A stretch of 64,000 nucleotides of DNA from Candidatus Rokuibacteriota bacterium (GTDB taxonomy: Bacteria; Methylomirabilota; Methylomirabilia; Rokubacteriales; CSP1-6): positions 248,001 to 312,000 of the forward strand of contig QHSX01000038.1 of NCBI GenBank assembly GCA_003221695.1. The letters are read 5' to 3'. Under the pieces are notes generated by a model. The model saw nothing but the letters and a program-made list of their open reading frames with translations, was not told the origin of the DNA and ran no database searches. A program made the translations under genes and the position numbers. Shown here piece after piece: positions 1 through 64,000 of the stretch; position 1 is the first letter of the stretch, and every line of letters begins with the position of its first letter.

Positions 1-2
1 GC

Positions 3-437
3 GCCGGCTGGGTCGGGCGCGACCCGACGGCGATCGACCTCGTGCAGGGCCGGCCGAGCTGGAAGAAGGTCAACGAGATCTACAAGACATACAGCCGCGG
101 CCAGACCATGGGAGAGCTCGCCATGCGCGAGATCACGGGTCTGCTCTGGATGGCGGACACGATCAACCGCGCGAAGTCGGTCGAGCCCGCGGCGCTGGCC
201 CAAGCGGCCATGGACACCAACACCCCGCCCGAGCAGCTGATCATCGACTACAAGGGCATCCGGTTCAATCAGAACCATCAGAACGAGCTGGCGACCGGCG
301 TCGTCACGCAGATCGGCTGGGACGGCGAGAAGCACACCGTCTGGCCGTGGGAGCTCGCGAAGCGGGCGAACTTCAAGATCCTCTACCCCAACCCGGGCTG
401 GCAGGAGCGGGACAGCACGCCCAAGCCGGCTGAGTGA
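3..437 (+). CDS. Branched-chain amino acid ABC transporter, periplasmic binding protein (C-terminal fragment)
   Basis: The frame is open from the first bases, so this is the last ~144 residues of a protein that begins outside the window. Visible features are a Trp/Lys-rich helix, 'TIN' followed by 'AALAQAAMDT', a short beta segment near 'DYKGIRFNQNHQNE', and a C-terminal stretch mentioning export-type 'VWPWELAKRANFKILYPNPGW'. This matches the C-terminal lobe of LivK-like (Peripla_BP_6) binding proteins. The assignment rests mostly on context: the next four genes, starting 9 bp downstream, are livH, livM, livG and livF. The mature protein would capture the substrate outside the membrane and deliver it to LivHM. 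The exact ligand (amino acid, amide, urea or aromatic acid) cannot be told. Confidence 0.8.
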   Translation, partial: AGWVGRDPTAIDLVQGRPSWKKVNEIYKTYSRGQTMGELAMREITGLLWMADTINRAKSVEPAALAQAAMDTNTPPEQLIIDYKGIRFNQNHQNELATGVVTQIGWDGEKHTVWPWELAKRANFKILYPNPGWQERDSTPKPAE

Positions 438-446
438 AGCGCGCTC

Positions 447-1319
447 GTGACGCTCCTCCTCCAGGCGATCGTCAACGGGCTCGAGATGGGGTTTCTCTAC
501 GCTCTCGTCGCGGTGGGGCTCACCATCATCTGGGGCCTCATGGAGATGATCAACTTCGCCCACGGCGAGTTCCTGATGCTCGGTATGTTCGGCGCCTGGT
601 GGGCGAGCGTCGCCTTCGGCCTCGACCCGCTCCTCTCGATCGTCCCGGTGGGGCTCGCGATGTACGCGCTCGGCGTGCTCGTCTACCGGCAGCTCATGCG
701 GCGCGTCCAGCGGGGCGACCCCTTCACCCAGATCTTCGCGACGGTCGGCCTCCTCTTTCTCCTGCAGAACTCTGCCGTCGCGGTCTTCACGAGCGACTAC
801 CGCTACCTCTCGGACACGCTGCTCACCCGGCTCAGCGGCGCGAACGTTAACCTGCTCGGCATCACCATCGGCGTCCCGCTCCTGATCGGCGCGCTCCTGG
901 CGCTCGTGCTGTTCCTCGCTCTCTACCTTCTGATCGACCGCACCGAGTTCGGGCTGGCGCTCCGGGCGACGGCGGAAGACCGTGAGGCGGCGATGCTCGT
1001 CGGCATCCGGCCGCAGAAGATGTTCGCCGTCGCCTGGGGCCTCGGGGCGGCGCTCGTCGCCGTCGCCGGGGCGATCCTGGCTAACTTCTTCGCCGTCTTC
1101 CCCCAGGTCGGCTTCCCGTTCACCGTCCTCGCCTACGCGATCGTCGCGCTCGGCGGGTTCGGCTCGATCCTCGGCACGCTCCTCGCCGCGCTCCTGGTCG
1201 GCGTGGTCCAGAGCGTCACGACCGTGTACCTGCCGCCGGCGTTCAAGGACGCGTTCGTCTTCGCCTCGTACATCGTGATCGGGCTCTGTCGACCCCAGGG
1301 GCTCTTTGGACGGTTCTAG
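447..1319 (+). CDS. livH: Branched-chain amino acid ABC transporter permease LivH
   Basis: A 290-residue, strongly hydrophobic protein with about eight membrane segments. The LivH-type hallmark is the N-terminal 'GLTIIWGLMEMINFAHGEF' region (residues ~27-45), and the cytoplasmic coupling loop 'ALRATAEDREAAMLVGI' lies near residue 170. It forms half of the inner-membrane channel with LivM. I chose the GTG at 447, 9 bp after the binding-protein stop, because it precedes the first membrane helix directly. Its 3' end overlaps livM by 14 bp, which implies translational coupling in one operon. Confidence 0.93.
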   Translation: MTLLLQAIVNGLEMGFLYALVAVGLTIIWGLMEMINFAHGEFLMLGMFGAWWASVAFGLDPLLSIVPVGLAMYALGVLVYRQLMRRVQRGDPFTQIFATVGLLFLLQNSAVAVFTSDYRYLSDTLLTRLSGANVNLLGITIGVPLLIGALLALVLFLALYLLIDRTEFGLALRATAEDREAAMLVGIRPQKMFAVAWGLGAALVAVAGAILANFFAVFPQVGFPFTVLAYAIVALGGFGSILGTLLAALLVGVVQSVTTVYLPPAFKDAFVFASYIVIGLCRPQGLFGRF

Positions 1320-2355
1320 CGGACGGCGCCGGGCGCGGCTCGCGCTCGCCGCCGGCGTCCTCCTGGGCCTCGCCTACCCGATCCCCCTCCAGTGGAGTGG
1401 CTACACCTACTTCCACACCGTCGGCTTCCTCGTCCTGATCAACGCCATGCTCGGCGTCGGCTGGAACGTCATCGGCGGCTGGGCGGGCCAGTTCGACTTC
1501 GGGCCCCAGGTGTTCTTCGCGATCGGCGCCTACACGGCGGCGATCCTCTTCGTGCACGTGGGACTGAGCCCGTGGCTCGGCATGCTCGCCGGGGTGCTCG
1601 CGGCGATGGGGATCTGCGCGCTCGTGACCTATCCGCTGACGCGCCTGCGCGGCCACTACTTCGCCATCTCCACCGTGGCGATCTGGATGATCGCGCAGCC
1701 GATCGGCGCGACCTGGGAGTTCATCAACGGGAGCCGCGGCCTCTTCATCCCGATGCAGGGGGCGCAGGGCGTGCTCGGGGCGACGGCGAGCCTGCAGTTC
1801 GCCGGCCGCACCAAGGCCCTCGGCTACTACTATGTCGCCTTCGGCCTCCTCGGGCTCACCCTCTGGCTCCTCAGGCTCGTCGAGCACTCGAAGCTCGGCT
1901 TCTACTTCAGGGCGATCCGCGACGACCAGGAGGGCGCCGAGGGCATCGGCATCGACAGCCGGCTGTACAAGGTGATCGCGCGCTCCATCACGGCGGCGGT
2001 CTTCGCGGCGGGGGGCGTCCTCTACGGCTTCTGGGCGCTCGCGGTCTTTCCGGAGCAGGTGCTCGATCTCAACTGGTCCACGCTGCCGATCATGGCCACG
2101 GTGGTCGGCGGGATCGGCCGCCTCTGGGGCCCGGTGCTGGGGGCGGTGATCCTGATCCCGATCTCGCAGATCATGTCCACGACGCTCGGCACGGGGCCGC
2201 TCGCGGGCCGCGGCATCGACCTGATCGTCTACGGCGTCATCATCGTCCTGATCGCGGCGCTCCGCCCGACCGGGATCCTCTCGCTCCCGTGGAGCCGCTG
2301 GGCGCGCCGGCTCGCGGGACGCCCGGCCTCGGGCCGACTCGTGGGGCACGGCTGA
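1306..2355 (+). CDS. livM: Branched-chain amino acid ABC transporter permease LivM
   Basis: A 349-residue integral membrane protein, the partner permease of LivH. Family motifs seen are 'GWNVIGGWAGQFDFGPQVFF' near residues 50-70 (the LivM version of the GQxSxG region) and the coupling helix 'FRAIRDDQEGAEGIGID' near residue 205. The likely start is the TTG at 1306, inside the end of livH. Its C-terminus is Arg-rich and ends 2 bp before the livG GTG. Length and order match standard livHMGF operons. Confidence 0.93.
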   Translation: MDGSSGRRRARLALAAGVLLGLAYPIPLQWSGYTYFHTVGFLVLINAMLGVGWNVIGGWAGQFDFGPQVFFAIGAYTAAILFVHVGLSPWLGMLAGVLAAMGICALVTYPLTRLRGHYFAISTVAIWMIAQPIGATWEFINGSRGLFIPMQGAQGVLGATASLQFAGRTKALGYYYVAFGLLGLTLWLLRLVEHSKLGFYFRAIRDDQEGAEGIGIDSRLYKVIARSITAAVFAAGGVLYGFWALAVFPEQVLDLNWSTLPIMATVVGGIGRLWGPVLGAVILIPISQIMSTTLGTGPLAGRGIDLIVYGVIIVLIAALRPTGILSLPWSRWARRLAGRPASGRLVGHG

Positions 2356-2357
2356 GC

Positions 2358-3078
<721 letters not shown>

Positions 3079-3089
<11 letters not shown>

Positions 3090-3831
3090 GCCCGCGCCGC
3101 CCGTTTCGCGCGACGGCGCGCTCCTGGACATGCGCGACGTCGAGGTGGCGTATGGCGCCGGCGTGCTCGCCCTCCAGGGTGTCTCGCTCCACGTGCGCCC
3201 GGGCGAGATCGTGGCGCTCATCGGAGCGAACGGCGCCGGCAAGACCACGCTCCTCAAGACGATCGCGGGGCTGGTCGCCCCCCGAAGCGGCGAGATTCGC
3301 TTCGCGGGCCGGCCCATCGGCGATCTCGAGGCGCCCGACCGTGTGCGGCTGGGCGTGGCGCTCGTCCCCGAGGGGCGGCGGCTCTTCAGCCGCCTGACCG
3401 TCGCCGAGAACCTGACCCTGGGGACCTTCACCAACGCCGAAGCCGCCCACCGGCGGGAGATGCTCGACCGGGTCTACACGCTCTTCCCCGTCCTCCGCGA
3501 GCGCGCCCGCCAGCGCGCCGGGACACTCTCGGGCGGCGAGGGGCAGATGCTGGCGATCGCCCGCGCGCTCATGTCACGCCCGCGCTTTCTGATGCTCGAC
3601 GAGCCGAGCCTCGGCATCATGCCCCGCCTCGTCGACGCCATTCTGGAAGCGCTGGCGCGCCTGCACCGGGCCGAGGGGCTGGCGATGTTCCTCGTCGAGC
3701 AGAACGTGCCGGCGGCGCTCGAGCTCGCGACCCGAGGCTACGTGCTCCAGACCGGGCGCGTGGTGCTCGAGGGAACCAGCCGCGACCTGCTGGGAAGCGA
3801 GCTCGTGCGGAAGGCGTATCTGGGGATGTGA
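3079..3831 (+). CDS. livF: Branched-chain amino acid ABC transporter ATPase LivF
   Basis: A 250-residue ABC ATPase, the second nucleotide-binding subunit. Walker A is 'GANGAGKTT' (residues 49-57), the signature is 'LSGGEGQM' (a slight variant of LSGGEQQ), Walker B is 'FLMLDEPSLGI', and the switch histidine is replaced by Gln-Asn in 'LVEQNVPAAL', as is usual in LivF. The GTG start at 3079 overlaps livG. It is the last gene of the Liv operon; about 190 bp without a clear gene or terminator follow. Confidence 0.93.
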
Positions 3832-4023
3832 GGGGTGATGGTCAGGGGAACGTCGAAGGTGATCTTTGCAACGGCGGTGAGCGTCTCGAAACCAACTGGA
3901 TTCTGTACACCTGAGCAGACAGGAGCGCCGACCAGCGTTCATGCAGGTCCGCAGATGGTCTCCAACGCGACCGAGTGTTCACGAGATTGACCGTGGCGCG
4001 GACGGCCATGCTAGCGTGGTGGC

Positions 4024-4568
4024 GTGGACATCGGCGCCGTCCGCGCGGACATCAGCCTTCTGAAGGGGCGGATCGGGGAAGGGTTCGTGGAGGCGATTCT
4101 GCGTCGGGCCGGATATTTTGTGGCGCGTGTCGGACGAGAGACTCAGATGCCCCGCCTCATGAAGAGCGGCACCGACACGTATCTGCCCGATCTCCTGGCC
4201 TGGAGGAAGGAGAACACGGGAGGGAGAAAAGCGACACACCACTCTACCGGTTCGTCGCCGTCGAAGTGAAATATCGCTGGAACCCCGATGATCTCATGCG
4301 GCGCCCGGCTCCTCAGGAGCTCGCTGATGCCTACCAGCAGTGGCCAGACTTTCGCGTTGTCCTGGTGACCGATCACCCCCCAGAGGACCGTTCGTGTTTC
4401 CAGGTCGTCAGGTGGAATAACGCGGGCGTGGCCGAGTCGGAGGATCTCGTGAACGCCGGCCTCGACATCTACCAGGGCACGATCGACATCTTCTCGGCTC
4501 TGCTCAGGGAAGTGTTCCGCGTACTCAGCGACGCCACGGTCGGCGACAGTCGACGAGGCGGCAGCTAG
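4024..4568 (+). pseudogene. Frameshifted PD-(D/E)XK nuclease-like hypothetical gene
   Basis: Two overlapping frames join into one plausible protein of about 180 residues. The first frame runs from the GTG at 4024 ('MDIGAVRADISLLKGRIGE') to the 'LPDLLAW' segment. The second continues from about 4220 with 'YRFVAVEVKYRWNPDD' and runs to the stop at 4568. The order Asp in LPDLLAW followed by Glu-Val-Lys in AVEVKYR fits the PD-(D/E)XK nuclease-like fold. The switch occurs in the run 'gggagggagaaaag' near 4212-4226 and corresponds to one missing (or two extra) bases. Either the gene is broken or the assembly has an indel. It converges with the GHKL ATPase gene downstream. Its function is unknown and the nuclease assignment is tentative. 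Confidence 0.5.
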
Positions 4569-4588
4569 CCTCTGGCCGCGGAGCTCGG

Positions 4589-6175
4589 CTACCTTCGCCG
4601 GCTACTCTTCTGCCGCTCGATCGCGGCGCCCCAGCTCGTGAGAAACGCGGTGACGAACGCGTGTTCCTTCGCCGGCTCGACGGCGAGCGGCGCGAGCGCG
4701 AGCGCCGTGGCGAGCGCGAGATGATAGCCCTCCGAGCGCGAGGCGACGGCGCGACGGTACGCCGGGTGCGCCTCGTTGACCCGCACCGTCGATTCCACCA
4801 GGCGCGCCAACTCAGAATCGTTTGGGCGCGCCTCGAACTTGATGCTCAGGCCGTAGCGCGCCGGCTGGCGCGGGCCGCGCGCGCCGGGCAGACGCGCCTC
4901 GGCCGTGCGGGGTTGAGCGGGCTCCGCGCCCTCCGGCGCCTCGGCGGCGGGCTCGCCAGTCTCCGCCCGCGCCGCGGGCGGGAGCTCTCGCACGATCGGT
5001 TCCGCCGATTCCGGCTCTGACACTGCCAGCAGCGCGGCGGGTCCATGGCCGTCGTCGGGCCTCGGGCTCGGCCGGCCAGCCGGCAGCCGCCGCTGACCGC
5101 CAGCACGCTGCTCGACGAGCGTCGCGAGGAGGGGGAACTCGTCGGCGAGGTCGATCAGGACAGCTTCGAGATCGCGCTCGACGGGCCGGGCGGCGCGCCG
5201 CCGCGCGGGCTCACCCGCGTCTCGCGCGTCGCCCCAGAGCGCGAGCTGGCGCGAGACCGCCTCCTGGACCGCCTTGCGATAGGCAAGGTAGGTCGCGCCG
5301 CGCGCGCCGCCGCGGACGAAGTCGGCTTTGTTGAGCGTCAAACACTCGGCGAGGCCCGGCACCTCGATCAAGCCGCCGACGCGCTCGCCCGCGCTGGGTG
5401 CCACGCCGAGCCAGTCCCAGCCGCGCTTGATGACCTTGCCGAACGTGCTCACCGCGATGCCACGGCGCTCCTCGGGGAGCGGCAGGGGGTCGCGCACCAT
5501 GTAGCCGGCGGCTGCGGGCTTGCGCTTGCGCGCGAGGCGCACAGCGATGGGCGCCACGTCCGGCGCGCTCCAGCCCTGCTTCACGAGCCGCGCGCCGTTC
5601 AGGACGAAGTCCACATCGCGAGGGTAGCGGCCGGCCAGGATCTCCGTCAGTGCGGGGTCGAGCAGCGACTGGAACTGTCGGCGCAGGACGCCTTCGATGA
5701 AGCCCGGGTCGAGGAGCGGCGAGAGGGCGTTGGCGAGCGTGAGCCGCACGGCGGTGCCGCGCTCGGCGACGAGCCCCGGCGGCGCGACCCAGCGCCACGG
5801 CGCCCGGTGACGGGACGAGAGTCCCCAGGCCGTGGCCACGTGGTGCTTGCCGAGCCGCGTCTCCGTGAGCACCTGGCGAGAGACGAGGAGACCGATCTTG
5901 ATCCCGACGCCGGCGAACCCGATGCGCTCTCCACGGACCTTGGTGCTGGCGGCGATGTCGTGATAGCGCCGAAGCTCGCGGCGCCGCATCCCCATCCCGT
6001 CGTCCCCGATGGTGAGCGCCGGGGCAGCCGGGTCGGTGCTGATCGTGATGGTCGTGGCGCCCGAGTCGAGTGAGTTCGCCACGATCTCGGTGAGGATGGT
6101 CTCCTCAGTGCCGCCGGGGTAGGCGTCGCGGAGATCCTCGAGCAGGTGCAGGAGGTCGACGCGCGTCTCGCCCAT
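4589..6175 (-). CDS. GHKL-family ATPase (Hsp90/MutL/MORC-like ATP-binding protein)
   Basis: A 528-residue protein whose first ~200 residues form a Bergerat-fold ATPase. The N box is 'EIVANSLDSGATTI' (Glu30, Asn34), the next motif is 'IGDDGMGM' (57-63), and the lid/glycine motif is 'GERIGFAGVGIKIG' (82-96). This is the HATPase_c_3 type seen in Hsp90, MutL and MORC, not a histidine kinase, since no HisKA domain is present. Residues ~330-440 are a low-complexity Pro/Ala/Glu/Arg linker, and a helical C-terminal domain (~445-528) follows. The start at 6175 begins directly with the ATPase domain. No partner is in an operon with it. The role is unknown; DNA-associated or chaperone-like functions are possible. 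Confidence 0.75.
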   Translation of the reverse strand: MGETRVDLLHLLEDLRDAYPGGTEETILTEIVANSLDSGATTITISTDPAAPALTIGDDGMGMRRRELRRYHDIAASTKVRGERIGFAGVGIKIGLLVSRQVLTETRLGKHHVATAWGLSSRHRAPWRWVAPPGLVAERGTAVRLTLANALSPLLDPGFIEGVLRRQFQSLLDPALTEILAGRYPRDVDFVLNGARLVKQGWSAPDVAPIAVRLARKRKPAAAGYMVRDPLPLPEERRGIAVSTFGKVIKRGWDWLGVAPSAGERVGGLIEVPGLAECLTLNKADFVRGGARGATYLAYRKAVQEAVSRQLALWGDARDAGEPARRRAARPVERDLEAVLIDLADEFPLLATLVEQRAGGQRRLPAGRPSPRPDDGHGPAALLAVSEPESAEPIVRELPPAARAETGEPAAEAPEGAEPAQPRTAEARLPGARGPRQPARYGLSIKFEARPNDSELARLVESTVRVNEAHPAYRRAVASRSEGYHLALATALALAPLAVEPAKEHAFVTAFLTSWGAAIERQKSSRRR

Positions 6176-6289
6176 CGCGGGTAGAGTACAGCCTCTCGAT
6201 GGCCGACTGGTGCTGGAAGGCTGGCTCGAGACTGATCCCTCCGGTCAGAGACTCACCAGGCCCGCTCCTGCCCGGAGCCGCCGAACCTC

Positions 6290-6323
6290 CTGATACTTCT
6301 GGAAATTCGGATTCCGGTATCAG
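6290..6323. repeat. Inverted repeat (CTGATAC...GTATCAG) upstream of the lytic transglycosylase gene
   Basis: A perfect 7-bp inverted repeat has its arms at 6290-6296 and 6317-6323. Nested inside are GGAA (6301-6304) and TTCC (6312-6315). It lies in the 168-bp gap between two divergent genes and could be an operator or an RNA hairpin. The right arm overlaps the promoter-like motif listed next. Confidence 0.4.
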
Positions 6324-6330
6324 ATTTGCC
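6315..6330 (+). promoter_or_regulatory. GG-N10-GC element, possible sigma-54-type -24/-12 promoter
   Basis: The sequence CGGTATCAGATTTGCC has GG and GC dinucleotides exactly ten bases apart, as in -24/-12 promoters. It shares 12 of 15 positions with a similar site at 16444-16458. The predicted transcription start would fall only a few bases before the ATG at 6344, which weakens the promoter reading. Confidence 0.25.
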
Positions 6331-6343
6331 CTGTAGTCCTCCC

Positions 6344-6928
6344 ATGGCGCGGTACTGGGCTCAGGCCATCCTCCTCGGCGTCACGGTCGCGGTCACGACA
6401 GCGGCCCCTGCGGGCGCGCAGACATACAAGCTGGCCGACCATCACGCCTATTCCCGTGAGATCGCCGAGGCGGCCGCCCGACACGCGGTGCCGGAGCGTC
6501 TCGTCTGGGCGGTCATCCGGGCGGAGTCGGGATTCGACCCGCGAGCGGTGTCCAGACAGGGCGCGCGGGGGCTCATGCAGCTCATGCCGGAGACGGCCGC
6601 GATGCTCGGCGTCCGGGACGCCTTCAACCCGCGCGAGAACATCGACGCGGGCGTCCGCCATCTGCGCGCCCTCATCGAGCGCTTCAGGAACGATCTGCGT
6701 CTCGCGATCGCGGCCTACAACGCCGGCGAGCGGGCGGTGGCGGTGTACGGCGGCGTCCCGCCGTATCCAGAGACGCGGGAGTACGTGACGCAGGTGCTCC
6801 GCTTCTACGGGGCGCCGATCGAGCTGGTCGAGCTGCCGTCGGGCGTCTATCGGATCACCCAGCGCGACGGCACCGTCGTCTACACGAACATCCCGCACGC
6901 CTACCGACCGCACCGGACCGGAGGCTGA
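6344..6928 (+). CDS. Lytic transglycosylase (SLT domain) with C-terminal DUF4124-like tail
   Basis: A 194-residue secreted murein-cleaving enzyme. Residues 1-26 are a signal peptide ending in 'APAGAQ'. The SLT domain spans ~35-150, with the catalytic Glu61 in 'RAESGFDPRAVS', then 'GARGLMQLMPETA' and 'LAIAAYNAGE', which are the family landmarks. The last ~25 residues, 'YRITQRDGTVVYTNIP', resemble the short DUF4124 segment. It would cleave the MurNAc-GlcNAc bond in the periplasm. I chose the ATG at 6344 over the upstream in-frame TTG (6326) because it starts a clean signal peptide. Confidence 0.9.
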   Translation: MARYWAQAILLGVTVAVTTAAPAGAQTYKLADHHAYSREIAEAAARHAVPERLVWAVIRAESGFDPRAVSRQGARGLMQLMPETAAMLGVRDAFNPRENIDAGVRHLRALIERFRNDLRLAIAAYNAGERAVAVYGGVPPYPETREYVTQVLRFYGAPIELVELPSGVYRITQRDGTVVYTNIPHAYRPHRTGG

Positions 6929-6929
6929 G

Positions 6930-8159
6930 TCAGGCGATCTCGAACGCGAGGCGCGCGTGGGCGCTGCGGAGCGCCTGCTCGACCTCCTCCGGCCCCTCGC
7001 CGCGCGCGAAGATGAAGCCGAGGTACTGCCAGCCCTCGGGCAGGGGGAGCAGGTCCTGACCTGCGTGAGCGGTGATCGCGATCTCCTCGACGCCGGCCAC
7101 GGCCTCCGCCGCGTTCTGACCGCGCACGGCCACGAGCCGCCCGGCGCGCGGGATCGGGATCATCATGACGCCAGCCGCGCGTCGCTCGCGGTCGAACGAG
7201 TCGATCTTCCAGCCGAGCGCGTGGCGCAGGATCAGCTCCTCGAGCGTCATGCCGGTCCCGAACCGGAGGGTGCGGGAGCAGAGGCCCCCGATCGAGCGGG
7301 CGGCGACCTCGATGACCCAGGGGCCCGCGTCGTTCACCCGGAGCTCGGCGTGGATGGGCCCCTCGGTGAGCCCGAGCGCGGCGCACGCGCGCAGCGTGAC
7401 CTCCGCGATGCGCGCCTGCGTCTCGGCGCGGAGGCGCGAGGGCGTCACATAAATCGTCTCCTCGAAGAAAGGCCCGTCGAGCGGGTCGGGCTTGTCGAAG
7501 AGGGCGAGGGTCTGGAGGCCGCCCGCCGTGAGCAGGCCTTCGAGCGCGACCTCCCGTCCGGGAACGAACTCCTCCACCAGGAGCGCTGCCGCAAGATCGC
7601 CGCTCACGGCGACGTCGTCGCGCGCGAGGATGGCCGCGATCCGCCGGAACGCGGCGACGAAGGCGTCGGGGTCGTCGGCGCGGATCACGCCACGACTCGC
7701 CGAGAGCGCCAGGGGCTTCAGCACGCACGGGTACGCGACCTCGCGCGCGACGCGCGTCGGGTTTTCCGTGAGGGCGACGCGGCGGAAACGCGGCGCCGGG
7801 ACGCCGGCGGCCTGGAGCCGGCGGCGCATCTCGTCCTTGTTCCTGGCGGCGGAGGCGGCGGCGACGGGGTTCGCGCGGAGGCCGAGGCGCCCGGCGACCG
7901 CGGCGGCGACGACGGTGGTGAGATCGTCCACGGCGACGACCGCGTCGATCGGCCGGCGGCCGGCGAAGCGCGCGACGGTCTCCGCGGCGCCGGCGGGGTC
8001 GGCGAAGTCGAGGGTGATTAGATTTCCGGGCGCGCTCGCCTCGAGGGTGCTGGGGCGTTCGGAGGCGCAGACCAGGTCGACACCGAGCTTGGTGGCGGCG
8101 TCGACGAACGCCTGCGTGCGGTACGTCGTGGTCGGCAGGAGCAAGAGGAGTCGCGCCAT
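6930..8159 (-). CDS. ATP-grasp carboxylate-amine ligase family protein
   Basis: A 409-residue ATP-grasp enzyme. The N-terminal Rossmann-like lobe (1-100) is followed by 'NKDEMRRRLQAAGVPAPRF' (~108-126), the ATP-binding lysine region 'YPCVLKPLALSASRGV' (~143-158), 'LLVEEFVPGREVALEG' (~195-210), and the metal-binding segment 'GPIHAELRVNDAGPWVIEVAAR' (~275-300). The last ~80 residues resemble the C-terminal domain of L-amino-acid ligases and carnosine synthase relatives. It should join a carboxylate to an amine with ATP, but substrates cannot be inferred. It is separated from the NifU-like gene on the same strand by a strong hairpin. Confidence 0.85.
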   Translation of the reverse strand: MARLLLLLPTTTYRTQAFVDAATKLGVDLVCASERPSTLEASAPGNLITLDFADPAGAAETVARFAGRRPIDAVVAVDDLTTVVAAAVAGRLGLRANPVAAASAARNKDEMRRRLQAAGVPAPRFRRVALTENPTRVAREVAYPCVLKPLALSASRGVIRADDPDAFVAAFRRIAAILARDDVAVSGDLAAALLVEEFVPGREVALEGLLTAGGLQTLALFDKPDPLDGPFFEETIYVTPSRLRAETQARIAEVTLRACAALGLTEGPIHAELRVNDAGPWVIEVAARSIGGLCSRTLRFGTGMTLEELILRHALGWKIDSFDRERRAAGVMMIPIPRAGRLVAVRGQNAAEAVAGVEEIAITAHAGQDLLPLPEGWQYLGFIFARGEGPEEVEQALRSAHARLAFEIA

Positions 8160-8190
8160 CGCGTTCGGCCTGGCATCTCCCGCCGAAGGG

Positions 8191-8216
8191 CCGGCCGCCG
8201 CCGGGCCGGCGGCCGG
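8191..8216 (-). terminator. GC-rich perfect 10-bp hairpin after the NifU-like gene
   Basis: The arms CCGGCCGCCG (8191-8200) and CGGCGGCCGG (8207-8216) are perfectly complementary, with a 6-nt loop. The hairpin begins 1 bp after the stop codon of the minus-strand NifU-like gene. No T tract follows, so it could be a terminator or an mRNA-stabilising stem. Confidence 0.45.
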
Positions 8217-8217
8217 A

Positions 8218-8499
8218 CTAGGCTTTACCCGGCGTGTAGTAGGGGTTCGCGCCCGCGGCGTGGTCGGTCGTGTCCAGGACCTCGACGACCTCGGGGAGCT
8301 CTTCCTTGATGAGCCGCTCGATGCCGGCCTTCAGGGTGACGTCGGCGGCGCCGCACCCCTGGCACCCGCCGCCCATCTGGAGGTAGACCCGGTTGTCCTG
8401 GACGTCGATCAGCTCGACGTAACCGCCGTGGCCGGCAACCGCCGGGTTGATCGTGGTGTCGATCAACTCCTGGACCCTGGTCTTCAGATCGTCGCTCAT
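8218..8499 (-). CDS. NifU C-terminal-domain iron-sulfur scaffold protein
   Basis: A 93-residue protein consisting of a single NifU-like domain. 'INPAVAGHGGYVELIDV' leads to the cluster-binding motif 'MGGGCQGCGAADVTLKAGI', with a CxxC pair (~Cys45, Cys48). Such stand-alone NifU/NfuA-type domains carry and deliver Fe-S clusters. It starts 11 bp after the read-through stop of the radical SAM gene and uses a Shine-Dalgarno (AGAGGTG) in that gap, so the two are probably co-transcribed. A cluster donor next to a radical SAM [4Fe-4S] protein makes functional sense. Confidence 0.93.
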   Translation of the reverse strand: MSDDLKTRVQELIDTTINPAVAGHGGYVELIDVQDNRVYLQMGGGCQGCGAADVTLKAGIERLIKEELPEVVEVLDTTDHAAGANPYYTPGKA

Positions 8500-8510
8500 G
8501 GCTGCACCTC

Positions 8511-9932
8511 TCAGACGGCTACTGTACCCGAAATCCCCTTGAGGGCCAACTGGCCCTCGGTCGGCTCCGCTCAGCAGAACCACGGCTCGGTCAGCCGTGG
8601 CGGGCGCGTCCGCTCGGGCGGCAGGACCACGTCCGGGCGCGGGGACGCGCCGGCGGCAGCGTCGGCGAGCCCGCGGATCCGGTTGAACGTGGCCGCCGCG
8701 TCCTCGCGCGCGTCGACCGCACGGGCGACCAGCGCGGCGACGTCGGTGGCGAGGCGCTCCATCCGCGGGTCGGGATGGGTCCAGCGATAGTAGAACGCAT
8801 CCTCGACGAGCGGCCCCAGGAACGGGCGCATCGCCGGGCTCTCGAGGAGGAGCGAGCCCGGCGGGACGAGGAGGCGGATCGAGAACTGGACGGGATCGAT
8901 GGCGTCGATCAGCGCGTGGGCCTCGACGAAGTGGAGAAGCTCCCGGTAGTCGTCGAGCGTCGTCCACGGCGTGAACGGCACCCACGTGGGGCGCAGCGCG
9001 ATCCCCGCGGCACGCACCGCGTGGAGCGCCGCGAGGATATCGGCGCGCGTGTGGCCCTTGGCGAGGTTGGCCAGCACCGTGTCGGAGAGCGACTCGGCGG
9101 CGGTGATGATGAAGGCGCAGCCGAGGTCCGCGAGTTCCGGGAGGCGCGCCCGCTGCTTCAGGAGGTGTTCGACCTTGGCGGTGAAGTCGAACGTCACGGA
9201 CGGGAGCTCAGCGTGGAGCGCGCGCGCGACGGCGAGCGCGTGGCCCGGGCCGTTCAGGAAGTCGGGATCGCCGAAGGTGATGTGCGCCGCCCCCGCGTCG
9301 ACCTGCTGGCGAATGTCCGCGAGCACGACGTCGGGCGGCACGACGAAGAAGCGCCCGCCGTAGACGGGCGGGATCGGGCAGTGACGGCACAGGTGCTTGC
9401 ACCCACGGCTGGCCTCGACGTAGCCTGCGAGCTCGAGCCGCCCGTCCCTCTCGACGTGCGCGTACTTCTTCAGCGACGGCAGCTGCGTCCGGCTCGGCAC
9501 AGCAAACTCGAGCTTCTTGAGAATGGTGCCGGGGGCCGGGAGGCTCCTCCGCTCGGTCTCGAGCGTCTGGGCGAGCGCGACCAAGGCGTCTTCGACCTCG
9601 CCCGAGAGGACAGAGCCGGCCGCGTGCTTCAGCAGATACTCGGCGTTGAGGCTCGCGTAGAGGCCGTAGAAGGCGATGTGGCAGGTCGGGTTCACGGCCC
9701 GCGCGCGCTCGGCGAAGGCGACGCCGAGGCGGAGCGCGGTGTGCATCGGGACGGAGATCGCGACCAGGCGCGCCCCGCGCACCTTGTCGGCGTCGAACGG
9801 CTCGACGGAGACGTCCAGGAGCGCGGGGCGGTATCCCCGGCGCTCGAGAAACGCCGCGGGCCAGGCGACGGCCAGCGGCTGGTGGCCGAGCTCGTAGCAG
9901 GCGACGAGGAGGATCGCCCCGGCTTCTTTCAC
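8511..9932 (-). CDS. Radical SAM protein with Cys-Sec-Ala-Glu-Pro tail (predicted selenoprotein)
   Basis: The apparent stop at 8571-8573 (TGA) is read here as selenocysteine. Without read-through the protein is 453 residues and ends 'LTEPWFC'. With it, the tail reads C-Sec-AEPTEGQLALKGISGTVAV and ends at a second TGA (8511-8513), giving 473 residues with Sec454. The N-terminal ~130 residues form a B12-binding-like Rossmann domain. The radical SAM [4Fe-4S] motif is 'CKHLCRHC' (Cys178, Cys182, Cys185; CxxxCxxC), and a TIM-barrel domain follows. I recall an annotated family named for a CUAEP or CCAEP tail on radical SAM proteins, which this fits exactly. A SECIS-like hairpin lies just after the UGA. 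The start is GTG. The substrate is unknown; the NifU-like gene downstream is the likely operon partner. Confidence 0.88.
8541..8558 (-). promoter_or_regulatory. Bacterial SECIS-like hairpin downstream of UGA-Sec codon
   Basis: On the coding (minus) strand, GAGGGCC and GGCCCTC form a perfect 7-bp stem around the 4-nt loop AGTT. The stem starts 12 nt after the UGA and the loop starts 19 nt after it. The second loop base is G. Known bacterial SECIS elements have a small apical loop about 16-37 nt after the UGA with a G among its first two bases, so all three criteria are met. It would recruit SelB with Sec-tRNA. Confidence 0.75.
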
Positions 9933-10012
9933 GCGCCCAGTGTACCCCGGCGGTGGTACTTTGTGAGGCGGTTCGGACAGCGTATCGCCACATTACGAGG
10001 AGGACTCGTCAC

Positions 10013-10204
10013 ATGCCCGTCAAGATCACCGCCCGTCCCAACGGCCCGTACCTGGTCGAGGGCGACTGCGAAGTCTACGACCCCTCCGGGAAGAAGCTCG
10101 ACACGACCGGCAAGCCGAAGTTCGCCCTCTGCCGCTGCGGCCACTCGAGCACGAAGCCGTTCTGCGACGGCACGCACAACAAGGTCGGCTTCCAGGCGTC
10201 CTAG
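10013..10204 (+). CDS. CDGSH-type iron-sulfur protein
   Basis: A 63-residue protein. The [2Fe-2S] motif is 'CRCGHSSTKPFCDGTHNKVGF', which is C-x-C-x2-(S/T)-x3-P-x-C-D-G-x-H, the single CDGSH domain of short bacterial mitoNEET-like proteins. The N-terminal 'MPVKITARPNGPYLVEGD' forms the beta-cap typical of the family. AGGAGG at 9998-10003 sits nine bases before the ATG and fixes the start. It is probably a redox or Fe-S transfer protein in the cytoplasm. It is divergent from the radical SAM gene, so this neighbourhood holds three Fe-S proteins in a row. Confidence 0.93.
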   Translation: MPVKITARPNGPYLVEGDCEVYDPSGKKLDTTGKPKFALCRCGHSSTKPFCDGTHNKVGFQAS

Positions 10205-10219
10205 ACCAGGAGCGGGCGG

Positions 10220-10507
10220 CTACTGCGGCTCGGAGTCGGGCTCGACGTCGGTGAGCAGGACCCAGTCGTCGGGTGGTTCCGTCTGGGGCCGCTTGCCGGC
10301 CTCGGAGGTGACCGTCCGGCCGCGACTGGGAGAAAACCACTCCCACACGCCCGGTGGTGGGCCGACTTCGGGGGCTTCGCCGATCTCTGGGCCCGTGATG
10401 CCGGCCTCGGCGCGCTCGGTCTTGCGCTGGCGCTTCGCTTCCTGCTTCGCCCGTTGCAGGTCCGCCTTGCGCCGTCGCTCGAAGCCGTAGTGGCCGCGCC
10501 GGGTCAC
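10220..10507 (-). CDS. Small basic hypothetical protein
   Basis: A 95-residue protein. The first ~35 residues are highly basic and helical ('YGFERRRKADLQRAKQEAKR'), and the rest is Pro/Glu-rich and probably disordered. Short proteins opening with a '(Y/F)GFE+R+K' basic helix are common conserved hypotheticals in soil Proteobacteria-like genomes. No catalytic motif is visible. The start is a GTG at 10507. It converges with the CDGSH gene, with 15 bp between the stops. RNA or ribosome association is possible but unsupported. Confidence 0.55.
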   Translation of the reverse strand: MTRRGHYGFERRRKADLQRAKQEAKRQRKTERAEAGITGPEIGEAPEVGPPPGVWEWFSPSRGRTVTSEAGKRPQTEPPDDWVLLTDVEPDSEPQ

Positions 10508-10547
10508 CGGTCACCCATGCGGACATCCTACTAGAAGACAGGACGCT

Positions 10548-11507
10548 TTGCGCTACGTAGCCCGACGGCTGCTCCTTTTCGTCCCGACGCTCCTCGGCGC
10601 CTCGATCCTGATCTTCGTGCTGCTGCGGCTCGTGCCGGGCGACATCGCCGAGATCCTCGTCTACCAGACCGGCAGCGAGGCGAGCGTGATCCAGCAGAGG
10701 CAAATCGGACAAATCCGCGCCGAGCTCGGCCTCGACCGGCCGGTCGCCGTGCAGTACGTGGAGTGGCTCGGCGCGGCGGTTCGCGGGGACTTCGGGCGGT
10801 CGTACATGCAGCAGCGCCCCGTCGCGGACATCCTCCGTGAGCGCGTGCCCCGCTCGCTCGAGCTGGCGCTGCTCACCATCACACTGGCGTTTCTCTGGGC
10901 CGTGCCGCTCGGCGTCGTCTCCGCGGTGCGGCAGAACACGTGGGCCGACTACCTGGTGCGCGTCCTGTCGATCAGCGGGCTCTCGCTGCCGATCTTCTTC
11001 ACCGGCGTCCTCGTCCTCTACCTGCTCGTGCGGCTCTTCGGATGGCTCCCCCCACTCGAGTTCGTGTCGTTCACGGTGAGCCCGCTCGAGAACCTCAAGC
11101 AGCTCATCTGGCCGGCGCTCGTCCAGGCGTACTACATCAGCGCACCGATTACGCGCCTCACGCGCTCCCAGCTCCTCGAGGTGGTCCGCCAGGACTACGT
11201 GCGAACGGCCCGGGCGAAGGGGCTCGGCGAGCGCAGGGTCGTCTACCGCCACGCCCTCGCGAACTCGCTGCTGCCCGTGGTGACCTTCGCAGGGTGGTGG
11301 GGTGGCCGGCTCCTCGGCGGCATCGTGATCGTCGAGATCATCTTCTCGGTTCCCGGCATGGGGAGCGCCCTCGCCGCCGCCGTGGCCCAGCGCGACTATC
11401 CGACCGTGCAGGCGATGGTCTTCGTCATGGCGCTCGTCTTCCTGACGCTGAACCTGCTCGTCGACCTGCTCTACGCGTGGCTCGACCCGCGGATCAAGTA
11501 CACCTGA
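10548..11507 (+). CDS. Dipeptide/oligopeptide/nickel-type ABC transporter permease (DppB family)
   Basis: A 319-residue protein with six membrane segments. The N-terminus 'MRYVARRLLLFVPTLLGASILIF' and 'RLVPGDIAEIL' are DppB signatures, and the BPD coupling loop is 'YVRTARAKGLGERRVVYRHAL' (~218-238). It forms the inner-membrane channel with the next gene, whose ATG overlaps this stop (TGATG at 11505-11509). The start is a TTG at 10548. No ATPase genes follow, so the transporter must borrow ATPases encoded elsewhere. Confidence 0.92.
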   Translation: MRYVARRLLLFVPTLLGASILIFVLLRLVPGDIAEILVYQTGSEASVIQQRQIGQIRAELGLDRPVAVQYVEWLGAAVRGDFGRSYMQQRPVADILRERVPRSLELALLTITLAFLWAVPLGVVSAVRQNTWADYLVRVLSISGLSLPIFFTGVLVLYLLVRLFGWLPPLEFVSFTVSPLENLKQLIWPALVQAYYISAPITRLTRSQLLEVVRQDYVRTARAKGLGERRVVYRHALANSLLPVVTFAGWWGGRLLGGIVIVEIIFSVPGMGSALAAAVAQRDYPTVQAMVFVMALVFLTLNLLVDLLYAWLDPRIKYT

Positions 11508-12355
11508 TGCGGGGGGCGCTCTCAGGCCTCGGTCGCTTCGCCGCCCGCCAGCCCCTCGGGGCCGTCGGCGCCGTGCTCGTGCTGATTCTGATCGCGACCG
11601 CGATGCTGGCGCCGCGGCTCGCGCCACACGGGCCCAAAGAGGCCGCGTTCGCGCCGTACCTGCCGCCGAGCGCCGAGTTCCCGCTCGGCACCGACCAGAT
11701 CGGCCGCGACGTCCTCTCCCGCGTGATCTGGGGCGCGCGCCTGTCGCTCTACGTCGGGCTCGCCTCCGTCGTGTTCGGGGTCACGCTCGGCTGGCTCTGG
11801 GGCGTCGTCAGCGCCTACGTCGGCGGTGTCGCCGACACGGCGAGCCAGCGGGTGGTGGACGCGCTGATGGCGCTGCCGCCCATCATCCTGGCGCTCTCGC
11901 TCATGGCGGCGCTCGGCCAGTCCGTGAACAACGTGATCCTTGCGCTCACGATCCTGCTCACGCCGACGGCGTCGCGCACGCTGCGCTCCCTCGCGCTCAG
12001 TATCCGCGAGAGCCCGTACGTCGAGGCGGCGCGGGCCGTCGGGTGCCCGACCTGGCGGGTGATCGCCCTCCACGTCTTGCCCAACACGTTCGCGACCTAT
12101 ATTGTGCTGGTCACCGTGAACGTCTCGTACGCCATCGTTGTGGAGGCCTCGCTGAGCTTCCTCGGCCTCGGGGCGCCGCCCGACGAGCCCTCCTGGGGCG
12201 CCATGCTGACCGCGGGGACGCAGGCGATGGAGCCCGCGCCCTGGATGTTCATGTTTCCGGGGCTCGCGATCAGCCTGACGGTCTTCGGGCTCAACCTCCT
12301 CGGCGACGCGGTCCGCGACCTCACCGACCCGCACCTCCGCGGCGGGCTCGGATGA
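11507..12355 (+). CDS. Dipeptide/oligopeptide/nickel-type ABC transporter permease (DppC family)
   Basis: A 282-residue DppC-type permease. The family motif 'PLGTDQIGRDVLSRVIWGAR' lies near residues 60-80, the coupling loop is 'YVEAARAVGCPTWRVIALHVLPN' (~170-192), and 'EASLSFLGLGAPPDEPSWG' (~212-230) is another hallmark. The ATG at 11507 overlaps the dppB-like stop. The substrate-binding protein gene begins 13 bp after its stop. Together they are a binding protein plus two permeases without ATPases. Confidence 0.92.
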   Translation: MRGALSGLGRFAARQPLGAVGAVLVLILIATAMLAPRLAPHGPKEAAFAPYLPPSAEFPLGTDQIGRDVLSRVIWGARLSLYVGLASVVFGVTLGWLWGVVSAYVGGVADTASQRVVDALMALPPIILALSLMAALGQSVNNVILALTILLTPTASRTLRSLALSIRESPYVEAARAVGCPTWRVIALHVLPNTFATYIVLVTVNVSYAIVVEASLSFLGLGAPPDEPSWGAMLTAGTQAMEPAPWMFMFPGLAISLTVFGLNLLGDAVRDLTDPHLRGGLG

Positions 12356-12368
12356 CAAGGGAGACTCC

Positions 12369-13967
12369 ATGAGAGCCTTGCCCAGCGTCCGTTCCGCCCT
12401 CGCGCTCGCGTGCGTCATCGTCCTGGAAGCCGCGGGAGCCGCCGCGCAGGAGAAGCCGCGCTACGGCGGCGTCCTCACCTGGTTCGACTACGGCGATCCC
12501 GGGCGCCTCGACGTCCACGCCGAGTCGCCGCTCGTGGTCCAGCAGGCGACCGCGGGCGTCTACAGCGGGCTGATCCAGTATGATCCCGACGATCCGTCGA
12601 AGATCGTCCCCGACCTGGCCGAGCGCTGGACGGTCTCGCCGGACGGCCGGACCTATACCTTTCACCTCCGGAAGGGCGTGAAGTGGCACGACGGCCAGCC
12701 CTTCAGCGCGGCCGACGTCAAGGCGAGCTTCGACCGCATCCTGAACCCCGACTTCAAGAGCCCCAAGTGCGGCGCCGCGCTCAAGCCGATGGTGGCGTCC
12801 GTCGAGGCGATAGGCCCGAGCACTGTCCAGTTCAGGCTGAAGTTCGCCGCGGCGCCCTTCCTCGGGAACGTCGCGTCCTCGTGGTGCCGCGTCGCCGCCA
12901 AGCACATCCTCGAGAAGTACGGCGACCTGAACACACCCGAGGCGCAGATCGGGACGGGGCCGTTCAGATTCAAGCGCTACGAGCGCGGCAACCTGATCGA
13001 GTGGGAAAAGAACAAGGACTATTTCGTCCGCGGCCTACCGTACCTCGACGGCGTACGGCAGTACATCCTCGTCGGCGGACCGACCCAGCTCGCCGCGGCC
13101 AAGGCCGGGCGCATCATGCTGTGGGACGCCTGGCCGCCGATGAAGAGGACGCAGGCGGAGGAGCTTCAACGCGCCCGCACCGACGTCGACATCTACCAGG
13201 CCTCGATCAACACGATCTTCCTCCTCTATATGAACGCGCAGAAGCCGCCCTTCGGCAACCCGGACCTCCGCCGTGCGGTGAGCCTCGCGCTCGATCGGCA
13301 AGAGCTCGTCGCCAAGGCGCTCGAGGGTGCAGGGGTGCCGTGCGCGCTCCTCGATCCGAAGCTCGTCGGCGACTTCGCGCTGCCGCTCGAGGAGGTCCAG
13401 AAGCTCCCGGGCTGCCGCCAGCCCAAAGACGCGGACCTGGCCGAGGCGAAGAAGCTCGTCGAGAAGCACCACCCGAGCGGCCTCGACATCGAGGTCGCCG
13501 TGCGCACGGTGGGCAACTACGTCGACCGGGCGCAACTGGTGCTGGCTCAGCTGAGGAAGGTCGGGATTCGCGCAAGCCTCAAGAGCTACGAGAGTGCCGC
13601 CGGCTACGCCGCGTTCGGCAAGGGCGACTTCACGCTGATCGCGGCCCAGGACCGGTCCATGGACACGCCCGACCCCGAGTCGCTCTTCTCGGTGATCTAC
13701 TCGACGAACGCGGGGAGCAACTACGGGCGCTGGTCGGACCCGAAGGTGGACGAGCTCGCAGAGCGCGCGCTCAAGGAGCCGAGCCGGGACAAACGCAAGC
13801 AGCTCTACTGGGAGCTCCAGCGTCATATCTTCGCGGGCGCACCCGCCGCGGTGCCCGTCGCCTGGGTCGAGGGCTGGTTCTTCCGCGACAGGAAGGTGAT
13901 GGGCTACAAGCCGGCGCTCACGACCTACGACAACAACACCTTCATGAAGGTCTGGCTCCGGGAGTGA
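12369..13967 (+). CDS. Peptide/nickel ABC transporter substrate-binding protein (SBP_bac_5)
   Basis: A 532-residue secreted binding protein. Residues 1-26 are a signal peptide ending 'AGAAAQ'. Family-5 landmarks are 'GVLTWFDYGDPGRLDVH', 'LAERWTVSPDGRTYTFHLR', 'GVKWHDGQPFSAADVKASFDRIL' and the C-terminal 'AVPVAWVEGWFFRDRKVMGYKP'. It would deliver peptides or a metal-chelate or glycoside-like ligand to the two preceding permeases. Its 3' end overlaps the converging PNPOx-like gene by 26 bp. Confidence 0.92.
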   Translation: MRALPSVRSALALACVIVLEAAGAAAQEKPRYGGVLTWFDYGDPGRLDVHAESPLVVQQATAGVYSGLIQYDPDDPSKIVPDLAERWTVSPDGRTYTFHLRKGVKWHDGQPFSAADVKASFDRILNPDFKSPKCGAALKPMVASVEAIGPSTVQFRLKFAAAPFLGNVASSWCRVAAKHILEKYGDLNTPEAQIGTGPFRFKRYERGNLIEWEKNKDYFVRGLPYLDGVRQYILVGGPTQLAAAKAGRIMLWDAWPPMKRTQAEELQRARTDVDIYQASINTIFLLYMNAQKPPFGNPDLRRAVSLALDRQELVAKALEGAGVPCALLDPKLVGDFALPLEEVQKLPGCRQPKDADLAEAKKLVEKHHPSGLDIEVAVRTVGNYVDRAQLVLAQLRKVGIRASLKSYESAAGYAAFGKGDFTLIAAQDRSMDTPDPESLFSVIYSTNAGSNYGRWSDPKVDELAERALKEPSRDKRKQLYWELQRHIFAGAPAAVPVAWVEGWFFRDRKVMGYKPALTTYDNNTFMKVWLRE

Positions 13968-14343
13968 TCCGGATCAGCACCGACTCTTTGCGGGCGAGCC
14001 GCTTCCGTATCCAGCGCCCCATGAAGAGTGGCACGATGACGGGGTACTTCCGACGGTACGCCCCCAAGACCGCCTCCTCGAGGTCGGGCCGGTCGTCCAC
14101 CCACTCCGCCCGTCCGTCGAACGACGGGCCGTCGGGCGTGCCGAGCGCGACGCGGACGCGTCCCGTGGCCTTGATCCGGCGCGCCTTGAGGCTCGTCCGG
14201 AGCGTCGTGAAGTAGAGGGCGCCGTCCATCACCATGAACCACGTCGGGACGGTGCCGGACCGGCCCGACGTCGCGTACGTCGTCACGTGCATCCGCTTCG
14301 CGGTCTGGAGCCGGTCCGCGAGAGTCCCCGCCGCGTCTACCAT
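13942..14343 (-). CDS. Pyridoxamine 5'-phosphate oxidase-fold (FMN/F420-binding) protein
   Basis: A 133-residue split-barrel protein. 'RMHVTTYATSGRSGTVPTWF' (~16-36), 'GALYFTTLRTSLKARRIKAT' (~41-60) and 'VRVALGTPDGPSFDGRAEWV' (~63-82) follow the PNPOx-like/Ddn-type pattern used to bind FMN, F420 or heme-type cofactors. The specific cofactor and substrate are not evident. It starts at the ATG at 14343 and overlaps the end of the CarS-like gene by 7 bp, making it the third gene of an apparent operon (permease, CarS-like, PNPOx). Confidence 0.82.
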   Translation of the reverse strand: MVDAAGTLADRLQTAKRMHVTTYATSGRSGTVPTWFMVMDGALYFTTLRTSLKARRIKATGRVRVALGTPDGPSFDGRAEWVDDRPDLEEAVLGAYRRKYPVIVPLFMGRWIRKRLARKESVLIRITPGARPS

Positions 14344-14837
14344 CGCGTGTCCCGTATACCGAGCCAGCATCCGAGGTGGTTGACGAGGATGTGGCCGCAA
14401 AAGCTCAGCAGAAGGATCGTCGCGACATCGGCCCACGCGAGCGTGACGCGCGTGGAGACGAGGAGCAGCGCGCCGAGGACGAAGTCCAACTGGTCGAACG
14501 GGATCCACGGCCGCCCCGGCTCCACGCCGAGCCGCCGCTTGAAGAAGCTCTTCGCGCTGTCGCCCGCCATCGCGCCCGCGCCGAAGAGCACGCCAAGCAG
14601 CGGCCAGTCCTCGTACGCGACGAGGGAGCCCGACCACGCGAGGAGCCACTGGACGAACGTGGTGAGCGTCGCCGCGACCACACCCAGCACGAATCCCAGC
14701 ACCGTCTTGTGGGTACCGAGCCACCGCCGGCTGATGGGACGGTTCCACCCCTTCCAGTAGCGGACGAACGGCGGCGCCATGTTCGCGACATACGCGGGCG
14801 CCATGAAGTAGGCGAGCTGCAGGACGCGCACGAGCAC
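14337..14837 (-). CDS. CarS-like membrane protein (CDP-archaeol synthase family, DUF46)
   Basis: A 166-residue protein with about five membrane segments. Family landmarks are 'YFMAPAYVANMAPPFVR' at the N-terminus, 'WLGTHKTVLGFVLGVV', 'GALFGAGAMAGDSAKSFFKRR'-type residues around 95-115, 'PFDQLDFVLGAL', and 'LVNHLGCWLGIRDTRW' at the C-terminus. These match CarS, the CTP-dependent enzyme that activates archaeol phosphate in archaeal lipid synthesis. Bacterial homologues exist whose substrate is mostly unknown. The GTG start at 14837 shares one base with the stop of the upstream permease (TAGTG), so translation is coupled. The call is by motif only. Confidence 0.8.
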   Translation of the reverse strand: MLVRVLQLAYFMAPAYVANMAPPFVRYWKGWNRPISRRWLGTHKTVLGFVLGVVAATLTTFVQWLLAWSGSLVAYEDWPLLGVLFGAGAMAGDSAKSFFKRRLGVEPGRPWIPFDQLDFVLGALLLVSTRVTLAWADVATILLLSFCGHILVNHLGCWLGIRDTRW

Positions 14838-15880
14838 TAGGTGGCCGCCGCCCACTCGCGCCACAGCGCGAGGAGGAGCGCGATGGCGATGGGGCCGAGG
14901 AAGATCCCGACGGCGCCGAAGGCGGCGATGCCCCCGAGGACGCCGAAGAAGCCCAGCAGGAACGGGACGCGCACGGCACCGCGCAGGAACCAGGAGCGGA
15001 TCACGTTGTCGACCAGGCTGATGACGAGCACGCCCCAGGCGAGGAGGAGCCCGCCGGCCGCCAGCCGCCCGTCGATCAGGAGCCAGACGCTCGCCGAGAT
15101 GTAGACGAGCGCCGCCCCGACGGGCGTGAGCGCCAGGAGCGCGGTGAGGGCGCCGAGGAGCACGGGCGCGCGAAGGCCGGCCGCCCAGTAGCCGAGCATC
15201 GCGAGCAAGCCCTGCGACAGCGCGGTGAAGAGCGTGCCGTACATGACCGCGCGGATGGTCTCGCCGAGCGGATCGAACATCACGGCGAAGCGCTCGCCCC
15301 CGAGCCGGTGGAGCGCGCGCTGGATTTGCGGGACGAGGACGTGGCCGTCCCGGTAGAGGAAGAAGAGCGTGAGCAGCGCCAGGACCGCGTCGAGCGCGTT
15401 CCGGCCGACGTTGCCGGCGGCGGTCGCGACCGCTGCGGCCCAGCCGCCGGCGTTGGCGAGGATCCACCGCTCGAGCGCAGAGGGATCCGCGAGCGCTCGC
15501 ACGAGCTGGTCGGCGAGCCGCGGGCCGAACCAGGGAAGCTCTCGGAGGGTCGCCGGCACCCACGCCGGTAGGGTCAGGGCGGAGAGCCGGAAGTCCGCGA
15601 ATGTCCGGCCGGCCTCGGCCGCGAGGGCGAGCGAGAGCAGCCCCGCCGGAATCACGAGGAGGAGGACGACGAGCGCTGTCATGAGCGCGGCCGCCAGCGC
15701 GGAGCGCTCGCCGAGGCGGCGGCGGACGCGCTCGTAGACGCGCCACGTCGCGAAGGCGAGGATCGCGGCCCAGGCGAGGGGGACCAGGAACGGACTCAAC
15801 ACCGTGAGGGCGGTGCCGATGATGAGCGTGTAGCCGGCGAGCTGGACCCAGCGCTGGATCGGGGCGCCCTCGCCCATCAT
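14837..15880 (-). CDS. AI-2E family transporter (PerM/TqsA-type permease)
   Basis: A 347-residue membrane protein with about eight helices in the AI-2E exporter (UPF0118) pattern. Two N-terminal helices ('LVPLAWAAILAFATW') are followed by a long soluble segment (~90-150), and then by 'LTLFFLYRDGHVLVPQIQRAL', 'GTLFTALSQGLLAMLGYWAAG', and 'LTPVGAALVYI' with 'FGVLGGIAAFGAVGIFLGPI'. These are the usual family motifs. Transport substrates in this family are diverse and seldom known. It is the first gene of the minus-strand operon with the CarS-like and PNPOx genes. Confidence 0.9.
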   Translation of the reverse strand: MMGEGAPIQRWVQLAGYTLIIGTALTVLSPFLVPLAWAAILAFATWRVYERVRRRLGERSALAAALMTALVVLLLVIPAGLLSLALAAEAGRTFADFRLSALTLPAWVPATLRELPWFGPRLADQLVRALADPSALERWILANAGGWAAAVATAAGNVGRNALDAVLALLTLFFLYRDGHVLVPQIQRALHRLGGERFAVMFDPLGETIRAVMYGTLFTALSQGLLAMLGYWAAGLRAPVLLGALTALLALTPVGAALVYISASVWLLIDGRLAAGGLLLAWGVLVISLVDNVIRSWFLRGAVRVPFLLGFFGVLGGIAAFGAVGIFLGPIAIALLLALWREWAAAT

Positions 15881-15912
15881 CAGTGGCGATAGTAAGCCAT
15901 AATGTTGGCGGC

Positions 15913-16320
15913 ATGGGGTTCCTCTTCCGCGTCCTCGTCAACGCGTTCGCGATCTACCTCGTCGCGGAGATCGTGCCCGGGATCACGGTCGCCAGCGTCC
16001 AGGCCGCGCTCGGCGCCGGTCTCGTCCTCGGGTTGATCAACGCGGTCGTCCGCCCGATCCTCATCCTGCTCACCCTGCCCTTCACGCTTTTGACCCTCGG
16101 CCTGTTCCTCTTCGTCCTGAATGCGTTCTGCCTCTGGCTCACCGCCGAGGTCGTCAAGGGCTTCGAGGTCCACGGCTTCTGGGCGGCGATCTTCGGTTCG
16201 CTCCTCGTCAGCCTCGTCAGCTGGACGCTGAGCGCGTTCGTCAGTGACCGGGGCCGCATCGTCGTGATCACTCGGGTCGGCCGGGCGGCTTCCCCAGCCG
16301 GGCCGCCCGAGCTCCCCTGA
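15913..16320 (+). CDS. Phage-holin family 4 (PF04020-like) membrane protein
   Basis: A 135-residue protein with four membrane helices: 'FRVLVNAFAIYLVAEIVPGI', 'LGAGLVLGLINAVVRPI', 'LILLTLPFTLLTLGLFLFVLN' and a final pair near 'WAAIFGSLLVSLVSW'. The 'NA.VRPIL.LLTLP.TLLTLGLF' core is typical of this widespread chromosomal family (YvlD-like). It is unlikely to be a phage lysis gene, since no phage genes are nearby. Its role is unknown. The start ATG at 15913 follows a CATAAT-like -10 box, divergent from the permease gene. Confidence 0.88.
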   Translation: MGFLFRVLVNAFAIYLVAEIVPGITVASVQAALGAGLVLGLINAVVRPILILLTLPFTLLTLGLFLFVLNAFCLWLTAEVVKGFEVHGFWAAIFGSLLVSLVSWTLSAFVSDRGRIVVITRVGRAASPAGPPELP

Positions 16321-16442
16321 GTAATTGATCAGGACCGGGCCATCGAAGGTGGTAAGAAGCTAGCAGTCTGAGCTTCCCCGGCTCGCGGGCCTGTACCGGA
16401 AAAGCCTTGTGATCCGGCGGGTTCCGGTCATCTTCCGGCTTT

Positions 16443-16458
16443 GGTATCCCCTTTGCCT
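16443..16458 (+). promoter_or_regulatory. Possible sigma-54-type -24/-12 promoter (GG-N10-GC)
   Basis: TGGTATCCCCTTTGCC has the -24 GG and -12 GC exactly ten bases apart. A start about 12 nt downstream would leave a short leader containing AGGAGG (16471-16476) before the ATG at 16486. The same GGTATC-N3-TTTGCC pattern occurs at 6316-6330. Confidence 0.4.
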
Positions 16459-16485
16459 TGGATCTCTGCCAGGAGGTTCAAGACG

Positions 16486-16674
16486 ATGATTAGCACGGTG
16501 GTTCGATCCCTTTCGCGAGTCCCGATCCCGCTCCGGAGCCTCGCCGTCTGCGTGGCGTGCGAGGAGTGCTTCGAGCTGGGAGAGACGACGTGCCCGTCGT
16601 GCGGCGGTGATGAGTATGTGCCGCTCCTGCATCTGCTCGAGGGGCGGATTCTGAACCTGACGGGTCGTAACTAA
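16486..16674 (+). CDS. Small zinc-ribbon protein
   Basis: A 62-residue protein with two Cys pairs, 'CVACEECFE' and 'CPSCGGDEY', spaced like a treble-clef or zinc-ribbon. A basic N-terminus ('MISTVVRSLSRVPIPLRS') and a hydrophobic C-terminal helix surround them. AGGAGG nine bases before the ATG at 16486 decides this start over an upstream in-frame ATG. Its stop directly abuts the mlaC-like ATG, so the two are translated from one message. The function is unknown; a structural Zn site is likely. Confidence 0.7.
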   Translation: MISTVVRSLSRVPIPLRSLAVCVACEECFELGETTCPSCGGDEYVPLLHLLEGRILNLTGRN

Positions 16675-17271
16675 ATGCGCCTGCAGCGCAGCGTGATTGC
16701 CGTCGCGGCCCTCTGGCTCGGCGCGGTGCTGGCGGCACCAGCGTGGGCCGGTCAGCCCGCCGACCAGCTCTCCGCGAGCATCGACCGCATCATCAAGATC
16801 CTGAACGACCCCGAGCTCAAGCGGCCGGCGAAAGCGAAGCAGCGGCAAGCGGCGGTCCGGCGCATGGCCAGCGAGGTCTTCGACTTCGAGGAGTTCGCGC
16901 GCAGGAGCCTCGGGCGTCACTGGGACGCGCGCACTCCCGCCGAGCAGGCCGAGTTCGTCCAGCTCTTTCGTCTTCTGCTCGAGCGCGTGCTCACGGGCAA
17001 GCTCGATCTCTACGACGGCGAGAAGATCGTGGTCGTCGGCGACGTCATCGACGGCGTTCGCGGCGACGAGGCCACGGTGAAGATGCTGGTCGGCGCCAAG
17101 CAGGGAGCGGTTCCCTTAGACTTCTGGATGGTCCAGCGGGGCAGCCACTGGCGCGCGTGCGACATCGTGATCGGCGGCGTGAGCCTCGTACGGAATTACC
17201 GCGCCCAGTTCGACAAGGTCATCAAGCGCACCTCCTACCAGCAGCTGGTGAAACAGGTCAGAGAGAAGTAG
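16675..17271 (+). CDS. MlaC/Ttg2D family phospholipid-binding protein
   Basis: A 198-residue periplasmic protein. A signal peptide (residues 1-25, ending 'APAWAG') precedes an MlaC-like domain: 'RRMASEVFDFEEFARRSLGRHW' (~62-84), 'AEFVQLFRLLLERVLTGKL' (~95-113), 'VPLDFWMVQRGSHWRACDIVIGGVSLVRNYRAQF' (split across ~145-180) and 'YQQLVKQVREK' at the end. MlaC-type proteins shuttle phospholipids between membranes, and some paralogues serve hopanoid transport (HpnM). No mlaEFD genes are beside it, so it is an orphan member. The ATG at 16675 follows the zinc-ribbon stop with no gap. Confidence 0.9.
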   Translation: MRLQRSVIAVAALWLGAVLAAPAWAGQPADQLSASIDRIIKILNDPELKRPAKAKQRQAAVRRMASEVFDFEEFARRSLGRHWDARTPAEQAEFVQLFRLLLERVLTGKLDLYDGEKIVVVGDVIDGVRGDEATVKMLVGAKQGAVPLDFWMVQRGSHWRACDIVIGGVSLVRNYRAQFDKVIKRTSYQQLVKQVREK

Positions 17272-17280
17272 AATCCCTGC

Positions 17281-17778
17281 GTGTGGCAGGGAAGCGTCGT
17301 CTCGCTCCACATCGCCCCCAAAGCTTCTGTGCCGATGGAATCCGTGGGATCCGTGCGTGCGGTGCCCGGGCTCGGCCTCGAGGGTGACCGCTACTTCCTT
17401 GGCACCGGCACCTATTCGCCGAAGCCGAGCCACGGCAACCGGGAGGTGACGCTCATCGAGACGGAGACGGTCGCGGCACTCTTCGATGGGGTGCAGAACG
17501 CGGAGGGTCACCGGCTCGGCATCAAGCTCTCCCCGGCCGAGACCCGTCGCAACATCGCGACGTCCGGTGTCCCGCTCAACCACCTGGTCGATCGCGAGTT
17601 CTGGGTGGGGCCGGTGCTCCTGGTCGGCACGCGGCTATGCGAGCCCTGCAAGCACCTCGAGGACCTCACGCACAAGGGCGTCCTGGCGGCCCTCATCCAC
17701 CGCGGCGGGCTGCGTGCCCGGATCCTCACCGAAGGCGTGATCCGCGTGGGAGACCCGATCCGCCCCAAGACCGCCTGA
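17281..17778 (+). CDS. MOSC-domain protein
   Basis: A 165-residue single-domain MOSC protein. Landmarks are 'VPGLGLEGDRYF' (~28-39), 'REVTLIETETVAAL' (~54-67), 'RRNIATSGVPLNHLV' (~88-102), and the conserved cysteine region 'GTRLCEPCKHLE' (~117-128), whose first Cys is the likely active-site/sulfur-carrying residue. MOSC domains act in molybdenum-cofactor sulfuration or reduce N-hydroxylated substrates. Given the molybdenum hydroxylase at 52-56 kb, a cofactor-related role is possible but distant. The start is a GTG at 17281, 9 bp after the mlaC stop. Confidence 0.9.
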   Translation: MWQGSVVSLHIAPKASVPMESVGSVRAVPGLGLEGDRYFLGTGTYSPKPSHGNREVTLIETETVAALFDGVQNAEGHRLGIKLSPAETRRNIATSGVPLNHLVDREFWVGPVLLVGTRLCEPCKHLEDLTHKGVLAALIHRGGLRARILTEGVIRVGDPIRPKTA

Positions 17779-17790
17779 CCGGAGCGCGCT

Positions 17791-18894
17791 CTACGGGGCT
17801 CGGTAGCTGATCCGGTAGATCGTGTCGTCCGTCGAGAGGTAGAGCGCCCCGTCGGCGCCCATCTGGAGTCCCACCGGCCGCCCCCGTACGCTCCCGCCCT
17901 CCCGCCAGCCCGTCGCGAAGTCCTCCACGGGGCCGCTCGGCCGGCCGTCCTTGAACGGCACGCGCACCACCTTGTAGCCGGTCGGCACCGAGCGGTTCCA
18001 TGAGCCGTGGTACGCGACGAAGAGGCTGCCCCGGTAGCCCGGCGGGAACTCGCTGCCCGTGTAGAACGCGAGACCGAGGGGCGCCGAGTGCCCCTGGATC
18101 TCGATCGTCGGGAGCGTCATCTGCCGGCACCGCTCGTCGCTCCCGTTCGCGCCGCGGTCGGCGACGGCCCGGCCGCCGACCGCGAAGCAGTCGGGCCAGC
18201 CGTAGAAGCCGCCCTCCTTGACCTCCGTGATGTAGTCCGGCGGCAGGTCGTCGCCGCGCCAGTCGCGCTCGTTGACCGTCGCCCAGAGCTCACCCGTCCG
18301 CGGGTGAAACGCGAGGCCGACCGCATTTCTGAGGCCCGTCGCGAAACGCTCCTCGCCCGAGCCGTCGGCGTGGTAGCGCGTGATCGCCGCGCGGCGCGGG
18401 TCGCGCTCCCGGCAGACGTTGCACGACGAGCCCACGGAGACGTAGAGCCGGCCGTCCGGGCCGAACGCGATCGTGCGCGTCCAGTGACCGCCACCGGGTG
18501 GAAGGGTTGGCACGACCACCGCCGCGTCGCTCGCCTTGAGGGTCGCGGGGTCGTAGCGGAAGCGCTTCACGCGACCCGTCTCGGCGACGTAGAGCAGGCC
18601 GTCCTTGAACGCGAGCCCGTGGGGGAGGTCGAGGCCGTCGAGGACGGCGACGACGGAATCGGCACGGCCGTCGCGGTTCCGGTCGGGGAGCGCGACGACG
18701 CGGCCCTGATTCGGGGTCGAGACGAGCAGCGTGCCCGCGGGATCGATCGCCATGAACCGTGTCGAGCCGAAGCCCGCCGCGAATTCATCGATTCGGAACC
18801 CCTGAGGGAGCGTCAGGCGCGGCTCCTGGGCGGGTGCCGCGGCGCCCGTGACGACGAGCGCGGCGAGGAGCGCGACGGTCAGCGCCCTTGCCAT
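17791..18894 (-). CDS. Secreted sorbosone/PQQ-dependent sugar dehydrogenase-like beta-propeller
   Basis: A 367-residue protein with a signal peptide (1-23) and a six-bladed beta-propeller. Landmarks are 'LPQGFRIDEFAAGF', 'LPHGLAFKDGLLYVAETGRV', 'HWTRTIAFGPDGRLYVSVGS', a short Cys-containing loop 'CNVCRERDPRRA', 'GLRNAVGLAFHPRTGELWATVNERD', and 'GGFYGWPDCFAVGG'. This matches the GSDH family of soluble quinoprotein sugar dehydrogenases. It would oxidise a sugar-like substrate in the periplasm; PQQ use is inferred. Its start lies inside the end of the crotonase gene (16-bp overlap), suggesting co-transcription. Confidence 0.87.
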   Translation of the reverse strand: MARALTVALLAALVVTGAAAPAQEPRLTLPQGFRIDEFAAGFGSTRFMAIDPAGTLLVSTPNQGRVVALPDRNRDGRADSVVAVLDGLDLPHGLAFKDGLLYVAETGRVKRFRYDPATLKASDAAVVVPTLPPGGGHWTRTIAFGPDGRLYVSVGSSCNVCRERDPRRAAITRYHADGSGEERFATGLRNAVGLAFHPRTGELWATVNERDWRGDDLPPDYITEVKEGGFYGWPDCFAVGGRAVADRGANGSDERCRQMTLPTIEIQGHSAPLGLAFYTGSEFPPGYRGSLFVAYHGSWNRSVPTGYKVVRVPFKDGRPSGPVEDFATGWREGGSVRGRPVGLQMGADGALYLSTDDTIYRISYRAP

Positions 18895-19688
18895 CGTGGC
18901 TTGCGCTTCTCGAGGAAGGCGCGGACGCCCTCCTGGAAGTCCTGGCTCAGGTAACAGGAAAGAATGAGGTCCTCGAGACTCCCCGGGGACCGGGCGGCCA
19001 GGAGGCGGCGCGTCGCCTCCTTGGCGGCGGCCAGCGTGAGCGGCGCGTGCTCGGCGATCCCGCCGGCGAGCTCGCGGGTCCGCGCGAGGAGCGCCTGGGC
19101 CGGGTGAACCTCGTCCACGAGCCCGATCGCCTTCGCCTCCGCCGCGTCCACGAGGCGCGCCGTGAGGACGAGCTCGCGGGCGCGGACCGGACCCACCGTG
19201 GCGACGAGGAGCGCCAGGCTCGTCGGCGCCACGAAGTTGCCGAGCGTGCGCGCCACCGGCGCGCCGAAGCGCGCGTGGGGCGCGGCGAGCCGCAAGTCGC
19301 ACGCGAGCGCCATGAACAGGCCGCCGCCGACCGCGTCGCCCTGAACCATCGCGAGCGTCGGCTTGGTCATCCCGGCGATCCGGGAGAGGACGCGGCTGAC
19401 GCGGGCCTCGTACCCGAGCGCGTCCTCCCGCGTCTTGAAGGTGAGGAACTGGCGGATGTCGGTGCCGCTCGCGAACGCCCGCTCGCCCGCCCCCCGCAGC
19501 ACGACGACGCGCACCCCGGGGTCGCGGTCGAAGCGCTCGCAGGCGTCGTGGAGCGCCTCGTACATGTCGAAGGTCATCGCGTTGCGCGCCTCAGGGCGGT
19601 TGAAGGTGACGACGGCGACGGGGCCGTCCTGCTCGAGAAGGAGGTCGGCCCCGGCGGTCGCGCCCGGAGCCTGGCGGCGCTCGTCCAT
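18879..19688 (-). CDS. Enoyl-CoA hydratase/isomerase (crotonase) family protein
   Basis: A 269-residue crotonase. The first oxyanion loop is 'RAFASGTDIRQFL' and the second is 'MVQGDAVGGGLFMALACDLRLA' (~105-126), followed by 'FGAPVARTLGNFVAPTSLALL'. The usual catalytic Glu at the second position is not obvious, so it may be a hydratase with altered chemistry or another crotonase reaction on a CoA thioester. I chose the ATG at 19688 rather than an upstream one at 19724, because the core begins with 'LLLEQDGPVAVVTFNRPEA' soon after. It precedes the propeller gene. Confidence 0.87.
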   Translation of the reverse strand: MDERRQAPGATAGADLLLEQDGPVAVVTFNRPEARNAMTFDMYEALHDACERFDRDPGVRVVVLRGAGERAFASGTDIRQFLTFKTREDALGYEARVSRVLSRIAGMTKPTLAMVQGDAVGGGLFMALACDLRLAAPHARFGAPVARTLGNFVAPTSLALLVATVGPVRARELVLTARLVDAAEAKAIGLVDEVHPAQALLARTRELAGGIAEHAPLTLAAAKEATRRLLAARSPGSLEDLILSCYLSQDFQEGVRAFLEKRKPRWQGR

Positions 19689-19974
19689 GGCGCGAAGCTT
19701 ACCCTCCGGCCCCGGGCCGAACAAGGGCGGCCGGACCGCCGGCGTGGATCTTTCGTTGACTTCGCTTCGAAGGTGCCGTTACATTTCTCCGTAATGCGAC
19801 TCCGTCGTCCGCGATTCCGACGCTGACGGTGGACGCCACGTCGCTGGTCGCTACCGACCGCGCCGACGCCCACACTCACACTGCTCTCCTCTCCAGGCTC
19901 CGAGTCCTCGCCACGGTCCCGGTCGAGACATCACCCAAGCGCGCGCGGCGCGCGCGCTCGAACGAGGGAGGCGA

Positions 19975-20769
19975 ATGCTCCACTTCACGATAGACGGCTT
20001 CCAGGGGTTCCGCTCGCGCTTCGACCACGTCCCGCTGATCCAGGAGGTGCTCGAGGAGGTCCCGACCCAGCTCGGGCTCAGGCCCGTGATGCCGGCGTTC
20101 GTCCTCCCCTACTACAACGGGGTCGTGCCTGAGGACTGTGGGGTCAGCGCGTTCGTCTTCCTGGCGGGCGGTCACTTCACGCTCCACACCTTCTCGTTCC
20201 GGGAGGCGTACTTCGCCGACCTCGTGGCGCCGGGGCCCTTCGACGCCGGGCGCCTCCGGGGCGTCCTCGAGGCGGTCTTCCCGTGCGCGATCACGGCGAT
20301 CCAGACGGTGGACCGCCAGGACCTCAAGGACACCGAGCCGGACATGGACGCCGACTTCGGGCCCCACCTCTTCCTCAACATCGACGCCTACCAGGGGCCG
20401 CAGAGCATGGACACGCTCTTCGCGCTCTTCGACCGGCTGCCACGCTCGATCGGCATGACGCCGATCATGCGCCCCTACGTGATCCGCGACCGCGCCGCCG
20501 ACGGGCGCGGGGTTCTCTCCGCCATGACGATGATCGCGGAGAGCCACGTGAGCCTCCACGTCTTTCCCGACGAAGAGCGCGCCTACTTCGACATCTTCTC
20601 GTGCCGCTTCTTCGACCGGGACCGCGTCGTCCCCCAGCTCAAGGCGTGCTTCCCGGGCGGCACCGTCCAGGAGGCGCTGATCGCCCGGGGGAGCCGGTAC
20701 CGATTCCTGCGCACCGAGCGCGAGCGCGAGCACGCCAAGTCGCGCGCGTGGCTCCACCCGGAGGGGTGA
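19975..20769 (+). CDS. Duplicated S-adenosylmethionine decarboxylase (SpeD)-like pyruvoyl enzyme
   Basis: A 264-residue protein made of two SpeD-type alpha/beta halves. The C-terminal half keeps every catalytic residue in 'LSAMTMIAESHVSLHVFPDE' and 'FDIFSC': Ser182, the Glu189-Ser190 self-cleavage/pyruvoyl site, His195 and Cys210 (equivalent to Thermotoga Ser55, Glu62-Ser63, His68, Cys83). The N-terminal half has 'SAFVFLAGGHFTLH', with Gly65-Gly66 in place of Glu-Ser and no Cys, so it cannot self-process. Bacterial SpeD is normally a single half of ~120-140 residues. The adjacent DHS-like gene begins 5 bp after the stop. The reaction is likely decarboxylation of AdoMet or, if neofunctionalised, of arginine or ornithine. 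Confidence 0.85.
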   Translation: MLHFTIDGFQGFRSRFDHVPLIQEVLEEVPTQLGLRPVMPAFVLPYYNGVVPEDCGVSAFVFLAGGHFTLHTFSFREAYFADLVAPGPFDAGRLRGVLEAVFPCAITAIQTVDRQDLKDTEPDMDADFGPHLFLNIDAYQGPQSMDTLFALFDRLPRSIGMTPIMRPYVIRDRAADGRGVLSAMTMIAESHVSLHVFPDEERAYFDIFSCRFFDRDRVVPQLKACFPGGTVQEALIARGSRYRFLRTEREREHAKSRAWLHPEG

Positions 20770-20774
20770 CACCC

Positions 20775-21848
20775 ATGTCCCAACGCGCCAGATACGACGA
20801 TCCCCGCCTCGCCCGCGAGCCGATGACCCTGGTCGAGGACGGCCCGCGCTCCGTCCTCGCCCTGCTCACCCGGATGCGCGCCTCCGCCTTCCAGGGACGC
20901 CAGCTCGGGGAAGCGTTCGAGACGTGGAAGCGTATGATCGAGGGACCGAGCCTCATCTGCCTGGGCTACGCGGCGTCGCTGTCGAGCGCGGGGCTCTGGC
21001 CGCTCGTGACGTGGCTCATCGAGCGCGGGTACGTCGACGTCCTCGCCTCGACCTCGGCCAACATCACCGAAGACCTCCTCGAGCAACTGGACGGCAACCG
21101 CCTCTACCGCGTCAGCGCGGAGGACGTCGACGACGCGGATCTGTGGAGGGCGGGCTACTACCGCTTCTACGATCACATCGTCTCCAAGGCCCGGTACGAC
21201 GAGCTGGAGACGCGCGTGCTGAGCGCGTTCATCGACGACCTGGCCGAGCGCTGGCGGAAGCCGGCGATCCCGACGGTGCGGCTCCTCCACGAGCTGGGCC
21301 TCTGGCTCGAGGAGAAAGGATTCCGGCGCTCGATCCTCGCGACGGCCGCGCGCCGCCAGGTCCCGGTGTTCTCCTGCGGGCTGCCCGACGGGCCGATCGG
21401 CGAGGCGTACGACAAGGCCACCCGCGCCGAGCAGGCCCCGATCGTCGACTTCTTCCGCGACTACAAGATCGCCACGGACGTCATGGACGCGGCGATCACC
21501 GGAGGCCGCGGGACCTCGGTGATCTTCCTCGGCGGCGGCGTGCCCAAGGACTTTCTCCAGATCACGGCGACGAGCGTCTCGTCGCGACACGGCAATGCGG
21601 AGGCCAAGCCCCACGTCGCCGCGATCCAGATCACCACGGACAACACCGTCTACGGCGGCCTGGGCGGCGCCGCGCTCGCCACCGAGTGCATCTCGTGGGG
21701 CAAGGAGGCGAAGGGCGGCCCGAATGTCATGTGCTTCGCGGACGTGACGATCGCGCTACCGCTGATCTGCCAGGGGCTCCTCGAGCACTTCGGTCCGACT
21801 CACCGGCGCCGGGAACCGCGGCCGCTCAACCTCGCGGAGGTCTTCTAG
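20775..21848 (+). CDS. Deoxyhypusine synthase-like (probable homospermidine-type) aminobutyltransferase
   Basis: A 357-residue DHS-family protein. Motifs matching eukaryotic DHS are 'ASTSANITEDLLEQL' (~91-105), 'VFSCGLPDGPIGEAY' (~198-212), 'FLGGGVPKDFLQ' (~251-262), 'CISWGKEAK' with the catalytic Lys310, and 'ADVTIALPLICQGLL' (~322-336). The eukaryotic His-His pair after GGGVxK is replaced by Asp-Phe. Bacteria lack eIF5A, and such DHS-like enzymes instead make homospermidine or related polyamines by NAD-dependent aminobutyl transfer. It forms a two-gene unit with the SpeD-like gene. The substrate is inferred, not seen. Confidence 0.88.
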   Translation: MSQRARYDDPRLAREPMTLVEDGPRSVLALLTRMRASAFQGRQLGEAFETWKRMIEGPSLICLGYAASLSSAGLWPLVTWLIERGYVDVLASTSANITEDLLEQLDGNRLYRVSAEDVDDADLWRAGYYRFYDHIVSKARYDELETRVLSAFIDDLAERWRKPAIPTVRLLHELGLWLEEKGFRRSILATAARRQVPVFSCGLPDGPIGEAYDKATRAEQAPIVDFFRDYKIATDVMDAAITGGRGTSVIFLGGGVPKDFLQITATSVSSRHGNAEAKPHVAAIQITTDNTVYGGLGGAALATECISWGKEAKGGPNVMCFADVTIALPLICQGLLEHFGPTHRRREPRPLNLAEVF

Positions 21849-21862
21849 CGCGCCAGGGACCC

Positions 21863-22105
21863 ATGGATCGTCTGACGCTGTTCGGTCTCTGCGCGGTGAC
21901 CGCCATGCTCATTTGCTATGCGCTCGAGGATCGTAGCCGCTGGTTTGTCCTGGCCTTCGCGGCCGCGTGCGCCCTGGGCTCGGCGTACGGCTTCCTTCAG
22001 GGCGCTTGGCCTTTCGGCGTGATCGAGGCGATCTGGTCCGGTGTCGCCGTCCGCCGCTGGTCCACCCGGGTCGAACCGAGACCCGAGCAGGGCCCGGCTC
22101 GTTGA
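21863..22105 (+). CDS. Small two-helix membrane protein
   Basis: An 80-residue protein with two predicted helices ('LTLFGLCAVTAMLICYALED' and 'WFVLAFAAACALGSAYGFLQ'), a conserved-looking 'GAWPFGVIEAIWSGVAVRRW' segment, and a basic, Pro-containing tail. Short proteins with this layout recur in soil bacteria as conserved hypotheticals. It starts 14 bp after the DHS-like stop and could be part of that unit. The function is unknown. Confidence 0.7.
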   Translation: MDRLTLFGLCAVTAMLICYALEDRSRWFVLAFAAACALGSAYGFLQGAWPFGVIEAIWSGVAVRRWSTRVEPRPEQGPAR

Positions 22106-22139
22106 CTTACGAGACGTCGATCGATAGGATTCTCGTAAG
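22106..22139. promoter_or_regulatory. Perfect 9-bp palindromic operator upstream of a vapBC-type pair
   Basis: CTTACGAGA (22106-22114) and TCTCGTAAG (22131-22139) are exact inverted repeats with a 16-bp spacer, ending 3 bp before the antitoxin ATG. Centre-to-centre spacing is 25 bp. The position and symmetry are typical of an autoregulatory operator bound by an AbrB-type antitoxin or the TA complex. Confidence 0.6.
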
Positions 22140-22142
22140 ACG

Positions 22143-22352
22143 ATGGAGACCGTAACCCTCTCGAGCAAGTATCAGCTCGTCCTTCCCCGTCGGGCGCGCG
22201 AGCGACTGCGCCTGCGGCCCGGCATGAAGTTCACGGTCCTCGACAAGGGGGACGTCATCGTCCTCGTCCGGGAGCGGCCCATGCGCGCCTACCGCGGCGT
22301 CGCCCGGGGCGTCAACCCTCGTGGCTTGCGCGAGAAGAAGGACCGCGTCTGA
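22143..22352 (+). CDS. AbrB/MazE-type (SpoVT-fold) antitoxin
   Basis: A 69-residue swapped-hairpin AbrB-type DNA-binding protein. 'VTLSSKYQLVLPRRARERLRLRPGMKFTVLD' (split across residues ~4-34) is the usual fold, with a basic C-terminal tail that would bind the toxin. It lies 4 bp ahead of, and overlaps, the PIN toxin gene (TGA within CTGA). It should neutralise the toxin and repress the operon through the palindrome just upstream. Confidence 0.88.
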   Translation: METVTLSSKYQLVLPRRARERLRLRPGMKFTVLDKGDVIVLVRERPMRAYRGVARGVNPRGLREKKDRV

Positions 22353-22717
22353 TCCTCGTCGACTCGAGCGGTTGGATCGAGTATCTCGCGAACCGCCCGC
22401 TCGCCAAGCGCTTCGCACCGTATCTCGAAGGCCAGGAACCGTTGCTCGTCTCGGCGATCGAGGTCTACGAAGTCTACAAGGTGATCCGGCGGGACATCTC
22501 GGAGGAGCGTGCGCTCGAAGCCGTCTCGGCGCTGCGCCGCGCCGCGATCGCGCCTGTCGACGAATCCCTGGCGCTCGAAGCGGCGGACGTTTCGCTTGCC
22601 CACGGGCTGGCGATGGCGGACTCGCTCGTGTATGCGACGGCGCGACGACACGGCGCCAGGCTCATCACGGCAGGCGAGGACTTTGAGGGTCTGCCGGAGA
22701 CGCTCGTCGTCCGATAG
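22349..22717 (+). CDS. PIN-domain ribonuclease toxin (VapC-like), CTG start
   Basis: A 122-residue PIN-domain protein. The four acidic active-site residues are visible: Asp5 in 'ILVDSSGWIE', a Glu in 'SAIEVYEVYK', an Asp in 'GLAMADSLVYA' and an Asp in 'ITAGEDFEGL'. It would cleave RNA when released from the antitoxin. The family's N-terminus 'M-ILVDSS' falls on a CTG (22349) overlapping the antitoxin stop, and no ATG, GTG or TTG lies in frame near it. An internal canonical start at 22442 would delete the first catalytic Asp. So the start is either a rare CTG or a mutated ATG of the usual ATGA overlap. Confidence 0.8.
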   Translation: MILVDSSGWIEYLANRPLAKRFAPYLEGQEPLLVSAIEVYEVYKVIRRDISEERALEAVSALRRAAIAPVDESLALEAADVSLAHGLAMADSLVYATARRHGARLITAGEDFEGLPETLVVR

Positions 22718-22729
22718 GCTTGGAGAGCG

Positions 22730-23155
22730 ATGCGAAGCCCCCTGCGCCCCCTGCCCGCCGTCGTCGCGCGCTGGATGGCGACGGCGCGCCTCCTGCGCTG
22801 GCTCGACGCCCTCGTCGCCTGGCTCGTCGTGTGGGGCGGCGCCGTGACGGTCCTCCCGCGCGCGTCCAGCGAATCGCTCGCCGCCCTGTCGGCGCTCGTC
22901 GTCACGCTTGGAGCGCTCGTGATGCCGCTGCGGGTGCGCTGCCGGCCCGTGAGCGGCGTGATCGGGCTCGCCGTGAGCGCGCGGCTCGCCCCCGGCGCCG
23001 AGGCGTGGTACGTACGTCCGGGCGACGCCGAGCGCGTCGTGGTGACCGCCCGTCATCGGACGCGCGTGGTGATCGCGCGCCTCGACGGGGCGGGCGCCGA
23101 AGGGCTCAGCGTCCGCCGCACGCGCGTCCTGCTCGTGCCGGCCGACGCCGTCTGA
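22730..23155 (+). CDS. Hypothetical membrane protein
   Basis: A 141-residue protein with two predicted membrane segments ('LVAWLVVWGGAVTVL' and 'ALSALVVTLGALVMPL') followed by a small soluble domain. I preferred it over an overlapping Arg-rich frame (22720-23277) because of its hydrophobic segments and its tight fit before the convergent patatin gene, with stops directly adjacent (23155/23156). No family is recognised. Confidence 0.55.
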   Translation: MRSPLRPLPAVVARWMATARLLRWLDALVAWLVVWGGAVTVLPRASSESLAALSALVVTLGALVMPLRVRCRPVSGVIGLAVSARLAPGAEAWYVRPGDAERVVVTARHRTRVVIARLDGAGAEGLSVRRTRVLLVPADAV

Positions 23156-24118
23156 TCAGCCACGCGCCCAGGCTGCGAGACACGCCGCGGCGTCGGCGGC
23201 TCCCAGTTCGAGCAGGCGCGCGATCGTGTCTCCATCGAACTCGAGCGGCCGCACGCGCAGCGGCGCCGACGGCGTGAGGAGCTGTACGTCGACCGCCGGG
23301 TACTTGAGTCGGGCCAGCTCCGTGTCACGGCGGATCTGATGAATCATCGCCAGCTCGAACGCCTCTTCGAGCGCGCGTCGGAGCCTCGAGGGCCGGGCGC
23401 CCTGCTCGTCCGGCGCGTAGCTCATGAGGACCAGCGCACGCCTCACTGACGGGTCGGCCTCGAGCGCCTCGAGCACGGGCGCCCGGCTGGCGAGCCCACC
23501 GTCGACGAGGAGCGTGCCCTCGACGTCGACCGGTGGGAACGCGCCGGGGACCGCGGTGGCCGCCATGAGGGCGTCGACGCTGACCGTCCGATTGTCGAAC
23601 AGCCGCGTCTGCCGCCGGGCGAGATCGGATGTGATGACGAGCAGACGGGTGGACGAGGCGCGGATGCGGTCGAGGTCGATCGACGCCGCGACCAGCTCTC
23701 GCAGGGGCCGAGGGTCGAAGACGGAGCCGGCGGCGTCGAGGGCGGGGAGCGTGAGCCAACCGGGGAGGAGCCCGGCGAAGAAGACGGACGGCCGAAGGGT
23801 GTAGACCTGCTCGCGTCTCAGTGTACGCCACAGCGCGTCGAGTCGGTCGACCCGCCCTTCGGCGAGCAACACCGCGTTCAGCGCGCCGGCCGAAGAGCCG
23901 GCGACAAGCCTCGGGGCGAGCCCGCGCCGGACCAGCGTCGCGGCCACACCCGCCTCCCAGGCGCCCTTGACGCCGCCGCCCGACAGGACGAGGGTCGTCG
24001 GGGCGTCGAGGGCGGCCGACCGCGTGCAGGTCGCCGCGGCGAGGGACGGGCGCGCGAGGGCGCCCAGCGCGATCAGGACGAGCACCACGTTTGTGCCGGC
24101 GGGGCGTGGGTGTCTCAC
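23156..24118 (-). CDS. Patatin-like phospholipase, secreted
   Basis: A 320-residue protein with an N-terminal signal-type segment (1-28). Patatin catalytic motifs are complete: the oxyanion loop 'LSGGGVKGAWEAG' (~43-56), the nucleophile Ser in 'LVAGSSAGALNA' (GxSxG, ~75), and the catalytic Asp in 'LLVDGGLASRAP' (DGG, ~205). It hydrolyses acyl esters of lipids. The start is a GTG at 24118. It is followed in opposite orientation by the small membrane protein and preceded on the same strand by the RNB gene. Confidence 0.9.
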   Translation of the reverse strand: MRHPRPAGTNVVLVLIALGALARPSLAAATCTRSAALDAPTTLVLSGGGVKGAWEAGVAATLVRRGLAPRLVAGSSAGALNAVLLAEGRVDRLDALWRTLRREQVYTLRPSVFFAGLLPGWLTLPALDAAGSVFDPRPLRELVAASIDLDRIRASSTRLLVITSDLARRQTRLFDNRTVSVDALMAATAVPGAFPPVDVEGTLLVDGGLASRAPVLEALEADPSVRRALVLMSYAPDEQGARPSRLRRALEEAFELAMIHQIRRDTELARLKYPAVDVQLLTPSAPLRVRPLEFDGDTIARLLELGAADAAACLAAWARG

Positions 24119-24168
24119 CGGTGCCTCCTTCGATCGACCGACGGGCGTCGCGCCCGGGCGATCGCGCA

Positions 24169-25641
24169 TCACGCGGCGCGCGCGAAGTCGATGAAACCCC
24201 GCTCGACGTCCGTACGCACCAGCTCGACGCGTACCCGATCGCCGACGTCGAGCCCTTCGACACCGCGCACGACCTTGCCTTCGACATGCGGCCGGAGCAC
24301 GCGCACCCACGTGCCCTTGACGCCGGCCCCCGTGACGATCGCGTCGAACCGCTCGCCGATGCGCGACGCGAGGAAGAGCGCCGCCGCGGACTTCCGCACC
24401 TGGCGCTCGACCTTCGCGGCGTTGTCCTCCGCCTCGGTGCAGTGGCGCGCCAGCGCGGCGAGTTCCGCGTCGCTGTACGGCGCCGGCCCGCCAGTGAGCG
24501 CCGCCTTGAGGAGGCGCTGCGTGATGAGGTCGGGGAATCGCCGGTTGGGTGCGGTCGAGTGCGTGTAGTCCCGCACGGCGAGCCCGAAGTGTCCGTCGGC
24601 CGTGCCGCCCGGGGGATCGAGGACGTACTCGCCCGAGCCGAGGAGCTTCACCACCGAGAGCGAGAGGTCGGGGAAGCGCCCGGGGTCCGCCCGGCGTTGC
24701 GCCTCGAGGAATGCTTCGAGGGCGCGCGCGTCCGGCGCCGGCGGAAGCCGCTCGCCCAGATCCACGGCGAGCGCGACGATGCGCTCCCAACGCTCGGGGG
24801 ATCGGAGGACCCGCCGCAGCGCGGGGAAGCCGCGCGCCTCCAGGAACTTGGCGGTGACGCTGTTGGCGGTGATCATGAAGTCCTCGATCAGCTCCCGCGC
24901 GCGGTTCTGCTCGTCGGGGAGGAGGTCGGTGAGCACGTCGCCGTCGAACACCGCCCGGGGCTCGAGCGTCGCGAGGCTGAGCGCGCCGCGGTGGTGGCGC
25001 AGCTCCTTCATCGCCTGCGCCACCCGATCTTGAAGACGGAGCTGCGCGTCGAGCCCGGGGACCGCGGCGACGCGCGGCGGCACGGGTGCCCTCCCGGCGA
25101 GCCACGCGGCGACAGCGTCGTAGGCGAGCTTGGCGTGGTTGACGACGCGCGCGCGATAGACGTCGCCGTCCGTCACGGCGCCGTCCGGGCCGATCGTCGT
25201 CGCGACGACCAGCGCGAGCCGCTCCTCGCCCTCGCCGAGCGACGTGAGGTCGGTCGACAGCTTCTCGGGGAGCATCGGAAAGACTTCGGCCGCCGTGTAC
25301 ACCGAGGTCGTGTTCATCTGCGCGTGGCCGTCGATCGCCGAGCCTTTGCGGACCACCGCGTCCACGTCGGCGACCGCGACGAGGATCGTCACGGCGTCCC
25401 CGCCCGCCGGCGCGGCGACCGAGAGCTGGTCGAGGTCTCGCGAGTCGTCGTTGTCGATGGAAGCCCAGGGGAGGTGGCGGAGGTCGCGGATGGCGGAATC
25501 GCGCTCCTCGGCGGGCCCGGAGATCGCGCCCGTCTCGGTGAGGACCGCCGGGGAGAAGTCCGGCTCGAGCCCGCGCTCGCGCATCGCCCTCCGGGCGATC
25601 GCCTGGAGCTCGCTCCGGTGGTGGCGCGTCCCGGCGCTCAT
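24169..25641 (-). CDS. RNB-domain exoribonuclease (RNase II/R-like)
   Basis: A 490-residue, RNB-only protein without S1 or cold-shock domains of full RNase R. The catalytic core opens with 'ASIDNDDSRDLDQLSVA' (~60-76), which carries the metal-binding Asp cluster, and continues with 'VAVADVDAVVRKGSAID', 'TTSVYTAAEVFPMLPEKLS', and 'FGLAVRDYTHSTAPNRRFPDLITQRLL', the RNB signature. It would degrade single-stranded RNA 3'-5'. Start ATG 25641 overlaps the acetyltransferase stop (ATGA), so the two genes are coupled. Confidence 0.9.
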   Translation of the reverse strand: MSAGTRHHRSELQAIARRAMRERGLEPDFSPAVLTETGAISGPAEERDSAIRDLRHLPWASIDNDDSRDLDQLSVAAPAGGDAVTILVAVADVDAVVRKGSAIDGHAQMNTTSVYTAAEVFPMLPEKLSTDLTSLGEGEERLALVVATTIGPDGAVTDGDVYRARVVNHAKLAYDAVAAWLAGRAPVPPRVAAVPGLDAQLRLQDRVAQAMKELRHHRGALSLATLEPRAVFDGDVLTDLLPDEQNRARELIEDFMITANSVTAKFLEARGFPALRRVLRSPERWERIVALAVDLGERLPPAPDARALEAFLEAQRRADPGRFPDLSLSVVKLLGSGEYVLDPPGGTADGHFGLAVRDYTHSTAPNRRFPDLITQRLLKAALTGGPAPYSDAELAALARHCTEAEDNAAKVERQVRKSAAALFLASRIGERFDAIVTGAGVKGTWVRVLRPHVEGKVVRGVEGLDVGDRVRVELVRTDVERGFIDFARAA

Positions 25642-26198
25642 GGGCACCGGGCGACCCCCGCCTCCTTCACCCGCGCGTAACACCAGCAGTCGCGCGGCGT
25701 GTCGCCGGCGTTCGGGTGGAGCGACCAGCCGCGCAACAGGCCCTCACGCTGCATCCCCGCCTTCTCGAGCACGCGTGCCGAGGCGCGGTTGGCGACGTCG
25801 CACACCGCCCAGACGCGATAGACGTCGGGCTGCGCCAGCGCCCAGCGGGTCACGGCGCACGCCGCTTCGGTCATGAGGCCCCGACCCCAGTACCCGCGCC
25901 CCAGCACGTAGCCGAGCTCGACCCGGTGTCCCTGGGGCCGGAGCTCGATCGCGCCCACCAGATGCCCGCTCTCGCGCAGGGTGATCACCCAGTTGAACGG
26001 GCCATTCTTCGCCCATCCCTCGGCGCAGTACCTGAGGAACTCCAACGTGTCAGCGGTCCTCGTGTGAGGACGCCAGGTCACGTACCGGGTCACCTCCGGA
26101 TCCCGCGCGTAGGTCGCGAAGATCGCCGCCGCGTCCTCCGTGACGGGAGGTCGCAGCTGGAGTCGCTCGGTCTCGAAGCGCTCGGGCGGTGTCGTCAC
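25638..26198 (-). CDS. GNAT acetyltransferase (RimJ/RimL-like)
   Basis: A 186-residue GNAT. 'FETERLQLRPPVTEDAAAIF' opens the domain, 'HLVGAIELRPQGHRVELGYVLGRGYWGRGLMTEA' (split) is the acetyl-CoA pyrophosphate loop region (GRGYWGRG), and 'ASARVLEKAGMQREGLLRG' closes it. It probably acetylates a protein N-terminus or small amine. The start is a GTG at 26198. It overlaps the RNB gene and both are on the minus strand. Confidence 0.88.
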   Translation of the reverse strand: MTTPPERFETERLQLRPPVTEDAAAIFATYARDPEVTRYVTWRPHTRTADTLEFLRYCAEGWAKNGPFNWVITLRESGHLVGAIELRPQGHRVELGYVLGRGYWGRGLMTEAACAVTRWALAQPDVYRVWAVCDVANRASARVLEKAGMQREGLLRGWSLHPNAGDTPRDCWCYARVKEAGVARCP

Positions 26199-26262
26199 GC
26201 GGGGAGGTTCCCCTTCGCGTGAATGCTTGTCAAGCGTCCCCGAAATTGGGAGGATGCGGTGC

Positions 26263-27645
26263 GTGAACGTGGAGCTGCCGTACGGCGAGACGACGCTGAC
26301 CGCGACGCTGCCGGCGCGCACCCGCGCGCTCTCCAACGTCGAAGTGACGACGCTGGCACCCCTCGCGGATCTCAAGGCGGCCGTGAGCGCGGCGCTGGCC
26401 GCGCCGCGGGAGCTGCCGCCGATTCCGGAATTGGTGAGGCCGGGCGCCGGAGTGACGATCGCGTTCGACGACGCGACCGTCGCCTCTTACGGTCCGATCC
26501 GCGCGGTCGCGATCGAGGCCGTCCTCGAGCAGCTCGCGGCGGCGGGCGTGGGACGGGAGCGCGTGACCCTGATCTGCGCGAACGCGCTCCACCGGAAGCT
26601 CCGTCCGGCGGAGCTCGAGCGGATCCTCGGCGCGGACCTCGTCCGTGAGTTCGGGCCGCGCCTCGTGTGTCACGACGCCGAGGACCGGGAGGCGATCGTG
26701 GACCTCGGGCGGACGCCGGAGCACGGCTATCCCGTCGAGGTCCACCGCCTCGTCGCCGAGTCGGACCTCACCGTGTACGTCAACGCGCGCTACAACCGTG
26801 GCTTCAACGGGGGCTGGAAGTCGGTCTGCGTCGGGCTCTCCACCTATCACTCCATCAAGGTCACGCACACGCCGGACGGCATGTCCATGTCGGTGCACAA
26901 CAACCGGATGCACGAGGTCCTCGACGAGATGGGCCGCCATCTCGAGCGCCGCGTGGGCCGGCGCGTCTTCAAGGTCGACACGCTCCTCGCGGATCCGTGG
27001 CGCCCGGCGAGGGTCGTCGCCGGCAGCGTGGACGCGACGCGGCGGGAGCTGCTCGGCGACGTCGCGCGCATGTTCCCCGCGCGCCGCGAGCAGGGAGGAG
27101 AGCGGTTCGACGTGCTGGTCTACGGCGTGCCGGATGCGAGCCCGTACGCGGTCTTCTCCCACGTGAACCCGATTCTCACCCTGATCTCCTCCGGGCTCGG
27201 CTACCTCGGCGGGCTCGCCGAAGCGGCGGGCGTGCCGGGCTGCACCGTGATCATGGCGACGCCGGTCCCCGACCGCTGGGACCGCGTGACCCATCCCTCG
27301 TACCCGGAGGTCTGGGAGCGCGTCCTGCCGCTGACGCGCGACCCCTACGAGATCATGCGCCGCTTTGCCGACGACTACGCGCGGCGCCCGGAGTACGTCG
27401 AAGCGTACCGCACGCGCTTCGGCTTCCACCCCGTCCACGGGATTCTCGCCGTCTACCCGCTCAAGCGCCTCGACCACGTGGGGCGGGTCATCGTCGCCGG
27501 CCCGCACGATCCGGAGGTCCCGCGCCACGTCGGCTTCGACGCGGCGCCGAGCGTCGAGGAGGCCGTCGCCCGAGCGGAGGCCCGTCACGGCCGCGACTGC
27601 GCGATCGCCTACGTCAGGCAACCGGTGCTCCCACGTCCGTCATGA
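26263..27645 (+). CDS. LarA-like (lactate racemase family, DUF2088) protein
   Basis: A 460-residue protein of the nickel-pincer LarA family. Visible are an N-terminal domain with 'VTIAFDDATVASYGPI', a histidine region 'NALHRKLRPAEL' in the place of the family's GxHRP, 'DVLVYGVPDASPYAVF', and 'HPVHGILAVYPLKRLDHVGRVIV'. LarA homologues catalyse racemisation or epimerisation of 2-hydroxyacids with a nickel-pincer cofactor. Larger paralogues have other substrates. The Shine-Dalgarno GGGAGG (26248-26253) touches the ATG at 26254 but sits nine bases before the GTG at 26263, so GTG is the better start. IlvE follows by 22 bp. Confidence 0.82.
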   Translation: MNVELPYGETTLTATLPARTRALSNVEVTTLAPLADLKAAVSAALAAPRELPPIPELVRPGAGVTIAFDDATVASYGPIRAVAIEAVLEQLAAAGVGRERVTLICANALHRKLRPAELERILGADLVREFGPRLVCHDAEDREAIVDLGRTPEHGYPVEVHRLVAESDLTVYVNARYNRGFNGGWKSVCVGLSTYHSIKVTHTPDGMSMSVHNNRMHEVLDEMGRHLERRVGRRVFKVDTLLADPWRPARVVAGSVDATRRELLGDVARMFPARREQGGERFDVLVYGVPDASPYAVFSHVNPILTLISSGLGYLGGLAEAAGVPGCTVIMATPVPDRWDRVTHPSYPEVWERVLPLTRDPYEIMRRFADDYARRPEYVEAYRTRFGFHPVHGILAVYPLKRLDHVGRVIVAGPHDPEVPRHVGFDAAPSVEEAVARAEARHGRDCAIAYVRQPVLPRPS

Positions 27646-27667
27646 CCCTACAAAGGAGCCGCACGCG

Positions 27668-28588
27668 ATGAGTGAGCTCAGGATCTGGATGAACGGCGCG
27701 CTCGTGGATCAGGCCGCGGCGGTGCTGCCCGTCAACAGCGCCGCCGTGTTCTACGGGACGAACGTCTTCGAGGGGCTGCGGGCCTATTGGAACGAGGCCG
27801 ACGAGGAGCTCTACGCCTTCCGGCTGCAGGAGCACTTCACCCGGCTGCGCGAGTCGATGAAGATGATGCGGTTCACGGTCCCGTACACCGACGTCGACCT
27901 CGACGAGGCCGTGCGTGAGGTCCTCCGGGGGAACGCGATCCGCGAGGACGTCCACATGCACCTGGTCGCCTACGTCGTCGGCGTGGGGATGGACGCGACG
28001 GCGCCGACGGGCCTCTACATCAATCCCCGCCGGCGGGGACGGATCTCGGCGGCGGGCCTCTCCTGCTGCGTCAGCTCGTGGACGCGCACCTCCGACAACG
28101 CGATCCCGATCCGGCTCAAGTGCGGCCCGAACTACCAGAACGGCCGCCTCGCGCTCCTGCAGGCGAAGGCCGACGGCTACGACGCGCCAATACTAATGAA
28201 CGCGCAGGGCCACGTCGCCGAGGGCACCGGCGCGACGTTCTTCATGGTCCGCAAGGGCCGGCTCGTCACGCCGCCGGTGACCGCCGACGTCCTCGAGTCC
28301 ATCACGCGCGCGACCCTCATCGAGGAGGTCTGCCCGAACGTCCTCGGGCTGGAGGTCGTCGAGCGGGAGATCGACCGCACCGAGCTCTACGTCGCCGACG
28401 AGGCGTTCTTCTGCGGGAGCGGCTACGAGATCACGCCGATCGTCTCGATCGACCGGTTTCCGCTCGGCGACGGCCAGGTCGGCCCGCTCACCCGGCGCGT
28501 GCTCCGGGTCTACATGGACGTTGTCCGCGGCGTCGACAAACGCTACGCGGAGTGGCGCACGCCGACCTATCGTGGCGTGACGGTCTGA
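27668..28588 (+). CDS. ilvE: Branched-chain amino acid aminotransferase (class IV)
   Basis: A 306-residue PLP enzyme. 'FYGTNVFEGLRAYW' is near residue 38, the PLP-binding Lys lies in 'IPIRLKCGPNYQNGRLALLQA' (~155-175), and 'HVAEGTGATFFMVRKGRLVTPP' (~190-212) and 'EAFFCGSGYEITPIVSIDRF' (~247-266) follow the BCAT pattern. It transfers amino groups between branched-chain 2-oxoacids and glutamate. The start ATG at 27668 follows AAAGGAGCC at good spacing. A close relative, D-amino acid aminotransferase, is less likely because of the length and BCAT signature. Confidence 0.9.
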   Translation: MSELRIWMNGALVDQAAAVLPVNSAAVFYGTNVFEGLRAYWNEADEELYAFRLQEHFTRLRESMKMMRFTVPYTDVDLDEAVREVLRGNAIREDVHMHLVAYVVGVGMDATAPTGLYINPRRRGRISAAGLSCCVSSWTRTSDNAIPIRLKCGPNYQNGRLALLQAKADGYDAPILMNAQGHVAEGTGATFFMVRKGRLVTPPVTADVLESITRATLIEEVCPNVLGLEVVEREIDRTELYVADEAFFCGSGYEITPIVSIDRFPLGDGQVGPLTRRVLRVYMDVVRGVDKRYAEWRTPTYRGVTV

Positions 28589-28624
28589 GCGCCGGATGAG
28601 CGCGGGAAGCGGGAGGCCAGCCCT

Positions 28625-29434
28625 ATGAGACCCGGCGCCGTCCGGCTCACGGTCCTCGGCGTGATCGTTGTCACCGCGATCGCCGCGCAGGCCGCGGCGC
28701 AGGCGCTGTACCGGTGGGTCGACGAGGACGGGGTCGTCCACTACTCGCAGTTCCCGCCGCCGGCCCCCGTCACGCCCCTTCCCCCTCCACCCGGGGTGAA
28801 GCCCCCATCGCCGCCCGAGGCGAAACCGCCGTCACCGCCCGGAGGAAAGGCGTCGCCGCCACCCGTGACAAAGCCGGCGCCCGCTCCCGAGGCGAAGCCG
28901 TCGCCGCCACCCGCGACGAAACCCTCGCCGGCTCCCGAGGCGAAGCCCTCCGAACCGCGCGAGGCGAAGCCGTCGCCCGCGGCGACGCTCAGTCCCGCGC
29001 ACGAGCGCGCGATCCGCGAGCTGGTGCACGTGGCTGCGGGCGCCGGAGTCACTGACGCCGTGTTCCAGCAGATCGCCCAGGCCCTGGTCCCTGATCTCAA
29101 GCCGGCGCTCGCGCGCCAGTTACAGCGACCCGTCTCGGCCGCGGAGGAGCGGAAGCTGGTCGACGTGATCCGCCGGACGTTCGCCGGCGTCTTCCCCACC
29201 GCGCTGCTCGAGGATGAGCTGGTCTCCGTCTACGCGAAGCACTTCAGCGAGGGCGAGGCCGACGCCAAGGAGCTGCTGCGCTTCTCCCAGACGCCGATCG
29301 GCGCGAAGGCGATTCGGGTGGCCGCGGTCCTCACCGGGGAGGGCGCGGGGATCGGCCAGCGCCTCGCGCAATCCCGCCAGGCCGAGTTCGCCCAGCGGCT
29401 CCGCGACGATCTCGCCCGCGAGTTTTCGCCCTGA
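28625..29434 (+). CDS. Secreted DUF4124 / Pro-rich / DUF2059-like protein
   Basis: A 269-residue protein: signal peptide (1-26), a DUF4124 segment 'LYRWVDEDGVVHYSQFPP' (~28-45), a ~70-residue Pro-Lys-Glu-rich repeat linker, and a C-terminal helical domain (~125-269) with 'ATLSPAHERAIRELV', 'VFPTALLEDELVSVYAKHFS' and 'LRFSQTPIGAKAIRV', which resembles DUF2059. It is probably periplasmic or envelope-associated; no enzyme motif is present. Its TGA is followed in the same frame by a second TGA and coding-like sequence leading into the next gene. Confidence 0.8.
   Translation: MRPGAVRLTVLGVIVVTAIAAQAAAQALYRWVDEDGVVHYSQFPPPAPVTPLPPPPGVKPPSPPEAKPPSPPGGKASPPPVTKPAPAPEAKPSPPPATKPSPAPEAKPSEPREAKPSPAATLSPAHERAIRELVHVAAGAGVTDAVFQQIAQALVPDLKPALARQLQRPVSAAEERKLVDVIRRTFAGVFPTALLEDELVSVYAKHFSEGEADAKELLRFSQTPIGAKAIRVAAVLTGEGAGIGQRLAQSRQAEFAQRLRDDLAREFSP
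28797..28976 (+). repeat. Degenerate Pro-Pro-Lys coding repeats (Pro-rich linker)
   Basis: Within the DUF4124 gene, units such as PSPPEAK, PSPPGGK, SPPPVTK, PSPAPEAK are repeated about eight times with near-identical codons (ccgcccgaggcgaag type). Such repeats vary in number between strains and act as a flexible linker. Confidence 0.6.
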
Positions 29435-29527
29435 CGCTGACCGGTCGCCCTCGAGGGCCACGAGGCCGCCCTTCGCCAGGAGCTCTCGTTCATCCACCAG
29501 ACCTATACGCGGAAGAGCCCCCACGTC

Positions 29528-30058
29528 ATGGAGTCGCTGATGTACCGGGAGCATTTCCTCGGCGCCGAGTTCATCGGCCTCGTCGTGTACGCCGAGGCGG
29601 GGCTCGAGACCAGGGAGCGTCGGCAGGCGCTGGCCCGCCTGGACGAGGTCGCCGCGGCGCACGCGAGGTTCAGCACGCCGGCGCTCCGTGTCGAGCGGAT
29701 CGCCGAGTTCGTCAAGGGCACGCAGGTGACTCCGTACGGCATCGCGGGACTGTTGACGAGTCAGCCCGCGTTCGCGGCCGAGTTCGCCGGGCGCCTGAAA
29801 GAGCTCACCGGAGACCTCGTCGAGCGGCTGCGCCCGGCGCGGATGCTCGTGGGCGAGGTGGTCGACACGCCCGGGCTGTTCTTCGTCCTCGGCGACTCGA
29901 GCTACCCCGTCGACCTCGACCGGTATCTACAATCCACGCTCCACCGGCAGCACCGGGCTGCGGTCGAGTCGCTGCTCGTCGCGCCCACCCGGTGGTTCTC
30001 CCTCGATCCGGTGTGGCGCTACGTCAAGGCCGGGGACCGCGGAGCGCGAGATGAATGA
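29528..30058 (+). CDS. Hypothetical soluble protein
   Basis: A 176-residue protein from the first ATG. It is mainly helical with conserved-looking segments 'YREHFLGAEFIGLVVYAEAG', 'RIAEFVKGTQVTPYGIAGLL' and 'TPGLFFVLGDSSYPVDLDRY'. About 29 further in-frame residues upstream of the ATG (29441-29527: 'ALEGHEAALRQELSFIHQ' and on) look protein-like but have no usual start codon. The gene may be truncated at its 5' end, or may start at an unrecognised codon. No family is recognised. Confidence 0.5.
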   Translation: MESLMYREHFLGAEFIGLVVYAEAGLETRERRQALARLDEVAAAHARFSTPALRVERIAEFVKGTQVTPYGIAGLLTSQPAFAAEFAGRLKELTGDLVERLRPARMLVGEVVDTPGLFFVLGDSSYPVDLDRYLQSTLHRQHRAAVESLLVAPTRWFSLDPVWRYVKAGDRGARDE

Positions 30059-30079
30059 GATAGTCTGAGGCGACGACCG

Positions 30080-30619
30080 ATGGACCATGACGCCCTCGCC
30101 CGAATCGGCGACGCGCTCGCGGCCGAGCCCGATCGTCAGCGCGCGCTCGAGCTGCTCCTCACCGAGGCGCGCCGGCTGACGCGAGCCCAGGCCGGGACGG
30201 TCTACCTCCGTGAGGGCGACCGGTTGCGCTTCGCCGCGGTGCAGAACGACCTCCTGGCGCGGCGCTTCGGCGCGGACGAGGCGCGCCGCCGTCTCGCGGC
30301 GGAGCCGCTCGCGCTCGTGGAGCCAAGCGTCGCCAGCTACGTCGCGCTCACCCGTGCCGTGGTGAACATTCCCGACGTGTACGAGCTACCGCTCGAGCGG
30401 CCGTACGAGTTCGACCGCCACTGGGACGCCGTGCACGGCTACCGCACCCAGTCGATGCTCGCGATGCCGCTCCGCGACGGCCGGGGCGAGGTGTTCGGCG
30501 TCGTCCAGCTCATCAACGCCGTCGGCGACACCGGGACCGTGGTCGCGTTTGATCAGGAACAGGAGGAGATCCTCGGGGCGCTCCTGACGCAGTTCATGCG
30601 CGCCCGCGCCGCGTGGTGA
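30080..30619 (+). CDS. GAF-domain protein
   Basis: A 179-residue single GAF domain: 'LTRAQAGTVYLREGDRLRFAAVQND' (~40-63), 'AVVNIPDVYELP' (~98-109), 'YRTQSMLAMPLRDGRGEVFGVVQLIN' (~125-150), then 'FDQEQEEILGALLTQF'. GAF domains bind small ligands or mediate dimerisation in signalling. With no output domain it may be a regulatory partner of a kinase or cyclase elsewhere. It converges with the KdpE-like gene. Confidence 0.85.
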   Translation: MDHDALARIGDALAAEPDRQRALELLLTEARRLTRAQAGTVYLREGDRLRFAAVQNDLLARRFGADEARRRLAAEPLALVEPSVASYVALTRAVVNIPDVYELPLERPYEFDRHWDAVHGYRTQSMLAMPLRDGRGEVFGVVQLINAVGDTGTVVAFDQEQEEILGALLTQFMRARAAW

Positions 30620-30659
30620 GACGCCGAGGCCTCCTCGCGGTCGTCCTCGGGCCGCTCGG

Positions 30660-31352
30660 TCACTCGGTCGCGAGACGGTAGCCCACCCCCGGTTCGGTCA
30701 GGAGATACCGGGGGCGCGCCGGCTCGGCCTCGAGCTTGTGGCGGAGATGCGCCAGGTAGACGCGCACGTAGTGGGCCTGGTCGGTGTGCGTCGGTCCCCA
30801 GACGTCACGAAGCAGCTGCGCGTGGGTGACGACCTTGCCCGCGTGCCGAACGAGCGTCGCCAGGAGCTTGTACTCGATCGGCGTCAGGCGCACCTCCCGG
30901 TCGCCCACGAACACCTGCCGACGCAGGAGATCCAGCCGGAGCTCCCCGACCTGGAACGCCGCGTCGTCGCCCTCGTGCGAGGCGCCCGCGGTGTGGCGGA
31001 GCGCGACCCGGATCCGTGCGAGGAGCTCGCCCGCGCCGAAGGGCTTGCTGACGTAGTCGTCGGCGCCCACGTCGAGGGCCGTCACCTTGTCGCGCTCCTG
31101 ACCGCGCGCGGACAGGACGATGATCGGGACGTCAGTCCACTCGCGCAGCCGGCGGATCACGTCGATGCCGTCGATGTCGGGCAACCCGAGATCGACGATG
31201 ACGACGTCCGGCTGGCGCGAGCCGACCTCCACCAGGCCGTCGGCGCCCGTCGTCGCCTCGAACAGCCGGTACCCCTGCCCCGTCAGGGTGGCGCGTAGAA
31301 AGCGCCGGATCTGGGGCTCGTCCTCGATGAGGACGACGACGGGGTCAGGCAT
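30660..31352 (-). CDS. kdpE: KdpE-like OmpR-family response regulator
   Basis: A 230-residue two-domain regulator. The receiver domain carries the phospho-acceptor Asp54 ('VVIVDLGLPDIDG') and Lys103 ('YVSKPFGAGEL'). The C-terminal winged helix ('EVRLTPIEYKLLATLVRHAGKVVTHAQLLRDVWG') is OmpR/PhoB-type. The 'THTDQAHYVRVYLAHLRHKLE' segment is characteristic of KdpE. Start ATG 31352 overlaps the kinase stop by 8 bp. It would control potassium uptake, most likely the divergent KimA-type transporter. Confidence 0.87.
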   Translation of the reverse strand: MPDPVVVLIEDEPQIRRFLRATLTGQGYRLFEATTGADGLVEVGSRQPDVVIVDLGLPDIDGIDVIRRLREWTDVPIIVLSARGQERDKVTALDVGADDYVSKPFGAGELLARIRVALRHTAGASHEGDDAAFQVGELRLDLLRRQVFVGDREVRLTPIEYKLLATLVRHAGKVVTHAQLLRDVWGPTHTDQAHYVRVYLAHLRHKLEAEPARPRYLLTEPGVGYRLATE

Positions 31353-32895
31353 CGGCGGGCACCGAGGCCGGCGGCTTCTCGCCGAGGGGCAGCGTGAAGA
31401 GGAAGGACACGCCCCCCTCGGGCAGGTTCTGGGCCCAGATGCGCCCGCCGTGCGCCCGGACGATCCCCTGGCAGATCGCGAGGCCGAGGCCGGCGCCACG
31501 GCCGCCGGCTGGGTGCCCACGGTAGAACTTCTCGAAGACCTTGTCCTCCTCGCCAGGCCGGAGCCCCGGGCCGTGGTCGGCGACCTCGACGGTCACGGCG
31601 CGGTCCGTCGCGCTCGCGATGATCCGGATCGGGCTGTCGGGCGGCGTGTACTTGACGGCGTTGTCGAGCAGGTTCACGAGAACCTGCTCGATGAGCACGT
31701 CGTCCATGGCGACCAACGGTAGCTCCGCCGGGACGTTGACGGCGACACGCCGGCTCGCAAGGCCCCTGGCGAGCCGCGCGAGCGCGGCCCCGACGACCTC
31801 CTCGAGCGGGTGCCAGTCACGGCTGAGCCCGAGGGCGCCCGACTCGAGCCGCGTCATCTCCAGCAGGTTCTGGACGAGCCGGTTGAGGCGCTCGGCTTCG
31901 TCGCGGACGGACTCTAGCAGCTCCTGCTGGACCCGCGCATCCAGCCGCGCGCCGGACTCGAGGATCGTCGTCGCCGCGCCCGTGATGGCCGCGAGCGGTG
32001 TGCGGAGGTCGTGTGAGACCGAGGTCAAGAGCGCGCTGCGGAGCCGCTCGGTCTCGGCGCGCACGCGCGCGTCCTGGGCTTCGTTGGCGAGGCGCGTCCG
32101 TTCCAGCGCGAGCGCCGTCTGGTTCACGAAGGTCTCGAGCTGCCGGAGCGGCTCGGGCGCCGTCAGGGCGTCGCGCCCGGGCGGCCGGACGCTCACCACA
32201 CCGATCGGCCCGCGAGGACCGAGGAGGGGCACGTGCACGGCTCGAGCGCCGTTCGACCGCGCCGCGCCCAGCCCGGCCGTTTGGCCGTGCTCGAAGGCCC
32301 AGCGGCTCAGCGTGAGCTCGTTTTCCTCGAGCGCAGGGCGCCCCTCGGTCCGGCGGACCTCGAGCGTCCCCTCGGCGTCGGGCAGGAGCACCGCCACCTC
32401 GGCCCCGAAGACCTCCGTGAGGTGGCGCGCCGCGATCGCGATGAGCGCGTCGACGTCTCCCGTCGCCGCGAGCTCACGGCTCATGGCGTAGAGCGCCGCA
32501 GTTCGCTGCTCGCGTTGGCGAGCCGCCTCCGCTTGCCGGCGGATGCGGGCCGTCAGCCCGCTGATGACGAGCCCCACGACCAGCATCACCGTGAAGGTCA
32601 GCAGGTACTGCGTGTCCGCGACGACGAACGTGAAGTAGGGCGGGACGAAGAAGAAGTCGAAGGCCGCGACGCTCACGACGGAGGCGACGACGGAGGGCCC
32701 CCGCCCATACCGGGCGGCGATGGCCACGATGGCGAGCAGGTACGTCATGATCAGGTTGGCCGGCTCGAAGAACGGGAACATCAGCCAGGAGAGGCCGGTC
32801 GCGAACGCGACGGCGGCGACCGCCTGCGCATAGCCGGCGACGATCCACCCGCGCGTCGAACGACGCGCTAACGGGCCGGGCAGGGCGTAGCTCAC
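31345..32895 (-). CDS. KdpD-like sensor histidine kinase lacking the KdpD/Usp N-terminal domains
   Basis: A 516-residue kinase. Residues ~20-115 contain the four-helix DUF4118 membrane module with the KdpD motif 'FDFFFVPPYFTFVVAD'; ~140-265 is a GAF-like domain; ~285-350 is HisKA with His295 in 'TSVSHDLRTPL'; ~395-505 is the HATPase with 'NLLDNAVKYTPPDS', 'DHGPGLRPGEEDKVFEKFYRG' and 'GAGLGLAICQGIV'. Full KdpD (~900 residues) also has a cytoplasmic KdpD and Usp region at the N-terminus, which is missing. Start GTG 32895 overlaps the stop of a small membrane gene (GTGA). Confidence 0.88.
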   Translation of the reverse strand: MSYALPGPLARRSTRGWIVAGYAQAVAAVAFATGLSWLMFPFFEPANLIMTYLLAIVAIAARYGRGPSVVASVVSVAAFDFFFVPPYFTFVVADTQYLLTFTVMLVVGLVISGLTARIRRQAEAARQREQRTAALYAMSRELAATGDVDALIAIAARHLTEVFGAEVAVLLPDAEGTLEVRRTEGRPALEENELTLSRWAFEHGQTAGLGAARSNGARAVHVPLLGPRGPIGVVSVRPPGRDALTAPEPLRQLETFVNQTALALERTRLANEAQDARVRAETERLRSALLTSVSHDLRTPLAAITGAATTILESGARLDARVQQELLESVRDEAERLNRLVQNLLEMTRLESGALGLSRDWHPLEEVVGAALARLARGLASRRVAVNVPAELPLVAMDDVLIEQVLVNLLDNAVKYTPPDSPIRIIASATDRAVTVEVADHGPGLRPGEEDKVFEKFYRGHPAGGRGAGLGLAICQGIVRAHGGRIWAQNLPEGGVSFLFTLPLGEKPPASVPADA

Positions 32896-33191
32896 ACGAG
32901 GAGTGTAGCTCCGTCATCGGCGAACGTGTCGATCACGCGCACGGTGAGGCCTCGTCGCCCACACTCGCACCACTCGTCCAGATCGCGAGCGACGCGGTTC
33001 GCCCGCCCCCACATGGCGGCCACGCACCAGACCCCCGCCACGATCCCGGCCTCGAGACCGATTTTGAATGGCGACGCTGCCACGCGGAGCTCGACGACCG
33101 CGAACGTGACGAGACCCAGCAGCACGCTGGTGTAGAGACGACCCCACCCAGGCAGAGGGGTCGAGGTCGGTGAGCGTCTTCCGTCACACAC
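32892..33191 (-). CDS. Small membrane protein heading the kdpDE-like operon
   Basis: A 99-residue protein with two predicted membrane helices ('YTSVLLGLVTFAVVEL' and 'EAGIVAGVWCVAAMWG') and a short cytoplasmic tail. Its stop overlaps the kinase start (GTGA at 32892-32895), so it is translated as part of the operon. It may be an accessory or sensor partner of the kinase. It is not recognised as KdpF. The start GTG at 33191 is the first in frame, and a later start is possible. Confidence 0.6.
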   Translation of the reverse strand: MCDGRRSPTSTPLPGWGRLYTSVLLGLVTFAVVELRVAASPFKIGLEAGIVAGVWCVAAMWGRANRVARDLDEWCECGRRGLTVRVIDTFADDGATLLV

Positions 33192-33262
33192 GAGTCAGCC
33201 GCCGCATGACCCCAGCGTAGACAGGTCTCCGGTAAAGCCTGTCTCAAGAAGCGGACACGAGC

Positions 33263-33283
33263 CGTAAAAATCTCGTAAAAATC
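33263..33283. promoter_or_regulatory. Tandem CGTAAAAATC boxes, probable KdpE-like operator
   Basis: Two exact copies of CGTAAAAATC (33263-33272 and 33274-33283) repeat with an 11-bp period, one helical turn apart, as OmpR-family dimers prefer. They stand out as A-rich DNA in a ~70% GC setting, in the 141-bp gap between the kinase operon and the transporter gene. Confidence 0.55.
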
Positions 33284-33332
33284 CGCGACCGGAGTTCCGG
33301 CGCAGCCCAGCACGGGTAGAGTGGTCAGTCGG

Positions 33333-35159
33333 ATGCGAATCACTCTACTCAAGCGCCTGCTGGTCGGTCCGCCCATGCCGCTCGCCCAGGCGCGCCACGA
33401 GCGGCTCGGCAAGGCCGTCGCGCTCGCGGTGTTCGCCTCCGACCCGTTGTCGTCGGTGGCGTACGCGACCGAAGAAATTCTCCTGGTGCTCATCCTCGCC
33501 GGCAGCGCCGCCCTGAGCTACTCGCTGCCGATCGCCCTGGGCATCGCCGCCCTCCTCGCGATCGTCGTCATCTCGTACCGCCAGACGGTGGTGGCCTACC
33601 CGCAGGGCGGGGGCGCCTATCTGGTCGCGAAGGACAACCTCGGCATCTTCCCTGCTCTGGCGGCAGCCGCGGCGCTGCTCGTCGACTACGTGCTGACGGT
33701 GTCGGTGTCCGTCGTCGCCGGGGTCGCGGCCTTGACGTCGGCCGTGCCCCAGCTCTATCCCTACCGCGTCGTCTTGAGCGTCCTCGCGGTCGCCGGGATC
33801 GCCATGGGGAACCTCCGGGGCGTCCGCGAATCGGCCAGGATGTTCGCCGCGCCGACCTACTTCTTCGTGGTGAGCGTCCTGGGGATGGTCGGGTACGGGC
33901 TGGTCGCCACAGCGCTCAATCTGCTGCCCGAGGCCCCCTACGAGCCTCATCCGCCGGGTATCGAGGGCCTCGGACTCTTCCTCCTGTTGAGAAGCTACGC
34001 CGCCGGCTGCACCGCGCTGACGGGCGTCGAGGCCGTCTCCAACGGCGTCCAGGCGCTCAAGCCGCCCGAGGGGCGCAACGCGCAGATCGTCATGACCTGG
34101 CTCGGGGTGCTCTCGATCGCGATGTTCCTCGGGATCACCTATCTCGCCTTCGACTTCGGCATTGTCCCGGGGGGCGACGAGACGGTCGTGTCGAAGATCG
34201 CCCGCCGGGTGTTTGGCACCGGCGTGCCGTACTACTGCGTCCAGGCCGCCACCCTGCTCATCCTGGTCCTCGCCGCCAACACGTCGTATGCGGACTTCCC
34301 GCGCCTGTCCTCGATCCTGGCGCGCGACCGCTTTGTGCCGCGGCAGTTCGCGAACCAGGGCGACCGGCTCGTGTTCTCGAACGGGATCCTGATCCTGAGC
34401 GGGTTCGCCGTCCTCCTGATCGTGGTGTTCGCAGGCGATACCCACGCGCTGCTGCCCCTCTACGCCATCGGCGTGTTCATTTCGTTCACGCTCTCGCAGA
34501 GCGGCATGGTGTGCCGATGGCTCCGGCTCCGGGAGAAGGGCTGGCGCTGGCGTGTGTGGGTCAACGGGGTGGGCGCGGTCGTGACCGGCGTCGTCCTCCT
34601 GACCCTCGCTTTCACGAAGTTCAGCGAGGGGGCCTGGATCGTCGTCGTCGTGATTCCGTTCCTGGTGGGCGTGTTCGGGGTCATGCGCAGCCACTACGAG
34701 GAGGTCGCGGAGGAGCTCTCGCTCGAAGGCTTCGAGGGGCCGCCCCAGTTCCAGCACACCGTGCTCGTCCTCATCGGCGACGTCCACCGGGGGGTCGTCC
34801 GAGCCGTCCAGTACGCGAAGACGCTCGCGCCGACGGCCGCGGTGCGCTCCGTCTACGTGGAGACGGACCCGGCGCGCACGCCCAAGCTCGAGGAGAAGTG
34901 GGCCAGGTGGGGGCTCGGCGTCCCCCTGATCGTGTTGACGTCGCCGTACCGGTCGCTCTTGCGGCCATTCCTCGACTACATCGACCAGATCCAGGCGCGC
35001 GGCGACGAGCAGATGGTCACGATCGTCCTACCCGAATTCCTCCCGCGCCGGTGGTGGCAGCACGTTCTCCACAACCAGACGGCTCTGCTCATCAAGGGCG
35101 CGCTCCTCTTTCGCAAGAACACGGTCGTCGCTGACGTTCCATACCTCCTCAAGCGCTAA
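33333..35159 (+). CDS. kimA: KimA-type potassium/proton symporter
   Basis: A 608-residue APC-superfamily protein with twelve membrane segments and a C-terminal soluble domain (~445-608). It shares KimA landmarks: 'LFASDPLSSVAYATEEILLVL'-type N-terminus ('FASDPLSSVAYATEE', ~35-50), 'ISYRQTVVAYPQGGGAYLVAKDNLG' (~80-105), 'LVDYVLTVSVSVVAGVAALTSA' (~118-140), and 'NTSYADFPRLSSILARDRFVP' (~320-340). KimA imports K+ with protons and binds c-di-AMP in its C-terminal domain. I prefer the ATG at 33333 over the upstream GTG (33321) because 'MRITLLKRLLVG' matches KimA N-termini. It is divergent from the KdpDE-like operon. Confidence 0.9.
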   Translation: MRITLLKRLLVGPPMPLAQARHERLGKAVALAVFASDPLSSVAYATEEILLVLILAGSAALSYSLPIALGIAALLAIVVISYRQTVVAYPQGGGAYLVAKDNLGIFPALAAAAALLVDYVLTVSVSVVAGVAALTSAVPQLYPYRVVLSVLAVAGIAMGNLRGVRESARMFAAPTYFFVVSVLGMVGYGLVATALNLLPEAPYEPHPPGIEGLGLFLLLRSYAAGCTALTGVEAVSNGVQALKPPEGRNAQIVMTWLGVLSIAMFLGITYLAFDFGIVPGGDETVVSKIARRVFGTGVPYYCVQAATLLILVLAANTSYADFPRLSSILARDRFVPRQFANQGDRLVFSNGILILSGFAVLLIVVFAGDTHALLPLYAIGVFISFTLSQSGMVCRWLRLREKGWRWRVWVNGVGAVVTGVVLLTLAFTKFSEGAWIVVVVIPFLVGVFGVMRSHYEEVAEELSLEGFEGPPQFQHTVLVLIGDVHRGVVRAVQYAKTLAPTAAVRSVYVETDPARTPKLEEKWARWGLGVPLIVLTSPYRSLLRPFLDYIDQIQARGDEQMVTIVLPEFLPRRWWQHVLHNQTALLIKGALLFRKNTVVADVPYLLKR

Positions 35160-35414
35160 GCGGACTTAGCCCTATACAGCAGGAAGGGGTGACACTGTCA
35201 GCGTGCAAGACTGTCAAAATGTGGACACGAGGGCCCCTGGACGAGCTTTGACCGCTAGCTCCTAAGTACCTGCCTGAACGGGCATTTCCCCCACCATTCG
35301 GTCATCAAGCGACCGACTTGGTACAGCGCCTGCTGTAACGAATTAAGGAAGTGGGTAAATACCTGAAAGACTTGATGAAGGCGGGGAGTAAGCTCAGATG
35401 AGAGGAGACGATCT

Positions 35415-35822
35415 ATGAGGAGGGTCATGATCGGGGCGATTCTCACCCTCGTCCTGATGTCGGTCGGCGCATGGGCGCAGACCAGCGGGACGGAGGCGTT
35501 CGCCCAACTCCCGCCCGTCGAGCAGAAGATCGCCCGTGCCCTGTTCGAGGCGCAGACCGGCCCGACGCGGCTGACGCCCGACCAGATCGTGGACATGAAG
35601 AAGGGCGGCGAGGGCTGGGGGAAGGTCTTCAAGCAGATGAAGGAGCAGCGCCTCCTCACAGAGAAGAACCTGGGGCAGGTCGTGAGCAACTTCGAGCGCC
35701 AGCACAGCGCGGCGCGCGGCGCCACCACGGGCCGCGGGCGCGACGAGAGCGCCGCCTCCGGCGCATCGGCCGGCGGGAACGGCATGGGCCGGGGCGCCAG
35801 CCACGGCGGCGGAAAGCGCTAG
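35415..35822 (+). CDS. Secreted hypothetical protein
   Basis: A 135-residue protein with a signal peptide (1-22, ending 'VGAWAQ'). A helical central segment follows: 'LPPVEQKIARALFEAQ', 'LTPDQIVDMKKGGEGWGKVFKQMKEQ', 'LTEKNLGQVVSNFERQ'. The C-terminus is Gly/Ser/Arg-rich and probably disordered. The context is an isolated gene after a ~255-bp non-coding gap. No family is recognised. Confidence 0.75.
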   Translation: MRRVMIGAILTLVLMSVGAWAQTSGTEAFAQLPPVEQKIARALFEAQTGPTRLTPDQIVDMKKGGEGWGKVFKQMKEQRLLTEKNLGQVVSNFERQHSAARGATTGRGRDESAASGASAGGNGMGRGASHGGGKR

Positions 35823-35838
35823 AGACAGTACGCGTGTA

Positions 35839-37473
35839 ATGCGGCGGGAGAGGCGCATGCCTCTCCCGCCAGCCCCTCGGGTCACCGGGGCCCGGCACGG
35901 AGCACCCTCGCGGGAGGACCTCAAGATAGGCGCGCTCGCTTCGCTCGTGCCGTCGTGCCTCCTCGTGCTCACCGGCGTCTACTTCCTCGCGGGGAAGTTC
36001 GGGCTGGCGCTCGCCTTGGTCCATGCGAGCGCGTCGCCGGTGTGGCCGCCGACGGGCATCGCCCTGGCGGCCGCGCTCCTGCTCGGGTACCGTGTCTGGC
36101 CGGCGCTGTTCCTGGGCGCGTTTCTGGTGAACGTCACGACGGCCGGATCCGTCTGGACGTCGCTCGGGATCGCCGGCGGCAACACGCTCGAAGGGCTCCT
36201 CGGCGCCTTCCTCGTCCAGCGCTTCGCGAACGGTCGGCGAGTCTTCGATCGGGCGCGAGACATCCTCACGTTCGCGGCGCTCGCCGGCCTCGGCAGCACG
36301 GCCGTGTGCGCGACGATCGGGGTGACGAGTCTGTCGCTCGGGGGCTACGCGAGCTGGGAGCGGTTCGGGGCGATCTGGCTCACGTGGTGGCTCGGGGACG
36401 CGGCGGGCGCGCTGGTGGTGGCCCCGGTGCTGATCCTCTGGGGAATGGACCGCGCGCTGCGTCTGTCGCAGGCACGCCTCCTGGAGCTCCTGCTCCTGCT
36501 CGGCTCCACGCTCCTGGTCGGCGAGGCTGTGTTCGGCGGCCTCGGGTCACCGTGGGCGCGGTCATATCCCCTCGAGTTCCTCTGCGTCCCGCTGCTCGTC
36601 GTGGCCGCGTTCCGGTTCGGCGCGCGCGAGGCGGCGACGTGCGTCGCCCTCCTTTCGGTGCTCGCGAACTGGGGCACGCTGCACGGCTCGGGGCCCTTCG
36701 TCCGGTACACGCAGAACGAGTCGCTGCTGCTGCTCCAGACGTTTATGGGGACGATGGCCATGATGACGCTGCTCCTGGCGGCGATCGTCAAGACGCACAG
36801 GGAGACCGAGGCGGCGCTGGCCCGCGTTGCCGCGATCGTGGAGTCGTCGGAAGACGCGATCATCGGCAAGACACTGGACGGGATCATCACGACCTGGAAC
36901 GGGGGCGCCCAGCGGCTCTACGGGTACTCGTCCCGCGAGGTGATCGGATGGCCGATCGCGCTCGTCATCCCCCGAGACCTCGATGGCGAGCTGGCGATGA
37001 TCCTCGCGCGGCTCGCCCGAGGCGAGCGGATGGATCACTACGAGACGGTCCGGGTGACGCGGGACGGGCGCCGGATCGACGTGTCCATCACGGTGTCCCC
37101 GACCCTGGACGCGGCGGGGCGGATCGTCGGCGCCTCGTCGATCGCCCGGGACATCACCCACAAGAAGCAGGCCGAGGCGGCCGTGCGGGAGCGGGACGCC
37201 CTCCGGTACGTCGCGGGCCTCGCGGCGGCGGCGGCGCACGAGATCAACAATCCGCTGGCGGTGGTCATGGGCCAGGCGCAGCTGCTCGAGGAAATGGTCG
37301 ACGCCGCGGGGCGCAGGCGCATCGAGGAGATCCTCGAAGCCACGCGGCGGATCCAGGGGATCATCGACCAGCTGAAGCGCATCAACCGGCTCGAGCTGGC
37401 CGACGGGTCCGAGCCGGTGCCGGAGATGCTCGACCTCGGGAAGTCGAGCTCGCAGGGCTCGGGGCTCACGTAA
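35839..37473 (+). CDS. MASE1-PAS-HisKA signalling protein without an ATPase domain
   Basis: A 544-residue protein: an eight-helix MASE1 sensory domain (~35-320, with 'ASASPVWPPTGIALAAALLLG' and 'TWWLGDAAGALVVAPVLILW'), a PAS domain (~335-445, 'ALARVAAIVESSEDAIIGKTLDG', 'WNGGAQRLYGYSSREVIG'), and a HisKA segment with His467 in 'AAHEINNPLAVVMGQAQLLEEM'. It ends 77 residues after that His with no HATPase domain. It should be able to receive but not donate ATP-derived phosphate, unless another kinase acts. It converges with the flavin monooxygenase gene (8-bp overlap). The start is uncertain because of the hairpin. Confidence 0.82.
   Translation: MRRERRMPLPPAPRVTGARHGAPSREDLKIGALASLVPSCLLVLTGVYFLAGKFGLALALVHASASPVWPPTGIALAAALLLGYRVWPALFLGAFLVNVTTAGSVWTSLGIAGGNTLEGLLGAFLVQRFANGRRVFDRARDILTFAALAGLGSTAVCATIGVTSLSLGGYASWERFGAIWLTWWLGDAAGALVVAPVLILWGMDRALRLSQARLLELLLLLGSTLLVGEAVFGGLGSPWARSYPLEFLCVPLLVVAAFRFGAREAATCVALLSVLANWGTLHGSGPFVRYTQNESLLLLQTFMGTMAMMTLLLAAIVKTHRETEAALARVAAIVESSEDAIIGKTLDGIITTWNGGAQRLYGYSSREVIGWPIALVIPRDLDGELAMILARLARGERMDHYETVRVTRDGRRIDVSITVSPTLDAAGRIVGASSIARDITHKKQAEAAVRERDALRYVAGLAAAAAHEINNPLAVVMGQAQLLEEMVDAAGRRRIEEILEATRRIQGIIDQLKRINRLELADGSEPVPEMLDLGKSSSQGSGLT
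35843..35870 (+). terminator. Perfect 12-bp hairpin (terminator-like) at the start of the MASE1 gene
   Basis: GGCGGGAGAGGC (35843-35854) and GCCTCTCCCGCC (35859-35870) pair perfectly around a GCAT loop, 20 bp after the preceding stop. No T run follows. It spans the ATGs at 35839 and 35857, so it either ends the upstream transcript or hides those starts, and translation may begin further downstream (e.g. GTG near 35948). Confidence 0.5.
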
Positions 37474-38512
37474 GCCGAGGCGCGACGCGCTCGGCGAAGA
37501 GACGCATCGACGCCAGCACACGCTCGTGGGGGATCTGGCCGCCCGGGTTCATCCACGCCGACAGGCTCGAGAAGCCGAGCGCCTCGCGCAATTCGAGCAG
37601 CCGGTCGACCACCGCCTCGGGCGTGCCGAACACCGCTTGCTCGCTGAGGACGTCCGCGTAGGTCAGCTCGGCCAGCCGCCCGGCGCGCGCGCTGCGCGCC
37701 TCGTCCGTTTGAGCGGCGGTGCCGTCCGATTTTTTCAGGGCCTCGCTGATCGCGCGGAAGAAGTGCATCGTGCTCGCTTCGGGCTCCTCGCGCGCCTGTC
37801 GCTCCGTGGCGGCGACGTAGACGGGCATGCTGAGGCCGATGTCGCCGCGTCCGGTGTGTCCGGCCGCCGTCCAGCCCTCGTGATACCCGCGGACGAAGCG
37901 CTCGAGGTCAGAGATCGAGATGGTCCGCGGGGCGACGAACAGGGGCAGGCCCATGCGTCCGACGAGGGGGTAGGTCTCCTCGGTCGTGGCCGCGACGCGG
38001 AGCGGCGGGTGCGGCCTTTGGAAGGGCTTCGGCATCACGCACACGTCGTGGAAATGGAAGTGACGCCCGGCGTGGGAGAAGCGCTCGTGCGTCCAGGCCT
38101 TGATCAGGATCTCCAGGGTCTCGAGAAAGCGCTCGCGGCTCTCGCTGTAGGGGATGTTGAACCCCGCGTAGTGCCCGGGCAGGCCGCTCCGGCCGACGCC
38201 GAACTCGAGGCGTCCCCTCGTCAGATGGTCCACCGTCGCCACGTCCTCGGCCAGGCGCAACGGGTGGCTCAGCGGTAGGACCTGCACGGCGATCCCGATC
38301 TTCACCCGTCGCGTCCAGGTCGCGAGGGCTCCCGCCACGACGAGCGGGGACGCGAGCACGGAGCGGTCCTTCTGGAAGTGGATCTCGGCGAGCCACACGG
38401 CGTCGAAGCCGAGGTCCTCCGCAGCCCGCATCTGGGCCATCGACTCCGCGAACGCGACCGTCTCGCTCATTCCCGCCGGACACTGGAACTCCGTGAACAG
38501 GCCGAACTCCAT
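37466..38512 (-). CDS. LLM-class flavin-dependent oxidoreductase
   Basis: A 348-residue bacterial luciferase-like TIM barrel. 'FTEFQCPAGMSETVAFAESM' (~6-25), 'AAEDLGFDAVWLAEIHF' (~30-46), 'TRRVKIGIAVQVLPLSHPLRLAEDVATVD' (~67-95) and 'GRLEFGVGRSGLPGHY' (~100-115) follow the family, as does 'PHPPLRVAATTEETYPLVGRMGLP'. It uses FMNH2 or F420H2 to oxidise an unknown substrate. It follows an ABC sugar-binding gene by 12 bp on the same strand. Confidence 0.9.
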   Translation of the reverse strand: MEFGLFTEFQCPAGMSETVAFAESMAQMRAAEDLGFDAVWLAEIHFQKDRSVLASPLVVAGALATWTRRVKIGIAVQVLPLSHPLRLAEDVATVDHLTRGRLEFGVGRSGLPGHYAGFNIPYSESRERFLETLEILIKAWTHERFSHAGRHFHFHDVCVMPKPFQRPHPPLRVAATTEETYPLVGRMGLPLFVAPRTISISDLERFVRGYHEGWTAAGHTGRGDIGLSMPVYVAATERQAREEPEASTMHFFRAISEALKKSDGTAAQTDEARSARAGRLAELTYADVLSEQAVFGTPEAVVDRLLELREALGFSSLSAWMNPGGQIPHERVLASMRLFAERVAPRLT

Positions 38513-38524
38513 TCCGCCTCCGTG

Positions 38525-39832
38525 TCAGCCTTCGTAGATCTTCTTGAGCTCCCCTTCGGCCCACCGCACGGCGTCCTCGGCGGATAGACCCTGCACGGCC
38601 TTCGCGTACATGTCCGTAATGATGTACTTGGTCAGGGCCTCGCTCGCCCTGGCCGTGGGCGGCCCCGCGTAGCCGATCATCCTGGCGCCGCGCGGAGCGG
38701 TCCGGAAGGGTTTCAGCGCGTCGTCGATCTTCGCCCACATCGGATGGTTCTCCCAGGCCGTCGTGGCGCCGACGCTGTACCCCTCCTCGATCTCGAACCA
38801 CCTGCCGAACTGCTCTCTGGCGTGGAGCCACTTGAGGAACTCCCGGGCGGCCTTCTGCTGCCTCGAGTACTTCATGATCGCGTGCGAGAAGGCCACCTTG
38901 TAGGGCGACGTCCGGCCCAGGGGACCGTCGGGGATCGAGAAGTGCGAGATGTCCCGCCACATCGGCTGGCCAGCCTCGTCCTTGATCTTGTCCGGATTGC
39001 GCTTGGCGAAGATGTAGATCGAGGCGCCGTTCAGCGTCGCGCCGATCTCGCCCGCATGGAACGCGCGGTTGTTGTTCGTGTCGTCCCACGCCAGCGCTCC
39101 CTCGTCACACGCGTCCTTCCAGAAGCCGACCATCCACTTCACGGCCTCGAGCGTCCCCTTCCCGTTCAGGACGGCCCGCTTGCCGCTCGGGTCGGTCTCG
39201 GCCCCGCCGAACGTCCAGGTGAGCGGATACGTCCACGCCGGCGCGTCGCCGAACGTGTGGCCCAGCGTCTGTCCGACGGGCTTGCCCTTCTTCTTGAGCG
39301 CGACGCCGATCCTCCGGTACTCCTCGAGCGTCCGGGGCGCTTCCGACGCGCCCACCTCCGCGAACCACGATCGACGATAGGCGATGAGGATGCCGCCCGT
39401 GCCCCACGGCAGGCCGAGCCACCGCGCGCCGGCGCGCGCCGCGGCCTCGTTGTGGGGGTAGTAGCCGCCCTGGTCCCGAGCCTTCCATTCGCACAGCTCC
39501 GACACGTCGGCGAGCGCGTTCGCGTAGAGGTGGGGCCAGTTGTGGAGCATCAGGATGATGTCCGCACCGCTCCCCGACTGGATCGCCGCGGTGATGCGCG
39601 CCTGGAGATCGTTCGCGTTGATCGTCTCGAGCGTGACGTCCATCTTCATCTGCCGGTTGTACTCGGCGATCATCCGCCTGAGCTCGGCGTCGCCTTCGGG
39701 GATGAAGTCGACCCACTGGAGGAGGTGGAGCTTCGTGGGTTGGGCGAAGGCGGGCGCGACTCCGCCGCCGGCGGCGAGGAGCCCGAGGGCGCCAGAGGTC
39801 TTGAGAAAGGTCCGACGAGAGGTCTTCGTCAT
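38525..39832 (-). CDS. Sugar ABC transporter substrate-binding protein (Tat-secreted, UgpB/MalE-like)
   Basis: A 435-residue binding protein. Residues 1-30 contain a Tat signal ('SRRTFLKTSGALGLLAAGG') ending near 'APAFA'. The mature domain has 'KLHLLQWVDFIPEGDAEL', 'SGADIILMLHNWPHLYANALADVSEL' and 'HNEAAARAGARWLGLPWGTGG'-type features of family-1 SBPs. No permease or ATPase genes accompany it, only a flavin monooxygenase gene on the same strand, so its transport partners lie elsewhere. Confidence 0.88.
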   Translation of the reverse strand: MTKTSRRTFLKTSGALGLLAAGGGVAPAFAQPTKLHLLQWVDFIPEGDAELRRMIAEYNRQMKMDVTLETINANDLQARITAAIQSGSGADIILMLHNWPHLYANALADVSELCEWKARDQGGYYPHNEAAARAGARWLGLPWGTGGILIAYRRSWFAEVGASEAPRTLEEYRRIGVALKKKGKPVGQTLGHTFGDAPAWTYPLTWTFGGAETDPSGKRAVLNGKGTLEAVKWMVGFWKDACDEGALAWDDTNNNRAFHAGEIGATLNGASIYIFAKRNPDKIKDEAGQPMWRDISHFSIPDGPLGRTSPYKVAFSHAIMKYSRQQKAAREFLKWLHAREQFGRWFEIEEGYSVGATTAWENHPMWAKIDDALKPFRTAPRGARMIGYAGPPTARASEALTKYIITDMYAKAVQGLSAEDAVRWAEGELKKIYEG

Positions 39833-39966
39833 GTACCGCCTCCTCGCTCCTGCTTCGGTCGGTCGAACAAGCGCAGGGTGGAGAGAATCTCCGCGGTTCG
39901 CGCATCATTGTCAAGCCGCTTTCGGGTATCTTCGACGCTACGGGCCTGGGCCCGGGGAGGGGGCGT

Positions 39967-41601
39967 ATGGGATCGCTGACCGGGTCGGAGCTTCTCGCGC
40001 GGTCGCTCACCTCGCAGGGCATGGACACGCTCTTCTTCCTCATGGGCGGGCCGATGCTGGAGACCGAAAGCACCTGCATCAAGCTCGGGGTCCGGGCCAT
40101 CGACACCCGCCACGAGCAGGCGGCGGCGATGATGGCCCACGCGTACAGCCGCGTGACCCGCCGCCCCGGGGTGTGTATGGGCTGCTCGGGGCCGGGGACG
40201 ACCAATCTCGTCACCGGTGTCGCCAACGCCTTCGTCGACGCCGCCCCGCTGATCGCGGTGGGCGGGTCGAGCCCGCGGGTCTATCTCGGAATGGAGGCGT
40301 TCCAGGAGATCGATCAGGTCGCGATCATGCGCCCAATCACGAAGTGGGCCGAGCGCGTGCTCGATGCCCGGCGCATCCCCGAGCTCGTGGCCACCGCCTT
40401 CCGTCAGGCGACGACGGGCCGGCCGGGCCCCGTCTATCTCGACCTGCCGGGCGACGTCCTCGGAGAGGCGGTGGACGAGGCCGCCGTCGCGTTCCCGGCT
40501 CGCTCCGAGCCGCCGCTCCGCGCGCAGGGCGACCCCGCGGCGGTCGCGGACGCCGTCGGCCTGCTGGCCGGCGCCGAGCGGCCCCTGGTCATCGGCGGCA
40601 GCGGCGTCTGGTGGTCGGACGCCGCGTCCGCGTTCCAGGCCTTCGTCGACGCGACCGGCATCCCCTTCTACACAACCCCGATCTCGCGGGGCATGATCGC
40701 CGAGGACCACGCGCTCGCGTTCCTCAACGCGCGCGCCAAGGCCTTCGCGGAGGCGGACGTCCTCCTCGCCGTCGGCACGCGCTTCAATTACGTGCTCCAG
40801 TTCGGTCGCCCGCCCCGGTTCGCGGCAGATCTCAAGGTGATCCACGTCGACGTGAACCCGAGCCAGCTCGGCTGGAACCGCCGGGTCGACGTGCCGATCG
40901 TCGGCGACGCCCGCGCGGTCCTGGAGCGGCTCGCCGCCGCATCGCGCGGGACGATCGAGCCCGGCCGCTACGCCGCGTGGGTGGCGAAGCTCCGGGCGCT
41001 CGACGCTGAGAAGGCGGCCGAGATGGACAGGCAGATGAGCACGGACCAGGTCCCGATCCACCCGCTCCGGCTCTGCAAGGAGGTGCGCGACTTCCTCCGG
41101 CGCGACGCGATCCTGATCGTGGACGGCCAGGAGATCCTCAACTACGGGCGCCAGTCGATCCCGACCTTCGTGCCGGGGCACCGGCTGAACTCCGGTCCCT
41201 TCGGCTGCATGGGCGTCGGGCTGCCGTTCGGCGTCGGCGCGAAGGTCGCGCGCCCCGACGCACAGGTGCTGGTCCTGCACGGCGACGGCTCGTACGGGCT
41301 CAACGCGATGGAGATCGACACGGCGGTCCGTCACCGGATTCCCGTCCTGGTCGTGATCAGCAACAACGGCGGCTGGACGGCCGACCCGCAGGGGAGCAAG
41401 CCCGGGCGCAACCTCGGCTACACGCGCTACGACAAGGTCGCGCAGGACTTCGGCGCGCACGGCGAGCTCGTCGAGAAGCCCCACGAGATCCGGCCGGCGC
41501 TCGAGCGGGCGTGGGCCTCCGGCAAGCCGGCGGTCGTCAACGTCGTGACCGACTTCAAGGCGCGCGCGCAGACGATCCGCTTCTCGGCGTATACGACGTA
41601 G
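39967..41601 (+). CDS. TPP-dependent lyase, oxalyl-CoA decarboxylase/2-hydroxyacyl-CoA lyase-like
   Basis: A 544-residue three-domain TPP enzyme. The catalytic Glu50 is in 'IDTRHEQAAAMMAHAYSRVT'. The segment 'GGSSPRVYLGMEAFQEIDQVAIMRPITKWAE' (split, ~100-132) resembles oxalyl-CoA decarboxylase and 2-hydroxyacyl-CoA lyases more than acetolactate synthase. The C-terminal TPP motif is 'HGDGSYGLNAMEIDTAVRHR' followed by 'VISNNGG'. Its neighbour is a formyl-CoA transferase, suggesting the pair decarboxylates oxalyl-CoA to formyl-CoA. The alternative is acetolactate-synthase-like. Confidence 0.8.
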   Translation: MGSLTGSELLARSLTSQGMDTLFFLMGGPMLETESTCIKLGVRAIDTRHEQAAAMMAHAYSRVTRRPGVCMGCSGPGTTNLVTGVANAFVDAAPLIAVGGSSPRVYLGMEAFQEIDQVAIMRPITKWAERVLDARRIPELVATAFRQATTGRPGPVYLDLPGDVLGEAVDEAAVAFPARSEPPLRAQGDPAAVADAVGLLAGAERPLVIGGSGVWWSDAASAFQAFVDATGIPFYTTPISRGMIAEDHALAFLNARAKAFAEADVLLAVGTRFNYVLQFGRPPRFAADLKVIHVDVNPSQLGWNRRVDVPIVGDARAVLERLAAASRGTIEPGRYAAWVAKLRALDAEKAAEMDRQMSTDQVPIHPLRLCKEVRDFLRRDAILIVDGQEILNYGRQSIPTFVPGHRLNSGPFGCMGVGLPFGVGAKVARPDAQVLVLHGDGSYGLNAMEIDTAVRHRIPVLVVISNNGGWTADPQGSKPGRNLGYTRYDKVAQDFGAHGELVEKPHEIRPALERAWASGKPAVVNVVTDFKARAQTIRFSAYTT

Positions 41602-41640
41602 CCCAAGCGGCTGAGTGAGAGGCGGCAGGCGGCACGGAGC

Positions 41641-41790
41641 CCGGCGCACCTGAGGCAGGCCACCCACGGTGCGAGCCGGGCTGGCGGCCCCCGGCGCACC
41701 TGAGGCAGGCCACCCACGGTGCGAGCCGGGCTGGCGGCCCCCGGCGCACCTGAGGCAGGCCACCCACGGTGCGAGCCGGGCTGGCGGCCC
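41641..41790. repeat. Three perfect 50-bp tandem repeats upstream of the CoA-transferase gene
   Basis: A 50-bp GC-rich unit (41641-41690) is repeated exactly at 41691-41740 and 41741-41790. The array ends 19 bp before the CoA-transferase ATG, leaving a Shine-Dalgarno (ggaggcgac) just outside. It is not CRISPR: no spacers separate the units. Copies are identical, so it is recent or still expanding. Confidence 0.9.
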
Positions 41791-41809
41791 CCGCTACAAT
41801 GGAGGCGAC

Positions 41810-43006
41810 ATGGGCAAGGCGCTCGACGGGATCGTCGTCCTCGACCTCACGCAGTACGAGGCGGGCCCGAGTTGCACCGAGATGCTCGCGTGGCTCGGCG
41901 CCGACGTCATCAAGATCGAGCCGCCGGGCGGCGAGCCGGGGCGACGCGCGCTCTCGGAGCGGTCCGACACGGACGCGTGGTTCTTCCTCATGCTCAATGC
42001 CAACAAGAAGAGCGTCACGCTCGATCTGAAGGCCGAGCGGGGACGCGCCCTCTTCGAGCGGATGGCGCGGCGCGCCGACATCGTCGTCGAGAACTTCGGG
42101 CCGGGGGCGATCGAGCGTCTGGGCTTCGGCTACGACACGCTCCGACGGATCAATCCCCGGATCATCGCCGCGTCCGTCAAGGGCTTCGGTACCACCGGGC
42201 CGTACGCGGACTACAAGAGCTTCGAGTGGATCGCGCAGGCGATGGGCGGCGTGATGAGCCTCACCGGCTTGCCGGACAGCCCGCCGCTCAGGACGGAGGC
42301 GGGCCTCGGGGACACGGGCGCGGGGCTCCACTGCGCCATCGGCATCCTGGCCGCCCTCGTCCAGCGCCAGCACACGGGCGAGGGCCAACGGGTCGAGGTC
42401 GCGCAGCAGGATGCCGTGCTGAACCTCGTCCGCATCCACCTGCGCGAGCACTACGTGACGGGCACGCCGGTGCCGCGGCGCGGGAACCGCTCGGTCGCCG
42501 CGGGCCCGTCCAACCTCTACCGCTGTCGCCCCTTCGGACCGAACGACTACGTCTTCGTCCACGTGGCGACGCTCGACATGTGGCGCATCCTCACGCGGAT
42601 CCTCGGGCGCCCCGAGCTCGGCGACGACCCGCGGCTCGCCGACCGGCAGGCGCGTGCCCAGCACGCCGGGGAGATCGATCCGCTCATCGAGGCGTGGACG
42701 GAGAAGCGGACCAAGCACGAGGCGATGGAGATCCTGGCGGGCGCCGGCATTCCCTGTGGCGCCGTCCTCGACTCCGGCGAGGTGCTGTCGGATCCCGGGC
42801 TGGTCGCCCGCGGCATGGTGGTGAGCCTCGAGCACCCGACGCGGGGCCGGTTCGCCATGCCTGGCAACCCCGTGCAGCTCTCCGCGTCGCCCACGACCGT
42901 GACGCGCGCGCCGCTCCTGGGCGAGCACAACGCCGAGGTGTACGGCGGCTGGCTCGGTCTCCCGGCCGACGAGCTCAGGGCGCTCGAGAAGGACCGCGTG
43001 ATCTGA
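41810..43006 (+). CDS. frc: Formyl-CoA:oxalate CoA-transferase-like (class III CoA-transferase)
   Basis: A 398-residue class III CoA-transferase. Landmarks resembling oxalate-using Frc are 'VLDLTQYEAGPSCTEMLAWLGADVIKIE' (split, ~10-37), the catalytic Asp168 in 'EAGLGDTGAGLHCAIGILAAL', 'RVEVAQQDAVLNLVRIHLRE' (~205-224) and 'TRAPLLGEHNAEVY' at the C-terminus. Frc moves CoA from formyl-CoA to oxalate. It belongs with the TPP lyase just upstream as a probable oxalate-breakdown pair. The start ATG at 41810 follows GGAGGCGAC, and the open frame extending upstream through the tandem repeats is not used. The 3' end overlaps the converging gene by 32 bp. Confidence 0.87.
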   Translation: MGKALDGIVVLDLTQYEAGPSCTEMLAWLGADVIKIEPPGGEPGRRALSERSDTDAWFFLMLNANKKSVTLDLKAERGRALFERMARRADIVVENFGPGAIERLGFGYDTLRRINPRIIAASVKGFGTTGPYADYKSFEWIAQAMGGVMSLTGLPDSPPLRTEAGLGDTGAGLHCAIGILAALVQRQHTGEGQRVEVAQQDAVLNLVRIHLREHYVTGTPVPRRGNRSVAAGPSNLYRCRPFGPNDYVFVHVATLDMWRILTRILGRPELGDDPRLADRQARAQHAGEIDPLIEAWTEKRTKHEAMEILAGAGIPCGAVLDSGEVLSDPGLVARGMVVSLEHPTRGRFAMPGNPVQLSASPTTVTRAPLLGEHNAEVYGGWLGLPADELRALEKDRVI

Positions 43007-43847
43007 GGCGCCGGGCGGCTTCCTCCACCGTGGGCGATGTCGTCGTGTCCTTGTAATCGGAAAGCCGCGCGAAGATCTCCCGGGCCGCCTCGTGGAAGGC
43101 CGGGGGCAGCCCCACCGCGGTGAGCGCCCGGGCGATCTCCTCCATCTCGCCGACGAAGCGCCAGGCCTTCTTCGCGTTGTCGTGGATCGCGCGCTCTGAG
43201 CTTGCGGGGAGGTCCGGCCTGGAGACCTTCCACTCGGCGAGGAGCGCCGCGTCGACGCTCTCGGCGATCGCGAAGGCGCGGATCGCGGCCAGGAGGGCCT
43301 GGCTCCCCTTGTTCCAGCCGGCGTACGCCATCTTCAGGGCCGACGCCGCGCCCGGAGGCGCGTCGAGGACGACGGCCTCCAGCGGGCCGGCGCCGAACAG
43401 TGGCGCGACCTCCATCGCGTTCGGTCCGGAGAGGTAGACCCGCGTGACGCCGCGCTTGGTGCGCGTCGCCGGGCCGATGATGCCACCGTCGACGAAGCGG
43501 GCGCCCGTCGCCGCGACGACGCGACCGATCTCCCGGGCGGTGGAGGGCGCCACGGCGTTCGCGTCGACGTAGAGGCCGCGGAAGCCGAGCGCGGCGACGG
43601 CGCGCGCGAGCTCGGCCGCGCCGTGCGGCGGCACGACGGACAGAATGACGCGGCTCGCCCGAGCGACCGCCTCGAGCGTGTCGGCGTCCTCGAGCCCGAC
43701 TTCACGCGCGCGGGCCCGCGTCGCCGCGCTGCGCCCCTCGGACGCCCAGAGGACGCGCGCCCCGCCGGCCAGGAGGGTCGCGCCCACCGCCGATCCCATG
43801 TCACCGGGGTGCAGGAGCCCAACGGTTGTCCTGGAGTCTGCGGTCAT
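42975..43847 (-). CDS. NAD(P)-binding 6-phosphogluconate-dehydrogenase-like protein (DUF1932)
   Basis: A 290-residue beta-hydroxyacid-dehydrogenase-like protein. The N-terminal 'TVGLLHPGDMGSAVGATLLAGG' (~8-29) is a dinucleotide-binding motif, followed by 'VILSVVPPHGAAELAR' (~68-83) and 'RFVDGGIIGPATRTKRGVTRVYLSG' (~120-144). The C-terminal helical half has 'ALKMAYAGWNKGSQALL' (catalytic Lys area). It likely reduces or oxidises a small hydroxyacid with NAD(P). Its start is the ATG at 43847. Confidence 0.82.
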   Translation of the reverse strand: MTADSRTTVGLLHPGDMGSAVGATLLAGGARVLWASEGRSAATRARAREVGLEDADTLEAVARASRVILSVVPPHGAAELARAVAALGFRGLYVDANAVAPSTAREIGRVVAATGARFVDGGIIGPATRTKRGVTRVYLSGPNAMEVAPLFGAGPLEAVVLDAPPGAASALKMAYAGWNKGSQALLAAIRAFAIAESVDAALLAEWKVSRPDLPASSERAIHDNAKKAWRFVGEMEEIARALTAVGLPPAFHEAAREIFARLSDYKDTTTSPTVEEAARRLRSRGPSRAP

Positions 43848-43937
43848 CGTTCTCCGCTCACCGATTATAGCGGGCTCGGGCGCGGGCTGCCTTGACCTCG
43901 CGCCCCGCGCGTGATACGTCCACCACGGACTTGTGCC

Positions 43938-44762
43938 GTGAGCACGGTGGCGGACCTGGTGCAGTGGGGACTCCGCGGAGCGTTGCTGCCGCGGCGACGC
44001 GCACTCGTGCTGCGTCTCGGCGCCGTTCTCACGTTTCTCCTCTTGTGGAGCCTCGCGTCCGGGCTCGTCGTGCTCCTCAACCTCTTCAATCCGATTTTCC
44101 TCGCGGGGCCCTGGCTCGTTCTGGGAACGATGATCCAGCTCGTCGCGACCGGGCAGCTCTGGGGCCACGTGATCGCCACGCTCGTGCGCGTCATCGTCGG
44201 CTTCGCGACGGGCGCGGTCCTGGCGCTCGCCCTCGGGCTGCCGGCGGGGCACTTCCGCGTGGTCCGGAACCTGCTCGAGCCGATCGTCGAGATCCTGCGG
44301 CCGATCCCGCCGCTGGCGATGCTGCCGCTCTTCATCGTCTGGGTGGGGATCGGCGAGACGTCGAAGATCGCGTTCATCACCTACGCCACGTTCTTCCCGA
44401 TGTTTCTCACGACGGTCCACGGGGTTCAGCAGGTGGACCCGCTCTTGCTGCGCGCCGCCGCCAGCCTGGGCGCCCGCCGTGGTCAACTCTTCTTCCGCGT
44501 CGTCCTGCCGGCGGCGCTTCCGGAGATCCTCACCGGGATCCGCCTCGGCGTGGCGCTCTCGTTCTTCGTCATCGTCATCTCCGAGTTCATCGGCGCCGAG
44601 GAGGGGCTTGGCTACCTGATCAACGACGGGCGCAACTTCTTCCTCGTGCCGCAGATGCTCGGCGCCGCCATCGTGCTGGGGCTCCTCGGCTACTCTGGCA
44701 ACGCCCTCGTCGTGCTCCTCGGACGTCGCTGGCTTCGGTGGGAGGGTCCGCCGGCGTCATGA
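43938..44762 (+). CDS. ABC transporter permease (SsuC/TauC/ThiX-like)
   Basis: A 274-residue permease with six membrane segments. The BPD coupling loop is 'VQQVDPLLLRAAASLGARRGQLFFRVVLP' and the signature 'LEPIVEILRPIPPLAMLPLFIVW' is typical of SsuC-like permeases. I start it at the GTG at 43938; an upstream GTG at 43911 is possible. Its stop overlaps the ATPase ATG (44759). It is the first of a four-gene import unit with the next three genes. Confidence 0.88.
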   Translation: MSTVADLVQWGLRGALLPRRRALVLRLGAVLTFLLLWSLASGLVVLLNLFNPIFLAGPWLVLGTMIQLVATGQLWGHVIATLVRVIVGFATGAVLALALGLPAGHFRVVRNLLEPIVEILRPIPPLAMLPLFIVWVGIGETSKIAFITYATFFPMFLTTVHGVQQVDPLLLRAAASLGARRGQLFFRVVLPAALPEILTGIRLGVALSFFVIVISEFIGAEEGLGYLINDGRNFFLVPQMLGAAIVLGLLGYSGNALVVLLGRRWLRWEGPPAS

Positions 44763-45553
44763 GCCCGGCGAGCCTCGTCGGGACCGGCGGCGCGCGCGTC
44801 CAGATCGAGGGCGTTCACAAGGAGTTTCCCGTGGACGGCCGCTCGACGCCCGCGCTGGTCGGCGTGAGCCTCGAGGTCTCGGCGGGTGAGCTCCTGTGCC
44901 TGCTCGGTCCGTCCGGGTGCGGCAAGTCCACGCTCCTCAACATCGTCGCCGGCTTCCTGCCGCCGACCGGCGGGCGGGTGCTCGTCGACGGCACGCCGGT
45001 CACGGGCCCCGGGCCCGAGCGCGGCGTGGTCTTCCAGGAGTACGTGCTCTTTCCCTGGCTCACCGTGGCTCAGAACGTCGAGTTCGGGCCACGCCTCACG
45101 GGGATGGAGGCCGCGCGGTGCCGGGAGATCGTGGCGCGGTACCTGGACATGGTCGGGCTCCGGGAGCACGCGACGAAGTTCCCCGTGCAGCTCTCCGGCG
45201 GGATGAAACAACGCGTGGCGATCGCGCGGGCGCTCGCCAACAACCCGTCCATCGTCCTCATGGACGAGCCGTTCGGCGCCCTCGACGCGCAGACGCGCGA
45301 GGTGATGCAGGAGGAGCTCTCGCGCATCCAGCGGCTCGAGCACAAGACGATCGTCTTCGTCACCCACTCGATCCGCGAGGCCGTCTACCTGGCGGACCGA
45401 GTGGTCGTGATGACCAGGTCGCCCGGGCGGATCAAGGAGGTCTTCACGATCAAGCTCCCCGAGGTGCGGGACCGGTTCGCCCCGGAGTTCACCCGCTACG
45501 AAGCCGCGATCACGCGTCTGGTGAAGGAAGAAGTCGCGATGGTACGCGAATGA
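44759..45553 (+). CDS. ABC transporter ATPase (SsuB/TauB-like)
   Basis: A 264-residue ATPase: Walker A 'LGPSGCGKSTL' (~50-60), 'FQEYVLFPWLTVAQNV' (Q-loop, ~94-109), the signature 'LSGGMKQRVAIARAL' (~147-161), Walker B 'SIVLMDEPFGALD' and the switch His in 'VFVTHSIREAV'. It begins at the ATG at 44759, overlapping the previous stop, and its stop overlaps the next ATG (45550). Confidence 0.92.
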   Translation: MSPASLVGTGGARVQIEGVHKEFPVDGRSTPALVGVSLEVSAGELLCLLGPSGCGKSTLLNIVAGFLPPTGGRVLVDGTPVTGPGPERGVVFQEYVLFPWLTVAQNVEFGPRLTGMEAARCREIVARYLDMVGLREHATKFPVQLSGGMKQRVAIARALANNPSIVLMDEPFGALDAQTREVMQEELSRIQRLEHKTIVFVTHSIREAVYLADRVVVMTRSPGRIKEVFTIKLPEVRDRFAPEFTRYEAAITRLVKEEVAMVRE

Positions 45554-46299
45554 TCCGGACGGCGGCGTTCGCGGGAGTGCTGGTCCTCTGGGGGCTCGTC
45601 GCCTACGGCAACCGGGCCCTCGCGCTGATGAATCCGGTGCTGCTGCCGACGCCAGGCGAGGTCGTGGCGGTCGCCGCGCCGCAAATCCGTGACGGGTCGC
45701 TCGCCCGCCATCTCGCCGTCTCGTCTCTCCGGATCGTCGAGGGGTTCGGGCTCGCCGCGGCGGCCGCGCTCGGGCTCGGCCTGCTGGTCGCCGTCTGGGT
45801 ACCCGCGCGGCTCGCGCTCGAGCCGATGATCGAGTTCGTGCGGCCGATTCCCCCGCTCGCCTTTCTCCCGATGTTCCTCGTGTGGTTCGGCCTCGGCGAG
45901 ACGTCGAAGGTCGCCTTCATCGCGTACACGACGTTCTTTCCGATGTTCGTCGGGATCAGCGCGAGCCTCTCGCGCGTGGACGTCATGCTGCTGCGTGCGG
46001 CCGCGAGCCTCGGCGCCTCGCGCCGGGAGCTCCTCGGGCGTGTCGTGCTGCCCGCCGCGCTCCCGTCCATCGTGCTGGCGCTGCGCCTGGGCTTCGGGCT
46101 CGCGATCTTCGTCATCGTCGGGGCCGAGTTCATGGGCGCGGACGCCGGCCTCGGCAACCTGATCATGGAGGGGCGGGTCTTCTTCAATCCGGCCCAGATC
46201 GTCATGGGGGCCCTGCTGCTTGGCGTCCTCGGGTCGCTCGCCAACGGGCTGTTGCTCGCGGCCGAGCGGCGCGCGCTCAAGTGGCGCGCGCTCCCCTGA
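45550..46299 (+). CDS. ABC transporter permease (SsuC-like), second permease
   Basis: A 249-residue permease with the same architecture as the first: 'EPMIEFVRPIPPLAFLPMFLVWFGLGETSKVAF' (split) and the coupling loop 'VDVMLLRAAASLGASRRELLGRVVLPAALPS'. Two permeases bracketing one ATPase implies a heterodimeric channel. Its ATG overlaps the ATPase stop, and the binding-protein gene follows 38 bp later. Confidence 0.9.
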   Translation: MIRTAAFAGVLVLWGLVAYGNRALALMNPVLLPTPGEVVAVAAPQIRDGSLARHLAVSSLRIVEGFGLAAAAALGLGLLVAVWVPARLALEPMIEFVRPIPPLAFLPMFLVWFGLGETSKVAFIAYTTFFPMFVGISASLSRVDVMLLRAAASLGASRRELLGRVVLPAALPSIVLALRLGFGLAIFVIVGAEFMGADAGLGNLIMEGRVFFNPAQIVMGALLLGVLGSLANGLLLAAERRALKWRALP

Positions 46300-46337
46300 G
46301 AACGGCAGGGGCCACTCATGCCGAAAGGAGCCGTGCG

Positions 46338-47372
46338 ATGCGACACCTGACCGTGGTGCTGGCAGCGGGTCTCGTCCTCGGGGCGACGGCCGCCGCGCTC
46401 GCCCAGGGAAAGCCGGAGCTCAGTGAGGTGGACGCGTGGCTCGTCCGGGACGCGCAGATGTCGGCGCAGTTCGCCGTCGCCGACGCGATGGGCTACTTCA
46501 GGGAACAGGGGATCAAGGTCAACCCCCGCTGGTACATCGCCGGGACCGACCTGCCGTCGATGTGGGGCGCCGGCAACATCCACCTCGGGACGGCGACGGC
46601 CACGATGGTCGTGCCGATCGCGGCGGCTGGACAGGCCATCTACAACATCGCCCCCCAGAGCGACATCGCGGGCACCCAGCAGGTCGTCCTCGGCAAGCGC
46701 GCGCAAGAGCTCGTGCGCTCGCCCAAGGATCTCGAGAAGCTGAAGGTCGGGATGCCGAAGGGCGCGTCCGTCACCATGGCCATCCAGTCCATGGCGAAGG
46801 ACACCGGCGTGGACTTCACGAAGATCCAGTTCGTGAACCTCTCGCCGCCGGACGCGATCACCGCGCTCGCCAAGGGCGACATCGACGCGATGGCGGGCTG
46901 GGCGCCGTGGGTCTTCAACGCCGTCAAGAGCGCCGGGGGCAAGGTCTACTTCACCGGGAACCGGAGCTACATCCCGGGCAAGGAGGGTCAGGTCGACTGG
47001 CTGCTCGTGCACGCGGGCGTCGTCGCGAGCGGCAAGATGCTCAAGGAGAACCCGAACACGCTGAAGGCGGTGCTGCGCGCGCTCGCGAAGGCGACGGCCA
47101 CGATCAACGCCGATCGCGAGACATCGGTGAGGATCGTCGCGCGCGAGATGAAGACGGACGAGGGGCTCGCGCGGGACATCATGGCCCTCAACGTCTATTC
47201 GATGGAGATGACGGACAAGATCTACCGCGGCATGGGCGAGTTCGTCGACTTTCTCTACTCGCTCAACCGGATCCCCGCAAAGGTCGCCCCCGACAGTCTT
47301 TTCTACACGAGGCTGCTCAAGGAGGTCGATCCCACGCTCGTTCGGTGGGAGTCGAAGACCGAGGTGAAGTGA
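46338..47372 (+). CDS. ABC transporter substrate-binding protein (NMT1/SsuA-like)
   Basis: A 344-residue periplasmic binding protein with a signal peptide (1-22, ending 'AALAQ'). 'MGYFREQGIKVNPRWYIAGTD' (~55-75), 'LGTATATMVVPIAAAGQAIYNIA' (~85-107) and 'DAMAGWAPWVFNAVKSAGG' (~185-203) are family features. NMT1-type SBPs bind nitrate, sulfonates, thiamine precursors and pyrimidine-like compounds. A dihydropyrimidinase gene follows by 13 bp, so a cyclic amide ligand (hydantoin or dihydropyrimidine) is a reasonable inference. Confidence 0.9.
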   Translation: MRHLTVVLAAGLVLGATAAALAQGKPELSEVDAWLVRDAQMSAQFAVADAMGYFREQGIKVNPRWYIAGTDLPSMWGAGNIHLGTATATMVVPIAAAGQAIYNIAPQSDIAGTQQVVLGKRAQELVRSPKDLEKLKVGMPKGASVTMAIQSMAKDTGVDFTKIQFVNLSPPDAITALAKGDIDAMAGWAPWVFNAVKSAGGKVYFTGNRSYIPGKEGQVDWLLVHAGVVASGKMLKENPNTLKAVLRALAKATATINADRETSVRIVAREMKTDEGLARDIMALNVYSMEMTDKIYRGMGEFVDFLYSLNRIPAKVAPDSLFYTRLLKEVDPTLVRWESKTEVK

Positions 47373-47385
47373 AGGAGGACGGGCC

Positions 47386-48813
47386 ATGCTGGATCTCGTG
47401 ATTCGCGGAGGCGACGTGGTGACGCCGCAGGGCGTCGGCCGGTGGGACGTGGCCGTCCAGGGCGAGCGCATCGTCGCCGTTGGCCTGCCCGACCCCGAGA
47501 CCCTGGCCGGGCGGGTCCTCGACGCGACGGGCAAGATCGTCGTCCCGGGCGGCGTCGAGCCCCACACGCACCTCGCCCACTTCATCTCGATGCATCCCGA
47601 GGACAACCTTCACACGCTCGGCCCCGAGGAGGACACGCGCGGGATGGTCTTCGGCGGCACGACCACCCACGTCGACTTCTGTTTCGTCCGCCCGGGGACC
47701 GACATCCCGCAGGCGATCGAGACGCGCGTGGCGCGCTGGAAGGGGAACGCCTACGCGGACTACTCCTTCCACGTGGCGCTCCAGGGCCAGCTGCCGATCA
47801 AGCTCTTCGACCAGATCCCCGAAGCGATCCAGGCGGGCTTCCCGAGCTTCAAGGTGTTCACGGTCGAGGTGCTGCCGCCCCATCCCAAGCGTCATCCCTA
47901 CCGGCTCGACTTCGGGCGCATTCAGCTCGCGATGGAGAAGGTCGCGGCCCACGACGGCATCATGGCCGTCCACGCCGAGGACCACGACATCGTGCAGTTC
48001 ATGTACGAGAAGTTCCGCGAGGAGAAGCAGACCGACGGGTGGCTCCTCCCTCTCGTGCACAACAAGCTCTCGGAGATGCTGGCGTTCCGGCGGACGATCC
48101 AGCTCGCCGCCCATACCGGCGCGGGCGTCTACTTCGTCCACACCTCGGCGAAGGAGGGCGTGGACGCGGTCGCCGAGGCGCGCGCCAAGGGGCTCCCGAT
48201 CTACGCCGAGACGCTCCACCACTACGCGTGCTTCACCGCCCTGGACTACAAGACGCCGCGGGGCTTCTGCTACCACACCTATCCCTCCCTCAAGTACCCC
48301 GAGGATCAGACGGCCCTCTGGGACGGGCTCGTGCGGGATGGCATCTCGACGACGGCGACCGACGAGTTCCCGACGTCCCTCGAGCTGAAGCTCCGCGGCC
48401 AGGACCTCGAGAACGTGACCGGCGGCAACCTCGGCGCGGAAGCGCGCATGGGGATCGTCTTCTCCGAGGGCGTCATGAAGCGACGGATGTCACTCCAGCG
48501 GTTCGCCGAGGTGACGGCGACGAACGCGGCGCGGATTCTCGGGCTCTATCCGCAGAAGGGTGTCATCGCGCCCGGGAGCGACGCGGACCTCGTCCTCATC
48601 GATCCGGCGATCCGTAAGACGCTCGCGCGCGAGGATTTTCACGTGAGCGACTACAGCCCGTGGGAGGGCTGGCCGATCCAGGGCTGGCCCGTGACCACGA
48701 TCCTCCGCGGCCGGGTCGTCGTCGAGGGGGGCCGCCTCGTCGGCGACGCGCGCGCCGGGAGGCTGGTCCGCCGCCGGATCGCGCCCGAGGTCCTGCGGCG
48801 GCCGGCGTGCTAG
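47386..48813 (+). CDS. Dihydropyrimidinase/D-hydantoinase-type cyclic amidohydrolase
   Basis: A 475-residue amidohydrolase. The metal ligands appear as 'VEPHTHLAHF' (HxH, ~60), the probable carboxylated Lys in 'FPSFKVFTVEVLPPH' (~150), His in 'GIMAVHAEDHDIVQF' (~185), His in 'GVYFVHTSAKEG' (~240), and Asp in 'ISTTATDEFPTSLE' (~315). The usual 'DHCP' after that Asp is 'DEFP' here, a variant. It opens the ring of hydantoins or dihydropyrimidines. It is the last gene of the importer unit. Confidence 0.88.
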   Translation: MLDLVIRGGDVVTPQGVGRWDVAVQGERIVAVGLPDPETLAGRVLDATGKIVVPGGVEPHTHLAHFISMHPEDNLHTLGPEEDTRGMVFGGTTTHVDFCFVRPGTDIPQAIETRVARWKGNAYADYSFHVALQGQLPIKLFDQIPEAIQAGFPSFKVFTVEVLPPHPKRHPYRLDFGRIQLAMEKVAAHDGIMAVHAEDHDIVQFMYEKFREEKQTDGWLLPLVHNKLSEMLAFRRTIQLAAHTGAGVYFVHTSAKEGVDAVAEARAKGLPIYAETLHHYACFTALDYKTPRGFCYHTYPSLKYPEDQTALWDGLVRDGISTTATDEFPTSLELKLRGQDLENVTGGNLGAEARMGIVFSEGVMKRRMSLQRFAEVTATNAARILGLYPQKGVIAPGSDADLVLIDPAIRKTLAREDFHVSDYSPWEGWPIQGWPVTTILRGRVVVEGGRLVGDARAGRLVRRRIAPEVLRRPAC

Positions 48814-48815
48814 CG

Positions 48816-49136
48816 CTACTCGAAGCCTCGAAACCACCCCGGGGGTGGTGGTTCCCACTGCTTTTCGCGAGTCCACCCCTGCGCCGACAGGCAGGCGCGA
48901 TAGATCCCATGGTTGATGATGCCGTGAGCCGCAGCCGTCGGAGTGGGAGCGGCCTGTCGCGCGCACTCCCGGCTGGCAAGCTCGAACTGCTCCGCCGTGC
49001 TGTTGGGTTTGGACCAGTAGTATTGCGCGCAGCCGCCCAGACCGCCGATCAGGATCGTTCCGACGATGACGAGGCGGATGCCGCGCTCGCGATCGATGCC
49101 CGCCCCTCCGCCGCGTCGTCCCGCCCGCGAGTCCAC
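48816..49136 (-). CDS. Small lipoprotein
   Basis: A 106-residue protein. 'LVIVGTILIGGLGGCAQYYW' is a lipoprotein signal with Cys after LGG (lipobox). The mature part has Cys residues in 'SRECARQAAP' and 'GIYRACLSAQGWT', then a Pro/Trp-rich end. The GTG start at 49136 shares a base with the upstream stop (TAGTG) and places a basic stretch before the signal. It is coupled to the next lipoprotein gene. Function unknown. Confidence 0.65.
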   Translation of the reverse strand: MDSRAGRRGGGAGIDRERGIRLVIVGTILIGGLGGCAQYYWSKPNSTAEQFELASRECARQAAPTPTAAAHGIINHGIYRACLSAQGWTREKQWEPPPPGWFRGFE

Positions 49137-49669
49137 TACTTCAACAGCCCGGCGAACTTCGGGTCGTACACGAGCTTGCCGATGAGGACCTGAACCGCAG
49201 GCCCGAAGGATTTCGCGGTCCGCGCACAGGCCGTCTCCCCCATATAGGTGAAGCCGTACTTGTAGTTGTCGGACACGTTCAGGGACTGGCCGTTCGAAGA
49301 GATCACCGTGAGATCGAGCTGCCACTCGCCGGCCATGGAATCGAAGTCAATCTTGTTCAGCTGGCCGGTCAGGGTGACCGGAGCGGAGTCCGAGAGCATG
49401 TCCGCGACCGTGAGCTCGTCGATCAAGGCCTTGCGAATGAACTCTTCGAACGGGCGCTCGTCCGGCGTCGTGATCGGCCCGACGGCACGACACGGGATCT
49501 TGGTCTTACCGGGCTCCTTCGCCGTGAACTGACCGACGTTGACTTTCTGCCCGCCGAGCTTTTTGAGGGCAGCCACGTTTTCGACCGACACTCCGTACCG
49601 GCCCACGTCGAAGCTGGCGCACCCCGCGAACGCGACGATCAACGCCAACAGTGCGATCCAGCGGCCCAT
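49136..49669 (-). CDS. Lipoprotein
   Basis: A 177-residue protein with a lipoprotein signal peptide: 'MGRWIALLALIVAFAGCASF', Cys17 in the lipobox AFAGC. The mature part contains 'VNVGQFTAKEPGK', 'PFEEFIRKALIDELTVADMLSDSAPVTLTGQLNKIDFDS' (split) and 'YMGETACARTAKSFGPAVQVLIGKLV'. It is a beta-rich envelope protein of unknown role, distantly reminiscent of YajG-like lipoproteins. It is the first gene of the two-gene lipoprotein unit. Confidence 0.75.
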   Translation of the reverse strand: MGRWIALLALIVAFAGCASFDVGRYGVSVENVAALKKLGGQKVNVGQFTAKEPGKTKIPCRAVGPITTPDERPFEEFIRKALIDELTVADMLSDSAPVTLTGQLNKIDFDSMAGEWQLDLTVISSNGQSLNVSDNYKYGFTYMGETACARTAKSFGPAVQVLIGKLVYDPKFAGLLK

Positions 49670-49798
49670 GATCCGGCTCCTTTCAGCAGTGCGGTGACGC
49701 CCTTGGATCCAGGGGTGTCACGGTGCACTCCCCAAGAGACGCGCCGAGGAACATAGCGGTGGTCTCCGGCGTTAGCAAGGAAAACTCGGTCGCGTCGC

Positions 49799-51016
49799 TC
49801 AGAAAATCTCGGGGCACCAGGGGAGGCGCTCGGTCCGGAAGAGGGTGTCGGCGCGCGCGATCGCGCCGGAGCGCATTTCTTCGACACGCAGCGCCCGCGC
49901 CAGCTGGGCCCAGGTGAAGCCTCCGAGGTAGACGGAGCCGAGCGCGGTCACATCGCAGCGCAGCTCCGCCTCGTTCGTCGTTCGCTCGACGCCTTTGGCC
50001 CTGACGCGCCAGCGGCCCTCGTTCCAGGGGCAAAATCCGTCGACGACCTCCACGACCACGGAGCCATCCGGCGTGTACGAGCGCGCCGTGAGCGCCGCGC
50101 CCACATCCACCAGCCGGACCCAGAGCCCGTCGCGGACGTTGAAGCGGAGCCGGCGTGGCTCGGCGAGCAGCAAGAGAAGCGGATGGTCGAGCGGTAACAA
50201 CCCCGCCCGCACCCGCGCCATCCAGTCGACGTCGAGCAGATAGCGCCAGATCGCGCGCGTCGCCTCGGGCGAGTCGCCCATGGCCTCGACGACGTCGACC
50301 GTCCCCGTCTGGATGCCGCGGTCGACCGCTACGGTCATCCGGTAGAGCGCGTAGGCGACGGGGCGGCTCCCGAGCACGAGGACCACGCACTGCAGATCGC
50401 CGCCTCCCCGGCGCCGCCACTCCGGGTCGGCAAGCGCGCGGGCTTGCCACCAGGCGGAAGTTCGCGCGAACATGCCGGGGGTCTCGGCCGCCACCCGGTC
50501 GTACACTGGCGCCACGAGAGGCTCGGCCTCCTCGAGGGGCACGATCCGCGCCTCTCCCGACGGCTCGAACCGTGCGTAGTAGGCGGACCGCTCACGCGGG
50601 AGATCGATCTCTCCCGCGAACGAGCCGATACCGTAGCCGAACCGCCCGTAGATCGTGTCCTCTGTGGCCCAGAGGTACGTGACCGGCTCGCCGCGCTCGT
50701 GACAGGCGTCGAGCTGCGCTCGCATCAGAGCCGCCAGGATCCCGCGCCGCCGATGCGTGGGCAAGACGCCCACGACGCTCACGCCGGCGGCCGGGACACG
50801 GCCGCCGGGCACCGTCAGCTCGAAGGGGAAGGCGCCGGCGCCGCCCACTGCACGGCCGTCCGCCCAGGCGCCGTGCATGCGCTTGGCGGGCAGGACGCGC
50901 GCGAAACGCTCGAGCTGGTCGTCGGTCGGCGTCGACCGGCCGAAGTAGTGCCAGAGCGGTCCCATCGCCGCGCGCAGCTCCTCGTTCGAGGCGCACGGCC
51001 GGATCTCCCAGCTCAC
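49799..51016 (-). CDS. Eis-like (enhanced intracellular survival) multi-domain N-acetyltransferase
   Basis: A 405-residue protein with two GNAT-like halves and a C-terminal sterol-carrier-like domain. The N-terminal half holds the acetyl-CoA loop 'VVGVLPTHRRRGILAALM' (~82-99), and 'YLWATEDTIYGRFGYGIG' (~115-132) is a known Eis motif. The last residue is Phe ('CPEIF'), whose terminal carboxylate serves as catalytic base in Eis enzymes. Eis acetylates amines such as aminoglycosides or lysines; the physiological substrate here is unknown. The start is a GTG at 51016, overlapping the DinB gene by 4 bp. Confidence 0.87.
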   Translation of the reverse strand: MSWEIRPCASNEELRAAMGPLWHYFGRSTPTDDQLERFARVLPAKRMHGAWADGRAVGGAGAFPFELTVPGGRVPAAGVSVVGVLPTHRRRGILAALMRAQLDACHERGEPVTYLWATEDTIYGRFGYGIGSFAGEIDLPRERSAYYARFEPSGEARIVPLEEAEPLVAPVYDRVAAETPGMFARTSAWWQARALADPEWRRRGGGDLQCVVLVLGSRPVAYALYRMTVAVDRGIQTGTVDVVEAMGDSPEATRAIWRYLLDVDWMARVRAGLLPLDHPLLLLLAEPRRLRFNVRDGLWVRLVDVGAALTARSYTPDGSVVVEVVDGFCPWNEGRWRVRAKGVERTTNEAELRCDVTALGSVYLGGFTWAQLARALRVEEMRSGAIARADTLFRTERLPWCPEIF

Positions 51017-51570
51017 GCGAACCCTGCCCGTGAGGCCTCTTCGTACGGGATCGGCCCGGCGTAGTCGGCCCGGAGCGGCGCCCAGCGCGTAGCCCACAGC
51101 CGTGCGAGCGTGCCGGAGAGCTGTGTCACGTGCAGCCGATCGTGGGTGACCCACGCGACGAGGAGGTCGAGACCGGAGAGCCGCCCGAGTCGCGGATGCT
51201 CGACGGCGGCCGTGAGGCGATCGGCGGAGACTGAGGCGAGGAAGGCGAGACTCGCCGCCCTCCGCTCCCGGAACGCCGCCAGCGCCTCCCGCGGATCTGC
51301 GTCTCGGTAGCGCCGCTCCTCGGCCCATCGTTCCGGGTCGATCGGCGTGAAACGTGAGCCGCCTTCGAGAGCCACTCGTACGCGAGCCCCGAAGTCCTCG
51401 ACTTCCTCGTCGCGCAGGTGGCAGACGATCTCGATCGGCGCCCATTCGGGAGCGACTGGACGGGCCCGCCAGTCGGCCGGGGCGAGATCGCCGAGCAAGG
51501 CGTCGAGGACCCCCGGCAGCCGCGCCATTGCCAGGCGAGTCGTCAGAAGTACGGAGCTGGGATCGGCCAT
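51013..51570 (-). CDS. DinB-like four-helix bundle protein
   Basis: A 185-residue DinB-family protein. Metal-binding histidines appear at 'PIEIVCHLRDEEVEDFGAR' (~45-63) and 'WVTHDRLHVTQLSGTL' (~145-160), the latter with the HDxxH pattern. DinB-like proteins bind a metal and in some cases act as thiol-transferases. The start is the ATG at 51570, and the stop overlaps the Eis-like start, so the two are coupled. Confidence 0.85.
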   Translation of the reverse strand: MADPSSVLLTTRLAMARLPGVLDALLGDLAPADWRARPVAPEWAPIEIVCHLRDEEVEDFGARVRVALEGGSRFTPIDPERWAEERRYRDADPREALAAFRERRAASLAFLASVSADRLTAAVEHPRLGRLSGLDLLVAWVTHDRLHVTQLSGTLARLWATRWAPLRADYAGPIPYEEASRAGFA

Positions 51571-51616
51571 CGCCGGGCCTCCTTGGTTCTCGTTCCGTCG
51601 CTCTCGTGCTTCGCGT

Positions 51617-52189
51617 TCAGTAGCACACAAGACGCCCGCTCCGCGTCGTGAAGCAGGAGCCGAAGGGGCGATACCAGTAGAACGGCGGTGGCGGATAGGC
51701 GTACTGTGCCGCCCGGCGTAGCTCTCGCGCCCAGTCCGCCTCGTCCTCGAGGCTCGCCGCGATGAAGGCGCGCACGTCCTTGGAGAGGTGGTCGCTGCGC
51801 ATGACCTCGAGGGCGCGATTCGTCTGGGCGGCCAGGCGCGGGTGCGGTGCCAGCCCGAGGAGAGCCTTCAAGTGCTCCTCCGCCGGTCCATCCTCGCCCT
51901 TCTGGAGATGGCTCAGCCCCAGATAGAGGCGCGCGGTCTCGGACTTGGGCGCCTGGGCGGCCGCGCGAGCCAACACGGCGATCGCGTCGTCGAAGGCTCC
52001 GAGCTTGTATCTCGCCTTGCCGAGGCCGACCAGGGCATCGAGCCGATCCTGGTCGCGCGCGAGGATCTCCTCGAAGCGGCTCGTGGCTTCTTCATACCGC
52101 CCTTCGGCGAGCGCGGTTCGGGCCTTCCCGTAGGGAGCGGCGCATCCAGTGAGCAGAGGAACCGCGAGCAAGATCGACAGCCTGGTCAT
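51617..52189 (-). CDS. TPR-repeat lipoprotein
   Basis: A 190-residue protein with a lipoprotein signal ('LLAVPLLTGCAAP', Cys16). It has about three tetratricopeptide repeats: 'KARTALAEGRYEEATSRFEEIL', 'LDALVGLGKARYKLGAFDDAIAVL' and 'ARLYLGLSHLQKGEDGPAEEHL' regions (~22-120). The C-terminal tail is aromatic/Pro-rich. TPR lipoproteins usually scaffold envelope assemblies. Its ATG overlaps the stop of the molybdenum hydroxylase gene (ATGA), so they are co-translated. Confidence 0.8.
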   Translation of the reverse strand: MTRLSILLAVPLLTGCAAPYGKARTALAEGRYEEATSRFEEILARDQDRLDALVGLGKARYKLGAFDDAIAVLARAAAQAPKSETARLYLGLSHLQKGEDGPAEEHLKALLGLAPHPRLAAQTNRALEVMRSDHLSKDVRAFIAASLEDEADWARELRRAAQYAYPPPPFYWYRPFGSCFTTRSGRLVCY

Positions 52190-54489
52190 GTCCGCAAGAG
52201 GCCGAGCGCCGCAGCGACGCGCTCCGCTGTGAGCGGTAGCCGCGTCACACGCGCGCCGGTCGCGTCGGCGATGGCGTTGGCGACAGCGGCGGCGGGCGGG
52301 CCGATGGGCGGTTCGCCGATGCCGCGCGCGCCAAAGGGGCCGAGCCCCTCGCCGGACTCGACGACGATGGGGTCCACGTCGGGGACGTCGGCGGCGCTGG
52401 GGACGAGGTACGAGGCGAACGAGGTCGTCAGGTTGACGCCCTCCTCGACCACCACCTCCTCCATGAGCCCGTACCCGAGCCCCTGCACGGCGCCGCCCTG
52501 GATCTGGCCCTCGACCGATTGCGGGTTGATCGCGCGGCCGACGTCGTGGGCGGCGGCGTACTTGAGCACGCGCACCGCGCCCGTCTCCGTGTCCACCTCG
52601 ACCTCGGCCGCGTGGGCGCCGAAGGTGTAGTCGGGGAAGACCTTGCCCGAGCCGGTCGCGAGATCGACCGGCTCACCGGCCGGCGCGTGGTAGACCGCCA
52701 GGTGGCTGCGCGGCACGCCGACCCGCGCGCACTGGCTCAGCACCGTGGGCAGCGGGAGCGTTCGCCCGTCGCGCGTGACGACGTCCCCGTCGGCGAGGTC
52801 CAGCGCCGTCGGGTCGGCGCCCAGCAGCGACGCCGCCACCGACAGAATCTGGGCGCGCAATTCACGCGCCGCCTTGAGCACGGCGTTGCCCGACATGTAG
52901 AGCTGCCGGCTGGCCGTGGTCGTGCCGGCGAGCGGTGTCAGGGCACTGTCGGAGATGTGGAGCGAGACCCGGTCGAAGTCCACGCCCAGCACCTCGGCGG
53001 CGATCTGGCCGAGCGATGAGGCTTGGCCGCCGCCGACGTCGGGCACACCGCACCGCACGACGAGGCTGCCGTCCATCTCGAAGCCAACCCACGCGCTCGA
53101 CCAGTCATGGAGCCAGACGATGCGGCCGTAGGGCTGGAAGTTGCAGGCGAGGCCCCGGCCGACCCTGACGTGCGGCGCGCGCGGCGGTGTCGGCGGGCCC
53201 AGCGCCGCCCACGCGCGAGCGGCCAGCTCCGGCAGCGCGACGTGCGTCTCCAGCACCTGGCCTACGGGGAGACTGTCGCCGCGGCGCAGCGCGTTCACCC
53301 CGCGAACTTCGACGGGATCGAGGCCCAGGGCGCGCGCGATCTGGTCGATCTGCGACTCGTAGGCGAACACGGTCTGCATGGCGCCGAAGCCGCGCATCGC
53401 GCTGGTCGGGGGGTTGTTGGTGTAGGCGACGCGCGCCTCGACGCGGACGGCGGGGGCCCGATACGGCCCGGCGGCGGTGACCGTCGAGTAGAGCAGCACC
53501 AGGGCGGAGAGATAGGCATAGGCGCCCGCGTCGGCGAGCAGCTCGATCTGCTGAGCGACGATCTCGCCGGTGGCGAGCGCGCCTGTACGGTAGCGCATCC
53601 GATAGGGGTGGCGCTTGGCGCGGGCCAGGAGCGACTCCTGCCGCGTCCAGACCATCCTGACCGGCCGCCCGGTCTTGAGCGCGAGGAGCCCGAGGTACAC
53701 CTCGACCGTGACGTCCTCCTTGCCACCGAAGCCGCCGCCGAGATACGTGCCGATCACCCGGACGCGGTTCTGCGGGACCTGAAGCGCCTCGGCGACGTCG
53801 CGGAAGTGCTCGATCACTTGGGTGGACACGCGGATCGTGATGACCCCGTCCGAGTCGATCCACGCCACGCCCGCCTCGGGCTCGAGGGACGCCGCGTCCA
53901 CGAGCTGGGTCGCGTACTCGCCCTCGACGACGACGGCCGCTCGCGCGAACGCCGCCGCGAGGTCACCGCGCGCGATCCGCCACTCGGCGAGCACGTTGCC
54001 ACCCTCGTGGACGCGCGGCGCGCCGGGAGCGAGCGCCGCCTCGGGGCCGAACACGCCGGGCACTGGCTCGTACTCGACGTCGATCGCCTCGGCGGCGGCG
54101 CGCGCCTGCTCGAGCGTCTCGGCCGCCACGAGCGCGACCGGCTCGCCCTGATGGCGCACGCGCTCCAGGGCGAGCACGTAGAGCGTCGCGCGGAGCGGGC
54201 CCACGGCCGTCGTCTGCCCCGGGACGTCGGTCGAGAGGGTGTTACGCGGGACGTCCTTGGCCGTGAGGACGACGGCGACGCCCGGCATGCGCTGGGCGCC
54301 GGCCGTCTCGAGCTTCACGATGCGGGCCGAGGGATACGGCGAGCGAAGCACCGCGGCGTGGAGCATCCCGGGCATCGCCCAGTCCGCCGCGTAGGCGGTC
54401 GCCGCCGCCACCTTGTCTCGCGCGTCGTGGCGCGGGAGGGGACGGCCGACGAGACGAAACGGCGTGCCGAGCGCGACCGCGCTAGCCAT
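52186..54489 (-). CDS. Xanthine dehydrogenase-family molybdenum hydroxylase, large subunit
   Basis: A 767-residue molybdopterin-binding subunit. 'RPLPRHDARDKVAAATAYAAD' (~15-35), 'GTYLGGGFGGKEDVTVEVYLGLLA' (~240-263), 'TNNPPTSAMRGFGAMQTVFAYES' (~335-357), 'VPDVGGGQASSLGQIAAEVLG' (~460-480) and the catalytic Glu in 'GARGIGEPPIGPPAAAVANAI' (~725) are family landmarks. It hydroxylates an N-heterocycle or aldehyde or, in some cases, CO. The substrate is unknown. The start is the ATG at 54489, 8 bp inside the FAD/FeS gene end. Confidence 0.88.
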   Translation of the reverse strand: MASAVALGTPFRLVGRPLPRHDARDKVAAATAYAADWAMPGMLHAAVLRSPYPSARIVKLETAGAQRMPGVAVVLTAKDVPRNTLSTDVPGQTTAVGPLRATLYVLALERVRHQGEPVALVAAETLEQARAAAEAIDVEYEPVPGVFGPEAALAPGAPRVHEGGNVLAEWRIARGDLAAAFARAAVVVEGEYATQLVDAASLEPEAGVAWIDSDGVITIRVSTQVIEHFRDVAEALQVPQNRVRVIGTYLGGGFGGKEDVTVEVYLGLLALKTGRPVRMVWTRQESLLARAKRHPYRMRYRTGALATGEIVAQQIELLADAGAYAYLSALVLLYSTVTAAGPYRAPAVRVEARVAYTNNPPTSAMRGFGAMQTVFAYESQIDQIARALGLDPVEVRGVNALRRGDSLPVGQVLETHVALPELAARAWAALGPPTPPRAPHVRVGRGLACNFQPYGRIVWLHDWSSAWVGFEMDGSLVVRCGVPDVGGGQASSLGQIAAEVLGVDFDRVSLHISDSALTPLAGTTTASRQLYMSGNAVLKAARELRAQILSVAASLLGADPTALDLADGDVVTRDGRTLPLPTVLSQCARVGVPRSHLAVYHAPAGEPVDLATGSGKVFPDYTFGAHAAEVEVDTETGAVRVLKYAAAHDVGRAINPQSVEGQIQGGAVQGLGYGLMEEVVVEEGVNLTTSFASYLVPSAADVPDVDPIVVESGEGLGPFGARGIGEPPIGPPAAAVANAIADATGARVTRLPLTAERVAAALGLLRT

Positions 54490-55930
54490 CGCCGTCATCT
54501 CCGCGCACGTAGGCGAGAACCGCGTCGAGGATCTTGGCGTAGCCGGTGCAGCGGCAGAGGTTCCCTTCGAGCGCCGCCCGGACCTCCTCTCGGCTCGCGC
54601 GAGGGTGGCGCTCGAGGAAGGCCAGCGTCGTGAGCAACATGCCGGGGGTGCAGAATCCGCACTGGACCGCACCGTGCCGGACGAACGCCTCCTGGAGCGG
54701 ATGGAGCCTGCCCTCGCGCTCGAGGCCACGGATCGTCAGGATCGCGCGCCCGCGCGCCGCAGCCGCCAAAGTGAGGCAGCTCGACACGGGTCGCCCGTCG
54801 AGCAGCACCGTACACGCGCCGCAGACGCCCTCGCCGCAGCCCTCCTTGACGTCGAAGATGCCGAGCGTGTCGCGGAGGACCTCGAGCAGGGTCTGACCGG
54901 GCCGGACGTCCACTTCCCGCGCGCGCCCATTGATCACGAGCCCTCCCCCCCAGGCGCTGCGTTGAGGACTCGCTTCAGGCGGCGGCGAAGCCGCCGGGCG
55001 CCGCGGCGAAACCGCCGGGCGCGCCAATTGGGCGGAGAGAAGGGGGACCGTCGCGCCCTGAGGGCGCGGCTGTGACGTCTCCCCCTCTGGGATAGCTCGG
55101 GCCAACGCGCGGCGGGTGAGCACGCCGGCCAGCAGCCGGCGGTACGCGCCGGACACGAAGGCGTCCGACTGCGGGTCGAGTCGCTCGCGTACGATCTCGG
55201 CGGCGCGCGCCAGGCGCTCGCCGCTCGGCTCGTGGCCGCGCAACGAGTCCTCGGCAGCCGTGGCTCTGAGCGGCCGGTCGGCGACCCCTGCCAGGGCCAG
55301 GCGCGCGTCGTCCACGCGCCCGCGGCGGTCAAGACTCACGCCGGCGGCCACCGCCACCACCGCGAAGTCGCCCGCCCGCCTCGCGAACTCCTCCACCGCC
55401 CAGCCCATCCCCTCTGTGACGGGCACCTCGATCGCCGTCACGAGCTCGTCGGCGCCGAGGGCCGTCGAGAGATAGCCCGTGAAGAACTCCCGCGCTGCCA
55501 CCGTCCGGCGCCCCGAGGCGGAGGCGAGGGTGAGCCGCGCATCGAGCGCCACTATCGCCATCGGCAGTTCGGCGGCGGGGTCGGCGTGAGCAAGGCTCCC
55601 GCCCAGGGTTCCGAGGGACCGCACGCGAACGTTGCCGATGAGGCGCGCGACCTCTGGGAGAAGGGGGGTGCTCCGACCGATCTCCGAGAGGTCCTCCAGC
55701 TCGTGGTGACGGGTCAGCGCTCCGAGGTGCAGCGATCCGTTCTCGACTCGAACGCCGGCGAGCGGCAATCCGTTGATGTCGACGACGAGGCGGGGCCGGG
55801 CGAGCCGGTAGTTGAGGAGCGGCACCAGGCTCTGCCCTCCGGCCAGCACCTTGGCCTCGGCGCCGTGCTCCCGGAGGAGAGCCACCGCTTCCTCCAGCGT
55901 CTCAGGCGCTGCGTACTCGAACGGATGCAC
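54482..55930 (-). CDS. Fused FAD-binding and [2Fe-2S] subunit of molybdenum hydroxylase
   Basis: A 482-residue fusion. Residues ~1-285 are a CoxM-like FAD domain with 'LAGGQSLVPLLNYRLARP' and 'GNVRVRSLGTLGGSLAHADP'. Residues ~286-330 are a Pro/Ala/Ser/Gln-rich linker. Residues ~331-482 are a CoxS-like domain with plant-type 2Fe-2S cysteines ('GCGEGVCGACTVLLDG') and a second cluster ('CGFCTPGMLL' plus 'GNLCRCTGY'). These are usually separate subunits; here they are one chain in the order FAD then Fe-S. Electrons would pass from the Mo site in the next gene to FAD. Its 3' end overlaps the large subunit by 8 bp. Confidence 0.88.
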   Translation of the reverse strand: MHPFEYAAPETLEEAVALLREHGAEAKVLAGGQSLVPLLNYRLARPRLVVDINGLPLAGVRVENGSLHLGALTRHHELEDLSEIGRSTPLLPEVARLIGNVRVRSLGTLGGSLAHADPAAELPMAIVALDARLTLASASGRRTVAAREFFTGYLSTALGADELVTAIEVPVTEGMGWAVEEFARRAGDFAVVAVAAGVSLDRRGRVDDARLALAGVADRPLRATAAEDSLRGHEPSGERLARAAEIVRERLDPQSDAFVSGAYRRLLAGVLTRRALARAIPEGETSQPRPQGATVPLLSAQLARPAVSPRRPAASPPPEASPQRSAWGGGLVINGRAREVDVRPGQTLLEVLRDTLGIFDVKEGCGEGVCGACTVLLDGRPVSSCLTLAAAARGRAILTIRGLEREGRLHPLQEAFVRHGAVQCGFCTPGMLLTTLAFLERHPRASREEVRAALEGNLCRCTGYAKILDAVLAYVRGDDGDG

Positions 55931-55950
55931 GCGTGAGCGTCCCCTTTTGG

Positions 55951-56253
55951 TTAGCGGCGACGGCCGGGTTCCTCAGGGAGCTGAGCACCAGGCCAGACGC
56001 CGACAACCCAAACAAGCTTGCCTGCAACGCGATAGAAGAAGCGGTACGGCGTGACGCTGACCTCGCGATACGGGAGTTCGGGAAACTCGGGAAGGGCTCG
56101 ACCCGATTCGGGGAACCGTTCCAGTCGACGCAGCACCCGTTCGGCTGGCTGCCTGAACCGCCGCGCGGCACCAGGATCATCACGCAGGATGTACGCGACC
56201 GCGTCGAGAAACTGCCTCCGACCGGACGGCGTGAAGCGAACCCGGGCCCTCAC
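55951..56253 (-). CDS. RelE/ParE-type toxin
   Basis: A 100-residue RelE-superfamily protein: 'VRFTPSGRRQFLDAVAYILRDD' (~5-26), 'RFRQPAERVLRRLERFPESGRALPEF' (split), 'YREVSVTPYRFFYRVAGKLVWVVGVWPGA' at the end. These resemble ParE/RelE toxins that target gyrase or ribosomal mRNA. The GTG start at 56253 overlaps the antitoxin stop (GTGA). The antitoxin frame is broken, so the pair may be inactive or misassembled. Confidence 0.82.
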   Translation of the reverse strand: MRARVRFTPSGRRQFLDAVAYILRDDPGAARRFRQPAERVLRRLERFPESGRALPEFPELPYREVSVTPYRFFYRVAGKLVWVVGVWPGAQLPEEPGRRR

Positions 56254-56498
56254 GTGTCCGCGAGTAGGCGATCGGCCTCCGCCAGAACCTCGTCGAGAGG
56301 TGCCCCTTCGCAGCCCGGAGCTCGCGCTCGCCGCGCGCGAGGAGTCGGAGGATCTGCCGTTCGTATTCAGCGTGCTCGTACGCCTCGACGCTGAGCATGA
56401 CGGCTGCGGCCCTCCCTCGTTGCGTAAATGACCAGGGGCTGCTTCGTCGCGCGAACGCGCTTGAGAGCCGCGGCCGCGTCCTGCCGAAGGTCGGGCAT
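56250..56498 (-). pseudogene. Phd/YefM-type antitoxin gene with two apparent frameshifts
   Basis: The gene starts at ATG 56498 with a good Shine-Dalgarno (AAGGAGG), encoding 'MPDLRQDAAAALKRVRATKQPLVI', a Phd-like N-terminus. The next piece 'TQRGRAAAVMLSVEAYEHAEYE' is in another frame, shifted by one extra T in the TTT at 56426-56428. A final piece 'APLDEVLAEADRLLADT' is in a third frame, shifted near 56303-56312. The final piece ends at TGA 56250-56252, overlapping the toxin start, as in intact pairs. Either two sequencing indels or a decaying antitoxin explains this. Confidence 0.7.
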
Positions 56499-56569
56499 CG
56501 ACAGTCCTCCTTCAGTACCTCCAGGAGTACCGTCAGATGCCCCTCCACACAATGGGCCTCAACGCTGTC

Positions 56570-57358
56570 CTAGACATCCCAGCCGCCGTCCACGGTCATC
56601 GACTGGCCGGTCATGTTCTTCGAGGCGTCGGAGGCCAGGAAGACGACGGCGTTGGCGATGTCCTGAGCCGTCGTGACGCGGCGGAGCGCCATCTCCTGGA
56701 CGTACTCGTCGTGGATCTCGGCCGGCGACGAGCGCCGCGCGCGGGCCTTCTCGCGGCAGAGGCGGTCCATCCGGTCGCCGGCGACGATGCCGGGATGGAC
56801 GGCGTTGACGTTCACGTTGTAGGGACCGACCTCGAGGGCGACGGTCCGGGTGAAACCACGGAGCGCCCACTTGGAGGACGAGTACGCCGCGCGATGCTTG
56901 TAGCCGCGCAGGCCCGAGGTGCCGCTGATGTTGACGATCTTGCCGTAGCGCTGGGCGATCATCGTCGGCAGCACGTGCTTGGTCGGCAGGAACGTGCCCC
57001 GGAGATTCACGGCGAGCACATGGTCCCAGTCGTCGCCCTTGATCTCCCACACCGGCGTCTCGATGGGCCCGGTGACGCCGGCGCCGTTGACGAGGATGTC
57101 GATCCGACCTCCGAATGTGGTGAGCGTGCGCTCGACGAGCGTCCGCACCGCGGCCTCGTCGGTGACGTCCGCGGGTTCTGCGAGCGCCCGCCGACCCAGG
57201 GGCTCGATCTCGCGGGCAAGGGCCTGGAGCGGTCCGGCCTCACGCGCCGCGAGGACGAGGTGCGCGCCCTCGCGGGCGAGCGCGAGGCAGATCGCCCGGC
57301 CCATTCCCTTGGCCGCGCCGGTCACGATGGCGATCCGGTCCTCCAGGCTCCGCGTCAT
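56570..57358 (-). CDS. Short-chain dehydrogenase/reductase (SDR)
   Basis: A 262-residue Rossmann SDR. The cofactor motif is 'VTGAAKGMGRAICLAL' (TGxxxGxG, ~12-27), the NNAG position is 'LVNGAGVTGPI' (~92), and the catalytic Ser and YxxxK are in 'NISGTSGLRGYKHRAAYSSSKWALR' (split; Tyr~160, Lys~164). The end 'MTGQSMTVDGGWDV' is typical. It oxidises or reduces an unknown alcohol or ketone with NAD(P). Its start (57358) overlaps the stop of hyuB by 4 bp. Confidence 0.9.
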   Translation of the reverse strand: MTRSLEDRIAIVTGAAKGMGRAICLALAREGAHLVLAAREAGPLQALAREIEPLGRRALAEPADVTDEAAVRTLVERTLTTFGGRIDILVNGAGVTGPIETPVWEIKGDDWDHVLAVNLRGTFLPTKHVLPTMIAQRYGKIVNISGTSGLRGYKHRAAYSSSKWALRGFTRTVALEVGPYNVNVNAVHPGIVAGDRMDRLCREKARARRSSPAEIHDEYVQEMALRRVTTAQDIANAVVFLASDASKNMTGQSMTVDGGWDV

Positions 57359-58983
57359 TCGCCGGCCTCCCGGCGGTCCCGCTCGCGCGCCGCTGCCGGG
57401 CGATCGGCCGGCGGGCCAAAGCCGCCGCCGCCGCACGTCTCGATCAGCACGAGGTCACCCTGCTTCAGGGTCGCCGTCGCTTTGCCGCCGAAGTCACGCG
57501 CGTTCGGGCCGGGGTTGACGGTGATGCGGAACGGCAGGGCGTCGGCGCCGCCCGCCACACCCCACGGCGCCACGACGCGGCGGTCGAGCATGCTGGTCAG
57601 CGTGGCCTCGGGTACCAGCACGCGGTACGCGCGGCGCAGCCCGAGACCGCCGCGGTGGGCGCCGTCTCCCGCCGAGCCGGGACGGAGCGCATGCTCCTCG
57701 ATCCGGAAGGGGTACTCGGCCTCGATGACCTCGGTCGGCGTGTTCATGACGTTCGACATGTGCACGCGGACGGCCGACGCGCCGTCTCTCGCGGCCATCG
57801 CGCCCTCGCCGCCGCCGTGGACCTCGTAGAGGACGGCCCAGCGTCCGTCCGTCGTCCGTGCGCCGAAGATGAGGACCCCGGAGGTCGTGGGTCCGCCCGC
57901 GGCGACGCGGTCCGGGAGCACGGGCGCCAGCGCGCGAAAGATCGCGTCGACGACTCGCTGGGAGGTCTCGTGGTTGCCACCCACCACGGGCCGGTCGGGG
58001 TCGGCGCTCAAGAGCGTTCCGGAGTCCACCCTGACGTGGAGTGGACGGTAGCAGCCGTCGTTCGGCGGAACCTCCGGAGCGACGAGCGCCTTCATCGCGT
58101 AGTAGACCGACGAGTGGGCGATGAAGACGGTCGTGTTCACCGGCCCCCGCGCCTGCGGGGCGGTGCCGGCGAAGTCGAAGGTCGCCTCGTCGCCCCGGAT
58201 CTCGACCCGCACCTTCACGCGGAGCGGCTGTCCGTCGACGCCGTCGTCGTCGAGCCAGTCCTCGCCGTCCCAGGCGCCGTCGGGGAGCGCGCGGATCGCC
58301 GCCCGCATCTGCGCTTCCGACTCCGCGTGAAGCGCGTCGAAGCACGCGTGAAGCGTCTCCACGCCGTGCCGCTCGACGAGCTCGGCCAGACGTCGGGCCG
58401 CGACGTCGTCGGCCGCGAACTGGGCGAAGACGTCGCCCTCGCGCTCGTCCGGCCCGCGCAGGTTCGCGAGGATGAGGTCAATCGCCTCGCGCTCGGGCCC
58501 TCTCGCCGAGAAGAGTCGGATCGGAGAGATGCGGACGCCTTCCTGGTAGCAGTCGGTCGCCCAGGGCACGTAGCTGCCGGGCACGGCGCCGCCGATGTCC
58601 GCCCAGTGGGCGAGGTTGATGGCGAACGCGACGAGCCGGTCTCCCGCGAAGACGGGACGGATCGCCTTCACGTCCGGCAGGTGATTCCCGCCGACCTCCG
58701 GGAGGTTGAGGAACCAGACGTCGCCCTCGCGCAGCCGCGCCGCTGGGACCCGCTTGAGGAACTCCTTGACCGTGAACGCCATCACGCCCATGTGGATGGG
58801 AATGTCCCGGCCCTGGGCGATGAGGCGCCCGTCGGCGTCGGTCAGCGCCGAGGAGAGGTCGCCCGCTTCCTTGAGCAGCGGCGAGCGGGCCGAGCGCATC
58901 AGGATCACGCTCATCTCCTCGGCGATCGCGTAGAGGGCGTTGCGGACGACCTCGAGCGTGACGGGATGAACCGCGGGGCTCAT
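57355..58983 (-). CDS. hyuB: Hydantoinase B / 5-oxoprolinase-acetone carboxylase-type subunit (HyuB)
   Basis: A 542-residue HyuB-family protein: 'PVTLEVVRNALYAIAEEMSVILMRSARSP' (split, ~7-35), 'SALTDADGRLIAQGRDIPIHMG' (~44-65), 'VWFLNLPEVGGNHLPDVKAIRPVF' (~85-108), 'AHWADIGGAVPGSY' (~122-135) and 'GAGDG-H-RGGLGLRRAYRV'-type C-terminus. With HyuA it forms an ATP-dependent cyclic-amide hydrolase (N-methylhydantoin, 5-oxoproline) or a carboxylase. Its start (58983) overlaps the hyuA stop by 4 bp, which supports a complex. Confidence 0.9.
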   Translation of the reverse strand: MSPAVHPVTLEVVRNALYAIAEEMSVILMRSARSPLLKEAGDLSSALTDADGRLIAQGRDIPIHMGVMAFTVKEFLKRVPAARLREGDVWFLNLPEVGGNHLPDVKAIRPVFAGDRLVAFAINLAHWADIGGAVPGSYVPWATDCYQEGVRISPIRLFSARGPEREAIDLILANLRGPDEREGDVFAQFAADDVAARRLAELVERHGVETLHACFDALHAESEAQMRAAIRALPDGAWDGEDWLDDDGVDGQPLRVKVRVEIRGDEATFDFAGTAPQARGPVNTTVFIAHSSVYYAMKALVAPEVPPNDGCYRPLHVRVDSGTLLSADPDRPVVGGNHETSQRVVDAIFRALAPVLPDRVAAGGPTTSGVLIFGARTTDGRWAVLYEVHGGGEGAMAARDGASAVRVHMSNVMNTPTEVIEAEYPFRIEEHALRPGSAGDGAHRGGLGLRRAYRVLVPEATLTSMLDRRVVAPWGVAGGADALPFRITVNPGPNARDFGGKATATLKQGDLVLIETCGGGGFGPPADRPAAARERDRREAGE

Positions 58984-60983
58984 GCGGTCGTCTCGATGAC
59001 GAGGTTTCCGAACCGGTCGGCCGCGCAGCGCTGGCCGGGGTCGACGAGGGTGGTCGACCACTCGTCGACGACGAGCGCCGGCCCCGCCACCGGGCGCGCG
59101 GGTCCGAGGGCGGCGCGCTGATAGAGCGGCAGCCGGACTTCGCCAACCCCGGGGAACCAGGCCTGCTGAGCCCCGGCCTTCTCGTCGCCGCCCGCCGGCT
59201 CGAAGAGCGGCAGCTCGACTCCCGTGTCCCTCACGCGGGCCACCACGCGCAGGTTCACGCACTCGACGCTCTCGCCGGTGGCGTAGCCGTAGAGCTGCCG
59301 ATGGCGCGCCTCGAAGGCCCTGCGGAGGGCGCCGGGGTCGCTCCGCCACGGAGCTTCGATCTCGTAGTTCTGCCCCGTGTACCGGAGGTCGACGCTCCGC
59401 GCGAGGGCGACACCCTCGGCCGCGATGCCTTCGTCGAGCAGCGGCGCGAGACAACGCGCCTCGAGCTCCCGGAAGCGATCCTCGGCGGGCTTCCCGTCCC
59501 AGGCGTCCAGGCGCGCCCGCCACGTCTGCACGGCGTCGTAGCGGAGCGGCGACACGAGGCAACCCAGCGCCGAGAATGTCCCCGAGTGCGCCGGCACGAC
59601 GACATGCCCGATCCCCGCCTGCCGGGCCAGCAAGCCGGCATGCACGGGCCCGGCCCCGCCGTAGGCGATCAGCGTGAAGTCCCGGAGGTCGTAACCGCGC
59701 TGGACGGACACCAGGCGGAGCGCCCGCAGCATGTTCGCCGTCGCGACGTCGACGATGCCCTGCGCCGTCTCGACAAGGGAGAGCCCGAACCGGCGGCCGA
59801 GAGCTTCGACGGCCGCCGCGGCGCGACCGGGATCGAGGCGGATCGAGCCGCCGTACACACGGCCGGGATCGAGGTAGCCGAGGACGAGGTTCGCGTCGGT
59901 GACGGTCGGCTCCGTCCCGCCGAGGCCGTAACACGCGGGCCCCGGCTCGGCGCCCGCGCTCCGGGGCCCGACCTTGAGGGCGCCCGCCTGGTCGGCGTGG
60001 GCGATGGAGCCGCCGCCGGCGCCGATGGACTCGACCGCGACCATCGGCAGCCGCACCGGGTAGCCTGCCAGCTTCGTTTGCGCCGAAGTCTCGGCGACGC
60101 CGTCGGCGATCAGGCAGACGTCGGTCGTCGTCCCACCCATATCGAATGCGAGGGCGCGGGCGAGGCCCAGGCTCCGCGCCAGGTGCGCGGCGGCCGCCAC
60201 GCCCGCAGCCGGGCCGGACGCTGCCATCGCGAGCGGCCGCGCGCGCGCTGCCTCCGCCGACATCATGCCGCCGGCCGAGTGGAGCAGGTGAAGCACGGCG
60301 CCCCGGGCCTCCCGACCGAGCGCCGCAACCAGCTCGTCGAGGTAGCGGCTGGCCAGTGGCATCACGGCGGCGTTGAGGACCGTGGTGGAGGTGCGCTCGT
60401 ACTCGCGGAACTCCGCGTTGATCTCGCTCGAGACCGAGAGGTGAGCGAAGTGGGGGGCGAGCGCGGCCTTGAGCGCCCGTTCGTGCTGGGGGTTTGCGTA
60501 GCTGTGAAGCAGGCAGACCGCGACGCTCTCGACGTCTTCCCGTTTGAGCGTCCGGACGACGGCGGGCACCTCCTCGAGCGCGAGCGGGAGGACAACGGCG
60601 CCGTCGGGGCCCACACGCTCGCTGACCTCCAGCCGGCACCGCCGCCCGACCAGGGGCTCGGGTTTCGGGGGAAGCCGGAGGTCGTAGAGGTGGAGGCGGC
60701 TCTGACGCGCGATCTCGAGCACGTCGCGGAAGCCGCGCGTCGCGACGAGTCCGACCCGAGCGCCCCGCCCCTCGACGATCGCGTTCGTCACCACGGTGGT
60801 GCCGTGGGCGACCGACGCCGGCACCCCGGTCGCGGGGCGCACGGCCAGGAGTCCGTTCAGCACACCCCGCGAGAGGTTCGCCGGGGTCGTCGGGACCTTG
60901 CAGGCCCGGAGCCGCCCGGAGCCGGCGCGCGCCACGAGATCGGTGAAGGTCCCGCCGACGTCGATGCCGACGCTACTTCCCAT
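58980..60983 (-). CDS. hyuA: Hydantoinase A / 5-oxoprolinase-type ATP-binding subunit (HyuA)
   Basis: A 667-residue HyuA-family protein. The ASKHA-type ATP motif is 'VGIDVGGTFTDLVA' (~5-18), then 'ASVAHGTTVVTNAIVEGRG' (~56-74), 'SSEINAEFREYERTSTTVLNA' (~195-215), 'ALAFDMGGTTTDVCLIADG' (~285-303) and 'IAYGGAGPVHAGLLARQAG'. It drives ATP-dependent ring opening or carboxylation with HyuB. The start ATG at 60983 follows a suitable ribosome-binding region. It heads the operon hyuA-hyuB-SDR on the minus strand. Confidence 0.9.
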   Translation of the reverse strand: MGSSVGIDVGGTFTDLVARAGSGRLRACKVPTTPANLSRGVLNGLLAVRPATGVPASVAHGTTVVTNAIVEGRGARVGLVATRGFRDVLEIARQSRLHLYDLRLPPKPEPLVGRRCRLEVSERVGPDGAVVLPLALEEVPAVVRTLKREDVESVAVCLLHSYANPQHERALKAALAPHFAHLSVSSEINAEFREYERTSTTVLNAAVMPLASRYLDELVAALGREARGAVLHLLHSAGGMMSAEAARARPLAMAASGPAAGVAAAAHLARSLGLARALAFDMGGTTTDVCLIADGVAETSAQTKLAGYPVRLPMVAVESIGAGGGSIAHADQAGALKVGPRSAGAEPGPACYGLGGTEPTVTDANLVLGYLDPGRVYGGSIRLDPGRAAAAVEALGRRFGLSLVETAQGIVDVATANMLRALRLVSVQRGYDLRDFTLIAYGGAGPVHAGLLARQAGIGHVVVPAHSGTFSALGCLVSPLRYDAVQTWRARLDAWDGKPAEDRFRELEARCLAPLLDEGIAAEGVALARSVDLRYTGQNYEIEAPWRSDPGALRRAFEARHRQLYGYATGESVECVNLRVVARVRDTGVELPLFEPAGGDEKAGAQQAWFPGVGEVRLPLYQRAALGPARPVAGPALVVDEWSTTLVDPGQRCAADRFGNLVIETTA

Positions 60984-61104
60984 GTCGCCCCCTTGACGGC
61001 TCCCCACCCTAGCACGGTGACACGCGTTCGGCGTGGGGGGCTTTGCGATCGCTTGACAGGGTGATGCCCCACGCAGTCTCATGGTCCGCATCCGGGAGGT
61101 GACT

Positions 61105-62112
61105 ATGCGCTCCGATCGCGTGCTCGGGACGGTCGACTTCCACACGGCGGGGATCGGCATGCGGCTCCTGACGAGCGGCCTCGGGCGGCTGCCCGGAACC
61201 ACGATCGGTGAGAAGCGCCGCTGGTTCCAGGAGCACCTCGACCATCTCCGCACGGGTCTCTGCCTCGAGCCGCGTGGCCACCGGGCCCTCCTGATCGCCG
61301 TGATGACGGAGCCCCTCACGCCTGGCGCCCAGTTCGGGCTCTTCTTCATCTATCCCGGTGGCTACTACGTGTCGTGCGGCGAGGGCACGATCGGCGCGGC
61401 GACCGTGGCCATCGAGACCGGCATGGTCGCGCGCCAGGGCGCGGAGACGCCCATCCTGATCGACACCGAGGCGGGGGCCGTGGAGACGATCGTGCGGTTG
61501 GACGGCGACCGCGTCCGCCAGGTCACGCTCAAGTGGACGCCGTCCTTCGTGGCCCTGCCCGGGCAGGTCGTAGAGGTCGAGGGTGCGGGCGAGGTGCCGG
61601 TCGACATCGCGGTCGGCGTCGGCAACGTCTTCGCGGTCGTCGAGGCGCGGCACCTGGGGCTGTCCGTGCGGCGGGAGCTTGCGAAGCGGATCGCCCAGCG
61701 GGGCACGGCCGTCCGCGAGGCGGTCAATGCCCAGCTCCAGGTCGTCGTGCCGGGCCTTGGCAAGACGACGGTCGATAACGTGCTCGTCCACGAGCTGCCG
61801 GACGCGGCCGGCGTGTCCCCCAACGCCCTCGTGTGGGGTCCGGGTCAGGTCGACGCGGCGCCGTGCGGGTCGGGGACGTGCGCACGGATGGCGCTCTTCC
61901 ATCACCGGGGCCTCATGGGAGTCGGGTCGACGTTCATCAGCCGGGGGCTGCTCGGCCTCGATTTCACTGGCCGGATCGCCGGCGAGACCACGGTCGAGGC
62001 CCATCGGGCGATCCTCCCGGAGATCACCGGCACCGCGTACCTCACCGGCTTCAGTCAGTTCCTGTTCGATCCCGAGGATCCGGTGCGCACGGGCTACCTC
62101 CTGGAGGCGTGA
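61105..62112 (+). CDS. Proline racemase/4-hydroxyproline 2-epimerase family protein
   Basis: A 335-residue two-lobed protein. Two catalytic-type Cys are present: Cys91 in 'YYVSCGEGTIGAATVAIETG' and Cys254 in 'DAAPCGSGTCARMALFH'. The family usually has 'CGHGTIG' at the first site; here the His is Glu, which may shift specificity. Retention of both Cys argues for a racemase or epimerase rather than a dehydratase. The start ATG at 61105 is set by GGGAGG seven bases upstream; another ATG lies at 61081. An amino-acid dehydrogenase follows. Confidence 0.87.
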   Translation: MRSDRVLGTVDFHTAGIGMRLLTSGLGRLPGTTIGEKRRWFQEHLDHLRTGLCLEPRGHRALLIAVMTEPLTPGAQFGLFFIYPGGYYVSCGEGTIGAATVAIETGMVARQGAETPILIDTEAGAVETIVRLDGDRVRQVTLKWTPSFVALPGQVVEVEGAGEVPVDIAVGVGNVFAVVEARHLGLSVRRELAKRIAQRGTAVREAVNAQLQVVVPGLGKTTVDNVLVHELPDAAGVSPNALVWGPGQVDAAPCGSGTCARMALFHHRGLMGVGSTFISRGLLGLDFTGRIAGETTVEAHRAILPEITGTAYLTGFSQFLFDPEDPVRTGYLLEA

Positions 62113-62119
62113 GAGCGCC

Positions 62120-63370
62120 GTGAAGACCCTCGTCCTGGGCGGCGGCGTCGTCGGCGTGACCACCGCGTACTTTCTCGCCAAGGCCGGTCACGAGGTCACC
62201 GTCGTCGAGGAGAAAGACGGACTCGGCCTCGAGGCCACGGCGGGCAACGCGGGAATCATCGCGCCGGGCCACTCCTTCGCCTGGGCCTCGCCGCGCGCGC
62301 CGCGCATGCTCTGGCAGTCGCTGCGGGGCGCGGAGACACCCATCCGCGTGAGGCTCGCGCCCGACCTCCGGCTCTACACGTGGGGGCTCGCCTTCCTCCG
62401 CGAGTGCACCGCCGAGCGGGCGCGCCGCAATACGCTGATCAAGCTCCGCCTCTGCCAGTACAGCCAGGCGGTGATGCAGGAGCTCGTGCGGGCGGAGCGC
62501 ATCGACTACCACGCGATCACGCGGGGCGCGCTCTATCTCTACCGCGATCCGGCCGAGCTCGAGGCGGGGATGAAGAAGATGGCGCTCCTCGCCGAGCACG
62601 GCCAAAAGCAAGAGACCCTCAGCGCGAGCGAGGTGGCGAAGCTCGACCCCGTCTTCGAGCCGGTCCGAGGCAAGATCGCCGGTGCGATCCGGGATCTCGG
62701 CGACTCGAGTGGTGACGCGCACGTCTTCGTCGAGCACCTCGCGCGCGTCTGTCGCGAGAAGCTCGGCGTGACCATCCGGCTCGGCTCGCGCGTGAGCGAG
62801 CTCCGCGGGCACGGCGACCGGATCGACGCGGTCGTCACGAGCGACGGCGTCCTGACGGCGGATACCTACGTGCTCGCGCTCGGCGTCGGCGCGCCGATCG
62901 TCGCGCGTACCGCCGGCGTGCGGCTGCCGATCTACCCCGCGAAGGGCTATTCCTCGACGTTCCCGCTCAAGCCAGGCGGGCTCGCGCCGACGATCCCGGG
63001 CGTCGACGAGCAGTGGCTGGTCGGCTGGTCGCGGCTCGGCGACCGCCTGCGCCTCACGTCCACCGCCGAGTTCGCGGGCTACGACTGGGGCTGGACACCG
63101 CGCGACTTCAACAACATCCTTCGCCTGGCGCGCGACCTCTTCCCCGACGCCGCGGACTACGAGCAGGGAAACTTCCGCGCGTGTCTGCGACCGATGACGC
63201 CGGACGGGCCGCCGATCCTCGGGCTCGGCCGGCACAGGAACCTCGTCTTCAACTGTGGCCACGGCCACATGGGCTGGACCATGGCGTGCGGCACCGCGCG
63301 GATCGTCGCCGACCTCATGACCGGGCGCATGCCCGAACTCGATCTGGAGGGTCTGACCGTCCGCCGCTGA
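62120..63370 (+). CDS. FAD-dependent D-amino acid dehydrogenase (DadA-like)
   Basis: A 416-residue FAD oxidoreductase. 'TLVLGGGVVGVTTAYFLAKAGHEVTVVE' (split, ~3-30) is the GxGxxG fold, 'EATAGNAGIIAPGHSFAW' (~39-56) is the FAD-binding stretch, and the C-terminus has 'CLRPMTPDGPPILGLGRHRNLVFNCGHGHMGWTMACGTARI' (split). This is the DadA pattern. With the racemase 7 bp upstream, a D-amino acid pathway is suggested: for hydroxyproline, epimerase gives cis-4-hydroxy-D-proline which this enzyme oxidises. The GTG start at 62120 is used. Confidence 0.9.
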   Translation: MKTLVLGGGVVGVTTAYFLAKAGHEVTVVEEKDGLGLEATAGNAGIIAPGHSFAWASPRAPRMLWQSLRGAETPIRVRLAPDLRLYTWGLAFLRECTAERARRNTLIKLRLCQYSQAVMQELVRAERIDYHAITRGALYLYRDPAELEAGMKKMALLAEHGQKQETLSASEVAKLDPVFEPVRGKIAGAIRDLGDSSGDAHVFVEHLARVCREKLGVTIRLGSRVSELRGHGDRIDAVVTSDGVLTADTYVLALGVGAPIVARTAGVRLPIYPAKGYSSTFPLKPGGLAPTIPGVDEQWLVGWSRLGDRLRLTSTAEFAGYDWGWTPRDFNNILRLARDLFPDAADYEQGNFRACLRPMTPDGPPILGLGRHRNLVFNCGHGHMGWTMACGTARIVADLMTGRMPELDLEGLTVRR

Positions 63371-63385
63371 GTCACCGGCCTCCCT

Positions 63386-63766
63386 TCAGCCGTCGTGGAA
63401 GACGAGGCCGCTCATCGGATAATGTCGGCGGTTGAGGGTCCACAGGCGGAGGCCGGCCGTGCTGGCGGCGGCGGCGACCAGCGCGTCGGCGATCTGGAGC
63501 CCGTGCGATCGTGAATGGCGCGACAGGTACGCGCCGGCGCGGCGCCCGACCACTCCATCGAGCACCACCTCGCCCCGCGCATGAAAGAACGCCTCGGTGA
63601 CGGCCTCCTCGCCCGGGCGCACGCCCGCCCAGATCTCCGCGAACGACACGGCGCAGCAGTAGGTCGGAACGCCTCGACGCTCGATGGCGCGGATACGGTC
63701 GCTGATCTCCCGCCGGCCACGGAGCGCCTCGATGACGACGTCGGAGTCGAGGAGGATCCCGGCTAC
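63386..63766 (-). CDS. PIN-domain ribonuclease toxin (VapC-like), unusual start
   Basis: A ~126-residue PIN protein: Asp in 'ILLDSDVVIEALRG', Glu in 'CAVSFAEIWAGV', Asp in 'LQIADALVAAAAS', and a C-terminal 'LWTLNRRHYPM'. The family N-terminus falls at a GTA codon (63766-63764), overlapping the antitoxin stop; no ATG, GTG or TTG is near. The first canonical in-frame start is the ATG at 63853, which would add 29 odd residues inside the antitoxin gene. The pair is VapBC-type with the RHH gene upstream. Confidence 0.72.
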   Translation of the reverse strand, partial: VAGILLDSDVVIEALRGRREISDRIRAIERRGVPTYCCAVSFAEIWAGVRPGEEAVTEAFFHARGEVVLDGVVGRRAGAYLSRHSRSHGLQIADALVAAAASTAGLRLWTLNRRHYPMSGLVFHDG

Positions 63767-64000
63767 GCCTGACGGCGGCGGAGCCGGTGCGTATCGCGGC
63801 GCAGCCGCCTCACGTACCCGCTGGTGTCGCCGATATCCGTGCGGTCTCGCCATAGGCCCTCGATCGCGCGCAGCGTTGCCTCGCGCTCGTCCGCCCCGGC
63901 GCCGTACGCCCGCACCAAGGCGTCGCGCACCAGTTCCGATATTGTGCGGCCCTGCTGTCGGGCGAGCCCCCGCAGCCGCCGGTGGACCGTCTCGTCGAGG
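63763..64000 (-). CDS. Ribbon-helix-helix (CopG/VapB-type) antitoxin, partial
   Basis: A gene cut by the window end. The visible 78 residues read 'LDETVHRRLRGLARQQGRTI' then 'SELVRDALVRAYGAG', an RHH DNA-binding motif, followed by an Arg-rich toxin-binding tail. It ends with TAG at 63763-63765, overlapping the PIN gene by 4 bp. As in other VapBC pairs it should repress the operon and neutralise the toxin. Confidence 0.78.
   Translation of the reverse strand, partial: LDETVHRRLRGLARQQGRTISELVRDALVRAYGAGADEREATLRAIEGLWRDRTDIGDTSGYVRRLRRDTHRLRRRQA

Follow-up and report, generated by a model that had tools for sequence, protein, structure and literature searches.

On the minus strand of the window, the 64-kb stretch of DNA that was analysed as a whole, a radical SAM (rSAM) reading frame meets an in-frame TGA directly after a cysteine codon. 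This raises the question of whether the TGA terminates the protein or is read as selenocysteine (Sec), and which pathway the enzyme would then serve. The original prediction proposed a selenoprotein and referred to a radical SAM family named for a CUAEP/CCAEP tail. Such a family does exist as the NCBIfam model NF040546, “CUAEP/CCAEP-tail radical SAM (seleno)protein”, so that this kind of protein is already known under that very name. The model names the tail but no function. NF040546 is missing from an inventory, published in 2026, that covers 119 families of prokaryotic selenoproteins (PMC13188914), and in the literature searched no relevant paper was found for CUAEP, CCAEP, NF040546 or RCCLKC. 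In the same literature, the function of the family, its partnership with a ligase and its association with Nfu-type and YggX proteins appear to be undescribed; the ligase partner and the relationship to the arsinothricin biosynthesis enzyme ArsL are additions to the original prediction. The explanation that we favor as a whole, with a probability of roughly 0.88, combines a selenoprotein, a pathway shared with an amino acid ligase and a proposed mechanism that employs the Cys-Sec pair.

The radical SAM gene and its read-through tail

The features of the gene are as follows.

8511..9932, minus strand: predicted CUAEP-tail radical SAM selenoprotein gene (NF040546, 680.2 bits; Pfam Radical_SAM and B12-binding)
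9573..9911, minus strand: N-terminal Rossmann domain of the B12-binding type, residues 8-120 (Pfam PF02310, 33.4 bits; AlphaFold2 model)
9378..9401, minus strand: radical SAM motif C178-x3-C182-x2-C185 (CKHLCRHC), invariant in 81 homologues
8571..8573, minus strand: UGA codon predicted to be read as Sec, residue 454 (UGA or Cys in 135/135 homologous tails; Sec machinery in the genome)
8514..8570, minus strand: predicted read-through C-terminal tail AEPTEGQLALKGISGTVAV (E, P and Q invariant and E and P codons synonymous among 48 distinct UGA forms)
8541..8558, minus strand: bacterial SECIS-like hairpin GAGGGCC-AGUU-GGCCCUC (pairing and compensatory changes in UGA forms)

Translation starts from a GTG at 9932, and the first in-frame TGA (8573-8571) directly follows ...RPPRLTEPWFC. 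With read-through to the second TGA (8513-8511), the product comprises 473 residues including Sec454 and ends in UAEPTEGQLALKGISGTVAV. The second TGA is separated from the ATG at 8499 by 11 bp (8510-8500), the 5' end of which is a Shine-Dalgarno-like GAGGTG. The coordinates originally given for the apparent stop after LTEPWFC, for the tail and for the 11-bp gap were correct. The score against NF040546 exceeds the cut-off of 500 bits, and the alignment covers positions 1-467 of the 468-position profile and extends to residue 463 of the protein, past the UGA. This full-length match, together with the CX3CX2C motif and the C-U-A-E-P tail, identifies the protein as a member of the family. Other radical SAM proteins with predicted Sec, namely TIGR04167, with its GxxU motif, and TrsS NF045646 (PMC13188914), belong to separate families, neither of which is among the NCBIfam matches of the protein. 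In the AlphaFold2 model, which was built from a 49-sequence alignment, the mean pLDDT is 92.8 and falls after approximately residue 455; the nearest solved folds are those of AprD4, OxsB, TsrM, MiaB and MgmA.

The first set of homologues consisted of 81 sequences (80 loci and the window) from Rokubacteria, Methylomirabilota, Nitrospirota, Nitrospinota, Planctomycetota, Gemmatimonadota, Acidobacteriota, Ignavibacteriota, Chloroflexota and other phyla, with UGA at the site of residue 454 in 57 and TGC or TGT in 24. When the Chloroflexota sample is included, the 135 homologous tails carry UGA in 102 cases, a Cys codon in 33 and nothing else. The C453-U454 pair is conserved, and among 48 distinct UGA-form homologues, the residues behind the UGA include E, P and Q in 48/48 each and A in 46/48, with synonymous variation of the E and P codons. 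Contrary to the outcome that the original prediction had named as damaging to it, the homologues do not all end at the cysteine before the UGA: their alignment shows that a UAEP or CAEP tail is retained, with Cys codons taking the place of the UGA. Judging from these sequences, the open tail is not a product of chance, because the alignment to the NF040546 profile continues across the UGA and the residues behind it are conserved while their codons vary synonymously. When the tail is left out of the tree, at least three changes between the Sec and Cys states are required. In the phylum of the window, the rSAM gene is present in 46 of the 63 genomes, with exactly one in-frame TGA in each among the matches listed.

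The expectation that gene callers truncate the gene is borne out even in the cultured organism Thermomicrobium roseum, where the RefSeq CDS of the family (L098:7950-9386, NC_011961.1, WP_012643191.1) stops at the UGA in the annotation. With read-through, its tail would be UAEPLEDPSGPVASQV, and a hairpin lies behind the UGA. A search confined to the T. roseum plasmid record found no selB there; close relatives with an rSAM protein about 80% identical do have selB.

The hairpin and the selenocysteine machinery

The hairpin in the window follows the UGA after a spacer of 12 nt and has a G at loop position 2. Among homologues, Chloroflexota included, a full set of the five loop-proximal pairs is seen in 76 of 90 distinct UGA forms and in none of the 32 Cys forms. 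The first or second base of the loop is a G in all 90 UGA forms. On average, 6.52 of the 7 pairs are formed in UGA forms, compared with 4.37 in shuffled sequences (maximum 4.79), whereas the same region of the Cys forms yields 4.17 of 7, compared with 3.86 in shuffled sequences (maximum 4.35), the slack in this test coming from the choice of the best register. Compensatory exchanges in the stem of the UGA forms occur among C-G, U-A, G-C and A-U pairs. The Gln codon that falls in the loop is CAG in 57/57 UGA forms, whereas the Cys forms have CAG in 11/24 and CAA in 13/24. In some lineages, the 3' arm of the hairpin is offset by a single base and the peptide reads QFGPL instead of QLAL, a shift that a constraint acting on the RNA structure would be expected to produce. 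A search of the 64-kb window against Rfam produced no match at the gathering score.

The source genome (4.6 Mb, rated 100% complete) contains all four genes on which the original prediction depended: selC, encoding tRNA-Sec (69.8 bits, Rfam gathering score 47), selB (373 bits, cut-off 242), selD (337 bits, cut-off 125) and, between selC and selB, a selA-like ORF that was recognized from its translation, without a profile score. The selD gene (G000:C35:113035-113976, L206) is itself UGA-coded, with the sequence TSYATCAG-U-ASK, and gene callers would cut it short as well. In a sample drawn mostly from outside Chloroflexota, selB was detected in 23 of 26 UGA-form genomes versus 2 of 23 Cys-form genomes (Fisher p 1e-8). 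Three UGA-form genomes are exceptions; one of them, G049, shows partial selB matches, including one at a contig edge. Two Cys-form Nitrospirota genomes, G003 and G006 (L051 and L058), carry a strong selB at about 490 bits and thus are Sec users with Cys at this site. In Chloroflexota, selB has no discriminating power because it is present in 9/10 Cys-form genomes as well as in 44/45 UGA-form genomes.

That the UGA is an ordinary stop, with the protein ending at Cys453 and the conserved stretch behind it being an untranslated element, is how standard gene callers, and the annotation of T. roseum likewise, treat the gene, and a C-terminal Cys alone could be functional. This reading is nevertheless very improbable: the 33 homologues with a plain Cys codon translate straight into the AEPTxxQ tail, synonymous changes occur in the codons of invariant residues behind the UGA, the hairpin is found only where the codon is UGA, and the distribution of selB in the mixed-phyla sample follows that of the UGA form. 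Even less credence can be given to a local or genome-wide code change by which UGA would specify Trp or another residue, given that the same gene terminates at a TGA used as a stop, that the genome encodes the full Sec machinery and that Cys is the alternative in every homologue without UGA. The rSAM gene of the NF040546 family is therefore almost certainly that of a selenoprotein, with Sec454 predicted to be decoded by SelA, SelB and tRNA-Sec under the direction of the downstream hairpin.

The probable ligase partner and the relationship to ArsL

Two further genes follow on the same strand.

8218..8499, minus strand: NifU-domain (Nfu-type) iron-sulfur carrier protein, 93 aa (PF01106, 87 bits)
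6930..8159, minus strand: predicted ATP-grasp L-amino-acid ligase, 409 aa (PF13535, PF18603; nearest structure BL00235; co-occurrence)

The order of these genes in Rokubacteria is rSAM, NifU-domain protein, ligase. The ligase contains the domains PF13535 (ATP-grasp_4, 118 bits) and PF18603 (LAL_C2, 64 bits), and its best sequence match in the PDB is the L-amino-acid ligase BL00235 (141 bits), with a weaker match to BacD (78 bits). Against the models of BacD and other ligases, it scores far below the cut-offs and instead belongs to an orthologous group of its own, which is mostly 50-64% identical across phyla and follows the CUAEP gene. BL00235 prefers methionine or leucine as the first residue.

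In 58 of 141 loci, which come from several phyla, the ligase gene lies close to the rSAM gene, at varied distances and in both orientations; in most of the Chloroflexota loci where it adjoins the rSAM gene, the identity is 44-57%. When the two genes lie apart, the ligase gene is nonetheless present in 44 of 46 carriers of the rSAM gene, in exactly one copy that is mostly 50-64% identical, versus 0 of 20 Chloroflexota genomes without the rSAM gene (p 6e-15). In the phylum of the window (63 genomes), the ligase was detected in 45 of 46 rSAM carriers versus 3 of 17 non-carriers. The non-carriers that served as controls were not matched to the carriers for kinship, and therefore shared ancestry may explain part of the co-occurrence. 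Because the gene order changes across loci, a functional tie is indicated, and the rSAM enzyme and the ligase encoded two genes downstream very probably act in one pathway. With a dedicated ligase accompanying it in nearly all genomes, the orphan selenoprotein becomes part of a two-enzyme pathway open to expression and assay. One orthologue of the ligase (G305:C168:43893-45095) itself contains a single in-frame TGA.

The recurring theme of the neighborhoods is iron-sulfur supply or protection. An Nfu-type protein is encoded next to the rSAM or the ligase gene in many loci, and DUF169 and IscA/HesB proteins are frequently encoded near the rSAM gene. The Nfu-type protein between the rSAM enzyme and the ligase probably serves to keep the [4Fe-4S] cluster of the enzyme loaded, which is the likeliest of its possible roles. 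Where the ligase gene is isolated (40 loci, L166-L205), an Nfu-type protein is encoded beside it in 17/40, in most phyla, and in 10/40, from Chloroflexota, YggX and a methionyl-tRNA-formyltransferase-like protein are found.

The nearest characterized relative of the rSAM protein, with 33-38% identity, is ArsL (NF040542), which is also its second-best NCBIfam model (307.1 bits, below the cut-off of 450). ArsL has been proposed to move the 3-amino-3-carboxypropyl group of SAM to As(III) (PMC8552651). The two proteins have in common the Rossmann and radical SAM core, and ArsL likewise ends in vicinal cysteines, but its tail is RCCLKC, whereas the CUAEP protein has a linker of about 50 residues and then CUAEPT. 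Searches by sequence and by fold found no solved ArsL structure. An ATP-grasp gene is included in the ArsL operons on three plasmids, and its product was considered as a direct homologue of the partner ligase; at 23-25% identity, however, the two are no closer to each other than to generic ATP-grasps. Queries for arsR, aquaporin and other genes of the ArsL cluster were negative in 1.7 Mb of neighborhoods, save for weak generic methyltransferase matches. The context thus does not support arsenic as the substrate, because none of the queried ArsL-cluster genes is nearby beyond these weak matches and the ATP-grasps are not orthologous.

The proposed mechanism and its alternatives

In the proposed mechanism, the rSAM enzyme would cleave SAM reductively at the CX3CX2C cluster, and the Cys453-Sec454 pair, which occupies a position comparable to that of the RCCLKC tail in ArsL, may bind or reduce a soft (thiophilic) co-substrate close to the active site; the ligase would then join the resulting modified methionine-like amino acid to another amino acid. 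As a best guess, the two enzymes together would yield a modified, peptide-like amino acid. Among individual reactions, the transfer of the 3-amino-3-carboxypropyl group of SAM is the most likely, an assignment that is nonetheless tentative and, taken by itself, rather doubtful; followed by formation of a peptide bond by the ligase, such a transfer would make the most economical scheme. Still more speculative is the proposal of an undescribed pathway, spread over many phyla, in which the Cys-Sec pair would offer a soft atom (a chalcogen, metalloid or metal) to a 3-amino-3-carboxypropyl radical derived from SAM, with the methionine-like amino acid then being built into a small peptide. If this holds, the product could be a new low-molecular-weight thiol or selenol, a metal ligand or an organometalloid. 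The role of a C-terminal Cys-Sec pair in an ArsL-related radical SAM enzyme becomes testable. The original prediction suggested that the pair may act as a mobile reductant or as a metal or substrate ligand, which would be plausible.

The strongest competitor accepts the Sec protein and has the Cys-Sec pair act as a resolving reductant, by thiol/selenol exchange or by supplying electrons to the cluster or a radical intermediate, without being a ligand of a transferred atom, the chemistry being based on the 5'-deoxyadenosyl radical as in AprD4 and OxsB. Redox activity is common among the vicinal Cys-Sec pairs of other selenoproteins, the solved structures closest in fold are 5'-deoxyadenosyl enzymes, and the Nfu, IscA/HesB and YggX neighbors point to iron-sulfur upkeep; yet no thioredoxin-like partner is consistently linked, and the closest relative by sequence, ArsL at 307 bits, is proposed to use the 3-amino-3-carboxypropyl radical (PMC8552651). 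Taken together, the chances of the reductant role fall somewhat short of even. A much smaller share of belief goes to an organoarsenical enzyme, that is, an ArsL-type former of As-C bonds whose arsinothricin-like amino acid would be turned into a peptide by the ligase. Besides the identity to ArsL and the C-terminal vicinal cysteines, this would fit with the ATP-grasp genes of the three ArsL operons and with the ArsC-family selenoprotein gene that adjoins the rSAM gene in Nitrospinota, but the score of the protein is below the ArsL cut-off, the RCCLKC tail is missing, and neither orthology of the ATP-grasps nor an ArsL-like neighborhood beyond the weak methyltransferase matches was found.

Several other genes were observed at these loci. 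DUF169 (COG2043) proteins are encoded near the CUAEP gene in 23 loci (L042-L084 and others; e.g. L074:4183-4917), and a literature search on DUF169 yielded nothing informative. In several Nitrospirota, the genes of a ZnuA-type metal-binding protein and an adjoining ABC ATPase are located upstream of the CUAEP gene (L062:1024-1977, L044, L051, L057, L058, L065). In the Nitrospinota loci L083, L077, L089 and L069, the gene of an ArsC-family (seleno)protein, NF041106, is located on the opposite strand, a short way downstream of the rSAM gene; the gene in L083 (6436-6770) contains an in-frame UGA (YYHRSG-U-KTC), which places two predicted selenoprotein genes side by side. In the window, a small CDGSH-type iron-sulfur protein gene, recognized by eye (10013-10204, plus strand), is divergent from the rSAM gene, and a similarly placed gene is present in a few Rokubacteria. 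Farther away on the plus strand (19975-21848), an S-adenosylmethionine-decarboxylase-like gene is followed by a deoxyhypusine-synthase-like gene, both recognized by eye in the ORF list.
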